Shown here: positions 1 to 64,000 of the stretch, piece by piece
How the letters are laid out: every line of letters begins with the position of its first letter
Numbering within the stretch: position 1 is the first letter of the stretch
From: Bartonella sp. CM31XJBT
GTDB taxonomy: Bacteria > Pseudomonadota > Alphaproteobacteria > Rhizobiales > Rhizobiaceae
Direction of reading: 5' to 3'
NCBI RefSeq assembly: GCF_028618555.1
Contig: NZ_JAQITD010000004.1
Location: 1 to 64,000 of the forward strand
DNA: 64,000 nucleotides
Made by a program: the position numbers and the translations under genes
Notes under the pieces: model-generated
Databases searched by the model: none
Seen by the model: the letters and a program-made list of their open reading frames with translations, nothing else
What the model was told of the DNA's origin: nothing

Positions 1-15
1 TTAACGTCCCCTCTC

Positions 16-74
16 GTCCACCTTTTCAAGCATTGCTCGTCCACCTTTTTTGGTCCACCTTTTAGACCACCTTT
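16..74. repeat. Four short direct repeats GTCCACCTTTT
   Basis: The unit GTCCACCTTTT occurs at 16-26, 39-49 and 53-63, and a variant GACCACCTTT at 65-74. Spacing is irregular (23, 14 and 12 bases). On the minus strand the units read as G-rich AAAAGGTGGAC. I see no convincing gene in 1-330. The array touches the window edge and may continue to the left, so its full extent and meaning cannot be judged here. Confidence 0.5.
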
Positions 75-329
75 AATTTCTGATTTGAGATTTTTTCTTT
101 AATACTTACTTTTTTTATTGAATCATAAAAAGCTATAGACATCAATACGCCCTTACACATCTTTATACACTTTGAATCTTGTTGCTAAGCCCCTGCTTGC
201 CGCGTCTGGGCACCACACTCTTCTTTGTTGTATGTAACCTATTTTTTTATTGACTTTTAAGTTAATGGTGCCTGAGTAAAGTTAAGGGAATAGGGTTTCT
301 AACATTTGTCTATAAAGCACGCTTCTCAC

Positions 330-508
330 AATAACAATATATTGATTTATAATGATAATTTACTGTTTTGTATGTTGAATGAGAGTCCCGAATAACGTAA
401 GATTCTCTCATTTCAAATCTGTTTATCTTGAAACAACTAAAACCACTCATTTGCACATAACAAGTGGGATGAGTGTGTGGATAAAATTTATATAAGAAAG
501 GAGTAAAA
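330..508 (+). other. Conserved leader upstream of the integrase (copy 1)
   Basis: This non-coding stretch is recognisably repeated upstream of the integrase remnant at 13632 and, more weakly, the one at 32699. Shared landmarks are a block reading ATATTGATTTATAATGATAA (334-360 region), a GATTCTCTCATT stretch, an AAAACCA stretch, a GTGTGGATAAAA stretch and then the start codon. An inverted repeat ATGAGAG/CTCTCAT is visible inside it. It could be a promoter region or one end of an integrated element; the sequence alone does not decide. Confidence 0.5.
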
Positions 509-1675
509 ATGGTTCTTATGAACCGTCTTAATGCAAGGGCTGTCGCAACACCCACGAGCTGGCAAATATAATGATGGTGCCGGCTTGTTACTTCATAAGC
601 GTAAAGATGGAGGTGCTCAATGGATTTACCGTTTTACCATTCATGTGCGGCGCCGTGAAATGGGCTTGGGAGCGTTGCAAGATGTTTTTTTAAAACAAGC
701 TCGTGAATTGGCAACTGGGTGGCGGGCTGTTTTACGTGAGGGGCGTGATCCTATTAAAGAACGTGAAAAACAAAAGCGTGAAGCAATAAGCAATCTCCAT
801 TATTTAAAGATATCGCGTTGGATGCTTTTGAAAGTCGTAAAGCTGAATTAAAAAATGATGGTAAAGATGGGGATTGGTTTTTACCATTACGCCTTCATAT
901 TCTGCCCAAATTAGGCTGTCTGCCCGTTTCAGAGATTACACAAACAGAGATACGCAATGTTCTTGCCCCTATTTGGCATACAAAAGCTGGAACTGCTCGA
1001 ACAGCACTGATGCGTCTCAACCTTTGTCTCAAACATGCGGCTGCATTAGGCTTAGATGTTGATTTACAAGTAACAGAAAAAGCACGCGCTCTCTTAGGCA
1101 AACAACGTCATAAAAAACAAAGCTTACCAGCCATGGATTGGAGAGATGTGCCGGCTTTTTATAAAACACTCTGTGAAGCATCAACCATAACACAACTGGC
1201 TTTGCGTTTGCTTATTCTGACAGGCGTTCGTAGCAATCCTTTGCGTCATATTCGTGAAGATCAGATTGAAGATGATATCTGGACAATCCCTGCTGAGAAT
1301 ATGAAAGGCAAGCGTGATGCCACAACAGAGTTTCGCGTGCCCCTATCATCTGAAGCAATAAAAGTAATTGAACAAGCCCGCTGTATCTCTAAAAGTGATT
1401 TCATCTTTTTACTTACCGGTCGTGGTCCTCTTTCACATACGATGATGGCGGCGTATATGAGAAAAAATAAAATTGAAGCTTGTCCCCATGGTTTTCGCTC
1501 TAATTTACGCGATTGGCTAGCAGAAACAACCGATGCCCCTTATGAGGTCGCTGAAACCATTCTAAGTCATACAGTAGGAGGGCAAGTAGAGCGCTCCTAT
1601 CGTCGTACTGACTATCTAGAACAGCGCCGTGTCTATATGGATAAATGGGCGGCTTATGTCACAGGTCAAACCTAA
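509..1675 (+). pseudogene. Phage-type tyrosine integrase, two frameshifts
   Basis: A tyrosine recombinase of the P4/DUF4102 type would catalyse site-specific integration of a mobile element. The start ATG at 509 has an AAGGAG ribosome site 6-7 bases upstream, but the frame is lost near 553-565. The N-terminal DUF4102-like part then reads in a second frame (531-810; GKYNDGAGLLLHKRKDGG). A one-base loss near 808 returns it to the first frame for the core-binding and catalytic parts (about 818-1675). The catalytic set is visible: Arg in TGVRSNPLR, HGFRSNLRDW (His-x-x-Arg) and the Tyr in ERSYRR. The catalytic half is well preserved, so decay is probably recent. Either frameshift could also be a sequencing error. 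An AlpA-like regulator follows, as is usual for such elements. Confidence 0.85.
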
Positions 1676-1882
1676 AATATGGGGTGAATAACCCCATGAT
1701 CTGTGGATAACTTTAACTCTCTTTTCTCTCATTCTCTCTCAATAAGAGTCATAAATTATCACATAAGAAATTATATGATAAAATATTGTTTTCTATAAAT
1801 AAAATACCTTCGAAAATGAACCAAAATGTGGTTAATAAATGGTTATGATTTGTTACCATTTTTATAGTGAAAGGATTTTAAT

Positions 1883-2083
1883 ATGACAGAAAATGATATT
1901 CTTTTAACAGACCGTGAAAGTGCAAAATTGCTTCATATGAGTGTTTCAACATTTCGCCGTCATGTAACTAATGGCTCTCTCCCAAAACCTTTAAAATTTG
2001 GTTTTTTATCGCGTTGGTTACAATCAGATCTTTTGAATGTCATCGAGCAAGCAAAGCAGCAACGTTATAACGACGCGGCATAA
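1883..2083 (+). CDS. AlpA-like helix-turn-helix regulator/excisionase
   Basis: A 66-residue protein with a MerR/AlpA-type winged helix: LLTDRESAKLLHMSVSTF is followed by RRHVTNGSLPKPLKFG and a basic-aromatic wing (SRWLQSDLLNVIEQ). This family binds DNA and in prophage-like elements activates or directs excision by the neighbouring integrase. The ATG has a GAAAGGA ribosome site about 8 bases upstream. It lies on the same strand about 200 bases after the dead integrase and appears intact. Its target may be the local element or one of the related remnants in the window. The family assignment is firm; the role is inferred. Confidence 0.8.
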   Translation: MTENDILLTDRESAKLLHMSVSTFRRHVTNGSLPKPLKFGFLSRWLQSDLLNVIEQAKQQRYNDAA

Positions 2084-2120
2084 AAAAAACCTTGTCACGT
2101 AAGGACGGACAAGGCTTTCT
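2082..2120. terminator. Bidirectional hairpin terminator
   Basis: The arms CCTTGTC (2090-2096) and GACAAGG (2108-2114) form a 7-bp stem. On the plus strand CTTTCT follows; on the minus strand a run of eight T follows (A2082-A2089 on plus). It sits between the convergent regulator gene and the lipoprotein pseudogene, so it can end both. Confidence 0.65.
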
Positions 2121-2183
2121 CAAGCTCATCAACCTAGAGCTTTATTTGGTGTAAATTCAAGGCTTTCTCTGCTGAAGCAAGAC

Positions 2184-2586
2184 CTAAGGTTTGCATTCAA
2201 GTTGTTCTGAATGCTTTTTACAATAAGGGCTATTTAAGCGTCTCTCAACACTTCGTTGAGGCGTGATAGAACCACTAAGAGGATACACCGGAATCCTATC
2301 ATCTTGACAATTTTCACACCACTTTCCATTTTCACTTCTATAGTGGAAGCCAGATTGAAGCATACAAGTATGAATTATTGCCCATTCACCGAAACCTAAT
2401 CCACTATTTTCTGTATCGGCATTATAAGGAGTTGGCTTACCACACTCTAACAATGCTTTTGCTACTTCAGTAGAATCTGCATCTGGCTTTTGCCATATAA
2501 CAAAGTATCTTGAAGGAGGCTTTGAGTCACATCCAGCGATACTTAACAGAGCTATACAGCTCCAATAGTTTTAAGATTTTCTTCAT
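2184..2586 (-). pseudogene. Small lipoprotein, frameshifted paralogue of the neighbouring gene
   Basis: This is a second copy of the lipoprotein at 2766-3179. Reading from the ATG at 2586 gives a normal signal start (MKKILKLL), but the frame breaks inside the signal peptide, near 2555. In the shifted frame the lipobox (LLSIAGC) and mature part are intact and match the neighbour: KPPS, W-x-KP-x-AD, ALLECG-x-PTPY, T-x-CM-x-QSGF, SVE/KRRLNSP and a C-terminal ECKP. The first in-frame ATG downstream of the break would give an 89-residue protein without a signal peptide. It looks like an orphan duplicate that lost export through one indel. Function unknown; see the fhaB pseudogene for a possible immunity role. 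Confidence 0.75.
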
Positions 2587-2703
2587 TCTTCCCCTCTTTC
2601 AATGGATTTATTTACGATAAAACAGAGCTCATAAGCTTGTTGATATTTCCTGTCACCGCTGCTTAAAACAACGGTGACCAATATTGAGATGATGGATTGA
2701 GGA

Positions 2704-2747
2704 AACAATCGCGCCATTCCAAGCGAAGGCAAGGATGGCGGATTGTT
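2704..2747. other. Long imperfect hairpin downstream of the lipoprotein gene
   Basis: The arms AACAATC + CGCCATTCC (2704-2720) pair with GGATGGCG + GATTGTT (2733-2747) around a 12-base loop. It lies directly after the stop of the minus-strand lipoprotein gene. No T-run follows on either strand, so it is not a classic intrinsic terminator. It could protect an mRNA 3' end or be part of a repeat. A second, shorter hairpin (GTCACCG/CGGTGAC, 2652-2678) lies next to it. Confidence 0.5.
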
Positions 2748-2765
2748 GATCATCACTAGCAAGAC

Positions 2766-3179
2766 TTAAGGTTTGCATTCAGGTGCATTTTTATATTTTT
2801 TACAAAAAGGGCTGTTTAAGCGCTTCTTGACACTGGGCCTCGGGATCACAGCACCTGGACGACAAATGGGCAAGTTTTCGGCTCTAAAAGTATAACACCA
2901 CCCTCCCGCTCTTGCTACTTCTTCATCTTTATAGCGGAATCCTGATTGAATCATGCAAGCATAAGTTGTTGCTTTTGCATTGATGCTCTGCTTTCTATTT
3001 TCTGGAAATACATCATAAGGCGTTGGCATACCACATTCTAATAATGCTTTTCCTATTTCAGTAAAATCTGCTCCTGGCTTCTCCCAAGCAGTCAAGTATC
3101 CTGAAGGAGGCTTATTAAACTGACATCCAGCGATACTGAATAGAGTTACAGCACTTAATAATTTTAAGGTTTGTTTCAT
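2766..3179 (-). CDS. Small lipoprotein overlapping the fhaB 3' end (candidate immunity protein)
   Basis: A 137-residue precursor with a type II signal peptide: MKQTLKLLSAVTLFSIAGC, lipobox SIAG-C19, so the mature protein should be lipid-anchored in the cell envelope. The mature part has several Cys residues (C49, C75, C95, C104, C128, C135 by approximate count) that may form disulfides, and it ends in ECKP. I recognise no family. Its ATG overlaps the stop of the fhaB reading frame as ATGA, implying translational coupling, and a frameshifted paralogue follows it. A small protein coupled to an adhesin whose C-terminus resembles a hydrolase is the arrangement of contact-dependent toxin/immunity pairs, but this function is an inference. 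The gene itself is intact although its upstream partner is broken. Confidence 0.7.
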   Translation of the reverse strand: MKQTLKLLSAVTLFSIAGCQFNKPPSGYLTAWEKPGADFTEIGKALLECGMPTPYDVFPENRKQSINAKATTYACMIQSGFRYKDEEVARAGGWCYTFRAENLPICRPGAVIPRPSVKKRLNSPFCKKYKNAPECKP

Positions 3180-6100
3180 TTTTTACTCCATGATTTACTT
3201 GAAGGAACTTGTTCACGATGAGATGAGCCATAACGCACGTTACACTTATCGCCCGCGTCTCCAAGACAGGTATGGGGATTTATGGGATCTGAGAACATAT
3301 TCCATGTTTCTTTCCACCAGTTACTACCAGCAGGTATTGTCTCGTAAGTATAGCCATTGCCGCCAATCCATCGGCTTACAAAGTCATATCTATTCCCATC
3401 AAAACCAATAGTGGTTTGTTTGCCATCACTCACATAACCTAACAAACCGGATGCCGCCAAAACATTAGCCGCTGGTCCATAGAAACTGATCGTTGTATTG
3501 CCAGCTACATCATTTACACCTTCTTGTTTGAAAGAATTCATCATATTAAAGCCTGTCAAACTGCCACGACTATGGGCATCAAAATGCAATCCTGTGTTAC
3601 CATAGCGAGACATTATATCTTTTGCTTCTTGTGTGGAATTGGTCAAACCCCAAAAGTTATTTTCCATAAACTTCTGATAGCCCGCGACCAGAAGTTCTGA
3701 GATAGCAGAATCGGCTTGGGGGAACACAACAAAATAAAGCGGTACATTTTTATTCTCCGCATGTTGCTCTGCATAAACAGCAGCTTCATAGGGTGGCGTA
3801 AAAATGCCATTGAGGGACACATGCACCTTGCCATCAGAGCCGGCTTGCAAATGCTGCTTTTCTTCATCCGTTAAATAATGAAACTTAGGGATATTTTGTC
3901 CACGAGCGTCTTCTATAGGCTCTCCATTTGCATCTATTTCATAGATTATATTACCCTTTTCATCACGGTCGACCACGGCGATGGGGTGCTCTTTGATAAA
4001 CATGGTTTTATAGGAATCATCGCTGTATTTAAACCCTTCTTCTAAAAGTTGGGTTGCCATTTCGCGGTTTTCATGGACGATTTGTTCCAGCTTGCCTACA
4101 TCGAGTTGTTGTACACCCTTATGGGCGGTGGCAGTATCACGATTAAGGGAGGCTATGGCTTGTTCCCACGTCTTGCCCTGTCAATGCCTTCTGCCCTGCT
4201 TCATCAGTAATGACAATGGTGCCATTGCTGATAGCAGATTTGGTATATCCTTCCTCTGAATCTTTAGCTTTTGAATGATCTAAGACATTTTTAGCAATGT
4301 TTTTCCCGACACCATATTTGCCCTGATACATCGGACCACCCGCAGAAATGCTTAAACCTTGGCTGCTAGCTTGAGCATGCGCACTGTTGCTGATATCACT
4401 GGTGCTAATGCTTCCTGTGGTCAGGCTGTTTTTATCTGCCGGCGCGGTGCTGGCAATGATGCCTCCGGTCAGCGTTGTTTTATCTTTAACGTTGATCTTA
4501 AAACCGCCATCACCGGCTTTGATGCCTGATTGCTCCACAACACTGTGATAATCGCTAGAGGATTTATCCTTGTTCAAGGAAATATTGGTTGTGGCTGTAC
4601 CATCCTTTTCTCGGCTATTATAACCAATGGAAACAGAGTTTTGCTTGCTGGAACTTTGTCCCGTATCACTGCGGCTGGTAATGGCAAAATCACCCCCTAC
4701 TTCCATTTCTACATGCTCTCCAGAAACCACGGCGCCTGCCAATGTGGTATCCTCTCCACTGCTGGTATGAACAGTGCCAGTACCAATAATATGGCTGTTC
4801 TTGTGATGCACTTCCTCACTGGAACCCTTGCCTTTACCAAAAGAAGCATTCCCCATCCACCCTGTACCACCAACCATAACTATACCCAATATTCATTGAA
4901 GCGCTTTGCGTGTGGTTTTGTGTGCTTTGCGTGTTTTGCGCACTTTCAAAGAGGATATCTTTACCTGCTCCCATGGTGATATTCCCGCTCTGTTCATCAT
5001 TGCTTTGCATCGGGTTTGTACCGGCAATAATATCGGCTCCAACACCATGGATGCTGCCTTTGTGGGCTTGCATATTAACAGCGCGTCCTGCTTCTATTGT
5101 ACCTGTCACCGCAGTAGATGTCTGAACCGATGCCTCCTCCTTCTCTGTCTTAAAGCCCACGGTTACGCTAGCAGAAACATCAGCAATATCACGAATAGAC
5201 TGTTTGTTTCCACCTTTCATCCCATTATAAAGACCTTTGCCTTTGCTATAGAGATCATAGCCTTTTAGACCAGCAATAAGACCATTACCGATTTTGTGTT
5301 TTGTATCCCCATGACCAAAACGTTTGACTGCATCCTTTACATCTTTTACTGTACCAAGAATACCCACATTGACAGAGCCTGTCACACCAGCAAAAGACTT
5401 TTCATGCTTTTCTTTTGCGTTAGAGGTATCATAGCTTTCTGATAGGGTGATATTATTGCCAGCATCAATGTTGACATCACGATCCGCCGAAACAATGGTT
5501 GCTTGTAAATTCACATCATTGCCACCATTGATCTGCACATCTTTGCCCGCCTTGAAATGAGATGGCGTATTGGTATTTTCCCATTGATCGCCCGTATCTT
5601 TAGCGCTTGCAATTCCAACACCTACAGAAGCACCGCTAGGGTTCTTTTCAAACTGAAACCCAAAACCTGTGCGTTCTTCCTTTGAGCTTGCCCTATGACG
5701 ATTGTGACCAGGTGAAACATTCACATCATGGGCTGCCGAAACATGAATATTTTCTTGCGCAGTAAAATCAGAGCCCTCCACGTTCACATCTTTTTTGGTG
5801 GCGGTGATGGTGATATTTTTCCCATTGAGAGAAGAGCCTTGATGCTCAAAACTCTCTTCATTTTCTGTCTTTCCTTCACTCCCGTATATCGACACAAAAC
5901 CCTTGCCTGATCCCACACCAAAACCCGTTTCATGGGTCTCTGAATGGCTTTTATGGTGATCTGTCATGCCATCAATCGTCACACTTTCTCCGCTCACATT
6001 GATATCTTGACCGGAAAGCAGATGAGAAGCAGTGATTGTGGTCTCTTTGTCTGATTGCGTGATAATGTTGCCCGTTGCCCCAAGGATAGAGGAGACCGTT

Positions 6101-6979
6101 GTGGTATGCGATTGAGATGTATCGGAAGATTTCTCATGCAAAAAGCCACTTGAAGACGATTGTGCTTGCTGATCCAAGTGTTCTTGGGCGCCTTTTATGA
6201 CAATCTTTCCCCCAGAGTGAATGGTAATATCCGCTTGTTTCTGTTCTCCTGGTGCTTTCTCTCCTGACGTTTCCTCTGCCTTACCGGCTACGAGCGTCGA
6301 GGCTACAACTTCCGTGTTGTTTCCGGAATCAATGGCAATGCCTTCACCCCCTGTTATGCTTGACCCCACAACTTGGCGCACATCCATCTTGTTATGCTCA
6401 GATTTGCTGCTACTAAACACCCCTCCCTCTTTATGGTACGACATCTCATAATGTAAGCTATCCTCTGCATTATTGATGAGAATATCGTTGCTGGCTTTCA
6501 GCCCCACCTTGCCATCAGCCGCAATGGAACTGCCTGTGATGCTAAGATCATGCGGTTTGCCATCCTGCCCTGCAATGACAGTGGTGTCACCTCCCGATTT
6601 TATCGAAGATCCAACCGCATGAGAAGCTTGCATGTCCACTTTCGTGTTTTTGGTGCGAAGATGATACTCCATCTCATCGTTTCTTACCCCTATTGTTATC
6701 TCCCCTTGGGCGCCAAGAGCAATATTGCCCTTGGCATCTATATCGGAAGCAGCAATATGGATATCTTTTCCAGAGAGAACAGTGGTCTCTTTTTCAGAAC
6801 TTAAATGAGAGCCATTGTGCAAAGCAACATGAGAGGTTTGATCCCCGCGATGGCTATTGGCACTGTTGCGTGTGGCATCAATCGAAACATTCCTCTCAGC
6901 TTGCAAGAGAAGTTTATCCGTTGCTTGAACATCAGAGCCTAAAATATTCAAATCTTTTCCAGAGAGAAGTGGGCTTGAT
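3176..6979 (-). pseudogene. Filamentous haemagglutinin (FhaB/HecA-type), truncated and frameshifted
   Basis: This is the C-terminal part of a two-partner-secretion adhesin, normally exported by an FhaC-type pore. About 700 residues of haemagglutinin repeats (motifs such as AGKDVQINGGNDVNLQAT and DVNIDAGNNITLSES) run from 6951. One extra base near 4868-4876 shifts the frame into 4143-4889. A second indel near 4175-4179 shifts it into the frame that ends at 3176. The last 290 residues contain DAHSRGSL, similar to a lipase nucleophile elbow, preceded by PQADSAISELLVAGYQ and followed by HTC and RYG motifs. The 5' end, including the secretion signal domain, is missing: homology stops near 6979, where integrase debris begins. 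The stop overlaps the lipoprotein ATG. No fhaC partner is in the window. It is probably not expressed as one protein. Confidence 0.85.
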
Positions 6980-6999
6980 GTACTTTGAAAAATATTTAT

Positions 7000-7320
7000 T
7001 TAAAACAAATGTGTGAATACACAACAACAAGTGTATTCCGTTTAGGGCGTTCTGTTTTGCATGAGGAGTATGATCCCATTAAGAAATGCAATAAACAAAA
7101 ACGTAAGACAATGCATCATCTTTATTTTCATTATTTAAAAGATATTGCTCTAAATGCTTTTGAAAATCGTAAAGCTAAATTAAAAGAAGATGATAAAGTT
7201 GGAAACTAGTTTTTCTCTTTGTAACTTTATATTCTTCCCCAATGAGGCTGTATTCCCGTTTCAGAACTTACTCTAACAGATATATGTAGTATGCTCGCTC
7301 TAATCTAGCATATAAAAGTA
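7000..7320 (+). pseudogene. Integrase remnant (copy 4, internal fragment)
   Basis: The translated fragments match the middle of the integrase at 509-1675: SVLHEEYDPIKK, YLKDIALNAFENRKAKLKEDD, then the positions of LHILPKLGCLPVSE in broken frames. It starts next to the truncated end of fhaB and fades out near 7320. Upstream of the match it carries TGTATTCCGTTTAGGGCG, a segment also present in the remnants at 13632 and 32699 but not in the first copy. It has no coding capacity. The rest of 7321-7560 holds nothing I can identify. Confidence 0.8.
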
Positions 7321-7560
7321 GACTAAAGTTCGTCACTGGTTATGATATTGTCTTATTTCTGAGATTAATTAAATACTTTTCACTTAAGTGTAAAATGATA
7401 GCCGTAATATAAGATTTTATGTAATAAGTAGTTATAAAATCACTGCATACTACTAATTCGCCTTTTATAATATAAAACTTTTTTAAGCCTTATAATACAA
7501 AATGATACAAATAAAAAATAAAAGAGATTAAGAGAAATAAAATAGAGAGCTAATAAAATA

Positions 7561-7583
7561 AAGGCCCCGTTAAACGAGGCCTT
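7561..7583 (-). terminator. Intrinsic terminator of the first hbp gene
   Basis: The hairpin AAGGCCCCGTT/AACGAGGCCTT has one G-T wobble and, on the minus strand, is followed by a T-rich tail (TATTTTATTAG). It lies about 40 bases after the stop of the minus-strand gene at 7620. Confidence 0.75.
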
Positions 7584-7619
7584 AGTATTTTTTGTGCTAA
7601 TAATTTCATTTTTACGAAA

Positions 7620-8510
7620 TTAGAATTTGTAAGCGACACCTACACGGAAGTCATTGGTTTTGTAGTTGAATTCACGTGTATCGTTGGCGAATTTCTTTTT
7701 ACCAAAATCGGAGTAACGGTATTCTGCACGTAAAAGAACGTTGTCGGTCATTGCAAAGTCAACACCGCCGCCAATAGTGAAACCAACCATTGTCTTCGTG
7801 TCATCAGCCCAAGTACCACCAGTCAAATCTATGGCTTGCTTAGCCCCTGCCTCTGGCACTTTTCCATCCCCGTCAGCTTTCTGCTCAACTTTAGCTCTCT
7901 CTCCTTTTCCTGTAACTGATTGAATACCCTGTACCTGCGCATAGGCAATACCACCAGCAACATAAGGCATAATACGGTCAACAGCAGCAAAACCGATACG
8001 AACGCGTGTAGCACCAGACCATTTTTCTTTGTAACTGTGCTTTTCCGTTACCTTGTCACCTATTTCAAACCGTTGCTGATCTTTTAATTCAACCTTAGCT
8101 TTTTCAAGGGCATTATTAAAAAATGCCACATCTTCTTTAGTAAGAGTCAATTCACGGGCTGTTTTTGATTCTTCACGGTCTGCCCAAACTGCATCGGTTT
8201 CAACACCGAGAATGAGACCATTTCCAAGGTCTACGTTAGATCCGGCATAAATCCCACCCATGAAACCAGAAGGACTAGGTGTGTTATCTTTTTTGACAAG
8301 TTCTTTATCTTCTCCTGGAATAGTTACTTTAGTTTTACTCGAAAAGTTACCAACTTGACCACCAAGATAAAAGCCTGTCCAAGAAAACGAAGGGGCTGCT
8401 GCGATAACTGCTGGGGCTGTTTCACGAGGGATCACCACGTCAGCAGCTTGTGCTGCAGAAGCTGAAATTAAAGCGGCAATAGAAGTTGCTATTAAAGATT
8501 TTGTATTCAT
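7620..8510 (-). CDS. hbp: Hemin-binding outer membrane protein, Omp25/Pap31 family
   Basis: A 296-residue outer membrane beta-barrel of the Bartonella Hbp/Pap31 and Brucella Omp25/31 family. The signal peptide (MNTKSLIATSIAALISASAAQA) is cleaved before ADVV. Barrel signatures are SWTGFYLGGQVGNF, SGFMGGIYAGSNVDLGNG, the ATRVRIGFA and MPYVAGGIAYA strands, NVLLRAEYRYSDFGKKKF and a terminal aromatic (VGVAYKF). Family members bind hemin at the surface and some act as adhesins or antigens. Two long stretches, about residues 60-75 and 115-170, differ from the tandem paralogues and fit surface loops. TTAGGAG precedes the ATG by 8 bases. First of four tandem copies, each with its own terminator or promoter block. 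I cannot assign an individual hbp letter. Confidence 0.92.
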   Translation of the reverse strand: MNTKSLIATSIAALISASAAQAADVVIPRETAPAVIAAAPSFSWTGFYLGGQVGNFSSKTKVTIPGEDKELVKKDNTPSPSGFMGGIYAGSNVDLGNGLILGVETDAVWADREESKTARELTLTKEDVAFFNNALEKAKVELKDQQRFEIGDKVTEKHSYKEKWSGATRVRIGFAAVDRIMPYVAGGIAYAQVQGIQSVTGKGERAKVEQKADGDGKVPEAGAKQAIDLTGGTWADDTKTMVGFTIGGGVDFAMTDNVLLRAEYRYSDFGKKKFANDTREFNYKTNDFRVGVAYKF

Positions 8511-8564
8511 AATTTTGCTCCTAAATTAACTACAAAACAACCTTACAAGATTATAAATAGAAAA

Positions 8565-8592
8565 GCTGTAGTAAAAATGTCACAGTCGTACA
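8565..8592 (-). promoter_or_regulatory. Conserved block upstream of hbp (1 of 4)
   Basis: The plus strand reads GCTGTAGTAAAAATG, then TCACAGTCGTACA. The same block stands about 55-90 bases before the start codon of all four tandem hbp genes. Irr binding to an H-box upstream of Bartonella quintana hbp genes is published; whether this block is that element is inference. Confidence 0.5.
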
Positions 8593-8692
8593 AATAAAAG
8601 CCCAGAAAACAGCGATTTTGTAAAAGTCAATATCTTTTGGAAATTTAATTTTTTATTAATACTTTTTATTCATAATTGCACTTTTGATGAAA

Positions 8693-9534
8693 TTAGAACT
8701 TGTAAGCGATACCTACGTGAAAGTCATTGGTTGTGTAGCCTAGTTTAAGGTAATACTTTTTATATTCCTTCTTACCAAAGTCTGAGTAACGGTACTCCGC
8801 ACGAAGCAGAACATGATCTGTCATCGCGAAATCTATACCACCACCAAGGGTGAAACCCTCCATCGTTTTTATTTTATCAAATACTGTAGCAGAAACTTCT
8901 TTACTTGGCTTACCCATTTGCCAATTTTGTTTGTTCCTGAAACTTTACCAACACCCTGTATTTGCGCATAAGCAATACCATCAGCCACATAAGGCATAAT
9001 ACTGTCAGCGACGGAAAAACCAACACGAACCCGTGTTGCACCAGACCATTTTCTTTGAAACCAATGCAATACACTGCTGTGTCACCCTTTTGAAACTTTT
9101 CATTTTCATCCAATGTGACACCAGCATCTTTAAATTCATCATTAAAATCATCAAATTCATCAATCGCAAGAATCTTTGAGACCGTCTTCGTCTCTCCTCA
9201 GTCTGCCCAGACTGCATCGGTTTCAACACTTAGAATGAGGACATTTCAAAGATATACGTTGGAACCTAAAATTAAATACCACCTATGAAACCTGAAGGCT
9301 TAGGTAGTGCATCTTTATCTGAAGTTTTTTTCTTTTGTCTCTAAATCAAATACATAAACTTTGACTTGAAAAGTTGCCAACTTGACCACCAAGATAAAAA
9401 CCTGTCTAAGAAAACGAAAGAGCTATGATAACTGTTGGAGCTTTTTTACGAGGAATGACAATATCAGCAGCTTGTGCCGCAGAAGCTGTAGTCATAGCGA
9501 TAACAAAAGTTGTTACTGAAGATTTTATATTCGT
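8693..9534 (-). pseudogene. hbp: Hemin-binding protein (Omp25/Pap31) pseudogene
   Basis: This second tandem copy is dead in several ways. The start codon is ACG (9532-9534), where the paralogues have ATG, although the GGAGCAAAG ribosome site and signal peptide (NIKSSVTTFVIAMTTASAAQA) remain. The Trp of SWTGFY is a TAG stop (9406-9408). Further indels break the loop region, near 9341 and 9050. The 3' part still encodes the barrel end (GGGIDFAMTDHVLLRAEYRYSDFGKK, then FHVGIAYKF) in one open frame from 8917. It could still serve as donor sequence for recombination with the intact neighbours. Confidence 0.9.
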
Positions 9535-9588
9535 AAACTTTGCTCCTCATTTATTTACGAGCACAGTATTATACGACTACAAAAAAAC

Positions 9589-9613
9589 GCTGTAGTAAAA
9601 TGATACAATCATA
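9589..9613 (-). promoter_or_regulatory. Conserved block upstream of hbp (2 of 4)
   Basis: The plus strand reads GCTGTAGTAAAATGATACA, then ATCATA, 55-79 bases before the dead start codon. It is one base shorter than the other copies. Together with the terminator at 9819 it is the only structure I see in the gap 9535-9872. Confidence 0.5.
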
Positions 9614-9818
9614 GGAAACGAAAGCTGACGCAAGATAAAGTCATTTCATAACTTCACGTTTCACAAGAAATTGTAAATTATGAATACGTATAATTCATTG
9701 ATTTTACCGCGTAATTATTGTCTCTCGTTTATAAAAATCTTTTTAAGGAAATCTGAATAATATCTTTTACTCCCCTAATAAATATAGGATATGTGATAAT
9801 ATAACAACAGAAAAGAAT

Positions 9819-9846
9819 AGAGGCCCTGTCTTTGACAGAGCCTCTT
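9819..9846 (-). terminator. Terminator of the third hbp gene
   Basis: The arms AGAGGCCCTGTC and GACAGAGCCTCT form a hairpin with one wobble around TTT. It lies about 27 bases after the stop of the minus-strand gene at 9873 and is nearly identical to the hairpin at 10989. Confidence 0.75.
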
Positions 9847-9872
9847 GGAAGTTTATTTCGTTGTTGACGAAA

Positions 9873-10700
9873 TTAGAATTTGTATGCAACACCAACACGG
9901 AAATCATTGGTTTTGTAAGCTACTTTATCCCCGTTCTTTACAAATGCTTTTTTACCATAGTCTGAGTAACGATATTCTGCACGCAACAGAACATTGTCTG
10001 TCATTGCAAAGTCAATACCACCACCTACAGTGAAACCAACCATCGTTTTTGATGCATCAGAAACGGTAGCAGTACCAATATCTGCATTATTTTCATCTTT
10101 TACCTTAATCGAATCAACTTTTTGTACCTGTGCATAAGCAATACCACCAGCAACATAAGGCATAATGCGATCAACGGCTGCAAAACCAACACGAACGCGT
10201 GTAGCACCAGACCATTTTGCTTTTAGAGAAACGCTATTCATCTTTTTGCTTGTCGCCGTGATAGAGGTTTTATTTTTTCCTGAAGCATAATTAGGTTTGA
10301 GTTTGTCAAAAGTCTCATCATAACCTGCTCCAACAGTTTCCGCAGCGCGGTCTTTTGATTCTTCGCGGTCTGCCCAGACGGCATCAGTTTCAACACCTAG
10401 AATGAGGCCATTTCCAAGATCCACATTGGAACCTACATAGATACCACCCATGAAACCAGAAGGCTTAGGCATCCAATCTTTGTCACTAATTTTATTGTTC
10501 GTCGCTGAATCGTATACATCAACTTTACTTGAAAAGTTACCAACTTGACCACCGATATAAAAGCCTGTCCAAGAAAATGAAGGGGCTGCTGCGATGACTG
10601 CTGGGGCTGTTTCATGAGGGATGACAACATCAGCAGCTTGTGCTGCAGAAGCTGCTGCTATAGCGATAACAGAAGTTGTTACTAAAGATTTTATATTCAT
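9873..10700 (-). CDS. hbp: Hemin-binding outer membrane protein, Omp25/Pap31 family
   Basis: A 275-residue paralogue of the protein at 7620. I place the start at the ATG at 10700, because TAGGAGCAAAGTTT directly precedes it and the signal peptide MNIKSLVTTSVIAIAAASAAQA then begins normally; a longer frame to 10730 has no ribosome site. Residues just after the signal peptide (ETAPAVIAAAPSFSWTGFY) and the segment SGFMGGIYVGSNVDLGNG are almost identical to the first copy, while the loops (VDVYDSATNNKISDKDW; DRAAETVGAGYDETFDK) are different. This mosaic pattern suggests gene conversion in the barrel and diversification of surface loops. It ends in VGVAYKF. It has its own terminator and upstream block. 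Confidence 0.92.
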   Translation of the reverse strand: MNIKSLVTTSVIAIAAASAAQAADVVIPHETAPAVIAAAPSFSWTGFYIGGQVGNFSSKVDVYDSATNNKISDKDWMPKPSGFMGGIYVGSNVDLGNGLILGVETDAVWADREESKDRAAETVGAGYDETFDKLKPNYASGKNKTSITATSKKMNSVSLKAKWSGATRVRVGFAAVDRIMPYVAGGIAYAQVQKVDSIKVKDENNADIGTATVSDASKTMVGFTVGGGIDFAMTDNVLLRAEYRYSDYGKKAFVKNGDKVAYKTNDFRVGVAYKF

Positions 10701-10756
10701 AAACTTTGCTCCTAATTTATTTATGAGCACAGTGCTACAAGATTACAGAAAGAAAA

Positions 10757-10782
10757 GCTGTAGTAAAAATGATACAGTCACA
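10757..10782 (-). promoter_or_regulatory. Conserved block upstream of hbp (3 of 4)
   Basis: The plus strand reads GCTGTAGTAAAAATGATACA, then GTCACA, 57-82 bases before the ATG at 10700. It is the best-conserved form of the block shared by the four hbp genes. Confidence 0.5.
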
Positions 10783-10847
10783 GAAAATGGAGGGCACATC
10801 CCAGACAAAATTGCTTCATAACTTGATTTTGTACGAGAAACCTAAAG

Positions 10848-10866
10848 ATATATATATATATATATT
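10848..10866. repeat. TA dinucleotide tract
   Basis: About nine to ten uninterrupted TA units lie roughly 150 bases upstream of the hbp start at 10700. The corresponding spacer before the second copy has no such tract. Such tracts can vary in length. It is too far from the start to be an obvious promoter spacer. Otherwise the gap 10701-11037 holds only the upstream block and the next terminator. Confidence 0.6.
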
Positions 10867-10988
10867 ATTGATTTTTAAATGTAATTCTTGTTTGTTGTCT
10901 ATGAATTTTTTTAAGAAAATCTGAATAATATCTTTTCACATCCACAATAAATTATGTATTGTGTGATAATATAGCAACAAAGAATAAC

Positions 10989-11016
10989 AGAGGCTCTGTC
11001 TTTGACAGAGCCTCTT
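10989..11016 (-). terminator. Terminator of the fourth hbp gene
   Basis: A perfect 12-bp stem, AGAGGCTCTGTC/GACAGAGCCTCT, with a TTT loop lies 22 bases after the stop of the minus-strand gene at 11038. It is nearly identical to the hairpin at 9819, which shows that the intergenic region was duplicated together with the gene. Confidence 0.8.
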
Positions 11017-11037
11017 CGTTATTTAACTTACCATCTA

Positions 11038-11871
11038 TTAAAATTTGTAAGCAACACCAACTCGGAAATCATTGGTTTTGTAAGATGTCTCATATTTGTC
11101 ATTTGAGAATTTCTTTTTACCAAAATCAGAGTAACGATATTCCGCACGGACAATAACGTTATTGGTCATTGCTAAATCAACACCAGCACCAAGCGTGTAA
11201 CCAACAAGGGTCTTTGTTTCATCAGACAGAGTACCAGAAGCTATTACTTTATCTGAATCTTTCCCTGTTATTGAAATCAATGCACTATCTTGAAGCTGTG
11301 TATAGGCGATACCACCAGCAACATAAGGCATAATGCGTTCAGCTGCAAAACCAATACGTACACGTGTCGCACCAGCCCACTTTTCTTTAAAAGTGAAACT
11401 GTGGGTTCGTTTATCACCAGGTACAAGCGCATCTTTACCAATATTAATTCCAGATTCTGTTAATATCTTCTTAATATAATTTATGTGATCTGGAGCAATA
11501 ACATATGTTTTTCCTGTCTTCGTGTCATCTTTATTAGACCACATGATATCTGTATCAACACCTAAAATAAGGCCATTGCCGAGATCAACGTTGGAACCTG
11601 CGTAAAGACCACCCATGAAACCAGATAGTTTAGGCAAAAGATCATCAGGTGCTGGAATCTTTTTTCCGTTACTGAGAATATCCATTTTCGTCTTACCCGA
11701 AAAACCACCAATCTGCCCCCCAACATAAAAACCTGTCCAAGAAAAAGTTGGAGCAACAATAACAGGAGCAACAGGTGTTGGACTGGGGGGAACAATAACA
11801 TCTGCTGCTTGAGCTGCTGAAGCTGAAACAAAAGCGAAAGCAGAAGCTGTTATTAACCATTTCATATTCAT
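11038..11871 (-). CDS. hbp: Hemin-binding outer membrane protein, Omp25/Pap31 family
   Basis: A 277-residue member and the most divergent intact copy of the cluster. The ATG at 11871 follows TGGAGAGAAAAT and starts the signal peptide MNMKWLITASAFAFVSASAAQA; the open frame to 11958 has no ribosome site. After cleavage a proline-rich linker (VPPSPTPVAPVIVAPT) leads into SWTGFYVGGQIGGFSGK. The barrel motifs GLYAGSNVDLGNGLILGVDTD, ATRVRIGFA, MPYVAGGIAYTQ, RAEYRYSDFGKKKF and terminal VGVAYKF are all present. The loops at about residues 60-80 and 115-160 are unique. It is the promoter-proximal gene of the tandem array on the minus strand. Confidence 0.9.
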   Translation of the reverse strand: MNMKWLITASAFAFVSASAAQAADVIVPPSPTPVAPVIVAPTFSWTGFYVGGQIGGFSGKTKMDILSNGKKIPAPDDLLPKLSGFMGGLYAGSNVDLGNGLILGVDTDIMWSNKDDTKTGKTYVIAPDHINYIKKILTESGINIGKDALVPGDKRTHSFTFKEKWAGATRVRIGFAAERIMPYVAGGIAYTQLQDSALISITGKDSDKVIASGTLSDETKTLVGYTLGAGVDLAMTNNVIVRAEYRYSDFGKKKFSNDKYETSYKTNDFRVGVAYKF

Positions 11872-11937
11872 ATTTTCTCTCCATAGCTGAATATTTATTT
11901 GAACACACCATTTCATATAGAGCCCCATCTTCAGATA

Positions 11938-11963
11938 TCTGTAGCAAAAATGATACACTTATA
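11938..11963 (-). promoter_or_regulatory. Conserved block upstream of hbp (4 of 4)
   Basis: The plus strand reads TCTGTAGCAAAAATGATACA, then CTTATA, 67-92 bases before the ATG at 11871. It is slightly more divergent and further from the gene than in the other three copies. Confidence 0.45.
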
Positions 11964-12119
11964 AAAAAAACAAAAAGCCAATCAAAGTACCCTTAATTGC
12001 TTGATCTGTAATAAATGAGAATTAAACTATGCCCATGCACAAATGATCTCTTTTCCTCACGTTTTCTCTCCTTTATCATTTTGATAAAAAAACTGCGCCA
12101 CAGTACCCTCCGTGTAAAG

Positions 12120-12283
12120 CGTGTGCTATTGACATAAAAATATAATATATTGATTTATAATGAAAAAATATCTTTTATATTAATTCGTCTGCAATATTGA
12201 AGATGTTCTTATCTTAAGCCTTTTTATATTAAAGCCCCCCCAGCACCTCACAAACGAGCAAGTGTGTGAATAAATAAAACTAT
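12120..12283 (+). other. Solitary decayed copy of the integrase leader
   Basis: ATATATTGATTTATAATGA near 12146-12165 and a later GTGTGTGAATAAATAAAA stretch (about 12260-12285) match the leader that precedes the integrase copies at 509 and 13632. No integrase sequence follows; the minus-strand ORF at 12284 does. It probably marks another old element. The rest of the gap 11964-12120 is featureless. Confidence 0.4.
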
Positions 12284-12565
12284 TTAAAAGCTAAAATGCT
12301 TCCTATTAATACTCTCAATATTGTAATAGTGAAGACCGTTACAATATTGAGAGCAGCTAAATGTAACTGTTCCATTTAAATTCATACAAACAACGTTTTT
12401 AGCTTCATCCTTCGTATAACCAAATGTGAATAGCTCTTTGATTATTTTTTCATCACTGTAAAGAATGCTTGTAGCGCACATGAACAAGATCTCCACTACC
12501 CTATGGACTGCAACAAGATTACATGCAATTTCATTACATTTACTCTTTGTTTTTAATTTAGGCAT
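12284..12565 (-). CDS. Hypothetical protein, 93 residues
   Basis: I do not recognise this small ORF. The ATG is preceded by AAAAAGGAATAA, a good ribosome site. The product has six Cys residues, a weakly hydrophobic stretch (VEILFMCATSILY) near residues 25-38 and a segment KELFTFGYTKDEAKNVVCMNLNGTV that looks like real protein sequence. There is no clear signal peptide. It sits alone between the hbp cluster and a small exported protein in the decayed zone. It may be a genuine gene or the remnant of a longer one. Confidence 0.4.
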   Translation of the reverse strand: MPKLKTKSKCNEIACNLVAVHRVVEILFMCATSILYSDEKIIKELFTFGYTKDEAKNVVCMNLNGTVTFSCSQYCNGLHYYNIESINRKHFSF

Positions 12566-12889
12566 TTATTCCTTTTTGACATACTTACCATTTTTTTCTT
12601 CTCTCAACCTTATAGTAAAGTCTTTTTCAGAGCTTCAGCCTTATTTGTAGGCTATCATTTCATACTCCTTTACAAGACGAAATTGAAAAAAATACCTAAA
12701 GACAAACAACCGGTATGATAAACATTAAAACTTATATAGAAATCTCCTTAAAGCTGAAAAAATGAGAAATCTTTCTTAAAGTTTTCAAACCACCCCTTGC
12801 TTTAAAAATCATGAATTTGGCAGAAAAAATATCCCTCTTTTTCAACTTCAAAACATATATTATACTTCTTAATGTTGTTTTTTCACTTT
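12566..12889. other. Gene-free gap
   Basis: I see no convincing ORF, RNA gene or repeat here. The sequence is very AT-rich and must contain the promoter of the minus-strand ORF at 12284. Confidence 0.5.
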
Positions 12890-13219
12890 TTAAAAACTCA
12901 TTGGACCTCGTGCAAATAGGTTTGGCCGTCCTCTTTTCCCTGGTCTTCTTTTAGGATAATGATCTCTTTTTTTACCAGAATGTAACACAGGTACTAACTT
13001 AGCTGCTGTTATGCATTCGCTGTTATTTGTGCAAGAAAGTTCTATCTGAAAAACTTCAGATAATAACTTGCAAAGCTGTTCACCAGAAAAAAAACCTATT
13101 GGAGGAACAGTCGAAGATGCTCTCTGTATAAGATTTTGAGACGCTAAAAAACTTGCACCTTGAGCCATAGAGATTGAAGCAAAAGTAGCAAAAGCTGTAA
13201 TAAAATATTTTATATTCAT
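12890..13219 (-). CDS. Small exported protein with a strongly basic C-terminus
   Basis: A 109-residue protein of unknown family. The N-terminus (MNIKYFITAFATFASISMAQGA) is a Sec signal peptide that resembles those of the adjacent hbp genes. The mature part has three Cys (CKLL, ELSCTNN, SECITAA) and ends in a highly basic stretch, HSGKKRDHYPKRRPGKRGRP, then NLFARGPMSF. GAGG lies 8 bases before the ATG. The signal peptide could have been borrowed from an hbp gene by recombination. The basic tail could bind nucleic acid, acidic polymers or heme; this is speculation. The upstream region lacks the hbp block. Confidence 0.55.
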   Translation of the reverse strand: MNIKYFITAFATFASISMAQGASFLASQNLIQRASSTVPPIGFFSGEQLCKLLSEVFQIELSCTNNSECITAAKLVPVLHSGKKRDHYPKRRPGKRGRPNLFARGPMSF

Positions 13220-13454
13220 AAATTTAACCTCATCAAATATTCATAATGGATTTTATCTAGTGCCTTCATTGCAAATTTCCAGAGAAAAATAATGTGTTTA
13301 TAGATAAAAAGTGAAAATCCTTAAAAATAAAGCTTTGGAGCATTTTGCTTTTAAAATAAAAGCAAATTGCCCTGCTCTGCCAACATAGAAATTACTTATT
13401 GAGTAATAAATAAAGGCACGAAGTATCGTCTGAAAATAATAAACTATACGAACT

Positions 13455-13631
13455 TCATATAATATACTGATTTATAATGATAATTTAGCATTATTCACAT
13501 TGACTGAGAACCCTAAACATCATAAGATTCTCTCATTCAAAATCTTTTTCATGTTGAATCAATTAAAACCATTTGTTTGCACGTTATAAGTTGGAAGAGC
13601 TGTGTGGATAAAAAACACTAAAAAGACTAAA
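13455..13631 (+). other. Integrase leader (copy 2)
   Basis: It matches the leader at 330-508 over nearly its full length: ATACTGATTTATAATGATAA, CATAAGATTCTCTCATT, AATTAAAACCA and TGTGTGGATAAAA are shared. The gap 13220-13454 contains nothing I can identify. Confidence 0.55.
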
Positions 13632-14069
13632 ATGTCTCTTATGAACCGTGCCAAGGGCTACACAACATTGGGAGTTGGCAAAGTGGTGTGATGGTAGCAG
13701 CTTGTTACTCCGTAAGCGTAAAAATGGGAGTGCTCAATGAATTTTATATCATATTTTTGGGGGCTTTATCGTTATACCATTCATAAGCGCCGTCGTAAAA
13801 TGGATTTGGGTGCCGGTTTCTTTAAAAAAGCACATGAATTAGCAACACAAATATATTCCGTTTAGGGCGTTCTGTTTTACACGAAGAACGTAAATCCATT
13901 AAAAACATGAGGCAATGCGTAATCTCTATTATTTAACAGACATTGCTTTAAATACTTTTGAAAGTCGTAAAGCCGAATTAAAAATGATGGTAAAGATGAG
14001 ATTTGTTTTTTACATTTACACATTCATATTCTCCCCCAATTAGGCTGTATACCGGTTGCAGAGATTTAA
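13632..14069 (+). pseudogene. Integrase remnant (copy 2, 5' part)
   Basis: Starting at ATG 13632 (MSLMNRA...) the pieces match the first third of the integrase at 509: LLLRKRKNGSAQ, IYHIFGGFIVIPFISAVVKW in mixed frames, HELAT, RSVLHEERKSIK, YLTDIALNTFESRKAELK and LGCIPVAEI. It is broken by many stops and indels and ends at 14069. Between HELAT and RSVLHEE it carries about 17 extra bases (ATATATTCCGTTTAGGGCG context), shared with the remnants at 7000 and 32699. 14070-14314 shows nothing further. Confidence 0.85.
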
Positions 14070-14314
14070 GTCTTCCAATCACCGTATGTTTCCAGCCTCT
14101 CCTCAAAATTGCTTTGTTTCAAATAAAAGCTGTTACAAAAATAAAAAATATGAATTCGCAAAAGTACTTTTATTGCCTAAACTTCAAATGAAATAGCACT
14201 TAAGAATTTATTATAATTCTTATCAGAAAAGATGAGAGGATAAAATGTCCATAATGTACAAGCATTTTGTCCTCTCACATCAATAATTAACTCCATTAAA
14301 AGCCAATTTTAAAG

Positions 14315-14935
14315 TTAGCTATGCGCAAAAATATCAACTTCCGCCCATCCTAAAAGATCAAGCCTAGCTCTCATAGGCAAAAATTGAAAGCATGCCTTGG
14401 CAACATTTTCTCGCTCTTCACGTCTTAAACGTTCTTCAAATATAACCTTTAAACGATGCAAATATAACACATCCGACGCAGCATATTCAATTTGCGCCTG
14501 TGATAACGTTTCTGCCGCCCAATCCGAAGATTGTTGCTGTTTAGAAATATTCACATTCAGCAATTCATTACAAATTTCTTTCAAGCCATGACGATCCGTG
14601 TAAGTACGCGTGAGTTTCGAAGCAATCTTTGTACAAAAAATAGCCTCTGGCATAACACCAAATGTATGTGCTAAAATAGCAAGATCAAAACGCCCAAAAT
14701 GGAATATTTTTACGACTGCTTTATCTTTAAGAAGCTTGACCAAATTAGGTGCATTCTTTTGTCCTTTAGCAATCTGTATAATATCGGCAGTACCATCTCC
14801 AGAAGAAAGCTGAACAACGCATAAACGATCACGATGGGGTTGTAATCCTAAAGTTTCGGTATCAATCGCAACAGCATCAGTTTGATAATTATCTAAGTTT
14901 GGTAAATCACCTTGATGAACACGAATCTCAGCCAT
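14315..14935 (-). CDS. rnd: Short RNase D-type 3'-5' exonuclease
   Basis: A 206-residue DEDDy exonuclease. Motif I is D25-T-E27 (IDTETLGL), motif II has D84 (HFGRFDLAIL) and motif III has Y151 and D155 (YAASDVLYL), so all four metal-binding acidic residues and the Tyr are present. Full-length RNase D has C-terminal HRDC domains; this short form lacks them, as is common in alphaproteobacteria, so it is an RNase D-like trimming enzyme for structured RNA or DNA ends. Its start overlaps the end of the upstream M20 peptidase gene by 8 bases, so the two are probably co-transcribed. Confidence 0.88.
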   Translation of the reverse strand: MAEIRVHQGDLPNLDNYQTDAVAIDTETLGLQPHRDRLCVVQLSSGDGTADIIQIAKGQKNAPNLVKLLKDKAVVKIFHFGRFDLAILAHTFGVMPEAIFCTKIASKLTRTYTDRHGLKEICNELLNVNISKQQQSSDWAAETLSQAQIEYAASDVLYLHRLKVIFEERLRREERENVAKACFQFLPMRARLDLLGWAEVDIFAHS

Positions 14936-16322
14936 TTACCCTCCTATTTGCTAAAGCTGCAAGAATACGCGCCCAAGACCGCTGCCCCTTATGAAATGAT
15001 TTTAAATTATACTTTTCATTAGGCGAATGAATACGGTCATCAGCCAGTCCAAAACCAACCAAAAGAGTTTCCATGCCAAGAATTGACCGAAAATCTGCTA
15101 CAATTGGGATCGAGCCCCCCATGGCTGTCAAGACAGCAGGCACTTCCCACTCTTGTGATAAGGCATCCTTCGCCTCCTTGATAAAAGATGAATCATCAGA
15201 AATCTGAAGTGCCGGAGAAGAACCGTGATTCTTAAATTCAACCTTACAATCAGCAGGAATTGAGCTACGTACATAATCACGCAACGCTTGGCGTATTTTC
15301 TCTGGATCTTGCTTATGCACCAAACGACACGATACTTTTGCACTCGCTTGAGAAGCAATAACCGTTTTCATCCCTTCCCCTTCATAGCCGCCACTAATAC
15401 CATTAATTTCCATGGTAGGACGTGCCCATACAAGCTCTAAAATGCTCCGCCCTTTTTCACCAGCTGGAACAGAAAGTCCTATAGGACCAAGAAAATTTTC
15501 AGCAGTACAATTAAGCGCATTCCATGATTGTAAAATATGTGGAGGTGTTTCTTCTACTCCATCATAAAAGCCAGGAAGTGTTGCCCTATTATTTTCATCG
15601 TGAAGTCCTGCTAAGATTTTCGTTAAAATACGAATGGGATTAGCTGCTACTCCTCCAAAATAACCAGAATGCAAATCACGATTAGCTGCTGTGATAATAA
15701 TCTCTTCTGCCATAATTCCCCGAAGAGAAAGAGCAATAGATGGAGTATTCGCATCCCACATTGACGTGTCACAAACCAATGCATAATCTGCCTTAAGTTC
15801 ATCTGTATTTGCTTTTAAAAAAGGAATAAGGGAAGGAGAAGCACTCTCTTCCTCGCCTTCACATAAAATAGTAACTTTAATAGGAAGCTGCCCTGTTTCT
15901 TTCTTAAATGCACGACATGCTTCAATAAAAGTCATCAACTGACCTTTGTCATCTGAAGCTCCACGAGCACAAATAACTTTCTCTCCATCTCTCTCTTTTA
16001 AAGAAGGTGTAAATGGATCATCCTCCCATAAACTCAATGGATCAACAGGTTGAACATCATAATGTCCGTAAAACAACACATGCAAACAATCATCTGAAGG
16101 TCCAGGATGATGCCCAACAACCATTGGATGCCCCGGTGTATCACGGCGTGAAGCCTCAAAACCGATGCTTTTTAAATCCTCTACTAACCAATCAGCTGCT
16201 TTACGACATGCATCCTTGTAAGCCGAGTCTGTAGAAATCGATTGAAAACGTAAAAGAGAAAAAAGGCGTTCAAGGCTCTTCTCTATATTTCCATCAAGAT
16301 GTGTTAGTACTTTATTCAGCAT
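14928..16322 (-). CDS. M20-family metallopeptidase (dipeptidase)
   Basis: A 464-residue cytosolic zinc peptidase of the M20/ArgE/DapE/carnosinase group. Metal and catalytic motifs are FYGHYDVQPVDP (His and catalytic Asp), RGASDDKGQ (bridging Asp), CEGEEESASPS (general-base Glu and metal Glu), CDTSMW (Asp) and a C-terminal GFGLADDRIHSPNEKY (His). The lid/dimerisation domain lies between about residues 190 and 340. The exact substrate cannot be read from sequence; related proteins cleave dipeptides. AAAGG precedes the ATG by 9 bases. It is followed by the overlapping RNase D gene. Confidence 0.88.
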   Translation of the reverse strand: MLNKVLTHLDGNIEKSLERLFSLLRFQSISTDSAYKDACRKAADWLVEDLKSIGFEASRRDTPGHPMVVGHHPGPSDDCLHVLFYGHYDVQPVDPLSLWEDDPFTPSLKERDGEKVICARGASDDKGQLMTFIEACRAFKKETGQLPIKVTILCEGEEESASPSLIPFLKANTDELKADYALVCDTSMWDANTPSIALSLRGIMAEEIIITAANRDLHSGYFGGVAANPIRILTKILAGLHDENNRATLPGFYDGVEETPPHILQSWNALNCTAENFLGPIGLSVPAGEKGRSILELVWARPTMEINGISGGYEGEGMKTVIASQASAKVSCRLVHKQDPEKIRQALRDYVRSSIPADCKVEFKNHGSSPALQISDDSSFIKEAKDALSQEWEVPAVLTAMGGSIPIVADFRSILGMETLLVGFGLADDRIHSPNEKYNLKSFHKGQRSWARILAALANRRVNG

Positions 16323-16406
16323 AAAAAAAACCTTTCAAGCCTTGTGTAATTATATTATAGATACGATGACTTTAAGCCTCTTGTAAGATTTTGCAAGACG
16401 CCTTAT

Positions 16407-17282
16407 TCATTTTTGACATTGTGAGCAGTAAAAACTTGAACGTCCAGCCTGTAAAATGCGCATAATAGGCGCTCCACATTCCAAACATTGCTTGCCTTCT
16501 CGTCCATAAACTGAAAAAGCATGCTGAAAATAACCAAGTGAACCATCTATATGCATATAATCACGTAAAGAAGAGCCACCAGACAAAATGGCTTCAGAAA
16601 TCACATTGCGTATATTTTGTGCTAAAGAATCTGCAAATTCACGTGCCCGTGCCGTTTGTGATGCCAATGTAAATGCACCACGTTGTGGAGACAAACGACT
16701 CCGCCAAAGTGCTTCGCAAACATAAATATTCCCAAGACCTGCAACAATAGACTGATCAAGTAAAACACCCTTGAGAGACATTTTTTTATTAACAAAAGCC
16801 TTTTGTAAATAACGACCAGAAAACGAATTACTCATAGGTTCAAGACCTAGCTTATTTAAAAGTGGATGTTCATAAAGCTTATCCGTATCGACTAAAAGCA
16901 TAAACCCAAAGCGACGCACATCATTATAAATAAGATGATAAACTTCACCATCCCTTGTTTGAATATCCATGACAAAATGATCATGCTTAACCAATTTACT
17001 TGTCGTTGAAAAAACTGTTCTTAAAAGATCATTCTCTATACGCCATGAACCAGACATTCCTAAATGGCTTAAAATCGTTTCATTCTGAGAAAGATGAAAT
17101 AATAAATATTTTGCACGCCGACCAAGTTCTATAATTGTTCTGCCAATAAGGCGCTCAGAAAAAGCCTCAGGAAAAGGAAAGCGCAAATCTCTACGATTAA
17201 GTTTGACAGATACTATCTTTGCATCAATTACAACAGATTCAAGTCCACGACGAACTGTCTCTACTTCAGGAAGTTCAGGCAT
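16407..17282 (-). CDS. mutM: Formamidopyrimidine-DNA glycosylase (Fpg/MutM)
   Basis: A 291-residue base-excision repair glycosylase/AP lyase that removes 8-oxoguanine and ring-opened purines. The N-terminal Pro2-Glu3 catalytic pair (MPELPEVETVRRGL) is intact, as are GRRAKYLLF with the catalytic Lys, the helix-two-turn-helix motif (VAGLGNIYVCEALW) and the C-terminal zinc finger (CLECG ... YCSQCQK). GAAGAG directly precedes the ATG. It stands alone on the minus strand. The gap 17283-17554 to the next gene shows no feature. Confidence 0.96.
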   Translation of the reverse strand: MPELPEVETVRRGLESVVIDAKIVSVKLNRRDLRFPFPEAFSERLIGRTIIELGRRAKYLLFHLSQNETILSHLGMSGSWRIENDLLRTVFSTTSKLVKHDHFVMDIQTRDGEVYHLIYNDVRRFGFMLLVDTDKLYEHPLLNKLGLEPMSNSFSGRYLQKAFVNKKMSLKGVLLDQSIVAGLGNIYVCEALWRSRLSPQRGAFTLASQTARAREFADSLAQNIRNVISEAILSGGSSLRDYMHIDGSLGYFQHAFSVYGREGKQCLECGAPIMRILQAGRSSFYCSQCQK

Positions 17283-17554
17283 CTCTCTTCTTTAATAATT
17301 ATACACTTTCCAATCGTATCACTGATATATTAACTTCTTTTCCCCCTCAAAGAACGAAGACTTCCTCTACATCTACTAAACAAATTCTTGATGAGTGGAT
17401 TTCACTTGGCTTCCTACTCATGTGAGTCATTTAACTAAAGGCTTTATGGCCAAGCCCTGCCTTGAATATATACCACACACTCTAAAATACTTAACGTATC
17501 AATGAGGCTTACATCCCACCCCACCTCAAATGACCGTGTTTTATGGTAACAAAA

Positions 17555-18802
17555 TTAAGCCCATTCACCCTTACGAAATACAGGAACTCTTACACCATCT
17601 TGGGTAATGCCATCTATATCAATTTCACCAGAACCAATCATCCAGTCAATATGAATGACACTTTTATTCCCACCACGTGCTGCAATCTCTTCTGACGTCA
17701 ATGATGCCCCATCTAAAAAGCATTTGGAATAACACTGCCCTAAAGCAATATGACATGCAGCATTTTCATCAAATAAGGTATTATAAAAAAGGAGGCCACT
17801 CTTAGAAATTGGTGAAGAATGGGGCACAAGGGCAACTTCGCCCAACCGGCTTGCACCCTCATCACTTTGCAAAACCTGCTGTAAAACTTCTTGGCCTGTT
17901 GATGCACGAGCCTCAACAATACGCCCTGCGTCAAAACGTACTTCAATATTATCAACCAGAGTTCCTTGATAGGAAAGGGGCTTTGTTGAGCGAACGAAAC
18001 CTTCAACCTTATGAGCATGAGGAGTCGTGAAAACTTCTTCTGTCGGAATATTCGGATTGCAAATAACACCATTTTGAGCAACAGATGCACCGCCATGCCA
18101 TTCATGATCATCTGCCAAACCAACCGTCAAATCAGTTCCTGGCCCTGTAAAGTGTAAGGCAGAAAAACGCTGCTCATTAAGCCAAGATGATCGTTTCTTC
18201 AAATGTGCATTATGGACAGTCCACGCCTGTACCGGATCTTCTTCTGTAACACGTGAAGCAGAAAAAATTGCATCAGCTAATTTTTTAATCGCCTCATTAA
18301 GCGATAAAGAAGGAAACATCGCCTCAGCCCACCCTGCTGTTGGATAAGCAACAATCGACCAATTCATAGCAAAATTTGATATTTGCTTGAGTGCCGGCTG
18401 ATAAGCTATTGAAGTGGCTTTATTTAAACGTGAAACCTTATCAAAATCCTGATTAGAAAGGAGCAAAGGATTATCCCCAACAATCGCTAAACGCGCTGCC
18501 CCATTTTCAAAAGCCTTCGCCATTCCCTCATAAAGCCAAGAAGGAGCACAATCAAAACTAGCTGTATGGGCATTTTCAAACCGTGTAAGCGATAATATAT
18601 CATCACTAAAAATTGGTGTAATGACACCAGCACCAACCTTATAAGCATGATATGCAATACGCCGAACAAAAGGTAACGCTGAAACTGGAGCAGTCAAAAC
18701 AAGATCTTGCCCCTCTTGTAAATTCAACCCCACTTTCACTGTAATTTCTGCAAGACGATTAAGCATTTCAGGCGAAATTGTCTCATGAATATCAAAGTAC
18801 AT
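17555..18802 (-). CDS. M29-family metallo-aminopeptidase
   Basis: A 415-residue member of the M29 (AmpS/aminopeptidase T) family, cytosolic dimetal exopeptidases that remove N-terminal residues. Family signatures are visible: GTDLTVGLADDHEWHGG, NIPTEEVFTTPH, LVDNIEVRFDAGRIVEARAS, RLGEVALVPHSSPIS, LFYNTLFDENAACHIALGQCY and VIHIDWMIGS, which supply the metal-binding Glu, His and Asp residues. I take the ATG at 18802, with AAGGG 9 bases upstream, instead of a TTG two codons earlier. It is monocistronic on the minus strand. Confidence 0.9.
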   Translation of the reverse strand: MYFDIHETISPEMLNRLAEITVKVGLNLQEGQDLVLTAPVSALPFVRRIAYHAYKVGAGVITPIFSDDILSLTRFENAHTASFDCAPSWLYEGMAKAFENGAARLAIVGDNPLLLSNQDFDKVSRLNKATSIAYQPALKQISNFAMNWSIVAYPTAGWAEAMFPSLSLNEAIKKLADAIFSASRVTEEDPVQAWTVHNAHLKKRSSWLNEQRFSALHFTGPGTDLTVGLADDHEWHGGASVAQNGVICNPNIPTEEVFTTPHAHKVEGFVRSTKPLSYQGTLVDNIEVRFDAGRIVEARASTGQEVLQQVLQSDEGASRLGEVALVPHSSPISKSGLLFYNTLFDENAACHIALGQCYSKCFLDGASLTSEEIAARGGNKSVIHIDWMIGSGEIDIDGITQDGVRVPVFRKGEWA

Positions 18803-18976
18803 TACCAATACCCTTCTCTAAATAAAATGCGTTCTTTATGTCGTCATATTATAAATTGTTTTTCAGATCCTTTGAGTTCACTTTCTCTACGTATACTTAT
18901 GCATATCATTATCGCTAAAATTCACTTAATTCATAAACCGCAATGGGTGTATAACCCTTCTTTGGTCATGAAAAAC

Positions 18977-19825
18977 TTACCAGTTTCTGTGTCGTTTTTC
19001 TAACATTGCAACAATTGCATTTAACTGATCGGATGAAGGTAAAGCCATAATCGTTTTATTTTCCTCTTTCCTAGCTAGATGTTGAGGTGCATAGGCAGGG
19101 ATAGGAACTTTATCAAGCTGTACCATAGCAAAAGGCGCTGGATGTGACGTCTTGGATTGTGCTACTTCTGTCGAATGAGATGTACTTTTCTCTGCCTTTA
19201 CTCCCCTACTCTCTAAGCCTTCATCTATAAAGCTTGGCGCATGACCAGAACGTTCTTGAGCAAAAGCATAAGCAACATCATAAGGGCGATTATTTGTAGG
19301 AACTTGAAGTGCCCCATCACTTGATCGTTTTTCATAAAAAGCATTTCCCCCTGCAACCTGAACATAATGCATGTTTTTATACGGAAAAGACAAACCAGCG
19401 GTATGAAAAAACTTAGCGTGTTTAACTTTCTTATCTCGTTCACCCCGTAAAACGGCATCAGCTGCCTCTCTTACACGAGCAACAGATGCTTTCTCCGTCA
19501 TAGGACGCGTTAAAACACCAGGAGCAAATTGCCTATATTGACCAACAACACCACAAATCGTCTTAGGATAGGCGGTCGAATTAACACGATTCATAACAAC
19601 CGTCCCAACGGCAATCATTCCTTCACGGCTTGTGCGATTTGATTCAAAATACATCGCTCGCATAAGACATTGACGCTCTGTCAATGGATACGTAACCGTT
19701 TTTGTCTTATTATTATTTATTTTTCCAGTATCTAAATGATTTGAAGCACACCCCACAACAACTAACGGCGCTACACAACAGGTAACAAATACATTCCAAC
19801 GATTTTTTTTCATCTTATGCAACAC
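18977..19825 (-). CDS. SleB-type cell wall hydrolase (lipoprotein)
   Basis: About 280 residues with a hydrophobic N-terminus ending in a lipobox (VTCCVAPLVVVGC), so probably a lipid-anchored envelope protein. The Hydrolase_2/SleB-type domain spans about residues 50-165: ERQCLMRAMYFESNRTSREGMIAVGTVVMNRV with the putative catalytic Glu in YFES, then TICGVVGQYRQFAPGV and HAKFFHTAGLSFP. Such enzymes cleave peptidoglycan. The C-terminal 110 residues are low-complexity and variable. The start is uncertain: GTG at 19825, TTG at 19822 and ATG at 19813 are in frame, and AGGA at about 19828 suits the TTG best. Confidence 0.82.
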   Translation of the reverse strand: MLHKMKKNRWNVFVTCCVAPLVVVGCASNHLDTGKINNNKTKTVTYPLTERQCLMRAMYFESNRTSREGMIAVGTVVMNRVNSTAYPKTICGVVGQYRQFAPGVLTRPMTEKASVARVREAADAVLRGERDKKVKHAKFFHTAGLSFPYKNMHYVQVAGGNAFYEKRSSDGALQVPTNNRPYDVAYAFAQERSGHAPSFIDEGLESRGVKAEKSTSHSTEVAQSKTSHPAPFAMVQLDKVPIPAYAPQHLARKEENKTIMALPSSDQLNAIVAMLEKRHRNW

Positions 19826-20363
19826 ATTCCTATAATCTCTGAGCTATTCAAGTCTTGAAATGAGCTTTAAATGTATCTCTCAATAAAGTACATAGCTAAT
19901 TGTTACCACTCAGCAAAATTTTAATACAAGAGGTAATCAATAAAGTATCTATGCAAAATAAAAAATAAAAAACTCTTAATTTATAGATCAATATTGTTAT
20001 TATTCATGGTTCAATATAGGCTATAATAACCCATACGTTTCAATTATAGTAAAATAACGCTATCCATTTCTTCTACATACGAAAAAATAATACAGATATC
20101 CCCTTTAATATAAAATTTTAACAAAATGATCTGAAAGGAAATTCCCCTAGAAAACTCCCCTCCGGCCACAATACGAGTGATGATATCATCTAATATACAA
20201 ATATGTCAAACCAAGAGTTAGCAATCTGCCACGCTTCTCTGAAAAAACTCTTTGTTGCTTCTTTGTGCTTTTCCATAAGACGGTTATCTTATTCTTTCTA
20301 TAGCTGCACTGTAAGAAAATACTCACATATCTACAAACTTATTTTATACATATAAGAAAAATT
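19826..20363. other. Gene-free gap between phoU and the cell wall hydrolase
   Basis: Very AT-rich with no supported ORF, RNA gene or clear terminator. It must contain the promoter of the minus-strand hydrolase gene at its left end and the 3' end of the pst-phoU transcript at its right end. Confidence 0.5.
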
Positions 20364-21086
20364 TTAATCTATTTTCTTCTCACCTACTCCAACTTTATAA
20401 GTAAGGTCATCGCGAGGACGATCAGAGGACATATGGTAACCCGTTATGATATAATGCAGCATTTCAGCAATATTAGTAACATGATCACCAATTCGTTCAA
20501 TATTCTTTAAACAAAACAGTAAGTGCGTACAAACCGTAATATTGCGCATATCTTCCATCATATACGTCAAAAGTTCACGAAAAAGAGAAGTATACAAAGC
20601 ATCAATCTTCTCATCACGCTCACGCACCGCGTCAACACGCTCTAATAGGCGACTCGTATAAGCATTTAAGACTTCTTTTAATTGATTGAGTGCTAAAGCT
20701 GTAATTGTTTCAAGCCCATGATAAACAGAAGCAGATTGTCGTATTTCTGAAAGTGCAACCGTCCTTTTAGCAATGTTTTTGGCCATATCCCCAATCCGCT
20801 CAAGATCAGAAGAAATACGAATGGCTCCAATAATTTCACGCAAATCGACAGCCATCGGTTGGCGTTTGCAAATAATAGCAACCGCTTTTTCATCAATGTC
20901 ACGTTCTGCTTCATCTAAAAATACATCATCGGCAATCACTGTCGTTGCAAGTTGAAGATCACTACACACAACCGATGCGACAGAACGTTCAATCATCCTT
21001 TCTGCATGGCTCCCCATTTCTATAATCCTTGCTCTTAAATATTTTAGTTCTGCATCATAAGAACGGACAGTATGGTTCATAGACAT
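20364..21086 (-). CDS. phoU: Phosphate-transport regulator PhoU
   Basis: A 240-residue all-helical protein with two PhoU repeats (residues about 18-105 and 120-210). The metal-binding type motifs are recognisable: DLERIGDMAKNIAKR in the first repeat and NIERIGDHVTNIAEM in the second. PhoU links the Pst transporter to the PhoR kinase and represses Pho signalling and uptake when phosphate is plentiful. It is the last gene of the pstSCAB-phoU cluster, 21 bases after pstB. No phoB or phoR is present in this window. Confidence 0.95.
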   Translation of the reverse strand: MSMNHTVRSYDAELKYLRARIIEMGSHAERMIERSVASVVCSDLQLATTVIADDVFLDEAERDIDEKAVAIICKRQPMAVDLREIIGAIRISSDLERIGDMAKNIAKRTVALSEIRQSASVYHGLETITALALNQLKEVLNAYTSRLLERVDAVRERDEKIDALYTSLFRELLTYMMEDMRNITVCTHLLFCLKNIERIGDHVTNIAEMLHYIITGYHMSSDRPRDDLTYKVGVGEKKID

Positions 21087-21107
21087 ATCTTACACTCCTC
21101 AATTCAC

Positions 21108-21866
21108 CTATCCAAAACGCCCCGTAATATAATCTTGTGTCCGTTGCTCTTTTGGTGAGGTAAAGATCATTTCAGTCGCACCAACTTCTACCAAATGCCC
21201 TAAATGAAACATAGCCGTATATTGAGAAACACGTGCGGCCTGCTGCATAGAATGCGTTACGATAACAATTGTATAATTTTGCCGTAATGCATCGATAAGC
21301 TCTTCAATCCGTGCTGTCGCAATAGGATCAAGAGCTGAACAAGGCTCATCCATCAAAATAACTTCAGGACTAACCGCAATAGCACGTGCAATACACAAAC
21401 GCTGTTGTTGTCCCCCTGATAAACTTGTTCCAAGATCATGAAGACGGTCTTTTACTTCTTCAAACAAACCTGCCTGCCTCAAACTCTTTTCAACTACATC
21501 ATGCAATTCAGAGCGCGTTTTTACTAAACCATGAATGCGTGGACCATACGCAACATTCTCAAATATAGATTTTGGAAAAGGACTGGGCTTTTGAAAAACC
21601 ATTCCAACACGAGCGCGCAATTCTACAACATCAATCCGTGTGTCATAAATATTCTCCCCATCTAAGGTAATAAGACCGGTTGTTTTAGCGCCTTCAATCG
21701 TATCATTCATACGGTTAAAACAACGCAAAAAAGTCGACTTTCCGCATCCTGATGGACCAATCAAAGCAGTTACTTGATGTTCAGGAATATCAAGTGTAAT
21801 ACCGTGGAGTGCTTCTTTGTCTCCATAAGAAACCTTCACATCCTCACCACGCATTTTAATCTTCAT
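21108..21866 (-). CDS. pstB: Phosphate ABC transporter ATP-binding protein PstB
   Basis: A 252-residue ABC ATPase that powers phosphate import through PstA/PstC. It shows Walker [11 protein letters not shown]-loop [11 protein letters not shown], signature LSGGQQQRL, Walker [14 protein letters not shown] and the switch His in [29 protein letters not shown] is typical of PstB. It starts about 50 bases after pstA, and phoU follows. Confidence 0.96.
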
Positions 21867-21917
21867 TACAAAAATTCACCTTACAAAAATCTTATCAAAG
21901 TTGTTATTTTATTAAAA

Positions 21918-23207
21918 TTACTGGCGGCGTTCAAATCGTCGTCGTAAAAAAACCGCAGAAATATTCATGATCGCAAGAAAAATCATCAATACAATAATAG
22001 CACCTGATGTCTTTTCAACAAAAGCACGCTCTGCTTCCCCCGCCCACATAAAAATTTGAACAGGCAAAGCCGTTGCTGGATCCATGGGGGTCGTAGGAAT
22101 ATTAACAACAAAAGCAACCATTCCAATCAAAAGCAAAGGAGCTGTTTCACCCAAAGCCTGAGCAACTCCAATAATTGTGCCTGTCAAAATGCCAGGCGCT
22201 GCTAAAGGAACAACATGATGAAAAATCATTTGTGTTTTTGATGCTCCCAGCCCTAAAGCTGCTGCACGAATAGAGAGAGGAACAGCACGCAGAGCAGAAC
22301 GTGTTGCAATAATGATCGTGGGAAGAGTCATGAGCGCTAAAACAAGACCACCAACAAAGGAGGCTGAACGTGGTAATCCTAAAAAATTAACAAAAAAAGA
22401 GAGTCCTAAAAGACCAAACACAATCGAAGGAACAGCTGCAAGATTATTGATATTAACCTCTATAAAATCTGTAAATTTATTTTTGCGTGCATATTCTTCC
22501 AAATAAAGAGCCGTTGCTATGCCTATTGGAAGTGAAACTAATAAAACGATGCCTATCATATAAAGAGAACCAATAATCGCAACACCTAATCCCGCAGTCT
22601 CAGGACGACTTGAAGCGCCAAATGTAAAAAAACCAATATTAAATGTTTTATGAAGCGTACCATCATGCGCTAAACGTTTTATCCATTCCACTTGTCGATT
22701 AGAAACTTTACGGTTTTTTTCTGCTACACGCAGATCAATCTGTCCCTTATAAGCAGAATCAATATCCGCAGATGCCAAAACTTTAACTTTTTGCATTGTG
22801 CCAATCAATTTTGGATTCTTTGTCACCATTTCACGTAGTTGAACGCGGACACCATTTGAAAACATACGGTTAACGTCCCGAAGAGAGGCTCGATCATTTT
22901 GATTGATATTAAGTTTCTTTGCTAAAGCATTGCGTACAAGAAGTGGATAATTCGCCGTCATGAGAACTTGTGGTTTTGTTTTACGTTGACCACTTGGATC
23001 GATGATCTTTTCATCCAAATAAATCGACAATGTCATTTCACTTTGAAAAAAAGCTGTATAACCCTGACTAATGATAGACCATAAAAGCGCAAATAAAAAA
23101 AACAAACCAATAAAAATGGCAATCAAACCATAGGCACGAAAACGACGTTCAGCCCAATATCGACGCTTGAGACTAATATTGCGACGAGGAAAAAAATCTT
23201 CATTCAT
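21918..23207 (-). CDS. pstA: Phosphate ABC transporter permease PstA
   Basis: A 429-residue inner-membrane permease. The first TM (about residues 28-50) is followed by a long extracytoplasmic domain (about 50-200) of the kind found in rhizobial PstA, then a block of TMs with the permease signature AALGLGASKTQMIFHHVVPLAAPGI. It pairs with PstC to form the channel. Its ATG overlaps the pstC stop as ATGA, indicating translational coupling. The enlarged N-terminal half makes it longer than enterobacterial PstA (about 296). Confidence 0.94.
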   Translation of the reverse strand: MNEDFFPRRNISLKRRYWAERRFRAYGLIAIFIGLFFLFALLWSIISQGYTAFFQSEMTLSIYLDEKIIDPSGQRKTKPQVLMTANYPLLVRNALAKKLNINQNDRASLRDVNRMFSNGVRVQLREMVTKNPKLIGTMQKVKVLASADIDSAYKGQIDLRVAEKNRKVSNRQVEWIKRLAHDGTLHKTFNIGFFTFGASSRPETAGLGVAIIGSLYMIGIVLLVSLPIGIATALYLEEYARKNKFTDFIEVNINNLAAVPSIVFGLLGLSFFVNFLGLPRSASFVGGLVLALMTLPTIIIATRSALRAVPLSIRAAALGLGASKTQMIFHHVVPLAAPGILTGTIIGVAQALGETAPLLLIGMVAFVVNIPTTPMDPATALPVQIFMWAGEAERAFVEKTSGAIIVLMIFLAIMNISAVFLRRRFERRQ

Positions 23208-24664
23208 TCATATTGTTCCCGATATTTACGCACAATATAAAGAGCCAGAATATTCATCAAAAGTGTCATAACAAAAAGCGTCATCCCTAAGGCAAAAGCC
23301 ACCAGAGTTTGTGGAGAATTAAACTCAAAATCACCGGTCAATTGATTAACAATCTTAACAGTCATCGTAGTCATTGCTTCGAAAGGATTGAGTGTTAAGT
23401 TTGCTGCAACACCTGCCGCCAAAACCACAATCATTGTTTCTCCAATTGCACGCGATGCCGTCAACAATATAGCCCCCATAATCCCTGGAAGCGCTGCTGG
23501 TATAACAACTTTTTTAATTGTTTCAGATTGTGTTGCGCCTAAACCATAAGAACCTTCACGTAAAATGCGTGGAACAGCCGTAATAACATCATCCGATAAA
23601 GAGGAAACAAAAGGTATCAACATAATTCCCATCACAACTCCAGCGGTCAAAACACTTTGTGCCATAATAAAACCAACCCCACCTGAGAGAGAAACAGAAA
23701 GATCACGTAAAAATGGTCCTACAACCTTCAAAGCAAAAAAACCATAAACAATGGTTGGGATGCCAGCAAGAACTTCCAATAATGGTTTTACAATTGCTCG
23801 CAATCGCGCAGAAGCATACTCAGCCATATAAAGAGCTGAAAATAGTCCTATAGGTACAGCAAAAAGCATGGCAACAAATGCAATATAAAGCGTACCAGCA
23901 AGAAGCGGTATTAAACCAAATTGTCCTACTTCATCGCCTGAACCGCTCGCGGAAAAACGTGGATCCCAAACTGTTCCTAAAAAGAAATTTGAAAAGGATA
24001 CAGACTGAAAAAAGCTTACTGTCTGAAAAAGCATAGAAAGCGCAATGGCTATTGTTGTCAAGACTGCAACAATAGATGCACAAATCAATCCAATAATAAT
24101 AAAAGATTCAACCTTATTACGCGCACGTTGATGAGGCGCAATTTGCATCATTCCACAGATAAAACCAAAGGACGCAATAGCAAAAAGGAAAACATAACCT
24201 ATAAATTTAAGCTTTTCAGAAGAAAATACCCACGACTGTGCTATTTTGAACACATCATCCGATGCTTCATCGGGTAAAATCCATCCCTTCGCGAGTAATT
24301 GTGCCTGCACTTCCTTATAGGAAGCGCTAGAAAGATTCCCCTCAAAGCGATGAATCTTTTTGACGAGACTTCGAAGTGTCTCCCAAAGTAGATCGTGATT
24401 TACAGGCTCTGTTACATGCGCACTATACGCCTCAAGCTCTCGAGAGGCATTATATTCTAAATAAATTGTACTCCCAGCATCCCAAACAATTAAAAAAATA
24501 AAAGCTGGAATAACAGTAATCAAAAATGTCCACCAGCCATAATAATACGCACGAGAATGCATTTTATGTTGTCTGTATTCAAGAATGCGTGCTCGCATAT
24601 AAGAAATACAAAAACCACAAAATCCAAAAATCAATAATAACAAAATAATAAAGGAAATGCGCAT
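23204..24664 (-). CDS. pstC: Phosphate ABC transporter permease PstC
   Basis: A 486-residue inner-membrane permease and partner of PstA. It has an N-terminal TM at 1-22, a second TM near 45-70, a periplasmic insert (about 75-150), and then the conserved permease core with PLLAGTLYIAFVAMLFAVPIGLFSALYMAEYA and the coupling motif GSYGLGATQSETIKKVVIPAALPGI. The extended N-terminal half is rhizobial in style. It starts 75 bases after pstS and overlaps pstA by 4 bases. Confidence 0.94.
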   Translation of the reverse strand: MRISFIILLLLIFGFCGFCISYMRARILEYRQHKMHSRAYYYGWWTFLITVIPAFIFLIVWDAGSTIYLEYNASRELEAYSAHVTEPVNHDLLWETLRSLVKKIHRFEGNLSSASYKEVQAQLLAKGWILPDEASDDVFKIAQSWVFSSEKLKFIGYVFLFAIASFGFICGMMQIAPHQRARNKVESFIIIGLICASIVAVLTTIAIALSMLFQTVSFFQSVSFSNFFLGTVWDPRFSASGSGDEVGQFGLIPLLAGTLYIAFVAMLFAVPIGLFSALYMAEYASARLRAIVKPLLEVLAGIPTIVYGFFALKVVGPFLRDLSVSLSGGVGFIMAQSVLTAGVVMGIMLIPFVSSLSDDVITAVPRILREGSYGLGATQSETIKKVVIPAALPGIMGAILLTASRAIGETMIVVLAAGVAANLTLNPFEAMTTMTVKIVNQLTGDFEFNSPQTLVAFALGMTLFVMTLLMNILALYIVRKYREQYE

Positions 24665-24739
24665 TTTATCTTTCAGTTTTTATAAAAAAATAGCATCCAA
24701 ATTTCCTATCCCAGAAATCCAACAAATTTTCCCTGCAAA

Positions 24740-25786
24740 TTATTTCAATGTCATTACTCGACCAGCAGAAAAATCAGAACGCTGTGCTTGACGCTCCTTT
24801 TCAGGAGAAACAATCAAACCATATTCAGCCAAAGGACCCTCTGGACCAATCATTTGATCAGAAAGAAAAAAGTCAACATACTCTCGCAAACCTGAAATAA
24901 TACCTAAATGTGCTTTCTTAATATAGAAAAAAAGCGGACGAGAAACCGGATATTGTCCACTAGAAATCGTCTCAACTGTTGGCGCAAAACCGTTAATATC
25001 GGCAACTTTTAGTTTATCAGCATTATTTTGATAAAAAGACAAACCAAAAATACCAACCCCTGTTTTATTAGAAGTTAGACGCGCAAATGTTTCAGAATAA
25101 TCACCATCAATATCAACCGCTTTTCCATCCTTACGTACCGCAATACAAGCAGTGTGTATCTCCTTATCATCCATTCCTAAAGACTTCATCACTTCAACTG
25201 CCCCACTCTCTTTACACCCCTTAGTAAGTAATTTTTCCTCAAAAACTTCACGTGTCCCATGCTTCTCCCCAGGAATATACGCTGCTATCGTCCAATCAGG
25301 AAGAGCACTATTGACTGCACTCCATTTCAAAAAATTATTCGGTTGCAACTTTCCGTCTATAATAATTCGAGCAGCAAGGGCTTTATAAACATCTACTGGC
25401 TGTAATTTCCAATCAGGTCCCTTAATATCAGTTGCAAAAACAATGCCATCATACCCAATACGTATTTCCTCAACATCTTTTACACCAGCATCAAAACAAG
25501 ACTGTAATTCACTCGGTTTCATTGCTCGCGAAGCATTAACAATATCAACAGTGTTCTCCCCAATACCACGGCAGAATTCCTTAATACCAGCTCCTGTTCC
25601 ACCCGATTCGATAACAGGAACCTTAAAATGAGGATAAATTTCTCCAAATGTTTCAGCAACAATCTTTTGATAAGGTAAAACTGTAGATGAACCAGTAATC
25701 TGTATTTGATCGCGCGCATTGCCTCCATTTGCTGACAGCAGTAGCGCAAAAAACAATCCCACTCCAATTGATAATACTCTGTTCAT
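24740..25786 (-). CDS. pstS: Periplasmic phosphate-binding protein PstS
   Basis: A 348-residue solute-binding protein with a Sec signal peptide (MNRVLSIGVGLFFALLLSANGGNA, cleaved before RDQI). The phosphate-binding motifs ITGSSTVLPY, ESGGTGAG and VNASRAMKPSE are clear, as is the later PGEKHGTREVFEEK. It captures phosphate and delivers it to PstCA. As first gene of the cluster it should carry the promoter in 25787-25872. I looked for a Pho-box-like CTGTCAT repeat there and saw none. Confidence 0.96.
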   Translation of the reverse strand: MNRVLSIGVGLFFALLLSANGGNARDQIQITGSSTVLPYQKIVAETFGEIYPHFKVPVIESGGTGAGIKEFCRGIGENTVDIVNASRAMKPSELQSCFDAGVKDVEEIRIGYDGIVFATDIKGPDWKLQPVDVYKALAARIIIDGKLQPNNFLKWSAVNSALPDWTIAAYIPGEKHGTREVFEEKLLTKGCKESGAVEVMKSLGMDDKEIHTACIAVRKDGKAVDIDGDYSETFARLTSNKTGVGIFGLSFYQNNADKLKVADINGFAPTVETISSGQYPVSRPLFFYIKKAHLGIISGLREYVDFFLSDQMIGPEGPLAEYGLIVSPEKERQAQRSDFSAGRVMTLK

Positions 25787-25872
25787 CTATAAGCTCCCTA
25801 AAAATTGAGGATAAAGCCTCTTAATTTATATCATACGGTCATTCTAGTTCACATTTGCAACATAACAAATAT

Positions 25873-25907
25873 AAAAAACAACATGGATCATTTTTTAAAA
25901 CCATGTT
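25873..25907 (-). terminator. Terminator after gshB
   Basis: The arms AACATGG (25880-25886) and CCATGTT (25901-25907) form a 7-bp hairpin. On the minus strand it is followed by G and six T. It lies between the gshB stop and the pstS start, so it separates the two minus-strand units. Confidence 0.6.
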
Positions 25908-25918
25908 TTTGTCCTCTG

Positions 25919-26866
25919 TCAAATAAATTCATTTGAACGCTTGAACTCAATAACATCCCAAAACAAATGAGCAACATCTGTACCGCAGAAGCGTTTAATT
26001 TCACGAATTCCCGTAGGAGACGTCACATTAATTTCTGTTATATAATCTCCAATCACATCAATCCCCACAAAAAGAAGACCTCGTTCCTTTAAAGCTGGAC
26101 CAATGCGTTCACAAATCTCATAATCACGTTTTGTTAACTCAACATTTTCCGCGCGGCCTCCAACATGCATATTAGAGCGCACATCTGTTTCTGTCGGAAT
26201 TCGATTAATAGCTCCAACAGGTGTACCATCAAGCAAAATAATCCTTTTATCTCCTTTTCGTACTGCCTCTAAATAGCGCTGAACAATAAAAGGTTCGTGA
26301 TAAATTTCTGCAAACATTTCCAACAATGATGCTAAATTGCGATCATCTTGTTTTAAATAAAAAATACCAGCGCCCCCATTTCCATAAAGTGGTTTAACAA
26401 TAATATCGCCAAATGTCTCTCTAAAAGCTGTTATTTCTTCAATATCTTTGGTAATTAATGTTTCTGGCATCAGATCAGAAAATTCAGTCACAAAAATTTT
26501 TTCTGGACTGTTGCGTACCCATGCCGGATCATTCACAACGAGTGTTTTAGGATGAATACGTTCTAACAAATGAGTCGTTGTGATATAATTGAGATCAAAA
26601 GGTGGATCTTGGCGTAAAAGAACCACATCCATATCTGTTAATTCCGTGCGAACAGGCTTTTCTAATTGATAGTGGCTTCCCTCTTTATCATGTACAATCA
26701 ATGGCTCTAGTCGTGCAATCACACAACCATCATACAGAGATAAACGATCTGGTGTATAATGGAAGAGAGAGTGTCCACGTTCTTGTGCTGCTAAAGCGAG
26801 TGCAAATGTCGTATCTCCTTGAATCCGAACTGTTGAAATATGATCCATCTGAATGGCAATTTTCAT
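25919..26866 (-). CDS. gshB: Glutathione synthetase
   Basis: A 315-residue ATP-grasp ligase that joins gamma-glutamylcysteine and glycine to make glutathione. It starts in the family manner ([32 protein letters not shown]). The core includes [54 protein letters not shown] and the metal-binding end [18 protein letters not shown]. Length is normal. The ribosome site GGGAGGA is 8 bases before the ATG. It is the first gene transcribed leftward here and is divergent from the MoeB-like gene. Confidence 0.96.
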
Positions 26867-26953
26867 AAATAAATCCTCCCTATCCTAAAAGCAGACTGGT
26901 CTAAGCATCATAAACTTAGTAAACAATAAAAGAACTATGACAAGAGAAAATTT

Positions 26954-27748
26954 ATGACAAAAGAAACAGATACAAAATTAAACAACAAAGAAATCGAACG
27001 CTATGCACGCCACATCATTTTGCCTGAGATTGGTGGTGTAGGACAACAAAAGATAAAAAAAGCACGTGTTCTTGTTGTGGGTGCTGGTGGTCTTGGTGCT
27101 CCTGTCTTAACCTATTTGGCTGCCGTAGGTGTAGGAACCCTTGGAATTGTCGATAACGACATCGTTTCACTTTCCAATTTACAACGCCAAGTTATTCATA
27201 AAACAAATGCAATAAACAAAAGCAAAACAGACAGTGCTGAAGCCACTATAAAAGCAATAAATCCCCATGTTGTAGTTGAAAAACACACCCTACGCTTAGA
27301 TAAAAGTAATGTGGATAAACTGCTTAATGCTTACCACATCATTGTTGATGGAAGCGATAATTTTACGACGCGCTATCTTCTTGCTGATCACGCTGCCCAA
27401 TGCAAAAAACCCTTAATAAGTGGTGCTGTAGAACGTTTTAATGGCTCATTAACCGTCCTTATGCCGTATAAAGACAATAATCCTCACTATCGCGATTTAT
27501 TTCCCACCCCTCCAGCTCACGGGACTATCCTAACATGCGCTGAAACTGGAATAATCGGTGTTTTACCTGGCGTTATTGGGACCCTACAAGCAATGGAAGT
27601 TATTAAAATGATCACAAACATCGGAGAGCCATTAGTAGGAAAGATTCTTCTCTATAATGGATTATTAGCGCAATTTAATATTATTACTTATAAACGCTCA
27701 AATTATAAAGAAAATGCCATAGTTATTAAGAAGCTTGGAGAATTATGA
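26954..27748 (+). CDS. MoeB/HesA/ThiF-family adenylyltransferase lacking the zinc cysteines
   Basis: A 264-residue E1-like enzyme that would adenylate the C-terminus of a small sulfur-carrier protein (MoaD or ThiS type). It shows the nucleotide-binding G43-x-G-x-x-G48 (GAGGLGAP), DNDIVSLSNLQRQ, DGSDNFTTRYL and catalytic Cys195 in TCAETG. Typical MoeB/ThiF proteins have CxxC in PCYRCLF; here the segment is PHYRDLF (177-183), so both Cys are lost, and no CxxC pair occurs in the short C-terminus. It is probably a zinc-less HesA-type member. It stands alone and is followed by a decayed copy of its own 3' end. Whether it serves molybdopterin or thiamine synthesis cannot be told. Confidence 0.85.
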   Translation: MTKETDTKLNNKEIERYARHIILPEIGGVGQQKIKKARVLVVGAGGLGAPVLTYLAAVGVGTLGIVDNDIVSLSNLQRQVIHKTNAINKSKTDSAEATIKAINPHVVVEKHTLRLDKSNVDKLLNAYHIIVDGSDNFTTRYLLADHAAQCKKPLISGAVERFNGSLTVLMPYKDNNPHYRDLFPTPPAHGTILTCAETGIIGVLPGVIGTLQAMEVIKMITNIGEPLVGKILLYNGLLAQFNIITYKRSNYKENAIVIKKLGEL

Positions 27749-28570
27749 TTATGTCCTCTCTTCCACTAATTTTTAGCACTCTCGCAATATGTATTAAAAT
27801 ACTAATATTTTATATCAAGTCATCGAAACATTGTAACCAATGAAACCTATTAAATTTATCACAAATATGGAAAACCTTTTGTGAAAAAATAATTCTCTAT
27901 AATGGATTATCAGTATAATTTCATGTCATTGTTTATAAATGGACAGAGACTCGTGCAAACTTAGCTGCCATCAGTATTCTTGTGTAAAAAATTTTCAACG
28001 TAGATAAAAATACAATCAGCAGAACTCTATTCAACTATTTTACTATTCACATATGAAAATTGTTTCACATGAAAGTGCTTACTTCAAACCATAACCTATA
28101 AATAAATAATCTAAGTCATATTTTAGTGATTGATACTATAGAAGGTCAATGATCTGTACCTACACCTCTAACCTCAAGAGAAAACGTCTATTCATCAAGC
28201 ATCATAAAATGCAGCTTAGGATCATTGCACGTATAAGAACAATCAATTGTCTCTGATACATGGAAATTGATGTAAAAGTACATGGGGATTGATGTGCATA
28301 GAAGGATTAAGATAAACCTCATGGAGAGCTTTAATTACATAATTATCGCATTCAGAAGCAGAAAGTTGCGGCTCATGAATTGATAATCCTTCAGCAATAA
28401 TTTCACAGACAAGTATATGTAGAAAAAGTGAAGCAAACAAATCTTGAAAACCAATCTGCAGATGACAGCGTAAAGAGTGCATTTTTATAAAAGAGCTCTT
28501 TTTATAAAACCTTGAAACTAAAATTACAAAAAGTCAGACTTCTTTCTAAAATTAACATCTATGGTATAAG
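27749..28570. other. Decayed gap with a 3' duplicate of the MoeB-like gene
   Basis: 27845-27945 aligns with the last 170 bases of the preceding gene: ATTAAATTTATCACAAATAT, AATTCTCTATAATGGATTAT, AATTTCATGTCATTGTTTAT and AAATGGAC correspond to its TITNIGEPLVGKILLYNG-to-YKRSN codons with many changes. A 79-codon minus-strand ORF (28243-28482) contains SASECDNYVIKALHEVYLNPS, which looks protein-like, but it has no clear ribosome site and I do not recognise it; it may be a remnant. Nothing else is evident. Confidence 0.55.
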
Positions 28571-29134
28571 TTAATTTAGCTTGTTTGCTTTATTATTATC
28601 CATTGGTAAAGGAACAGGATGATCGGATAAACTGCGTAAATAAAGCAAAAGATCGGCACGATCTTGGTCATTTTTAATTCCACGAAAAGACATAATGGTC
28701 CCAGGAAAAGCTTCACGTGGAGAATGTAAATAACGATCTAACGTTACAAAATCCCATTTTTGATCAGAATGAGCACGTAATGCCCGTGAATAAGCAAAAC
28801 CTGCTGCTGATGCCAAAGGGCGGTTAACAATCTCCCAGAGGACTGGACCAACACGCCCTGCTTCATTGCGTCCAGATGTGTGGCATATGGCACATTGGCG
28901 AAAAACTTTACGGCCATTTTCAAAATTGCCTTGTTGAAGGCGGCTATTTAGTGATAGGGAAACATCAGGTGCTTTTTGTTTTTCTTGAAATATATCATTC
29001 TTGGCAACTGTATGATGATATTGGACTGATGTAGGATGATCGTAAATTATATTGCTGAGTGTGGAAATCCCCACAACAGCGACCAGCACACATAAACAAG
29101 CACAAATAAAATAAATAAATCTCCGGCGATTCAT
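28571..29134 (-). CDS. Membrane-anchored class I cytochrome c
   Basis: A 187-residue protein with one N-terminal TM or uncleaved signal (FIYFICACLCVLVAVVGI, residues 6-23), a variable linker to about 65, and a cytochrome c domain. The heme site is C81-A-I-C84-H85 and the distal Met ligand is M148 in PGTIMSFRGI. The fold signatures GRKVFRQCAICH, GPVLWEIVNRPLA and RADLLLYLRSLS match CycM-type cytochromes that carry electrons from the bc1 complex to terminal oxidases in rhizobia; that role is inferred. It is divergent from kdsB. Confidence 0.9.
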   Translation of the reverse strand: MNRRRFIYFICACLCVLVAVVGISTLSNIIYDHPTSVQYHHTVAKNDIFQEKQKAPDVSLSLNSRLQQGNFENGRKVFRQCAICHTSGRNEAGRVGPVLWEIVNRPLASAAGFAYSRALRAHSDQKWDFVTLDRYLHSPREAFPGTIMSFRGIKNDQDRADLLLYLRSLSDHPVPLPMDNNKANKLN

Positions 29135-29238
29135 AAAAACTCAAATGTTCACGGTTTCATTACCATTTTTAGTCTAAGCTTTTTCTTTATAACACACAAC
29201 ATCATAAATGCATCACAGATGACATTTGGAATCTTACA

Positions 29239-29970
29239 ATGGCTCTTGAACCAATTATTCTTATTCCTGCCCGTATAGGCTCAACCCGTCTTCCTCAAAA
29301 AGCTCTCGCTGAAATTGGCGGAAAACCGATGATTGTTCATGTCGCAGAACAAGCTAAAAAAGCTGCAATAGGACGTACAATCGTTGCAACAGATCATAAT
29401 GATATCGCTAAAGCTGTTGCAGATTATGGACATGAATATATCATAACACGAGGTGATCATAAGTCTGGATCTGATCGTATTTATGAAGCTTTAATGCGCA
29501 TTGATCCGGAACAACGTTACAATGCCATTTTAAATATACAAGGTGACTTACCAACAATAATGCCTCGTGAAATCATTCGTGCGCTACGCCCTTTAGAAAA
29601 TAGCTTTACTGACATTGCAACCTTGGGCGCCCAAATCATTGAAGAAAATGAAACAAGAGATCCCAATGTTGTCAAAATCATTGGTACACCGCTTTCTCAA
29701 AATCGTCTTCGTGCTCTTTATTTTACGCGCGCCACAGCACCCTATGGAGACGGTCCTCTTTATCACCATATTGGAATATACGCCTATAGGCGCGAAGCAC
29801 TTGAGAAATTTGTATCATTCAAACCCTCACCACTTGAGAAACGTGAAAAACTTGAACAATTACGTGCATTAGAAAACAACATGCGTATTGATGTGGAAAT
29901 AGTCGATACAATTCCCTTAGGTGTAGACACACAACATGATCTCGATAGAGTTTGTGAGATTTTAGCATGA
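29239..29970 (+). CDS. kdsB: 3-deoxy-manno-octulosonate cytidylyltransferase (KdsB)
   Basis: A 243-residue enzyme that activates Kdo with CTP to CMP-Kdo for lipopolysaccharide core synthesis. The N-terminal nucleotide-binding motif [14 protein letters not shown] is intact, followed by [32 protein letters not shown] (metal-binding Asp) and [12 protein letters not shown]. Length is normal for the family. GGAA lies 8 bases before the ATG. Its stop overlaps the pheA start by 4 bases (ATGA). Confidence 0.96.
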
Positions 29971-30830
29971 AAATACTTAAAAAAACCAATAAAATTTCTT
30001 TCCAAGGAGAATACGGCGCTAATTCCCATATTGCTTGCTCCAATATGTTCCCCAATATGGATGCTGTTCCCTCTGCTACTTTCGAAGACGCCCTTAATTT
30101 AGTGGAAAGCGGGAAAGCTGATCTTGCTATGATCCCTATTGAAAATACCCTTGCGGGACGCGTTGCAGACATTCATCATCTTTTACCGCAGTCATCTCTT
30201 TATATTATTGATGAATATTTTTTACCTATCCATTTTCAACTCATGGTTTTACCCGGCGTTACACATGACGAAATTAAAACCGTCCACAGCCATACGCATG
30301 CCCTTGCACAATGCCGAAAAATCATACGAAACAACGGTTGGAAACCTGTTGTTTCTGCTGACACCGCTGGAGCTGCAAAATTTATTAAAAAAAATGCTAA
30401 ACGTTCACAGGCTGCCTTAGCACCTTTAATCGCAGCAGAACTCTATGGACTTGATATTCTTGAAAGAGATGTTGAAGATAACCCTCATAATATTACCCGT
30501 TTTGTCATCCTTTCACGCTCCAAACGACATGTCCCCAAACCTCAAAATGGCGAAAAAATCATCACCAGTCTTCTTTTTCGAGTGCGCAATGTCCCCGCTG
30601 CTCTCTATAAAGCTATGGGAGGATTTGCAACGAATGGTATCAATATGACAAAATTAGAAAGCTATCAAATTGGTGGAAATTTCAATGCAACACAATTCTT
30701 TGTTGATATTGAAGGGCATCCTGAAGACCCGATGATGAAACTTGCCTTAGAAGAATTATCTTTCTTTTCTGCAGAACTGCGTATTATCGGTACTTATCCA
30801 GCACAAAACGATCGAACATCGTATATATAA
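29967..30830 (+). CDS. pheA: Prephenate dehydratase (PheA)
   Basis: A 287-residue monofunctional prephenate dehydratase that makes phenylpyruvate on the way to phenylalanine. It begins with [13 protein letters not shown]; the catalytic Thr-Arg-Phe is in [11 protein letters not shown], and a C-terminal ACT domain (about 200-275; [23 protein letters not shown]) gives Phe feedback control. The usual ESRP of the regulatory site reads ESYQ. It is translationally coupled to kdsB. No chorismate mutase domain is fused. Confidence 0.95.
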
Positions 30831-31367
30831 AAGCAATTAGGCTGCTATCATTCTTTGCTGATATCAAAGAGCATCGTAAAAATTTCATAATGCAACGTAT
30901 CTTGAAAGAGCTCGTTTTTTTCTACTCAACACCCTTCATAAACATTGAAGAAGAAAAAACGGCTCATAAAAGAATATATAAATTATTTCCATAATATTTT
31001 TTCACAAATTATATCATGATAAAAAGCACTTCAACTTGTATAAAAACCAGTGTAAAAAAACACAGTAACCAAAAATAAAAACGCTTGTACCATCTATTTC
31101 CCTTTATATATTCAAAGAGAGCTTCTTGAGAAAAGTCATTTCCTCTGACAATATTCCAATAAAGATAACGAACTTCTAAATTAGCTCTCAAAACAATTCA
31201 AATTATTATACATAATAGAGCATTCAAATCTCTTAGATTAATGTCATTCTAAACATGGTTTAAAGCTAGAAAATGCAACTTAGCCCTGATTTTAGCGTTA
31301 AGTTTGAGCTTTTATCTTTATAAAAATTGATTTATGATTCACCTCACTTTAGAAAAAGGAGAGGATA
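30831..31367. other. Gene-poor gap
   Basis: There is a possible 60-codon minus-strand ORF (31009-31191) with one hydrophobic helix (FYFWLLCFFTLVFIQVEVLF), but no ribosome site I trust. A loose inverted repeat (GAGCTCGTTTTTT near 30909 and AAAAAACGGCTC near 30955) follows pheA and may be a weak terminator. Confidence 0.4.
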
Positions 31368-31775
31368 ATGAAAAAAATCTTCATGCAAGGATTATTAGCC
31401 GCAAATATTCTCGCCTACTCTAGTGGTGCGTTTGCTGGCTTTGGTGAGAAAAAATGGAATTTTGGGCTGGATGAAAGTGTTGTGATCATACCATCCGATA
31501 CAATCCATCAAGGAGCTGAATACTCTTGTAGTATCTTTGAACCGAAGAAAGTATCCTTTACTTTATCGTACTCTACCCCTTCTGATTTAAACAAATTGAG
31601 AATTGCTGTTGATGATGAAAAGAAAATAACCCATGATAAAGAAAAGAAGATCTTTATCCTAAAAAATATAAAATCTCTTCATATAAGTTTTCCTTCGTCA
31701 GGACATTATATTTTTAAAAATATTACGAAGAAAAAAGTTGTTGGAACAAATTGTGACACAGGAGATTATGATTAA
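31368..31775 (+). CDS. Small exported protein of unknown function
   Basis: A 135-residue protein with a Sec signal peptide (MKKIFMQGLLAANILAYSSGAFA, cleaved before GFGEKK). The mature part is mostly beta-type and rich in Lys, Ser and Ile, with two Cys (YSCSIF and TNCDTGDYD) that could form one disulfide. The ribosome site AAAAAGGAGAGG is excellent, supporting a real gene. I recognise no family. It stands alone in a decayed, gene-poor stretch; a host-interaction or envelope role would be a guess. Confidence 0.65.
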   Translation: MKKIFMQGLLAANILAYSSGAFAGFGEKKWNFGLDESVVIIPSDTIHQGAEYSCSIFEPKKVSFTLSYSTPSDLNKLRIAVDDEKKITHDKEKKIFILKNIKSLHISFPSSGHYIFKNITKKKVVGTNCDTGDYD

Positions 31776-32560
31776 CAATATTCTATAACATCTAAATTTG
31801 AGTAGAGTTATTCTTTTTTCAGGTATTTTTTTCAAAATAGGGCATAATGAGCCATTAAAACTTATCGCTGAAGAGGTGTTTTTATCCTAATATGGCAAAC
31901 CTTAAGTTGCTCATAAGGTTAGATATTAAGGAAATTTTGCGAAAACTAAAAGACTAAATTTAAATTGTTCTGTATTTTCTACTATCAGAGCTATTTTTTT
32001 AATAAGAATATACTTCTCTCTTCGCAACTGCTTCATTTTAAGTGATATAAAGCACATCGTACCCAAATCACTTAGATAAACGGAAAAGTAAAATTTGCTC
32101 TACAGATGCATTCCTCACTGCACTTTAAGTCATACTCATTCAGCTTTTTATAAAAATTATCTCGCTTTTCCCTCCTTATTAAAGAATATATTATTTGAAA
32201 CTATAAAATGTCGCTTACTATCGAATAAGAACCATTTTTATGCTTATAAAATCAGTATCCCCTTATTTCTATAGCGTTGAATGTTGCATCTTCTCTTGTA
32301 TGAGTACAGCCCCTTAAAAAATATATGAAATCTTTTCTCAAATAATGAAACTTCATATATTGACCCACCTTGTGATGAACATCAATGTTTTTTAATTAAA
32401 AGAACAAGCACGCAAAAAAAGAGCGATAACATCTATTCAGTATTTATATATTTATATTATGTTAAAAGAAAAAATATTACATATTTTATATTCTCATTCA
32501 CTATAGAAATGAGGTGGTACTCTTATAAGATACTGGCTTATCATTATACGACTTTGATTT
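31776..32560. other. Gene-free AT-rich gap
   Basis: No ORF, RNA or repeat is supported in this 0.8-kb stretch. It ends where the leader of the next integrase remnant becomes recognisable. Confidence 0.5.
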
Positions 32561-33010
32561 TCTTATACTGAATTAAAACCACGAATAAAGTAAGATCCTC
32601 CCATCTTAAATCTCATATTAAACCCATTAAAATCGTTTCTTTGAAAGTTACAAATGGGATTGGTATGTGAGTAAAAACGATTAAAAAAAGGAATAAAAAT
32701 GCTTCTTATAAAGCCTCTCAAGTACAAGGGATCGCAACATTGGGAGTTGTTAAATAGCATGAGGGCTAAAATTTATACTTTGTATTAAGCATAAAGAGGG
32801 TAGCGCAACTATAGATTTATAACTCAAGGGAAGCATGTATACTATTTATGAGTGGCGTTTGAAATATAGTTAAGAGTATTGAGCAATCGCTCTTTAAAAA
32901 GCCTATGAATGTACAACATTAAATATATTCTGTTTGGGATGTTCTGTTTTGTGTGAGATGAGAAACACCATTAAAGCAATATTTTATAATTCTTTAAATA
33001 GCACTCTTCC
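32561..33010 (+). pseudogene. Integrase remnant with leader (copy 3, most decayed)
   Basis: The leader landmarks (ATTAAAACCACGAATAAAGT, GATCCTCCCAT, GGAATAAAAATG) and the start ATG at 32699 match the leader of the first copy. CAAGGGATCGCAACATTGGGAGTTG then parallels the MNRLNARAVATLGAG codons. Further on, AAATATATTCTGTTTGGGATG with TTCTGTTTTGTGTGAG matches the middle of the other remnants. No reading frame survives. 33011-33360 shows nothing else until the SRP RNA. Confidence 0.7.
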
Positions 33011-33360
33011 CCCTGACTTTCGAATGTTAGCCAATTACATGATCTATCTGCTTTATTTGCTTCTTTGACTATTGTAAATTTTTGATGATTCAATTTCGTA
33101 GTTTTAGAACAGATGTATCTATCCTAAAACTCTTACATGTTTCAGCGAATGAGAATAATTATACATTCAGACTATCTTAAGCGAAAAAATATTTTCATAC
33201 CAAATAAATATGAAGAGCTACTGCTATAAAAACTGGTAAATCCACAATCTCTTTGTTGTTTATATGTCAATAAATTAAACGCAAAGGAAAATTCTTCGTC
33301 GTTCTTAGGATATTTTTCGTTTCTGATCTTGATTTTTCATTCCAAATCGACAATATGAGC

Positions 33361-33460
33361 TTGGGAGGTTGGTGGTGGACGAACTACTCGCCAACTGGGT
33401 CAGGTCTGGAAAGAAGCAGCCCCAACGAGTTCTGGTACGGGTCATCGTTCCAACCTCCTA
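33361..33460 (+). ncRNA. ffs: Signal recognition particle RNA (4.5S type)
   Basis: The RNA partner of Ffh guides membrane proteins to the translocon. The terminal helix pairs GGGAGGTTGG (33363-33372) with CCAACCTCC (33450-33458). The conserved tip is present: GGTCAGGTCTGGAAAGAAGC, then AGCCC, with the GGAA tetraloop and the asymmetric internal loop that binds the Ffh M domain. The length of about 100 nt fits the small bacterial SRP RNA. The position just upstream of dnaX-ybaB-recR is the usual one in rhizobia. The exact ends are estimated from the helix. Confidence 0.92.
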
Positions 33461-33684
33461 TTTTGCTGAAGAAATTATTTTTTATGCTGTCTTTTAGCGA
33501 GGTATTTTTAATCTTCAGAGCAGCATTTGTATGCAGCAAATAAAGGGGTTTTGTTATTTTTAAACAAATTGTCCCATAAATAATTTGATTAAGAAAAAAT
33601 CCTTTTATATGAGACTACAGTATTGATCTATGCTTTTGTATTATCAAAATGTACGCATAAAGAACTTCGAAGTTGGAAATACTC

Positions 33685-35625
33685 ATGGAAAATTTACCGG
33701 TAGAAACAGCCTATCGTGTTCTTGCTCGTAAATATCGACCAAAAAACTTCTCTGACCTCATTGGTCAGGAAGCTATGGTGCGTACTCTCACCAACGCCTT
33801 TGAAAAAGGTCGTATTGCACAAGCGTGGATGTTAACAGGGATTCGTGGCGTAGGTAAAACCACAACAGCACGTATTTTGGCACGTGCGCTTAATTATAAA
33901 ACAAAAGATATTGATCAACCAACAACCGTATTGGACTCTCTTGGAGAACATTGCACACAAATTATCGAAGGACGCCATATTGATGTTATAGAAATGGATG
34001 CCGCTTCTCATACGGGCATTGATGATATTCGTGAAATTATTGAACAAATACGCTATCGTCCTGTTTCTGCACGCTATAAGGTTTATATTATAGATGAAGT
34101 ACATATGCTCTCAACACAAGCCTTTAATGGTTTATTGAAAACTCTTGAAGAACCACCGTCCCATGTGAAATTTATTTTTGCCACAACAGAAATTCGCAAA
34201 GTTCCTATTACAATTCTTTCGCGTTGCCAACGTTTTGATTTGCGACGTATTGAATCAAAAGCTTTGAGTGCACATTTGCGTCAAATTGCGAAATATGAAA
34301 AGGTGGAAGTAGAAGATCAAGCACTCTCTATGATTGCCCGTGCTGCAGAAGGATCAGCACGTGATGCATTATCCATTTTTGATCAAGCAATCGCCCATAG
34401 CAATGGCAATGTTAATGCTATTGCGGTGCGTACAATGTTAGGATTAGCGGATCAAGCACGTATCATTGATCTTTTTGAATTTATTATGAAGGGCGATGTT
34501 GTCAATGCGTTACATGAATTACGCAGTCAATATGAAGCAGGTGCTGATCCTCTTACTATATTGACAGAACTAGCCGATTTTAATCATCTGGTCACACGTT
34601 TACGTTTTACACCAGAAATAGTGGAAGATTTCTCTCTAACTGAAGAACAACGTTTAAGAAGTTTAGACTTTTCAAAAAAACTTTCCGTTCCTATTTTATC
34701 CCGAAACTGGCAAATGTTACTCAAAGGTTTACAGGAAGTTAATCAAACTGCACGTCCTCTTCAAGCCGCTGAAATGCTTTTAATTCGTCTTGCTCACACG
34801 GCTGACTTACCAACTCTTGATGAGGCTTTAAAAAAGCTTACGCAAGAAAAAACGCCTCTCACACTGGTTAAAAACTCTTCTCATCAAGAATCTACAAATG
34901 CAAATAATATAACAAAAGAAACAATGGTCGGAGCCCATGCTTCCTCGAGCGTTTCAAATACATTACCCGATCAATCAGATTTAAAAAGCTCTTTGAAAAA
35001 CCAATTAGATCATTCCTTACAACCGGAAAATTTAGTTAAAAATCAAAACTATGACAAAATCAACGCCCAAGAAGTAACAGAAATTCTAGAAACTTCTCCA
35101 TCTACTGATCTTTCTGAAAAGATTGTAAATTTATCGCATTCTGTCACGCAAACAACAGAAAAGATTACTGAACCTAAAACTCTCGTGATTAATTCTTTGC
35201 ACGATATTGTTCAATTAGCCGAACAGCATAATGACACTCCTTTCAAACTCCTTATTAAAGAATTTGTTCATCCTGTTTCTTTTGAAGCTGGGCATATTAC
35301 CTTAAGACTTTCTGAAAATACCCCACAATTTCTTGCTCATGATATAGAAAAAAAGATATCTCAATGGACAGAAAAACGCTGGACAATAACTTTTGTTAAT
35401 GAAGGAGGTGGCCCAACCTTACAGGAGGAAAGTATAGCGATTCAAAAGACTCTTTTTTCTAATGCAGAAACAGATCCTGATATTGCGAAAATCCTCAATC
35501 ATTTCCCAGAAGCAAAAATTGTCGATATTCGACTCAATAAAGAAGAAAATGATCTTGATTTACTCTCCAATACCTTTAAAAATGCTGATATTTTTAAAAA
35601 TAAAAATGATATCAATGATGAATAA
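33685..35625 (+). CDS. dnaX: DNA polymerase III subunit tau (and possibly gamma), DnaX
   Basis: A 646-residue clamp-loader ATPase. The N-terminal AAA+ module shows RKYRPKNFSDLIGQ, Walker A GIRGVGKTTTARI (about residue 52), YIIDEVHMLS (Walker B) and sensor motif FATTEIRKVPITILSRCQRFDLR. The C-terminal half is variable, then a tau-specific end (about 520-640) that would bind polymerase alpha and DnaB. The four-Cys zinc module seen in E. coli is reduced to one Cys. I choose the ATG at 33685, with TTGGAAA 7 bases upstream; a TTG four codons earlier is also in frame. A slippery A AAA AAG in the right frame at 34830 could produce a short gamma form. Confidence 0.95.
   Translation: MENLPVETAYRVLARKYRPKNFSDLIGQEAMVRTLTNAFEKGRIAQAWMLTGIRGVGKTTTARILARALNYKTKDIDQPTTVLDSLGEHCTQIIEGRHIDVIEMDAASHTGIDDIREIIEQIRYRPVSARYKVYIIDEVHMLSTQAFNGLLKTLEEPPSHVKFIFATTEIRKVPITILSRCQRFDLRRIESKALSAHLRQIAKYEKVEVEDQALSMIARAAEGSARDALSIFDQAIAHSNGNVNAIAVRTMLGLADQARIIDLFEFIMKGDVVNALHELRSQYEAGADPLTILTELADFNHLVTRLRFTPEIVEDFSLTEEQRLRSLDFSKKLSVPILSRNWQMLLKGLQEVNQTARPLQAAEMLLIRLAHTADLPTLDEALKKLTQEKTPLTLVKNSSHQESTNANNITKETMVGAHASSSVSNTLPDQSDLKSSLKNQLDHSLQPENLVKNQNYDKINAQEVTEILETSPSTDLSEKIVNLSHSVTQTTEKITEPKTLVINSLHDIVQLAEQHNDTPFKLLIKEFVHPVSFEAGHITLRLSENTPQFLAHDIEKKISQWTEKRWTITFVNEGGGPTLQEESIAIQKTLFSNAETDPDIAKILNHFPEAKIVDIRLNKEENDLDLLSNTFKNADIFKNKNDINDE
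34830..34836 (+). other. Candidate -1 frameshift site in dnaX
   Basis: The heptamer A AAA AAG is in the zero frame (TTA AAA AAG, residue about 382), the same heptamer and phase as the programmed site of E. coli dnaX. GAGG just upstream could act as an internal ribosome-pairing signal. After slippage the -1 frame meets TAA at 34869-34871, which would give a product of about 394 residues, close to a gamma subunit. A-runs are common in this AT-rich sequence, so this is only a candidate. Confidence 0.4.
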
Positions 35626-35639
35626 GGATACCTATTCCT

Positions 35640-35963
35640 ATGCGTGAAATGATGAGCATGATGAAAAAAGCCAAAGAAATGCAAGAAAAAATGCAGAAGA
35701 TTCAGGAGGAAATAGCTAATCTGCAAGCTGTGGGCACTGCAGGGGGTGGTCTCGTCAATATCACTTTAAATGGCAAAAATATTATAACAGCAATTCAAAT
35801 TGATCCTTCATTACTCAAACCTGAAGAAGCTGAAATTCTTGAAGATCTCATTATGGCAGCTTATAATGAAGCAAGAACAAAAATCGAAATCGCAATAGAA
35901 GAAAGAACCAAAAGTATAACGGCAGGGCTACCACTCCCATCAGGTTTCAAGCTTCCATTTTAA
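35640..35963 (+). CDS. ybaB: YbaB/EbfC nucleoid-associated protein
   Basis: A 107-residue DNA-binding protein forming a dimeric tweezer. It shows the coiled N-terminal helix rich in Met and Lys (MMSMMKKAKEMQEKMQKIQEE), then GTAGGGLVNITLNGK and LEDLIMAAYNEA. It sits 14 bases after dnaX and 30 before recR, the standard dnaX-ybaB-recR order. AAGGAT is about 10 bases before the ATG. Confidence 0.94.
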   Translation: MREMMSMMKKAKEMQEKMQKIQEEIANLQAVGTAGGGLVNITLNGKNIITAIQIDPSLLKPEEAEILEDLIMAAYNEARTKIEIAIEERTKSITAGLPLPSGFKLPF

Positions 35964-35993
35964 TGAAACGGATTTTTTCCGTGGGACAAAAAT

Positions 35994-36599
35994 ATGTCTA
36001 AATACATTGCAGGACCTGAGATTGAACGTCTCATTCAGATTTTATCACGGTTACCAGGTCTTGGTCCACGTTCAGCGCGTCGTGCTGCGCTTCATCTTAT
36101 CAAAAAAAAGGAGACATTGCTGGAGCCTTTGGGAGCGGCTATACAAGCAGCTATCGAAAAAGTCGGTATTTGTTCTGTTTGTGGAAATGTCGATACCATT
36201 GATCCTTGTTCAATTTGTACAGATTTGCGCCGCGATGATACAACAATCATCGTTGTTGAGGATATTGCTGATCTGTGGGCCCTTGAGCGCGCAAAAACTT
36301 TAGCCGCACGTTATCATGTGTTGGGTGGACGACTCTCCCCCTTAGATGGAATAGGTCCTGACGAACTCAACATTGCCACCTTAATACAGCGTGTTGTACA
36401 AAACCCTATTACGGAGATTATTCTTGCTGTCAATGCGACTGTCGAAGGTCAAACAACTGCTCACTATATCACTGATCAGCTTTCTAATTTTCCAGTTAAA
36501 ATTACGCGACTTGCTCATGGTGTTCCTGTAGGAGGTGAGCTTGATTATCTTGATGATGGAACTTTAGCAGCAGCTGTACAAGCAAGAACAAATCTTTAA
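35994..36599 (+). CDS. recR: Recombination mediator RecR
   Basis: A 201-residue protein that acts with RecF/RecO to load RecA at gaps. The N-terminal helix-hairpin-helix ([19 protein letters not shown]), zinc finger [16 protein letters not shown], Toprim domain beginning [16 protein letters not shown], and C-terminal [22 protein letters not shown] motif ([13 protein letters not shown]) are all present. It is downstream of ybaB in the same operon. Confidence 0.96.
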
Positions 36600-36648
36600 A
36601 ACTTTTTCTTCTTAACCTTTAGCTCTTTAATGACGGGGGAATATTAAA

Positions 36649-37677
36649 ATGATAAAGAAAAATCTCTCACTTTTAAACGACTTTGGTCCTGGTATTTTAG
36701 TATGTTTACTCATATCAGCCTTAGCTTATGGCTTAGAAGTTGTAGAAAAACAGTTTTTCACGGAAGCGTGGCTTGAAAGCCTTGTTTTGGCAATTCTTCT
36801 AGGATCAATTATCCGTAGTTGTTTTTCTTTGCCAACATATTTTCAAAAAGGTATCACCTTTTGTGCAAAAACACTTCTCGAAATTGCTATCGTTCTTCTA
36901 GGAGCAAGCATTAGCATTAACGCAGTCCTTTCAGCTGGCTGGAATTTGCTTGCTAGTATCATATTCGTGATATTCGTAACGATTATCCTGAGCTTTGCCA
37001 TCGGCCGACTTTTCGGGCTTTCTACACATTTGGCAATGCTGGTCGCTTGTGGGAATGCTATTTGTGGCAATTCAGCTATTGTCGCCGTTGCACCTGTTAT
37101 AAAAGCAAAACATGACGATGTAGCCGCGTCAATTGCCTTCACTGCTCTTTTAGGAATTCTTATTATTTTATTTCTACCCTTTTTACATCCATCTCTGAAT
37201 TTGTCATTTAGCCAATATGGTGTGCTTGCTGGCATGGTTGTGTATGCTGTACCACAGGTTTTAGCAGCAACAGCACCTATCTCTTTTCTAAGTGTTCAAA
37301 TTGCAACAATTGTCAAATTAGTACGGGTTCTCATGTTAGGCCCTGTTATTTTTACTCTATCAATCATTTATCGCCGATCAGCAGAAACACGCTTGCGTTT
37401 ACATACCCTCGTCCCATGGTTTATCATTGGCTTTATTATCATGATGCTTGTTCGCTCAAGTGGTCTTATCCCTGAAAAGGCTATCAATCCCATCAAATTT
37501 ATTGCCCAGTTGTTTACTGTTATCTCAATGGCTGCACTAGGATTAGGTGTTGATATCCGATCACTAAAAAAAGCAGGATGGCGCGTCATTTTGGCTTCAA
37601 CCTGCTCCATAATTATTCTCGGTATTTGTAGCCTTATTATGATACAATTGAATGATTTAAATCATATAACATTTTAA
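36649..37677 (+). CDS. YeiH-family putative sulfate exporter (UPF0324)
   Basis: A 342-residue inner-membrane protein with about ten predicted TM helices. Family signatures are LLGSIIRSCFSLP, KTLLEIAIVLLGASIS, the conserved CGNAICGNSAIVAVAPVI, YAVPQVLAA and MAALGLGVDIRSLKKAGWR. The family is annotated as putative sulfate exporter, but the transported molecule is not established. GGGGGAATATT precedes the ATG. It follows recR by 49 bases and may be read through from it. Confidence 0.88.
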   Translation: MIKKNLSLLNDFGPGILVCLLISALAYGLEVVEKQFFTEAWLESLVLAILLGSIIRSCFSLPTYFQKGITFCAKTLLEIAIVLLGASISINAVLSAGWNLLASIIFVIFVTIILSFAIGRLFGLSTHLAMLVACGNAICGNSAIVAVAPVIKAKHDDVAASIAFTALLGILIILFLPFLHPSLNLSFSQYGVLAGMVVYAVPQVLAATAPISFLSVQIATIVKLVRVLMLGPVIFTLSIIYRRSAETRLRLHTLVPWFIIGFIIMMLVRSSGLIPEKAINPIKFIAQLFTVISMAALGLGVDIRSLKKAGWRVILASTCSIIILGICSLIMIQLNDLNHITF

Positions 37678-38390
37678 AATGTGCATTGATTATTATTTTT
37701 TCAACGTAGTATGCAATCAACCCAAAGTCCTCATTATTATTAAAATCAGTTCTTTCATAAACCAGAAAAAGTTCTAAAATATTGCCCATTATTCTATACA
37801 AAAAATTGAAAGAGCTGATATTTAAGTGAAAACTGTCAATTTTGCTTTTCAGTCCATAATGATTTGCAACGGGGTAGTATCAAAATACGTAACTCATACA
37901 AAACAATACCATTTCTTTCATCTGCTCTCATTACGCTGAGGTTTTTATACAAAGACTGATAAAATATATTCTTATTTGGAAAAAATGTGAGGTCATGACT
38001 TTTCCTCTTTTAAATTACTTTTACTTACTATGTAATACAAGTGGCATCAACGTACTATTTGATAGCTTAAAAGTTGTGACAACCCTTACATTTAAATGAT
38101 TCGTGAAAGGAGTTTTGATTCATACGCTAACTCCGCTTGTAATATACAAGCTAATAAATTTAATTGTTTCACCATAAGTAAATTTAAAATAAGAGAATCT
38201 TACAATACTCAAGGTACTCATTCAAAAAGTGAAATAATAAGGATTAAATTAACATCTCGTTCTATCTCATAAAAAGATATTGTTGCTTATTGGCACTAGT
38301 AACTTTCTTACAAATGAAATATACGATAATGAAAAGATTAAAAATACAGCAGGACTTTTATTTATCGTTTTATTCAACTAAAATATTTTT
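37678..38390. other. Gene-free gap containing an interspersed repeat
   Basis: No coding or RNA gene is supported. The right part (about 38040-38215) resembles the gap downstream of truB; see the two repeat entries. The promoter of tsaB must lie near 38300-38390. Confidence 0.5.
38075..38215 (+). repeat. Interspersed non-coding repeat (copy A)
   Basis: CTTACATTTAAATGATTCGT, AAAGGAGTTTT, then GCTTGTAATATACAAGCTAA and TAAATTTAAAATAAGAGAA align in order with CTTGCATTTGAAGGGATTCA, AGAGGCTTTTT, GTTTGTAATGTGCAAGCGAA and AGATTTGAAACGAGAAAA in the truB-MFS gap. Both copies contain a small palindrome around TTGTAATaTaCAAG. The alignment was made by eye, so the borders are approximate. Confidence 0.45.
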
Positions 38391-39077
38391 ATGCTTATCC
38401 TTGCTATAGATACTGCTTCAATTTATTGTGCTGTTGCGCTTATTCGTCATAAATCTGTTATTGCGCGTATCAATGAACGCATGAACAAAGGACATGCCGA
38501 AAAAATTATTGGGCAGATTACACAAATAATGAAACAAGCCAATATGACGCTTGATCAAGTTGAGCGTATTGCTGTCAATATTGGACCTGGATCATTTACT
38601 GGTGTACGTGTCGGTGTTGCAACAGCACGCGCTTTGGCATTAGCACTTGAAATACCAGCTGTTGGAGTGAGTGCTCTTGAAGCGTTAGCAGCACAAGTCA
38701 TAAACAGTAAAAGTGCAGTATCGGCAATTACTGTTGTCATTGAAGCAGGGAGAGGAATGTTCTACCATCAAAATTTTCATAATGATCTCACACCTTTGGG
38801 AGAGCCGGGATTAAAAACAATTGAAAATATCCTCGAAGATTTGCCAAAAAAAACCCGACTGACTGGCCCAGCTGCTGATGTCGTTATGGAACATATTAAA
38901 AACCATAAAATACACGAAAAAATTGTCCTAGAAAAAATCCCCTGCGAAGCGGCCGATATTGTAAACTATGCTTATCTTGCTGCAAACAAACAATCAAAAA
39001 ATTCGCCTCGCCCACTCTATCTACGCAGCGCTGATGCAAAACAACAAACCAATTTTGCTTTGCCACAAAAAAAATAA
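38391..39077 (+). CDS. tsaB: tRNA threonylcarbamoyladenosine protein TsaB
   Basis: A 228-residue ASKHA-fold protein that partners TsaD and TsaE in making t6A37 of ANN-decoding tRNAs. It starts MLILAIDTASIYCAVAL and has the family signatures HAEKIIGQI, VNIGPGSFTGVRVGVATARALALAL and VGVSALEALA. It is shorter in its C-terminal domain than TsaD and has no metal site, as expected. Its stop overlaps the rimI start as TAATG. Confidence 0.94.
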   Translation: MLILAIDTASIYCAVALIRHKSVIARINERMNKGHAEKIIGQITQIMKQANMTLDQVERIAVNIGPGSFTGVRVGVATARALALALEIPAVGVSALEALAAQVINSKSAVSAITVVIEAGRGMFYHQNFHNDLTPLGEPGLKTIENILEDLPKKTRLTGPAADVVMEHIKNHKIHEKIVLEKIPCEAADIVNYAYLAANKQSKNSPRPLYLRSADAKQQTNFALPQKK

Positions 39078-39568
39078 TGCCCAAATTTTCATTGACAAAA
39101 AAGATTTTTGGAATTGCTCCGCTACAAGTTAATGATAGTGCTTCTCTTCATCAAATTCATCAACATTGTTTTACCCCTTCTTGGGAAAAACAAGCTTTTG
39201 ATAATTTCTTAACAGATCACTCTATCTTCGGATACAAAGTTTTTCTCATTGATCGCTCTGATCAAATTTTAGGCTTTTGCCTATGCCGTCTCATCCTTGA
39301 TGAAGCAGAAATCATCACAATTGCTGTTCATCCTCATTATCGTCAACAAGGAATTGGTACCTTTCTTATCGATCGTACAGTTCACCATCTTCACGACAAG
39401 GGCGCTATAAAATTATTCTTGGAAGTAGAAGCCACAAATCTTTCTGCTTTGAACCTTTATCAACGCTTTGAATTTCAAAAAATTTCTGAACGTCTTGCCT
39501 ACTACGCGTCAAAAAATGGTCGTGGTGATGCAATTATCATGCAAAAAACTTTTAAGCAAATAGATTGA
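39077..39568 (+). CDS. rimI: GNAT acetyltransferase RimI (ribosomal S18 alanine-type)
   Basis: A 163-residue N-acetyltransferase of the RimI group, which acetylates protein N-termini such as ribosomal S18. The acetyl-CoA loop is [16 protein letters not shown] (R/Q-x-x-G-x-G), preceded by AEIITIAV and followed by [19 protein letters not shown]. It overlaps tsaB by one base (TAATG), and miaB follows 31 bases later, so the three probably form one operon. Confidence 0.9.
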
Positions 39569-39599
39569 GATTTGTGTAAAAAACATTTACACATGCGCT

Positions 39600-40976
39600 A
39601 TGAATAAAGTAAATCCTAAAAATACGCCTCCTGTTGCTCCTAAAAAGGTTTTTATCAAAACCTATGGATGTCAAATGAATGTTTATGATAGCCAACGGAT
39701 GACTGATAGCCTCAGTTCGCAAGGCTATGTGACAACACAAATTCCCAATGATGCCGATCTTATTCTTGTTAATACCTGTCATATTCGTGAAAAAGCAGCA
39801 GAAAAACTTTATTCTGATCTTGGTCGTTTGCGCGTTATGCGTCAAGAGCGCACACCTGATAAACCCCTGATGGTTGGTGTAACAGGTTGTGTTGCACAAG
39901 CTGAGGGAAGTGAAATCTTGCGCCGTGCTCCAACAGTGGATCTTGTTATTGGTCCGCAAATGTATCATCGCTTGCCAGAATTATTAGAAAAAGCAAAACA
40001 AGGAAAAAAAATTATCGAAACAGACTATGCTGTTGAAGATAAATTTGCTCATTTGCCGCCCCATAATAAACATGCAGTAAGAAAACGAGGTGTTAGCGCA
40101 TTTTTAACAGTACAGGAAGGTTGCGATAAATTTTGCACTTTTTGTGTTGTTCCTTACACACGCGGTGCTGAAATATCACGGTCTGTCGAGCAAATTACCG
40201 AGGAAGCCCGCCAACTCATCGAAGCGGGTGTCAAAGAAATTACGCTGCTTGGACAAAATGTCAATGGTTGGCATGGACAAAGTGCTGATGGCAAAACTTG
40301 GCGTCTTGGCGATCTTCTTTATCATCTTGCAAAACTCAATGGTTTAAAGCGTTTGCGTTACACAACAAGCCACCCACGTGATATGGATGATAGCCTTATT
40401 GCCGCGCATCGAGATCTTGATATGTTAATGCCTTACCTCCATCTTCCTGTTCAATCAGGTTCAGATCGCATCTTAAAAGCCATGAACAGACAACACAAAA
40501 GCTCTCATTATCTTCATCTTATCGAAAAAATTCGAAACGCACGGCCAGATATTGCCTTTTCAGGCGATTTTATTGTAGGGTTTCCAGGAGAAACAGATGA
40601 AGACTTTGAAGAAACCATTAAACTTATTCAACAAGTACAGTACAGTTCAGCTTATTCTTTTAAATATTCCCCCCGTCCTGGAACAGTGGGAGCCACAATG
40701 AAAAATCATGTTGATGAATCTGTAAAAGATTCCCGACTTCAACATTTACAAGCCCTTCTCCTTGAGCAACAAAATGCGTTTTTGCGTTCTAAAATTGGTC
40801 AAAAAACGAACGTTCTCATCGAAAAACCTGGACGTCACTCTGGACAAATGGTAGGACGTTCCCCTTGGCTTTTACCTGTTGTCGTCGATACAGAAGCCTC
40901 TACAGGTAGCGTAATAGAAGTTAATATTAAAAATGCAAGCTCAAACAGTTTTGTTGGTGAAGTGACAAATAGATAA
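39600..40976 (+). CDS. miaB: tRNA-2-methylthio-N6-isopentenyladenosine synthase MiaB
   Basis: A 458-residue radical-SAM methylthiotransferase that modifies A37 of tRNAs. The N-terminal domain carries the three cluster Cys ([29 protein letters not shown]). The radical SAM site is CDKFCTFC in [19 protein letters not shown], and a C-terminal TRAM domain (about 385-450) binds tRNA. Length is normal. It is downstream of tsaB-rimI, so two tRNA A37 modification genes are neighbours. Confidence 0.96.
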
Positions 40977-41101
40977 ATATGCCTCTAAAACCTTGTTCAC
41001 AATAAATATTTTGGAAAACTCTTTTATTTTAAAAGAAAATGATTACATCTAAAGCGTGCACTTTTGTAAAAAATTGTCTTTTATAAAGTTTACTTAACAA
41101 A

Positions 41102-42271
41102 ATGTGCAATCTTTATGTAGATATGGAGAATAGGCTGAAAGCTTCAACCGAAAAAATAAAGCGTATTAAAGAAAATGTAAATATGTCCCGTGAAAAGGCT
41201 GATACCTTGAAACAAACAAGCGCTTCAGATCTGAGCCAAGTTGTTTTGATTTTCGAAAATAACAAATATGCAAAAGCGGTTTTTGGTAAATTTGACGAAA
41301 ATCTCGCTTATATCGAAAAAAAACTCGAACTTAGTATTCATCCGCGTGGTAATGAAGTCTTAATCCGTGGAAATATTTCTGTTATAAAACGTGCGCAATA
41401 TGTATTGCAGCAACTTTATGAACGTGCCAAAACACATCAAGAGCTCACTTTATCAGATATAAAAGGAGCGCTTGCTATGGCAAATATACCAAAGAAGCAG
41501 AAAGAAGACACAATAACTCACAAATCTGCAACAAAACGTATACCAGCACGGTTAAGTACCCATAAAAAAATAATTCATGCAAGAACTCCAACACAAGATA
41601 CTTACATACGCGCTATGGAGCATACTGAACTTGTGTTTGGTGTAGGACCAGCAGGAACAGGTAAAACTTATCTTGCTGTTGCTCATGCTGCTATGCTTCT
41701 AGAACGTGGTATCATTGAGCGAATTATTCTCTCGCGTCCGGCTGTTGAAGCTGGAGAACATCTTGGTTTTCTTCCCGGTGATCTCAAAGAAAAAGTCGAC
41801 CCATATTTACGACCACTTTATGATGCTCTTTATGATATGATGCCTGCTGAAAAAGTCGAGCGCATTTTAGCTTCTGGTGTCATCGAAATTGCTCCTCTTG
41901 CCTTTATGCGCGGACGAACACTTGCCCATGCTGCTGTTATTCTTGATGAGGCACAAAATACTACGCCTATGCAAATGAAGATGTTCCTCACACGTCTTGG
42001 AGAAGGCACACGTATGATTGTTACCGGTGACGTAAGCCAAATTGATTTGCCTACAGGGCAAAAATCAGGTCTTATTGAAGCAATTCGCATTCTTTCAAAT
42101 GTAGAAAATATTGCAATTGTACATTTTGATGAAAAAGATGTTATACGCCATCCACTTGTTGCTGCTATCGTTCGTGCTTATGATCGTGATTCCGAGATAA
42201 AAAATAACAAAAAATCATTCGCATGCGATGATGAACATGATGCATTAAAAAATGAGTTTGATTCATCATGA
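41102..42271 (+). CDS. phoH: PhoH-family ATPase
   Basis: A 389-residue ATPase of the PhoH/PhoL group, frequently paired with YbeY and linked to RNA or ribosome metabolism. An N-terminal KH-like part (about 45-115) is followed by an ATPase core with [19 protein letters not shown] (Walker A), [34 protein letters not shown] (Walker B) and [13 protein letters not shown]. The start is uncertain: ATGs at 41102, 41123 and 41183 are in frame and none has a strong ribosome site. I keep the longest. The stop overlaps ybeY (ATGA). Confidence 0.92.
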
Positions 42272-42759
42272 TTATTATTGATATAATGGTTAAAAGCGCA
42301 GGGTGGAATGATGAGAAAATGCTTTATAATATCACTGAAAAAGCATTAATGACGACTATGCATCATGTTTCATTGGAAGATGTTGTAAGCGAGATTAGCC
42401 TGCTTTTTACGAATGATGAACATATGGCGCAAATCAATGCACAATGGCGCAACAAAAACAAATCCACTAATGTATTATCCTTTCCTGCTTTTCCACTTAA
42501 AGCTGGAAATCGACCTGGTCCCATGCTCGGTGATATTATTATTGCCCGAGAAACTATTGTTTTCGAAGCAGCGAAAGAAGGAAAAACATTTCAAGACCAT
42601 TTAACGCATATGATTGTTCATGGTATCTTGCATCTACTTGGTTATGACCATGAAACTGATGATGAAGCATATAAAATGGAAAAGCTCGAAAGAGAAATTC
42701 TTCAAAAGCTTTCCATAAAAGATCCTTACGCAGAATTGTCTATAAATGATAAAATTTAA
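42268..42759 (+). CDS. ybeY: Endoribonuclease YbeY
   Basis: A 163-residue metal-dependent RNase needed for 16S rRNA 3'-end maturation and ribosome quality control. The zinc motif H-x3-H-x5-H is exact in [18 protein letters not shown], and the upstream [12 protein letters not shown] with [10 protein letters not shown] is typical. Its start overlaps phoH, as expected for the conserved phoH-ybeY-corC-lnt block. Confidence 0.95.
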
Positions 42760-42843
42760 CTTTTAAAATCAGTATTACCAGCATACCATTTAAAGCCTCT
42801 TATTTATCTATTATAAAAAGAAAGTCTAGAAGATTTCAAAACC

Positions 42844-43869
42844 ATGGCAAACAAAATAAATGCACAAAATAATAGTCAAGCATCTTCTAATAATGAAAAA
42901 GACCCCTCTCAACAGACGAATCATACAGAGAAATATTCCCTGATGAATCATTTATTTTCATTCTTACGGGGTCGTAATTGTGCATCTACGTCACTGCGCG
43001 ATGATCTTACCGTTGCACTCACGACTAACAATGAAAAAGATACCGCCCTCTTCTCACCTGAAGAACGTACTATGCTGCATAACATTTTACGCTTACGTGA
43101 AGCACGCGTGGATGATGTTATGATACCTCGTTCTGAAATCGAAGCATTAGAAATAAACACCTCTCTTGGAGAAACCCTTCAATGTTTTGCAAAAATTGGT
43201 CATTCTCGTATACCCGTTTATGCTGAAACTTTAGATGATCCGCGCGGCATGATCCATATCCGCGATATTCTTAACTACATCACTCGCTTTATTATCAACC
43301 CAACAAAAACCGAACAAAAATCCGATTTGCTTCAATTAAACCATACAGACTTGCATACTCCAATCGGTGAATTGGATTTGATCCGAACAGTTCTCTTTGT
43401 TCCCAGTTCTATGCTTGCGAGCAAATTATTAACACGGATGCAAACTACACGAACTCAAATGGCTTTAGTTATTGATGAACATGGAGGAACAGATGGGCTG
43501 GTTTCAATGGAAGATATTGTTGAGTTAGTCGTTGGGGATATCGAAGATGAACATGATAATGTCGACAATGCTATCGTACGTGAACCAAATAATAAATGGC
43601 TCGTTGATGCAAGAACTGAACTAGAAGATGTGGAGAAAGCTCTTGGTCCTGATTTTATCGTAGGGGAATATGGTGATGAAGTTGATACTATTGGTGGTTT
43701 GATCGTCTCCATTCTTGATCGCATTCCTGCTAAAGGTGAAATTGTCGAAGCTGTACCTGGCTATAGATTTCGTATTTTAGAAGCTGATAAACGCCGGATT
43801 AAACGATTGCGCATTTTTCGCATTCCCAAAAATGAGAATCTTGAGAACAATGCCATCCCTAAAGAATAG
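42844..43869 (+). CDS. corC: CorC/TlyC-type CBS-domain protein
   Basis: A 341-residue cytosolic protein with a CBS-domain pair (about 95-215; VDDVMIPRSEIEALE and LVIDEHGGTDGLVSMEDIVE) and a C-terminal CorC_HlyC domain (about 250-325; GEYGDEVDTIGGLIV). Family members influence divalent cation efflux, and some are called hemolysins; the N-terminal membrane DUF21 domain is absent. It is encoded between ybeY and lnt, and the lnt start lies inside its 3' end. Confidence 0.9.
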   Translation: MANKINAQNNSQASSNNEKDPSQQTNHTEKYSLMNHLFSFLRGRNCASTSLRDDLTVALTTNNEKDTALFSPEERTMLHNILRLREARVDDVMIPRSEIEALEINTSLGETLQCFAKIGHSRIPVYAETLDDPRGMIHIRDILNYITRFIINPTKTEQKSDLLQLNHTDLHTPIGELDLIRTVLFVPSSMLASKLLTRMQTTRTQMALVIDEHGGTDGLVSMEDIVELVVGDIEDEHDNVDNAIVREPNNKWLVDARTELEDVEKALGPDFIVGEYGDEVDTIGGLIVSILDRIPAKGEIVEAVPGYRFRILEADKRRIKRLRIFRIPKNENLENNAIPKE

Positions 43870-45466
43870 TCCAGCGTTTTTAAACAATTTCATCGTTTTT
43901 TTGTTCTCTGTTACAGGCTGGAAGCGCCAAGCATGGATATTTCTGTGTGGTGCTCTTACTTCTTTTGCACTTCCACCCTTTTATTTAACACCTCTTTGCT
44001 TTTTAACTTTCCCTCTCTTTATTGTTTTACTTGACTCAATACGGGCCACCAAAAACAATAAAAAACATTTTTTTACTTACGCTTTAAGCTGTGGAACCTT
44101 TGGTTTTAGTTATTTTATTTGCGGCCTTTGGTGGCTATGCAATGCTTTGTTAACAGATCCAGATTCTTTTGGTTGGGCAGTCCCATTAGCCATTTTATTC
44201 CCTCCACTCTACCTTTCTCTTTATTGGTTTTTTTCTGGTTTCATTGTCGGTTTATTATGGACAAAAGGAATAGCACGCTTTTTTGTTTTAGCCTTTGCAT
44301 TAGGATTATCCGAGTGGTTGCGTGCGTTTTTATTCACAGGATTTCCATGGAATTCTCTTGGCTATACAGCCATGCCAACCCCAATGTTCATGCAATCTGA
44401 TGCAATCGTAGGACTTTACGGAATGAATATTCTTGCTGTCTTAGCCTACAGTTTGCCAACTGTTTTATTAACGAATGAAAAAAAGAAAGTGGCACTTTCT
44501 CTTTGCTTATCACTTATATTCATTCACTGTGGTTTTGGGTTTTATCGTCTTCATACTATAGAAAACACAGCTGAAGATCAAAAAAGTGCTTATTGGGTGC
44601 GTATTGTTCAACCGTCCATCCAACAAAATATAAAATTGCGTGATAATACACGAGAAGCTATGTTGGAAGCGCATATGAAGCTAAGTGCAACACCAACAAC
44701 CGATCAAAATTCAGAACCCGATTTTATCATATGGCCGGAAGCTTCCGTTCCTTACCTTCTTTATGATAACTCATCTATCACAATGCGCATTGCCTCTCTT
44801 TTAAAACCTAAACAATGGGCTATTATCGGAGCAATACGCGCCAGCAATGATCTACCTCATTCCCAAACACAATATTTTAATACAATTGCAGTCATTAATG
44901 CTCAAGGTAATATTTTAAATACCTCCGATAAACTTCATTTGGTTCCTTTTGGTGAGTATCTTCCTTATCAGAATTTATTGAAAAAAATTGGATTGCGTAC
45001 CCTTGCCGATAATATTGGTGGATATAGTACTGCAAGTGTGCGCAAAATTGTTACAATGCCAAACGGATTTTCTTATCTACCCTTAATTTGTTATGAAGCA
45101 ATATTTCCCCATGAAATGACTTTTCAAGGCTCCCCGCCTCAAGCAATTATTAATATTACAAATGATGCATGGTTTGGTGTAACACCTGGACCCTATCAAC
45201 ATCTTCAACAAGCACAGCTTCGTGCCGTTGAACTGGGAATCCCCCTCATACGGGCAGCTAATAATGGCATATCAGCTGTTATTGATTCTTATGGACGAAT
45301 CGTTGTAGCTCTTCGACAAAATGCTGTGGGCATTATTGATTCACAAGTTCCATCATCCATTACCCCTATAGGAAGCAATGAATACAGAACTTTCTCTACT
45401 TTTATCTTATTCATCCTTATGCTATTGTGTCGTGTTGGTTTTGGTTCTACAAAACAGCTTAAATGA
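43850..45466 (+). CDS. lnt: Apolipoprotein N-acyltransferase (Lnt)
   Basis: A 538-residue inner-membrane enzyme that adds the third acyl chain to lipoproteins. Several TM helices (about 1-215) precede a periplasmic nitrilase domain whose Glu-Lys-Cys triad is visible in IIWPEASVPYLL, DKLHLVPFGEYLP and LPLICYEAIFP; a last TM closes the protein. I prefer the ATG at 43850 to one six codons earlier (43832), because the overlap with corC is smaller and TTGAGA is at a suitable distance. The exported lipoproteins in this window would be its substrates. Confidence 0.93.
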   Translation: MPSLKNSPAFLNNFIVFLFSVTGWKRQAWIFLCGALTSFALPPFYLTPLCFLTFPLFIVLLDSIRATKNNKKHFFTYALSCGTFGFSYFICGLWWLCNALLTDPDSFGWAVPLAILFPPLYLSLYWFFSGFIVGLLWTKGIARFFVLAFALGLSEWLRAFLFTGFPWNSLGYTAMPTPMFMQSDAIVGLYGMNILAVLAYSLPTVLLTNEKKKVALSLCLSLIFIHCGFGFYRLHTIENTAEDQKSAYWVRIVQPSIQQNIKLRDNTREAMLEAHMKLSATPTTDQNSEPDFIIWPEASVPYLLYDNSSITMRIASLLKPKQWAIIGAIRASNDLPHSQTQYFNTIAVINAQGNILNTSDKLHLVPFGEYLPYQNLLKKIGLRTLADNIGGYSTASVRKIVTMPNGFSYLPLICYEAIFPHEMTFQGSPPQAIINITNDAWFGVTPGPYQHLQQAQLRAVELGIPLIRAANNGISAVIDSYGRIVVALRQNAVGIIDSQVPSSITPIGSNEYRTFSTFILFILMLLCRVGFGSTKQLK

Positions 45467-45614
45467 TTCAAGTGCCCTTTGTACGGCATTATGTTGCGTG
45501 TACCAGTAGTATTGGGAAAAAATATTACATATTGTTTTAATTATATGATAAATCAGCTTCGCATAAATATGATGTTGGTTTAGAAGAAAAGTGCTGGAAA
45601 TAAAGAGTTGCATT

Positions 45615-46028
45615 ATGACCGAAACTAGAAAAAAACCTGACCCTATAGATATCTATGTTGGAACTCGTATCCGTTTACGTCGTAATATTTTAGGACTCAC
45701 TCAAGAGAAACTAGGTGAAAAATTAGGAATTACTTTTCAGCAAATCCAAAAATATGAAAAAGGAACAAACCGTATTGGTGCCAGTCGTCTTCAAGCGATA
45801 GCAGAAATTATGGATGTTCCTGTTTCTTACTTTTTTGATAAAGGTATTACCTCCCAACAAGTAGAGGGTTTTGCCGAAAGTGATCACAATTTTATAGACT
45901 TTTGTTCTAGCAGCGAAGGGATTCAGCTCATGCGCGCTTTTACAAATATATCTGATGCTAAAGTGCGTCGAAAAATTATTGACTTGGCAAAAGCACTTTC
46001 TGAGGAAGATGTGACAAATAAGTTATAA
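45615..46028 (+). CDS. XRE-family helix-turn-helix regulator
   Basis: A 137-residue DNA-binding protein. The HTH (about residues 14-68) reads GTRIRLRRNILGLTQEKLGEKLGITFQQIQKYEKGTNRIGASRLQAIAEI in pieces typical of the Cro/CI-like rhizobial regulators found next to metK. The C-terminal half (about 75-135) may be a dimerisation region. The ATG at 45615 begins MTETRKKPDP; the longer frame has no support. It precedes metK, and the gap between them contains an 8-bp palindrome that could be its operator. The regulated function is unknown. Confidence 0.88.
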   Translation: MTETRKKPDPIDIYVGTRIRLRRNILGLTQEKLGEKLGITFQQIQKYEKGTNRIGASRLQAIAEIMDVPVSYFFDKGITSQQVEGFAESDHNFIDFCSSSEGIQLMRAFTNISDAKVRRKIIDLAKALSEEDVTNKL

Positions 46029-46076
46029 ATTAAAATTATATCTTTTCTCTTTTATTCATATAAATTTGCATTGACG

Positions 46077-46098
46077 ATTTGCTACAGAATTAGCAAAT
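46077..46098 (+). promoter_or_regulatory. Palindrome upstream of metK
   Basis: A perfect inverted repeat, ATTTGCTA (46077-46084) and TAGCAAAT (46091-46098), with a 6-base spacer, directly follows a TTGACG that could be a -35 element. It lies 60 bases before the metK ATG and 49 after the HTH gene. It could be an operator for that regulator or the stem of an RNA leader. Confidence 0.45.
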
Positions 46099-46158
46099 GG
46101 TAGCGACTTTAGTAAGCAATTAATTAAATCGTTGGTTTTCTTTTTTGAAGGAGTTCCT

Positions 46159-47427
46159 ATGCCGCATCAAGATTATCTTTTTACGAGCGAATCGGTATCG
46201 GAAGGACATCCTGATAAAATTTGTGATCGTATTTCCGATGAAATCGTTGATATGATCTATAAAGAAGCTGAAAAGACTGGTACTGATCCATGGTTAGTAC
46301 GCGTTGCCTGTGAAACGCTCGTCAGTGTCAACCGTGTTGTTATCGCTGGTGAAGTACGTGTTCCCGATACGCTATTAAAAAAAGATAAAAATAAAGAATT
46401 CATCTACGATGAAACTAGCTTTCCACTCATTAATCCTACACGTTTTCGTACAGCAGCGCGCCGTGCTATTCGTACCATTGGCTATGAACAAGCAGGATTC
46501 CATTGGAAAACTGTTAAAATTGATGTTCTTTTGCGCCCCCAATCAGCTGATATAGCAAGAGGGGTTGATAATGCTACGGATCGGCATGGTGAAGAAGGAG
46601 CAGGTGATCAAGGCATCATGTTTGGATATGCTTGCCGTGAAACACCTGATCTCATGCCTGCACCAATTTATTATGCGCATAAAATTCTCAAACTTCTTGC
46701 CGCAGCCCGACATAAAGGAGAGGGAGAAACTGGAAAATTAGGACCAGATGCTAAAAGCCAAATAACCATACGCTATAAAAATGGAAAACCAATAGAGGTC
46801 ACATCCATCGTTCTTTCAACGCAGCACCTTGATGAAAGCTGGGATTCCAATAAAGTACGTACAGTGGTTGAGCCTTACATTCGCCAAGCTTTACATGACA
46901 TTCCCATTGCAGCTCAATGCAGTTGGTATATTAACCCAACAGGAAAATTTGTTATTGGAGGACCTCAAAGCGATGCCGGATTAACGGGACGCAAAATTAT
47001 TGTGGATACTTACGGAGGTGCAGCACCCCATGGAGGCGGTGCTTTTTCAGGAAAAGATACAACAAAAGTTGATCGTTCTGCTGCCTATGCGGCACGCTAT
47101 CTGGCTAAGAATATTGTTGCTGCTCATTTAGCAGAGAGATGCACCATTCAACTCTCCTATGCAATTGGTATTGCACAACCTTTATCTATTTATCTTAATC
47201 TTCATGGAACAGGAAAAGTCGATGAAAAAGTTATTGAAGCAGCCATCCGCAAAATAATGGACCTTTCACCTACCGGCATTCGAAAACATCTTGACCTCAA
47301 TAAACCTATTTATGCAAAAACAGCTGCCTATGGTCACTTTGGTCGTAAACCAAAAAACGATGGTTCGTTTTCATGGGAAAAAACTGATCTCGTGAAAACG
47401 CTTCAAACAATGATCCAAATCCCATGA
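46159..47427 (+). CDS. metK: S-adenosylmethionine synthetase (MetK)
   Basis: A 422-residue enzyme that makes SAM from methionine and ATP. Family motifs are [14 protein letters not shown], the ATP/metal loop [29 protein letters not shown] and [19 protein letters not shown]. The ATG at 46159 has GAAGGAG at the right distance; an upstream TTG frame is rejected. SAM made here is the substrate of trmB, miaB and the methyltransferase at 60 kb. It overlaps trmB by 4 bases. Confidence 0.96.
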
Positions 47428-48125
47428 TTAAACATAATATACGTAAGAGTGAAGCATTTTTTGGACGCCGACAAGGAAAACAACTTCGAAACAGTCAGCT
47501 TACACGTATAAAAATGCTTCTCCCCAATTTTAATATTGATTTAAATGTTCCTCCTCCTTCAAACCTTACATCCTTATTTTCAAGCAAAGTAAGAGAAATT
47601 CGACTTGAAATCGGCTTTGGTGGAGGTGAACATTTACTTCATGAAATGGAATATTTTCCAAAAACTGGTTTTATCGGCGTCGAGCCCTTTATCAATGGCA
47701 TGGCAAAAATATTGTTGTCTCTTGAACAGCATCAAAACCATCAAAATCGTCTTCGCCTCTATAATGATGATGCTACACGCCTCCTTGATTGGCTCCCTAA
47801 TAACTCGCTTGATGGAATAGACCTCTTCTATCCCGATCCTTGGCCGAAAAAGAAACACTGGAAACGACGTTTCATCAACATAAAAAATCTTAACCGTTTT
47901 GCTCGTGTTCTTAAAATAGGAAAACTTTTTCGCTTTGCTAGCGATATAGACAGTTATGTAAACTGGACTTTGTACCATTGTGCACAACATGATCACTTTG
48001 AATGGAAAGCAGAAAGCCCTCAAGACTGGAAACTCCCTTATCCACTATGGAGTGGAACCCGCTATGAAGCAAAAGCTTTACGCGAAGGACGAACGCCTGC
48101 CTATCTTACCTTTATCAAGAAATAA
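47424..48125 (+). CDS. trmB: tRNA (guanine-N7-)-methyltransferase TrmB
   Basis: A 233-residue SAM-dependent methyltransferase that makes m7G46 in tRNA. The SAM site is [14 protein letters not shown], followed by [11 protein letters not shown] and the catalytic/tRNA motif [18 protein letters not shown]. It is translationally coupled to metK (ATGA overlap), placing SAM supply and use in one transcript. Confidence 0.94.
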
Positions 48126-48208
48126 ATGATCAAGCGCTTTTCTCATAAACAACTTGAAAAATTTTGAATTTAAGAGTATCAATAGTTAAATTCTTGGTCT
48201 TATGATGA

Positions 48209-48237
48209 AGAGTGGGCCGTTGGACCCGCTCTTTTTT
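48209..48237 (+). terminator. Terminator or attenuator hairpin before rimP
   Basis: AGAGTGGGCC and GGACCCGCTCT pair (two wobbles) around a GTT loop and are followed by six T. It lies 84 bases after the trmB stop and 40 before the rimP start. It may simply end the metK-trmB transcript, or act as a regulated attenuator in the leader of the rimP-nusA-infB operon. Confidence 0.65.
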
Positions 48238-48276
48238 AATATCATAAAACTGATGAAAACAACTTGGATAAAATGT

Positions 48277-48903
48277 ATGAACGAAGCTGAAAAAATAAGC
48301 AATCTTGACGAACCGCGCTTGTTTGAAGAAGAGGGTATCGAAGCACAGGTTGCTGCTCTTGTCATACCACTACTTAAACCTTTAGGTTTTCGTTTGGTTC
48401 GTGTAAAACTTCTTGGTCAAAATGGTTTAACACTTCAAATTATGGTTGAACGTGCCGATGGTTCTATGACCATAGAAGATTGTGAAACTGTTAGTCGAAC
48501 TGTTTCCCCACTCCTTGATGTCCAAAATGTTATTGAACGCAAATATCATTTAGAAATCTCATCACCTGGAATTGATCGTCCATTGGTAAGAAAATCTGAT
48601 TTTTTTCATTGGCAAGGGCATCTTGCAAAAATTGAAACAAAAATAATAATTGATGGGCGCCGAAAATTTCGCGGGACACTTACAAATATCACGCAAGATG
48701 GATTTATTTTAAACACCGATAAAGCTGCTTATGGAGAAGCCATGTATACCCCTATTTCCTTTTGTGATATCATAAATGCACATTTAGTGCTTACCGATGA
48801 GCTTATTCGCGATGCATTGAAACAAAATAAAGATTTAAGTCAACAATTCATTGCCGAAGAGAACGCTAACGACTCTATACAGACGCTCAATTTCAAAAAA
48901 TAA
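48277..48903 (+). CDS. rimP: Ribosome maturation factor RimP
   Basis: A 208-residue 30S assembly factor. The N-terminal domain (about 20-95: LVIPLLKPLGFRLVRVKLLGQNG, TIEDCETVSRTVSPLLDV) and the SH3-like C-terminal domain after YHLEISSPGIDRPLVRKSDF are clear. I set the start at ATG 48277, because an earlier in-frame ATG at 48202 would place the terminator hairpin inside the coding region. It opens the rimP-nusA-ylxR-infB block. Confidence 0.92.
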   Translation: MNEAEKISNLDEPRLFEEEGIEAQVAALVIPLLKPLGFRLVRVKLLGQNGLTLQIMVERADGSMTIEDCETVSRTVSPLLDVQNVIERKYHLEISSPGIDRPLVRKSDFFHWQGHLAKIETKIIIDGRRKFRGTLTNITQDGFILNTDKAAYGEAMYTPISFCDIINAHLVLTDELIRDALKQNKDLSQQFIAEENANDSIQTLNFKK

Positions 48904-48950
48904 TATCACAGGGGAATACCCATCGTGTGGCACAAAGAAGGAGAAAATTG

Positions 48951-50582
48951 ATGGCTACAAGCGCTAACAGGCTTGAGATTCTGCAAATTGCAGATGCTGT
49001 TGCACGTGAAAAGTCAATCGACCGTGAAATTGTCATTTCTGCGATGGCTGATGCTATTCAAAAAGCAGCACGTTCTCGTTATGGTCAAGAAACCAATATC
49101 CGTGCTGAAATCAATTCTAAAACAGGTGAAATTAAATTACAGCGCCTGCTTAAAATCGTTGATGTCGTTGAAGACTATACAACGGAAATTACTTTGTCTG
49201 ATGCTCTCAAACATCAAGCAGAAGCAAAAATTGGTGATTTTTTTGCTGATCTTTTACCTCCTATGGATTTTGGACGTATCGCAGCACAATCTGCTAAACA
49301 GGTTATTGTACAAAAAGTACGCGACGCAGAGCGTGATCAGCAATATGAGGAATTCAAAAATAAAGTTGGTGAAATTATTTCTGGTACAGTTAAGCGTGTG
49401 GAATATGGTAACGTCATCGTTGATCTAGGGCGCGGTGAAGCTATTGTGCGCCGTGATGAATTAATTCCTCGTGAATCATTCCGCTATGGAGATCGCATTC
49501 GTGCTTTTGTCAATGATGTACACCGTGAAACGCGTGGGCCGCAAATCTTCCTTTCACGCACACATCCCCAATTTATGGTAAAACTTTTCACTATGGAAGT
49601 GCCAGAAATTTATGATGGTATTATAGAAATCAAATCTGTTGCTCGTGATCCAGGTTCACGGGCTAAAATCGCCGTTGTTTCACGCGATGGTTCCATTGAT
49701 CCTGTTGGAGCATGCGTTGGAATGCGAGGAAGTCGTGTACAAGCTGTTGTTGCTGAATTACAAGGCGAAAAAATTGATATTATTCCTTGGTCGCCTGATG
49801 CGGCAACATTTGTCGTTAATGCACTGCAACCTGCTGAAGTTTCTAAAATTATCCTTGATGAAGATGCTGAACGGATTGAAGTTATTGTGCCAGATGATCA
49901 ACTTAGCCTTGCTATTGGACGACGTGGGCAAAATGTTCGCTTAGCTTCACAACTAACAGGATGGAACATTGATATTTTAACGGAAAAGGAAGAATCTGAA
50001 AATCGTCAAAAAGAATTTACTGAACGGAGTAAATTGTTTATGGAAGCCTTAGAGGTTGACGAAATGATCGGACAGGTTATGGCATCAGAGGGTTTTTCTT
50101 CTATTGAAGAAATCGCCTATATTGATCTTGAAGAAATCGCTTCTATTGATGGTTTTGACCATGATACTGCCGCTGAAATCCAAAGTCGTGCCCGCGAATA
50201 TCTTGATCATCAAGAAAAAGAACTTGATGAAAAACGCAAAAAGCTCGGAGTTTCTGACGAATTGCGAACACTTCCTGGAATGACAAGTGCTATGTTGGTT
50301 GCTGTAGGTGAGGATGGTGTAAAAACAATAGAGGACTTTGCTGGCTATGCCGTTGATGATTTAGCTGGTTGGAGAGAACGCAAAGAAGGTCAAACACAGA
50401 ATTTTTCTGGTATTTTAACCCCTTTTGACATTACACGCGCAGATGCAGAAGCTATGGTTTTAGCCGCACGTGTACAAGCAGGCTGGATAGACCAAGCTGA
50501 TCTTGTTACAGAAAATCCTGTAGAAGATGAAAATTCTACAGAAAATGAAAAAACCGATGATTTGGATGTGGATACACTTTAA
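48951..50582 (+). CDS. nusA: Transcription termination/antitermination factor NusA
   Basis: A 543-residue RNA polymerase-associated factor that controls pausing, termination and antitermination. The N-terminal domain is followed by an S1 domain (about 135-200; GEIISGTVKRVEYGNVIVDL), two KH domains (DPVGACVGMRGSRVQAV and LAIGRRGQNVRLASQLTGW) and acidic helix-hairpin-helix repeats in the C-terminus, typical of alphaproteobacteria. The ATG at 48951 has AAGGAG 8 bases upstream; a GTG eight codons earlier is not used. Confidence 0.96.
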   Translation: MATSANRLEILQIADAVAREKSIDREIVISAMADAIQKAARSRYGQETNIRAEINSKTGEIKLQRLLKIVDVVEDYTTEITLSDALKHQAEAKIGDFFADLLPPMDFGRIAAQSAKQVIVQKVRDAERDQQYEEFKNKVGEIISGTVKRVEYGNVIVDLGRGEAIVRRDELIPRESFRYGDRIRAFVNDVHRETRGPQIFLSRTHPQFMVKLFTMEVPEIYDGIIEIKSVARDPGSRAKIAVVSRDGSIDPVGACVGMRGSRVQAVVAELQGEKIDIIPWSPDAATFVVNALQPAEVSKIILDEDAERIEVIVPDDQLSLAIGRRGQNVRLASQLTGWNIDILTEKEESENRQKEFTERSKLFMEALEVDEMIGQVMASEGFSSIEEIAYIDLEEIASIDGFDHDTAAEIQSRAREYLDHQEKELDEKRKKLGVSDELRTLPGMTSAMLVAVGEDGVKTIEDFAGYAVDDLAGWRERKEGQTQNFSGILTPFDITRADAEAMVLAARVQAGWIDQADLVTENPVEDENSTENEKTDDLDVDTL

Positions 50583-51218
50583 ATGAATGAACGGACTTGC
50601 ATTGTGACCCGAAAAAATGCTTCAGCACAAACGCTGATCCGTTTTGTTATTGGTCCCAATAACCAAATTGTTCCTGATCTTAAAGCAAATTTACCAGGGC
50701 GTGGCGTTTGGATTTCTGCCCATCACGCTGTTATTGAGAAAGCAATAAAACAGAAAGCTTTTCATAGAAATTTTAAAACAGATGTTGAGGTTGCACCAAA
50801 TCTTGTGCATGTTATTGATACGCTTTTACTAAAAGCCGCTCTTTCAAGCCTTTCCATGGCACGAAAAGCGGGAGCAATTGTTATGGGAGCAACAAAGGTT
50901 GACGCTGCTATCCGCTCTGGTAAAGTTATTCTTGTACTTCATGCTAAAGAAACAACAGAAGATGGGAAACGAAAAATTGCACAGGCCATCCATTCAATAC
51001 AACAACAAACAAATCGGACTATAAAAACCATATCTTTATTTACAAGTGATGAAATGCGAGTGGCTTTTGGCTCTAATCCTGTAATGCACGCGGCCTTACT
51101 GGACACAAAGGCTGCTGAAGGATTTCTCAAAACGACATGTAAATTGATCAGCTATCGTGACGACAAGCATAGTAAGTCTAGTGAGATGACGGCACAAGCC
51201 GTGAAGGAAGTACAATGA
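50583..51218 (+). CDS. YlxR-type RNA-binding protein with L7Ae-like domain
   Basis: A 211-residue protein. The N-terminal DUF448/YlxR part (about 1-85) has [36 protein letters not shown]; the second part (about 88-180) resembles ribosomal L7Ae ([31 protein letters not shown] in pieces). Both are RNA-binding modules and the gene is always near nusA/infB, but its exact role is unsettled. It directly adjoins nusA and overlaps infB by 4 bases (ATGA). Confidence 0.9.
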
Positions 51219-53734
51219 GTGAAAATAACAACGACAAAACAACCGTCAAGAAGACACTAACTCTCAAGAGGTCTGTCTTGGAAACGAGCACGGTTAAACA
51301 AAATTTTAGTCATGGCCGTACGAAGGCTGTCGTTGTCGAAACCAAACGGCGTAAAATTACGCGACCTGATGAAAAAGCTGAAACCCTACAGCCCATTACA
51401 AAGCCGCATGTGGCCCCCCAGCGTTCTAAACCGCGTTTTGAAGGAAAAAAGCCTCAAGAATCTGTGGCCAAAAGCAATCTTTCATCAACTGAAATGGAAG
51501 CGAGACTTCGCGCGTTAGAAGAAGCACATATCCAAGAAAGAATAACGCGAGAACAAGCCGAAGAAGAAGCAAGACGCGCTAAAGAGCGTGAAGAAATTTT
51601 ACAGCAAGAAAGTAAAGAAAAAGAAATACATCTCCAACAAGAAGAAGAAATATCACCAGTACAGACTCCACCTGTTCCCCCTCTCATTGAACAGACAGAT
51701 ATTCCTATTGCGCCTAAAAACACAACCGTGATTGAAAAACGCAAAATAGATGACAATAAAGAGGAAGAACGGCATAGTCGACGTGCTAATCCTGCTAAAT
51801 CAGAAATACGTGTACCAAAAGTTGTCAAAGGAGCTGATGAGCGGCGACGCGGAAAGCTAACTCTGAATAGTGCACTGGATGAAGAAGGAAACGCACGTGG
51901 GCGCTCAATGGCTGCAATGCGGCGTAGACAGGAAAAGTTTAAGCGTGCACAAAATCAAGAACCAAGAGAAAAAATTTCTCGCGAAGTTGTTCTTCCTGAA
52001 ACGATTACCATTCAAGAGCTCGCACAACGTATGACGGAGCGTTCTGTTGATGTGATTAAATTCTTGATGAAACAAGGACAAATGATGAAACCTGGCGATG
52101 TTATTGATGCAGATGTTGCCGAACTCATCGCTGTTGAATTTGGCCATACTGTTAAACGTGTTTTAGAATCTGACGTAGAAGAAGGTATCTTTAATATAAA
52201 AGATAATCCTCAAAACATGCAGCAGCGTCCCCCTGTTGTAACCATTATGGGCCATGTTGACCACGGAAAAACTTCTCTTTTGGATGCTATTCGTAAAGCA
52301 AATGTTGTTTCTGGCGAAGCAGGAGGTATTACGCAGCATATTGGTGCCTATCAAGTAGAACAAAACGGTCAAAAAATTACCTTTATTGATACACCTGGTC
52401 ATGCTGCATTTACGGCTATGCGTGCACGTGGAGCTCGTGTTACTGATATTGCTGTTCTCGTTGTAGCCGCTGATGATAGTGTTATGCCCCAAACGATTGA
52501 ATCAATCAATCATGCGAAAGTCGCTGGTGTACCTATCATTGTTGCTATCAACAAAATTGATAAACCAGCTGCGAATGCACAAAAAGTACGGACAGAACTT
52601 CTACAACATGAAGTGTTTGTTGAAACTATGGGCGGTGAAACTTTGGACGTTGAAGTTTCTGCTAAAACTGGTCAAAATCTTGATAAACTTCTCGAAGCTA
52701 TCCTTCTTCAGGCTGAAATGCTTGATCTGAAAGCAGATCCTCAACGAACTGCAGAGGGCGTTATCATTGAAGCCAAATTGGATCGCGGACGTGGATCTGT
52801 GGCAACAGTTCTTGTTCAAAAAGGTACATTACACCCTTCTGATATTATAGTTGCCGGAAATGAATGGGGTCGTGTGCGTGCTTTGATTGACGACCATGGC
52901 CGCCATGTCAAAGAAGCCGTTCCCTCTACACCGATTGAAATTTTAGGAATGCAAGGAACACCACAAGCCGGAGACCGTTTTGCTGTTGTCACACATGAAG
53001 CAAAAGCACGTGAAATTTCTGAATATCGTCAACGATTAGCACGTGATAAAGCTGTTGCGCGGCAAACTGGTTCGCGTGGTTCTCTTGAACAGATGATGAC
53101 AAAATTGCAAACGACTGGTGTTAAGGAGTTTTCTCTTATTATAAAAGGGGATGTGCAAGGATCAATTGAAGCAATTGCTTCAGCATTGGAAAAACTCGGA
53201 AATGATGAGGTTCGTGCGCGTATTGTACATTCTGGTGCTGGAGGAATTACCGAAAGTGATATTTCTCTTGCGGAAGCTTCTAACTCTGCTGTAATTGGCT
53301 TTAATGTTCGAGCCAATAAGCAGGCACGTGATTTTGCTAAAACACAAGGAATTGAAATTCGTTATTATAACATCATTTATGATCTTGTTGACGATATCAA
53401 GGCTGCCATGTCTGGATTACTCTCACCAGAACAGCGTGAAACTTTCCTTGGTAATGCTGAAATTCTAGAAGTCTTTAACATTACAAAAATTGGAAAAGTT
53501 GCAGGATGTCGTGTTACAGAAGGTAAAATAGAACGAGGAGCCGGTGTTCGCCTTATCCGCGATAATATCGTTATTCACGAAGGAAAGCTGAAAACACTCA
53601 AACGCTTTAAAGATGAAGTCAGTGAAGTGCAAAGTGGTCAAGAATGTGGAATAGCCTTTGAAAATTATGACGACATGCGCGCAGGAGACATCATTGAGAC
53701 CTTCCGTATCGAACATATTAATCGCACATTATAA
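51215..53734 (+). CDS. infB: Translation initiation factor IF-2
   Basis: An 839-residue GTPase that places initiator tRNA on the 30S subunit. A long charged, coiled N-terminal region rich in Glu, Arg and Gln (about 90-150) and the IF2_N module (about 265-315) precede the G domain: G1 GHVDHGKTS (about residue 345), G3 DTPGH, G4 NKID. IF-2-specific domains follow ([23 protein letters not shown]). It is translated from an ATGA overlap with ylxR. Confidence 0.97.
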
Positions 53735-53854
53735 AATAATCCAATAACCTTATTCTGTTATAAAATGAGAAAAAGTTATTAGATTTTATACACAATATCT
53801 TTTTTTCCTTATCTAAATGGTCAAAAAAAGAGATCTTGTAGCAAGGATAAAACT

Positions 53855-54265
53855 TTGATGAAAAATGCAGGACCATCACAACGGCAACTTAGAGTAGCAG
53901 AGCAAGTACGTCATGCAGTAGCGCATATATTACAGCGTGATATTTTGCTTGATGATATCTTAAAAGATATTGTTATTTCTGTCTCTGAAGTACGCATGTC
54001 ACCAGATTTAAAAATTGCTACTTGCTTTGTATCACCTCTCAGCACTCTTAAAAATGCTTCTCATACCGATGTTGTTGATACCCTCAATAAACATAGTCGT
54101 TTTCTCCGTGGAGAAATCAGTCATGCGTTGCGACAAATGAAATATATGCCAGAACTGCGTTTCCGACTTGATAATAGTTTTGATAATTTTTCAAAAATTG
54201 ATGCCCTCCTTCGCTCGCCTGAGGTTGCACGCGATCTTCACCATAGTGATATAGATGAGGATTAA
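53855..54265 (+). CDS. rbfA: Ribosome-binding factor A (RbfA)
   Basis: A 136-residue KH-fold cold-shock and 16S maturation factor. Typical elements: [20 protein letters not shown] at the start, [26 protein letters not shown] central strand ([13 protein letters not shown]), and [26 protein letters not shown]. Its end overlaps the start region of truB. Confidence 0.95.
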
Positions 54266-54269
54266 AGAT

Positions 54270-55232
54270 ATGGCGCGGCAACACAAGAAAAAAGGGCGTC
54301 CTGTTTCTGGCTGGGTCATATTTGATAAACCAAAAGGAATGAAATCAACAGAAGCTGTCTCACAAATCAAATGGCTCTTTCATGCTCAAAAGGCAGGACA
54401 TGCGGGTACACTTGATCCTCTTGCTTCTGGTCTCCTTCCTATTGCATTGGGCGAAGCAACCAAAACCGTCCCTTACGTGATGCAAGGCAAAAAAACTTAC
54501 CGTTTTCATATTGCTTGGGGGCAAGAGCGCTCAACAGATGATCTAGAAGGAGAAATAACGAAAACTTCTCTCAAACGTCCAACACAAGAAGAAATACTTG
54601 CTCTTCTTCCTCAATATACAGGTGTTATTTTGCAAACACCTCCACAATTTTCAGCAATCAAAATTGCCGGAAATCGTGCCTATGATTTAGCGCGTGAAGG
54701 GGAAGTTGTTGAAATTCCGCCCCGTGAAGTGGAAATAGAAACTTTCAAGTTATTAGAAATGCCTACTAAAGAGCATTCTGTCTTTGAAATAACCTGCGGA
54801 AAAGGAACTTATGTGCGCTCTTTAGCACGCGATATGGGACGTGATCTCGGTTGCTATGGGCATATTGCTGATTTAAGACGTATTGCCGTCGCACCTTTTG
54901 ATGAAGAAGATCTCATTACATGGGAGGAACTAAAAGCGGCCATTCCGCCAAATAAAAACACTACAGATGAAAATAATCGTTCTTTTGAAAAAAACTTCTC
55001 AACACTCGATGGGCTCTTAATTGACACAAGTGCCGCATTAGATTGCCTCCCTCACTATATCCTTAATGAAACTCAAGCACAGAGAATTATCAAGGGTCAT
55101 TCTATCCTCTTGAATCATCACAAAGTACCTCTTGATGAAGAGGAAATTTGTGTCCTCTATAAGGAACAACTTCTTGCTATTGGCATTCTCGACAAAGGTC
55201 TATTTAAACCAAAGCGGATTTTCACAATTTAA
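54270..55232 (+). CDS. truB: tRNA pseudouridine-55 synthase TruB
   Basis: A 320-residue enzyme that isomerises U55 in the T-loop of tRNAs. Motif II holds the catalytic Asp49 in [14 protein letters not shown]. Other motifs are [13 protein letters not shown] at the start, [20 protein letters not shown] and [17 protein letters not shown] use the ATG at 54270 ([11 protein letters not shown]), with GAGGATTAAAG upstream; a frame start five codons earlier lies inside the rbfA end. Confidence 0.95.
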
Positions 55233-55378
55233 TCGATTCTTTTTCACAACCACCTTTTGCGAAAAGATATTTTTCTCTATCAATTAAGAAAAATATGGTG
55301 CTTTTCATTGTCTATATTTACCGTATTCATATCAAAATTTAAGTCAGTGCTATAAGCTAACACCACCACACACTTTTT

Positions 55379-55440
55379 CCTCTTAATGTCGCAATAATCC
55401 TTGCATTTGAAGGGATTCATAAGAGGCTTTTTATTTCTTT
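55379..55440 (+). terminator. Putative terminator of the infB-truB transcript
   Basis: CCTCTTA pairs with TAAGAGG, and inside it AATCCTT pairs with AAGGGATT, followed by CTTTTTATTTCTTTTTC. It lies 150 bases after truB. The same bases are part of the interspersed repeat, so it may be the repeat's own structure instead. Confidence 0.5.
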
Positions 55441-55555
55441 TTCAATCATTTTTACTCACACTTTAGCCCTCGTTTGTAATGTGCAAGCGAAGATGTGGAC
55501 TGATTTACTCTAAATAGATTTGAAACGAGAAAAGCTTAAGACTTTCAGAACTATC
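55385..55555 (+). repeat. Interspersed non-coding repeat (copy B)
   Basis: It aligns in order with 38075-38215 (see copy A), including GTTTGTAATGTGCAAGC, a short palindrome. It lies between truB and the MFS transporter gene. 55556-55694 shows no further feature. Confidence 0.45.
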
Positions 55556-55694
55556 ACTCAACATGAAAAATTGTAAATAACCGTTATAAATCAATTTATT
55601 AACTATTGAAACAGCAATTTTTTGTTATGATTAAGCTAACAAATTGATCGAAATAATATTAACATATTTAATATTTACAAAAACTGTTTTAACC

Positions 55695-57323
55695 CTAAGG
55701 GAGATGATCAGAGGAAACTTTTAAAAGCATCTCATTGGCTTGAGGTATTGTTTGGCGTTCAATCATGCGGTGCACTCTTATACCGTTAGGAGCACAATTT
55801 AAATGACGCAGACGCTTATTGACTTCTGCATCTGCTTTTGTACGACGATGATTATGGCGTAAATAATCTACCCATGTTGGCATATGATAAGCCTCTGTCC
55901 AATATTCAGGTCTTTCAAGATCTCGTAAAAGGACCCACTGACGCGCACCATCACGTAATCGAATATGGCGTCGACGCGTCATCACTTTGAGAAACTCTTC
56001 GAGTTCATTTTCATGAATTTGGTAATCAATCATTATCATGATCGGGCCACTTCTTGCTTTGAGGTCGAGTAATAATTCCGGCTCTCTAAAATGATCAAGA
56101 GGATTTAAATCTATCTGAGGAATTTCTTGAATTCTAAATTTTACCCCTGCAAGAGCACCAAAAATCAAGAATAAAGAACAAACGCTCAAAGCAATTGTTG
56201 GAGAATAACCATCAGCTAAACCTCCCCAGATTGCACTTCCAATAGCCATCCCCCCATAAGATGCCGTTTGATAAAGAGCTAAAGAACGTGCAACAACCCA
56301 GCGTGGTGTAGAGAGTTGTACAGATGTATTAAACAATGATAAGGCCAAAACCCAACATAAACCTGCAGGAAATAAAGCAATATGGCTTATAATCAGTGAA
56401 CGGCTGATTCCCAATAAAAAGCAAGAAAAGGCGAAACCAATAAATGCACTTGCAATAATTGTTTCTGAACGAAAATGATGCCGTACAACTGCATTAATAA
56501 TGCCTGCTGTCATGGCTCCTAACCCAAAACAACCGAGCAATGTACCATAAAGAAGGGCACTTCCTCCAAGAACTTTATGCGCAACAATTGGCAAAAGTGC
56601 TAAAATAGAAATTGCTCCTATACCAAAAAGGAACGCTCGAACCATAATGCTCAGGAGATTAGGTGACATCGCAACATAACGCAAACCATCTGAGACAGCT
56701 CCTAACAGCCTTTCTCGTGGCAATGAGTTGTTTTCATAATTCGACTTCCAGAAAAACAACGCACCAATAAGAGGAATATAGCTTATAGCATTAAACAAAA
56801 AAGCAGCCGATGCCCCTAAAGTTGCAATGATGGCACCACCAATAGCAGGACCAACACTCCGCATCAAATTAAAGCCAACACTATTCAAACTAACAGCAGC
56901 AGGAATATTTTCCCTGCTCACAATATCTCCTATCGTTGCTTGCCAAGAAGGATTATAAAAAGCTGTGCCACATCCAATCAAAAACGTAAAACATAACAAA
57001 AGCCAAGGTGTTAGAAATCCCATATAGGCTAAAACAGATAAACTCATCGATATGACCATCATCATAATCTGTGCACACAACATAATTTGACGCCGATTAA
57101 AATTATCAGCTAATGCCCCTGCCATCAAAGAAAACATAACAAGTGGTAATGTTGTGGCACTTTGAACGAGCCCAACCATGGAATGCGAAGAACTAATCAA
57201 CGCCATTAACCACCCTGCTCCAACAGCTTGTATCAGCCCCCCTAAATTAGAAATAAGAGTAGATGACCATAAATTTCGAAATACCGAATTACGAAAAAGT
57301 TTTAATGTTGAAATGCTCTGCAT
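55695..57323 (-). CDS. MFS exporter with C-terminal DUF894-like (EntS/DitE) extension
   Basis: A 542-residue protein: about 400 residues form a 12-TM major facilitator of the EntS/enterobactin-exporter-like group (LWSSTLISNLGGLIQAVGAGWLM, SGALADNFNRRQIM-like loop ALADNFNRRQIMLCAQ). A cytosolic tail of about 130 residues follows (QIHENELEEFLKVMTRRRHIRLRDGARQW, HMPTWVDYLRHNHRRTKAD) with the look of an antibiotic-monooxygenase/DUF894 domain. The substrate is unknown; relatives export siderophores or drugs. The ATG at 57323 has TTGGAGGAAAAAG upstream. It is on the opposite strand to its neighbours, between truB and rpsO, which are usually adjacent in rhizobia. Confidence 0.88.
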   Translation of the reverse strand: MQSISTLKLFRNSVFRNLWSSTLISNLGGLIQAVGAGWLMALISSSHSMVGLVQSATTLPLVMFSLMAGALADNFNRRQIMLCAQIMMMVISMSLSVLAYMGFLTPWLLLCFTFLIGCGTAFYNPSWQATIGDIVSRENIPAAVSLNSVGFNLMRSVGPAIGGAIIATLGASAAFLFNAISYIPLIGALFFWKSNYENNSLPRERLLGAVSDGLRYVAMSPNLLSIMVRAFLFGIGAISILALLPIVAHKVLGGSALLYGTLLGCFGLGAMTAGIINAVVRHHFRSETIIASAFIGFAFSCFLLGISRSLIISHIALFPAGLCWVLALSLFNTSVQLSTPRWVVARSLALYQTASYGGMAIGSAIWGGLADGYSPTIALSVCSLFLIFGALAGVKFRIQEIPQIDLNPLDHFREPELLLDLKARSGPIMIMIDYQIHENELEEFLKVMTRRRHIRLRDGARQWVLLRDLERPEYWTEAYHMPTWVDYLRHNHRRTKADAEVNKRLRHLNCAPNGIRVHRMIERQTIPQANEMLLKVSSDHLP

Positions 57324-57569
57324 CTTTTTCCTCCAACGGTATTTATCACTTTTGTTACCACTCACACACACTCATAATCTTTGTATCAAAAGGATGCATA
57401 ATTGTTTAAAAAACTTCTCATAAAACTCTATTTAAATCAATATTTCAAAACAAAAGCTTTTATTTAAAGAAAGACTTCAAAATGCTGTCAAGGACTAGTA
57501 TTTTAACCTTCTTTCCTATATAAGAACGAAATTAGGTAAGAGTCTTCGACTTTTCCTGTTTTCTCACAG

Positions 57570-57600
57570 ACCCTAGCTGAACGACATCTCGGCTATGGGT
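57570..57600 (+). promoter_or_regulatory. rpsO: Hairpin in the rpsO leader (candidate S15 autoregulation site)
   Basis: ACCCTAGC (57570-57577) pairs with GGCTATGGGT (57591-57600), one-base bulge, around a 13-base loop, 38 bases before the rpsO ATG. Ribosomal S15 is known to repress its own mRNA through leader structures that differ between bacterial groups. A link to this hairpin is inferred. The rest of the gap 57324-57569 shows nothing else. Confidence 0.4.
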
Positions 57601-57637
57601 GACTTTATGTTTCTTCGTTTTTGGAAAGGATAATACG

Positions 57638-57907
57638 ATGTCGATTACAGCTGAACGTAAACAAGCTCTTGTCGCAGAATACGCAAACAAAGTTGGTGAT
57701 ACAGGATCACCAGAAGTACAGATTGCTGTACTTTCTGAACGTATTTCTAATTTAACAAACCACTTTAAATCTCACAAAAAGGATAATCATTCTCGTCGAG
57801 GTCTTTTGAAGATGGTGTCTCAACGCCGGCGTCTTCTTGATTATCTTAAAGGAGTTGACCAAAATCGTTATCAGATACTTATAAAGAAGTTAGGTTTACG
57901 TCGCTAA
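57638..57907 (+). CDS. rpsO: 30S ribosomal protein S15
   Basis: An 89-residue primary 16S rRNA-binding protein. It starts [20 protein letters not shown] and contains the invariant [17 protein letters not shown], the rRNA-binding [23 protein letters not shown] and ends KKLGLRR. The ATG at 57638 follows GGAAAGGATAATACG; an upstream ATG at 57599 is not used. pnp follows after a terminator. Confidence 0.97.
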
Positions 57908-57911
57908 AAGA

Positions 57912-57948
57912 AAAATGGAGGTGGTATTTAAAAAAACCACCCATTTTT
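57912..57948 (+). terminator. Terminator of rpsO
   Basis: AAATGGAGGTGGT pairs with ACCACCCATTT (one bulge) around an A-rich loop and is followed by six T. It lies 5 bases after the rpsO stop, so pnp needs its own promoter or read-through. 57949-58157 shows no other feature. Confidence 0.8.
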
Positions 57949-58157
57949 TCAATATGTTGCTTTTAATTAAAAATTTTAAAAACTGATAAGTTATTATGGG
58001 ATAGGACTGCTCATCGTTTCACATTTAATGCGATTTACTTCTCTCTTCTCGCAACAAAGGAAGTAATTTGTTGTCCACCCCAAAACTTGCAAATATGCTA
58101 CGCACAACCAGAATGTAAGCAATCAAAGATTTAAACACTGGTCATTAAGGATAAAAA

Positions 58158-60353
58158 ATGTTCAAAACGCACAAGATAGAAATTGAATGGGCTGGGCGTC
58201 CTCTCACCCTTGAGACAGGGAAAATAGCGCGTCAAGCTGATGGTGCAGTGATTGCTACCTATGGAGAAACTATTGTCTTAGCAACCGTTGTATCGGCCAA
58301 AAACCCAAAACCAGACCAGGACTTTTTTCCACTCACTGTTAATTATCAAGAAAAATTCTATGCTGTTGGTAGAATACCTGGGGGCTATTTAAAACGTGAA
58401 AGTCGACCAAGTGAAAATGAAACTTTGGTTTCACGTTTGATTGATCGCCCAATTCGTCCCCTTTTCGTTGAGGGATATAAAAATGATACACAAGTTATTG
58501 TTTCCGTTATACAGCATGATCTCGAAAACAATCCCGATATCCTTGCGATGATTGCATCTTCTGCCGCATTGACCCTGTCAGGTGTTCCTTTCATGGGACC
58601 TATAGCTGGTGCACGCGTTGGCTATTGTAATGGACAATATGTTCTTAATCCTCATATCGATGAAATGCCTGAATCAAAACTTGATCTTGTTGTTGCTGGA
58701 ACAGAAAGTGCTGTTTTGATGGTTGAATCAGAAGCACAAGAATTACCGGAAGATATCATGTTGGGGGCCGTGATGTTTGGTCACCAAGGCCTTCAACCTG
58801 TCCTTGATGCCATTATAAAGCTTGCTGAAGTTGCTGCAAAAGATCCTCGTGATTTTGTTCCTGAAGATCTTTCTGAACTTGAAAAAGAGATGCAGAAAAT
58901 GGCAGAACAGGATATACGAAAGGCTTACACAATTACTGATAAGCAAGAACGTTATGCTGCAATTGATGCACTAAAGACAGAAATCCTCAATAAATTTATG
59001 CCAGAAACAGAAAAAGACTGTCAATTTAGTACAGATCAAATTGCAACCGTATTTAAACAGTTGCAAGCAAAAATTGTTCGTGGGAACATTCTTGATACCC
59101 AAAAGCGGATTGATGGACGCAATCTTTCTACCGTGCGCCCTATCCAATCAGAAGTAAGTATTTTACCCCGCACACATGGATCAGCACTCTTTACCCGTGG
59201 AGAAACACAAGCTATTGTCGTTGCAACGCTAGGAACTGGTGAAGATGAACAATATGTTGATTCCTTAACGGGAATGTATAAGGAAACATTCCTTCTCCAT
59301 TACAATTTCCCACCATTTTCAGTGGGTGAAACGGGACGCCTTGGTTCTCCTGGTCGTCGTGAAATTGGACATGGTAAATTGGCATGGCGGGCAATTCACC
59401 CCATGTTGCCAACGAAAGAATCTTTTCCTTATACCATTCGTGCTGTCTCAGAAATCACTGAATCCAATGGCTCTTCTTCTATGGCAACGGTTTGTGGAAC
59501 CTCACTTGCTCTTATGGATGCTGGTGTTCCTCTAGCACGCCCTGTTGCTGGTATTGCTATGGGCTTGATTAAAGAAGGAGAACGCTTTGCTGTTCTTTCT
59601 GATATTTTAGGGGATGAAGATCATCTTGGAGATATGGATTTTAAAGTCGCAGGAACAGAAAATGGTATTACTGCCTTGCAAATGGATATCAAAATTGATG
59701 GTATTACCGAAGAGATTATGAAAATCGCGCTTGAACAAGCCAAAGGAGGTCGAATCCATATCCTTAATGAGATGGCGAAAGCTTTAACCAGTGCACGTGC
59801 TGAGCTGAGTGAATTTTCTCCACGAATCGAAGTTATGAATATTTCTGTCGATAAAATCCGTGATGTTATCGGCTCTGGTGGTAAAGTTATTCGGGAAATC
59901 GTGGAACAAACTGGAGCAAAAATTAATATTGAAGATGATGGTACCATTAAAATTGCTTCTGCTGATGCTAAAACCATTGAAGCGGCAAAACGCTGGATCC
60001 ATTCTATTGTCGATGAGCCTGAAGTTGGTGCTATCTACCAAGGAACAGTTGTAAAAACTGCAGAATTTGGTGCATTTATAAACTTCTTTGGTTCTCGTGA
60101 TGGACTCGTTCATATCTCTCAGCTTGCATCAGAACGCGTCAGCAAAACAACCGATATTGTAAAAGAAGGTGACAAAGTTTGGGTTAAATTAATGGGCTTT
60201 GATGAGCGTGGAAAAGTTCGGTTATCAATGAAGGTCGTTGATCAAACAACCGGAAAGGAAATCACCGGTGATAAAGCGATGAATGAAGAAAAGTGCGTGG
60301 ATGAAAAAAAACAACCTGAAAATAAGCGACGCCGTAAGAAAAAAGAAGAGTAA
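58158..60353 (+). CDS. pnp: Polynucleotide phosphorylase (PNPase)
   Basis: A 731-residue phosphorolytic 3'-5' exoribonuclease of mRNA decay. Two RNase PH domains (about 12-145 and 325-460) flank an alpha-helical domain. The active-site region shows [25 protein letters not shown] and, in the second half, [20 protein letters not shown] with its metal-binding Asp residues. A KH domain ([16 protein letters not shown]) and S1 domain ([20 protein letters not shown]) follow, then a basic tail ([10 protein letters not shown]). Length is normal. Confidence 0.97.
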
Positions 60354-60376
60354 GTTTTTCTTCTTATCGTATCATG

Positions 60377-60410
60377 AAATGCCATTCCAATATTGGAGTG
60401 GCATTTTTTT
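60377..60410 (+). terminator. Terminator of pnp
   Basis: AAATGCCATTCCAA and TTGGAGTGGCATTT form a stem of about 12-14 bp followed by a T-run. It lies 23 bases after the pnp stop. Confidence 0.85.
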
Positions 60411-60427
60411 CTTTGAAAGAGTCATAT

Positions 60428-61423
60428 GTGTTATTATTTTTGCCTTTTGAAAATCATGAACTCCCGTATCCTGATCCAAACCAGTGTTGGCTAAGTTTTG
60501 GTTTAACAGAAATCCCAGCTCAAGAATGGGCACAAAATTTAAGAGTTATTACGCCTTGGCGACCAGATTTTTTAAAATTTGTCGATACTCAATTTCACTG
60601 CTCTCCTCAAATAGATAAAACCTTCAGCTATGATGGTGCATTTTTACATTTGAGCAAATATCGTGGTTTGAACCAAAATTGTTTTCTTGATTTATTAGAA
60701 TGCGTTAAACCCAATGGATGGATTGTAATCAGTGGGAATAAAACTGCTGGTGCTGCTTCAATGATGAAATGGGTCAAAACAATTGTTCCCATCACCAATA
60801 AATTATCTAAAAATCATGGTCTTGTATTTTGGTTGCAAGTTCCTCAACAAATTGAGAGACATAACATTGCGCAATTGCGCTCACCACCGCTCACTTTTGG
60901 TAAATTTCAAACCGCTTCTGGTATGTTCTCACACGGACGTATTGATCCAGGATCTGCTGCGCTTGCGTCTTATATGCTCAAAGTTATTTCTGGAAAAACG
61001 GCTGATTTTGGTGCTGGATGGGGCTATCTTTCTCACGTTGCACTTGAAAGAAGTGAAAAACTCACTACTCTAGACCTTTATGAAGCCGACTACAACGCTT
61101 TGAGAGCAGCAAAACGGCACCTTAAATCCATAACAGCTCCTTTTCCAATTCATTTTTATTGGCATGACCTTGTACATGAACCTATCACAAATCTATATGA
61201 CACAATCATTTCAAATCCACCGTTTCACACACAACAAACGACAGATGTTTCATTAGGAAAAAATTTTATTATAAATGCTGCAAAGTGCTTAAAACCAAGC
61301 GGCAGTCTGCTTTTTGTTGCAAACCGCCACCTGCCTTATGAAACATTATTAAAAAATATTTTCCGCACAGTGTTGATACATGAACAAGCCCATGGTTTCA
61401 AAATTATCGAAGCGCGCAGATAA
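60428..61423 (+). CDS. RsmC-like class I methyltransferase
   Basis: About 331 residues in a two-domain layout like 16S rRNA guanine-N2 methyltransferases RsmC/RlmG. The N-terminal half is a degenerate methyltransferase-like domain; the C-terminal half holds the SAM site KTADFGAGWGYLSHVAL (about residue 200) and the catalytic motif SNPPFH. Probably an rRNA guanine methyltransferase; the target is not certain. An ATG at 60374 is in frame but lies just before the pnp terminator hairpin, which would then be coding, so I prefer the GTG at 60428 with AAAGAG upstream. The start is uncertain. It is convergent with hslU. Confidence 0.82.
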   Translation: MLLFLPFENHELPYPDPNQCWLSFGLTEIPAQEWAQNLRVITPWRPDFLKFVDTQFHCSPQIDKTFSYDGAFLHLSKYRGLNQNCFLDLLECVKPNGWIVISGNKTAGAASMMKWVKTIVPITNKLSKNHGLVFWLQVPQQIERHNIAQLRSPPLTFGKFQTASGMFSHGRIDPGSAALASYMLKVISGKTADFGAGWGYLSHVALERSEKLTTLDLYEADYNALRAAKRHLKSITAPFPIHFYWHDLVHEPITNLYDTIISNPPFHTQQTTDVSLGKNFIINAAKCLKPSGSLLFVANRHLPYETLLKNIFRTVLIHEQAHGFKIIEARR

Positions 61424-61442
61424 ACAAAACAAGCAATAACTT

Positions 61443-62753
61443 TCAAAGAATAAAACGGGAAAGATCGATATCAGCAGCAAGCTCGCCAATAGATTTTCTC
61501 ACATAAGCGGCATCAATTATAAACGATGTTCCAGCTTTATCAGGTGCCGTGAAAGAAATTTCATCCAACACGCGCTCCATCACTGTTTGCAAACGACGTG
61601 CCCCTATATTTTCAATCCTTGCATTTAAATCTACAGCAATATCTGCTAAAGCATCAATTGCATCATCGGTAATTTCCAAATGAACCTCTTCTGTTGCCAT
61701 AAGAGCAATATATTGTTTAATCAAACTAGCTTCTGGTTCCGTTAAAATACGCCGTAAATCTTCCCTTGTTAAAGGATTGAGCTCCACACGGATGGGCAAA
61801 CGTCCTTGAAGTTCCGGTAATAAATCAGATGGCTTGGAAACATGAAATGCACCTGAGGCAATAAAAAGAATATGATCTGTTTTGATTTGCCCATATTTTG
61901 TAGCAATTGTTGTTCCTTCAACCAAAGGCAAAAGATCCCGTTGAACGCCCTCACGCGAAATCGCAACACTTGCTCCACCGTCTCGAGTTGCAATTTTATC
62001 AATCTCGTCGATAAAAACAATACCGTCATTTTCAGCAACACGAAGCGCCTCTTGAATAATTTGCTCCTGATCAAGGAGTTTTTCAGATTCATCATCAATG
62101 AGCGGTTTAAAAGAATCCTTTACCGTCGTCTTACGGACTTTTGTACGACTGCCCATTTTGCCCAAAATATCTGATAAATTCATAATACCCATTTGTGCCC
62201 CAGGCATACCAGGAATATCAAAGGTTGAAGCACTATTGCTATTATTATCGGCGACTTCAATTTCAATCTCTTTCTCATCCAATTCACCTTCACGCAATTT
62301 TTTACGAAAACTATCACGGGTAGCAGGACTTGCTGTTTTACCAACAAGGGCGTCTAAAACGCGCTCTTCAGCATTCACGTGAGCCTTTTCTTTTATTTCA
62401 TCTCGTTTCTTTTCACGTACAAGAGAAATGGCAATTTCAACAAGATCTCGAATAATTTGCTCAACATCACGTCCCACATAACCAACTTCAGTAAATTTCG
62501 TCGCTTCTACTTTAACGAAGGGTGCTCCAGAAAGTTTTGCTAATCGACGTGCGATTCCTGTTTTACCAACACCTGTTGGCCCTATCATTAAAATATTTTT
62601 TGGCATAACTTCTTCACGCATCGGCTCATCAAGCTGTTGCCTACGCCACCGATTGCGCAATGCAATAGCTACAGAGCGTTTGGCATCATTTTGGCCAATA
62701 ATAAAACGATCAAGTTCAGAAACAGTCTCACGAGGGGAAAATACAACACACAT
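61443..62753 (-). CDS. hslU: HslU ATPase subunit of the HslUV protease
   Basis: A 436-residue AAA+ unfoldase (ClpY) that feeds substrates to HslV. The start [36 protein letters not shown] is typical in pieces; Walker A is [17 protein letters not shown] with [16 protein letters not shown] nearby. Walker B is [12 protein letters not shown], followed by sensor and C-terminal elements ending in DLSRFIL, the tail that inserts into HslV. It begins directly after the hslV stop. Confidence 0.97.
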
Positions 62754-63335
62754 TTAAATAGCTTTCTCTAAAGAAGATAATTCTGCATCCAATGTTTCAA
62801 TCGTAAAATGATCATTGGTGTAAACACAAATTTTAGCGGCAATAGCCATAGCTTTACGAGCAATAGTTTCTGCATCCAAATCCAAATCCATGAGTGCACG
62901 CGCTGCTGAAAGAGCAAAATTTCCTCCAGAGCCAATTGCCATAACCCCATCTTCTGGTTCTAAGACATCACCAAGCCCTGTTAAAGCCAAAGTTACTTTC
63001 TTATCAGCCACGAGCATCATTGCTTCGAGACGACGCAAATAGCGATCTGTTCGCCAATCTTTTGCAAGTTCTACACAGGCACGCATAAGCTGATCAGGAT
63101 ATTGTTCAAGCTTTGTTTCCAATCTCTCCAGTAATGTAAAAGCATCTGCCGTAGCACCTGCAAAACCAGCAATAACCACTCCGTTCTTTCCAAGACGACG
63201 CACTTTACGTGCATTGCCTTTCATAATTGTCTGTCCAAGAGAGACCTGACCATCACCGGCCATCACGACTTTTCCACCTTTTCGTACCGTAATAATTGTT
63301 GTACCATACATTATGTCTGGCTTATGTTCTGTCAT
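62754..63335 (-). CDS. hslV: HslV peptidase subunit of the HslUV protease
   Basis: A 193-residue proteasome-like peptidase (ClpQ). Processing before Thr12 ([21 protein letters not shown]) would create the catalytic N-terminal Thr. The Lys of VRKGGKVV and the GAADAF-like [14 protein letters not shown] are as expected. The ribosome site AAGGAG precedes the ATG. First gene of the hslVU pair. Confidence 0.97.
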
Positions 63336-63555
63336 AAGGAAACTCCTTAATATTAACTTTACTTTTTAATATTGATTTCTTTTCATACAATGTAAAACTC
63401 AATTACTATTGTCCTATTTAAGAACATATACAGCAAAACACAATGATTCAGCATAACTCAATTTGTTGAAAATGGAAAAATGATATCATTGTTGTCAATG
63501 TAAATTACTGCTAAATAGCTTTATATAAACAGTTTGTGCTTTTTAGAGGAAAATT

Positions 63556-64000
63556 ATGAAAAAAATAGCCATAGGGACCTTAGGTGGAACAATTGCAATG
63601 ACTGCTGATAGTTTTGGTCACATGCAACCGACTTTAACTTCAGATAACCTCATAAAAAGTGTTCCTGATTTAAATAACGTTGCTGATATTCATGCACAAA
63701 CATTAATGCAAATACCAAGTGGATCTTTATCGTTTCAAATGCTTTTTGAAATAATTAAGTGGGCAAAACAACAAATAAACGCTGGTGCAGAAGGTATTGT
63801 TTTAACACAAGGGACTGATACTCTGGAAGAAACAGCTTTTTTTCTTTCTCTTTATTGGAAGGAGGCTGAACCACTCATCATAACCGGCGCTATGCGCATG
63901 CCTCATGAAGCAGGCGCGGATGGCCCCGCAAACATTTTAGCAGCCACTCGTGTCGCAGCAGCCACACAAAGTCGTAACAGGGGCGTTCTCGTTGTCATAA
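63556..64000 (+). CDS. L-asparaginase/glutaminase (5' part, cut by the window edge)
   Basis: The frame is open from ATG 63556 to the window end (148 codons). It begins MKKIAIGTLGGTIAM, with the catalytic Thr12 in the LGGTIA variant of the TGGTIA motif. The second motif is GIVLTQGTDTLEETAFFL, whose Thr-Asp pair binds substrate. TGAMRMPHEAGADGPANILAA follows, typical of the N-terminal domain. The ribosome site AGAGGA is 5 bases upstream. No signal peptide is seen, so it is probably the cytosolic type that hydrolyses asparagine to aspartate. It is divergent from hslVU. Confidence 0.9.
   Translation, partial: MKKIAIGTLGGTIAMTADSFGHMQPTLTSDNLIKSVPDLNNVADIHAQTLMQIPSGSLSFQMLFEIIKWAKQQINAGAEGIVLTQGTDTLEETAFFLSLYWKEAEPLIITGAMRMPHEAGADGPANILAATRVAAATQSRNRGVLVVI

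Follow-up and report, generated by a model that had tools for sequence, protein, structure and literature searches.

The window, by which we mean the whole 64,000-nucleotide stretch of Bartonella sp. CM31XJBT that was analyzed, contains the remnant of an fhaB-type adhesin gene followed directly by a small lipoprotein gene, and it raises the question of whether the tip of this adhesin (here called the CT) and the lipoprotein are a toxin and its antidote, as a preliminary description had proposed. The features of the locus are as follows.

531..1675, plus strand: tyrosine integrase in two frames, 531-851 and 818-1675 (PF13356, PF22022, PF00589)
1883..2083, plus strand: small helix-turn-helix gene, which we take to be AlpA-like, with HTH_17 below its cut-off; a relative also lies beside the array in L010
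About 2187..2590, minus strand: degenerate second copy of the lipoprotein gene, with the signal-peptide start in a different frame (tblastn and sequence)
2583..2762, minus strand: spacer, whose translation INNPPSLPSLGMARLF is the leader preceding the orphan CT cassettes at other places in the genome (L009:8856-9611)
2766..3179, minus strand: lipoprotein of 137 aa, the candidate immunity protein (ORF, family alignment, linkage)
3176..4060, minus strand: the CT, a 294-aa tip domain of the FhaB remnant with a predicted alpha/beta-hydrolase fold (ORF, predicted fold, invariance, cutinase match at the serine); candidate triad codons are Ser164 at 3569-3571, Asp226 at 3383-3385 and His263 at 3272-3274
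4143..4889, minus strand: haemagglutinin-repeat stalk piece in a second frame (PF13332)
4834..6951, minus strand: haemagglutinin-repeat stalk piece in a third frame (PF13332)
6985..7209, plus strand: integrase remnant where the fhaB remnant breaks off at its 5' end (ORF and blastn)

The locus is the 3' part of an fhaB gene in which the stalk is broken and the CT and lipoprotein frames are intact. The CT frame runs without interruption for 334 codons from stop to stop, and the motif DAHSRGSL, noted earlier near the end of the adhesin remnant, is indeed present at residues 162-169 of the ORF at 3176-4060. The CT stop and the lipoprotein start share an ATGA, a 4-nt overlap at 3176-3179, as had been described, and the reported frameshifted second lipoprotein copy is likewise found, with 47% identity over residues 9-137 in a single frame at 2187-2561 (tblastn) and its start in another frame (by eye). 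The earlier view that the toxin side had decayed and the lipoprotein remained intact stands for the lipoprotein and for the broken stalk, but not for the CT tip, the frame of which is not decayed. Nucleotide similarity to two relatives (blastn) spans window positions 2528-6971 at 92% (L067) and 2567-6971 at 88% (L019), in both cases ending at 6971, where the integrase remnant adjoins; because similarity to intact relatives ends here, the secretion domain is absent from the window FhaB. L067 has a single 2667-codon frame, open at the locus start and without interruption, followed by a lipoprotein identical at the protein level to that of the window. The fhaB remnant is flanked by the two-frame integrase and the integrase remnant, both on the plus strand. 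A cluster of outer-membrane beta-barrel genes, made up of related genes and fragments, occupies 7620-11958 (minus strand); its 7620-8510 portion matches Porin_2 and OMP_b-brl, and one OMP-like region of L011 matches several stretches of the cluster.

The predicted structure of the CT gives an indication of its possible function. The AlphaFold model is a confident alpha/beta-hydrolase (pLDDT 92) with a serine after strand 5, an acid after strand 7 and a histidine before the last helix, so that the prediction has both the fold and the residue order of the alpha/beta-hydrolase superfamily, in agreement with the hydrolase suggested earlier from the motif. The candidate triad Ser164-Asp226-His263 is invariant in a 32-row Bartonella alignment and also in three relatives from other families, and across the same alignment and other-family relatives cysteine C265 is invariant and C273 nearly so. 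Lipases, phospholipase A1 and cutinases are among the leading rows of a structure search, with no PDB match at E ≤ 0.001 in Foldseek, and a cutinase, aligned at the serine, is the only match at E ≤ 0.01 in a PDB sequence search. No Pfam or NCBIfam family scores above its cut-off for either the CT or the lipoprotein, and no match was found in plasmid records (DNA and protein searches) or phage records (protein searches). The CT appears from its model to be a lipase-like enzyme outside Pfam and NCBIfam, with a putative lipase activity.

By eye, a signal peptide and a lipobox with Cys19 as its last residue can be recognized in the window lipoprotein, and this cysteine is invariant in 47 relatives. 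The lipoprotein family of the CT loci is PHROG 21928 (phrog_21928, with function unassigned in PHROG), and is carried by three IMG/VR loci. Its predicted model has a pLDDT of 79 and finds no PDB chain at E ≤ 10 in Foldseek, and a PDB sequence search yields a single row, a shikimate kinase at E 0.21. A shorter family member of 119 aa recurs in arrays with no CT of its own directly ahead (L009:11377-11736, L010:5142-5501, L048:12690-13049, and L049:13666-14025 and 18701-19060).

Linkage of the two genes was examined in 31 Bartonella sources (the window, L009-L034 and L047-L050), which contain 80 CT matches and 137 lipoprotein matches. After 15 of the 80 CT matches that have no 3' end or are shorter than 150 nt were dropped, a lipoprotein lies within 60 nt after the CT in 65 of 65 modules; the spacing is a 4-nt overlap in 48, a 20-nt gap in 13 and another value in three, with one start unaligned. 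Every CT module with a 3' end is thus followed by the same lipoprotein family, which argues that the pairing is more than chance, and, as in CDI, a candidate immunity gene immediately follows the tip. The remaining 72 lipoproteins are orphans lying no more than 6 kb from a CT, and the family therefore sits mostly at CT genes; as the presence of a CT was what selected the loci, any lipoproteins at a distance from CTs are unsampled in this count of 65 and 72 among 137, and some loci are possibly near-copies. A profile search of 71 Bartonella genomes found the CT in 47, the lipoprotein in 51, and both in 46. The 47th CT genome, G063, was rejected as an instance of a CT without a lipoprotein, as its next ORF is a lipoprotein broken by a stop. 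Among the five genomes with a lipoprotein match and no CT profile match, G059 has an apparent CT remnant directly ahead of the lipoprotein, the contig of G062 begins at the lipoprotein match, and G034, G045 and G046 have no CT in the 1.5 kb flanks of the lipoprotein. Both genes are under purifying selection, with median pairwise dN/dS values of 0.325 for the CT (311 comparisons) and 0.305 for the lipoprotein (779 comparisons). Distances between CTs and between lipoproteins are correlated in the 41 of 61 pairs kept (r 0.39, reached by 0 of 2000 permutations), and also within loci (r 0.63, 29 comparisons, reached by 35 of 2000 shuffles), a pattern that joint inheritance may also produce.

An intact locus has the order transporter, FhaB of about 2,700 residues ending in a CT, lipoprotein, and orphan CT/lipoprotein cassettes. 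L049 begins with a ShlB/FhaC-type transporter (600 aa, with POTRA), followed by an FhaB of 2693 aa, a lipoprotein joined by the ATGA overlap, and then repeat-plus-CT and short CT cassettes with one lipoprotein each. The FhaB proteins of L047 (2713 aa) and L048 (2698 aa) are also accompanied by CT/lipoprotein cassettes; the L048 transporter is split over two ORFs (by eye), and no transporter is seen among the L047 ORFs shown on the FhaB strand. A transporter adjoins the FhaB-type gene in L049 and, outside Bartonella, in L044, where it is two ORFs ahead of the FHA gene (by eye), but not in the truncated window copy; similarly, the L049 and L047 proteins contain both a TPS domain and haemagglutinin repeats (Pfam), whereas the window copy has repeats only. 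A pretoxin-VENN domain ahead of the tip is typical of CDI, if not universal; the two long Bartonella FhaB proteins scanned have only TPS and Fil_haemagg_2 matches and no VENN domain (Pfam, E ≤ 0.01), and for this reason we refer to the system as CDI-like and not as CdiA proper.

The genome containing the window (2.35 Mb, 85 contigs) has 12 CT matches and two TPS domains, each near a contig start. On contig C9 an FhaB frame, cut by the contig start and carrying a CT, is followed by a lipoprotein, a broken CT, a lipoprotein, a hybrid lipoprotein (see below), a repeat-plus-CT ORF (514 aa), a lipoprotein, a CT, a lipoprotein, three further lipoproteins and an integrase. On contig C17 an FhaB frame with a CT is followed by two lipoproteins, an AlpA-like gene, an integrase, and phage portal and capsid genes. 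In the same genome, at L010:7417-9998, the portal (P22-like) and capsid genes of a phage are found just past an integrase with which a CT array ends. Among the 62 CT modules of at least 450 nt, 29 are fused to a stalk frame and 33 are in short frames, 16 of which begin at CT residue 57-61; the window CT is counted with the short frames because its stalk lies in other frames. The CT is not invariant, with 34-39% identity between that of the window and the most distant Bartonella modules, and in 15 long FhaB proteins residues 151-290 of the CT are the most variable part (mean identity 0.48), compared to 0.63-0.74 for stalk blocks, 0.61 for the 50 residues preceding the CT, 0.60 for CT residues 1-56 and 0.65 for residues 57-150. 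The variation is thus graded, and lies inside one fold.

One scan of named genomes gave 22 distinct loci, all of them in Bartonella. In other families of the phylum there are seven complete CTs and one 3' fragment (L043, L044, L045, L055, L056, L060, L061 and L062; L046, truncated by the end of its contig, is left out of this count), and a small ORF with a lipoprotein-like start is found at -14 to +11 nt after all eight, mostly as judged by eye. An automatic lipobox pattern flagged two of five ORFs directly after a CT 3' end, the rest being assigned by eye, and its further hits are two ORFs that follow different tips and one unrelated ORF. For L043 the homology of the lipoprotein to the Bartonella family is clear (G299, E 5.4e-27); for the others it is weak, and profile comparison does no more than suggest it (hhalign probabilities of 64 and 50). 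A match of G306 to the lipoprotein profile was dropped as chance, since the matching stretch contains stops and inspection by eye shows no lipoprotein there. Of 397 other genomes sampled from the phylum, four have a CT match, and the 15 family members outside Bartonella have none; with CT alignment A3, one order gives 7 matching genomes among 295 and another gives 2 among 78. Two of the seven matches are very weak, and one of these, L059, lies in what we take to be a formate-dehydrogenase-like gene. Other FHA-type tips, one without a Pfam tip-domain match and the others partly CT-like, are followed by small lipoprotein-like ORFs at L045:7625-9242 and in L063 and L064. Lipoprotein antidotes may, judging from these sequences, be distributed more widely than the CT toxin.

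The anatomy of these loci supports the reading of a toxin/immunity pair, as far as sequence comparison and a predicted structure can indicate; the three tests that the preliminary description had set for itself, lack of a hydrolase fold, a lipoprotein family lying mostly elsewhere and an invariant CT, all failed to go against it. We consider it likely that the window carries a displaced toxin/immunity module of a CDI-like two-partner secretion system, with a lipase-like tip and a lipoprotein antidote, where delivery, the lipid target, toxicity and immunity are the parts that we infer. In intact relatives the Hec/TpsB transporter would export FhaB, and on contact its C-terminal tip would pass into the neighboring cell and, as a lipase-like serine hydrolase, attack the lipids of the envelope from within the periplasm. 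The lipoprotein in the envelope of the producer would bind and block the toxin arriving from siblings, and displaced CT/lipoprotein pairs and extra lipoproteins would accumulate downstream as a recombination store and a source of wider immunity. That the proposed antidote is a lipoprotein suggests action in the periplasm, and together with the conserved cysteines C265 and C273 of the CT it argues for this compartment. As the window module has lost its export part, its role is probably limited to immunity or to the storage of cassettes.

The CT could also be a CDI-like toxin whose substrate is a peptide, a thioester or an ester other than a lipid, with the lipoprotein still its antidote, and we give this a lesser but real chance; the lipases, phospholipase A1 and cutinases that lead the structural comparisons, and the cutinase that alone matches in the PDB sequence search at E ≤ 0.01, point instead to lipid. 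Bartonella FHA proteins are assumed in print to be adhesins or immunomodulators (PMC2847970, in its available text), and a lipoprotein accessory of a CDI locus is described, BcpO (PMC9086364, likewise), such that the CT might be an esterase or lipase directed against the host, mammal or arthropod, with the lipoprotein as a helper in folding, export or anchoring. We regard this as unlikely, as orphan cassettes without secretion parts each retain a lipoprotein, the 72 orphan lipoproteins multiply alone as expected of immunity genes, and the interval between CT and lipoprotein, -17 to +20 nt where placed, holds no alternative immunity candidate. Least probable by some way is that the arrays are decaying cargo of mobile elements, multiplied together with phage-linked islands and now without a function: integrase and phage genes adjoin the arrays, as they do the fha-repeats of B. 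grahamii (PMC2697382, in the text available), and many copies among the matches listed are broken, the window stalk included, but median dN/dS values near 0.3 for both CT and lipoprotein, and FhaB frames of about 2,700 codons with a CT in several species (among the matches listed), speak against it.

As a putative displaced CDI-like module, the locus has its closest architectural counterpart, by analogy, in CDI with orphan pairs, and its closest working parallel in Tle1 with Tli1. CDI systems (CdiB/CdiA/CdiI) share with it two-partner secretion, a toxin-like tip, a small gene directly downstream, and tandem orphan cdiA-CT/cdiI pairs with integrases and islands, according to the available text of a paper that also mentions in passing that B. 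henselae has cdi genes on genomic islands (PMC4927057). It differs in that the Bartonella tip is a predicted lipase-like hydrolase and its candidate antidote a lipoprotein, as seen in sequence and model, and, as a counterpoint to the likeness, in that all aligned CTs are of one diversified fold, whereas unrelated toxins are swapped in classical CDI. The type VI lipase effectors Tle1-5 and their Tli partners similarly combine an envelope hydrolase with an outer-membrane lipoprotein antidote (Tle1/Tli1; PMC6099711, seen in part), but the CT is carried on a two-partner-secretion filament and is likened to them without assignment to a Tle family. Alpha/beta-hydrolases are predicted as polymorphic toxin tips, Tox-ABhydrolase-1/2/3, in a 2012 survey, the available text of which names a single lipoprotein among its immunity proteins, Imm65, linked to Tox-JAB-1, and does not mention Bartonella (PMC3482391); the CT is set beside these by description and not by profile match.

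In Bartonella, two B. grahamii papers, as available, report fha/hec repeats accompanied by integrase and phage genes and presume that the product is an adhesin or immunomodulator (PMC2697382, PMC2847970); the first treats them as secretion-system genes, with no occurrence of 'lipoprotein' and no toxin/immunity reading in the text seen. The accessible part of a 2013 paper counts fha/hec as one of the secretion systems located near the gene transfer agent (PMC3610622), and that of a Haemophilus parasuis genome paper reports cdiA arrays with candidate cdiI genes (PMC6211672). The accessible text of a 2022 review of CDI effectors uses 'lipase' nowhere and 'lipoprotein' once, for BcpO (PMC9086364), and a pair of lipase tip and lipoprotein antidote is not described in the available portions of PMC6555100 and PMC11630599; among the literature matches listed, consisting of titles and abstract starts with few subscription papers, there is no CDI lipase tip with a lipoprotein antidote, in Bartonella or otherwise. 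If the proposed reading is correct, a Bartonella family treated in print as an adhesin would become a testable interbacterial weapon, and CDI-like systems would gain an enzyme class and a lipoprotein antidote, with action predicted at the envelope and not in the cytoplasm. Kin recognition of this kind could be of use to bacteria sharing one host cell or vector gut.

A further component of the arrays is a hybrid lipoprotein, in which an antidote-type N-terminal part is joined to a C-terminal part resembling CT residues of about 108-155 (L009:6365-6838, L019:7491-7964, L029:5545-5997, L050:4628-5074 and, on the minus strand, L012:5053-5502). Of 71 Bartonella genomes, 35 have a match at E ≤ 1e-20, in some cases a decayed one, and 34 of the 48 matches listed span from residue 1 or 2 to at least residue 146. 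Sixteen of these full-span matches have no stop, 16 have one and two have several, so that 32, in 25 genomes, have at most one; the single stop in the C16 copy of the window's genome fits a natural end (L012:5053-5502). The median dN/dS is 0.19, from only four comparisons. This conservation is hard to reconcile with junk. A frozen recombination product is the plain reading, and we offer as a bold one that the hybrid is a toxin-mimicking antidote. We speculate, with some doubt, that these loci represent a CDI-like branch that would not need the target cytoplasm, in which one lipase fold is diversified in arrays, antidotes are lipoproteins, the hybrid is a toxin-mimicking antidote of broad range, and the store is kept on phage-linked islands in a genus with a gene transfer agent. 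In one species the hybrid occupies the antidote position, the L029 copy starting at the CT stop. A 159-aa ORF at L068:11262-11741 also begins like the hybrid lipoprotein.
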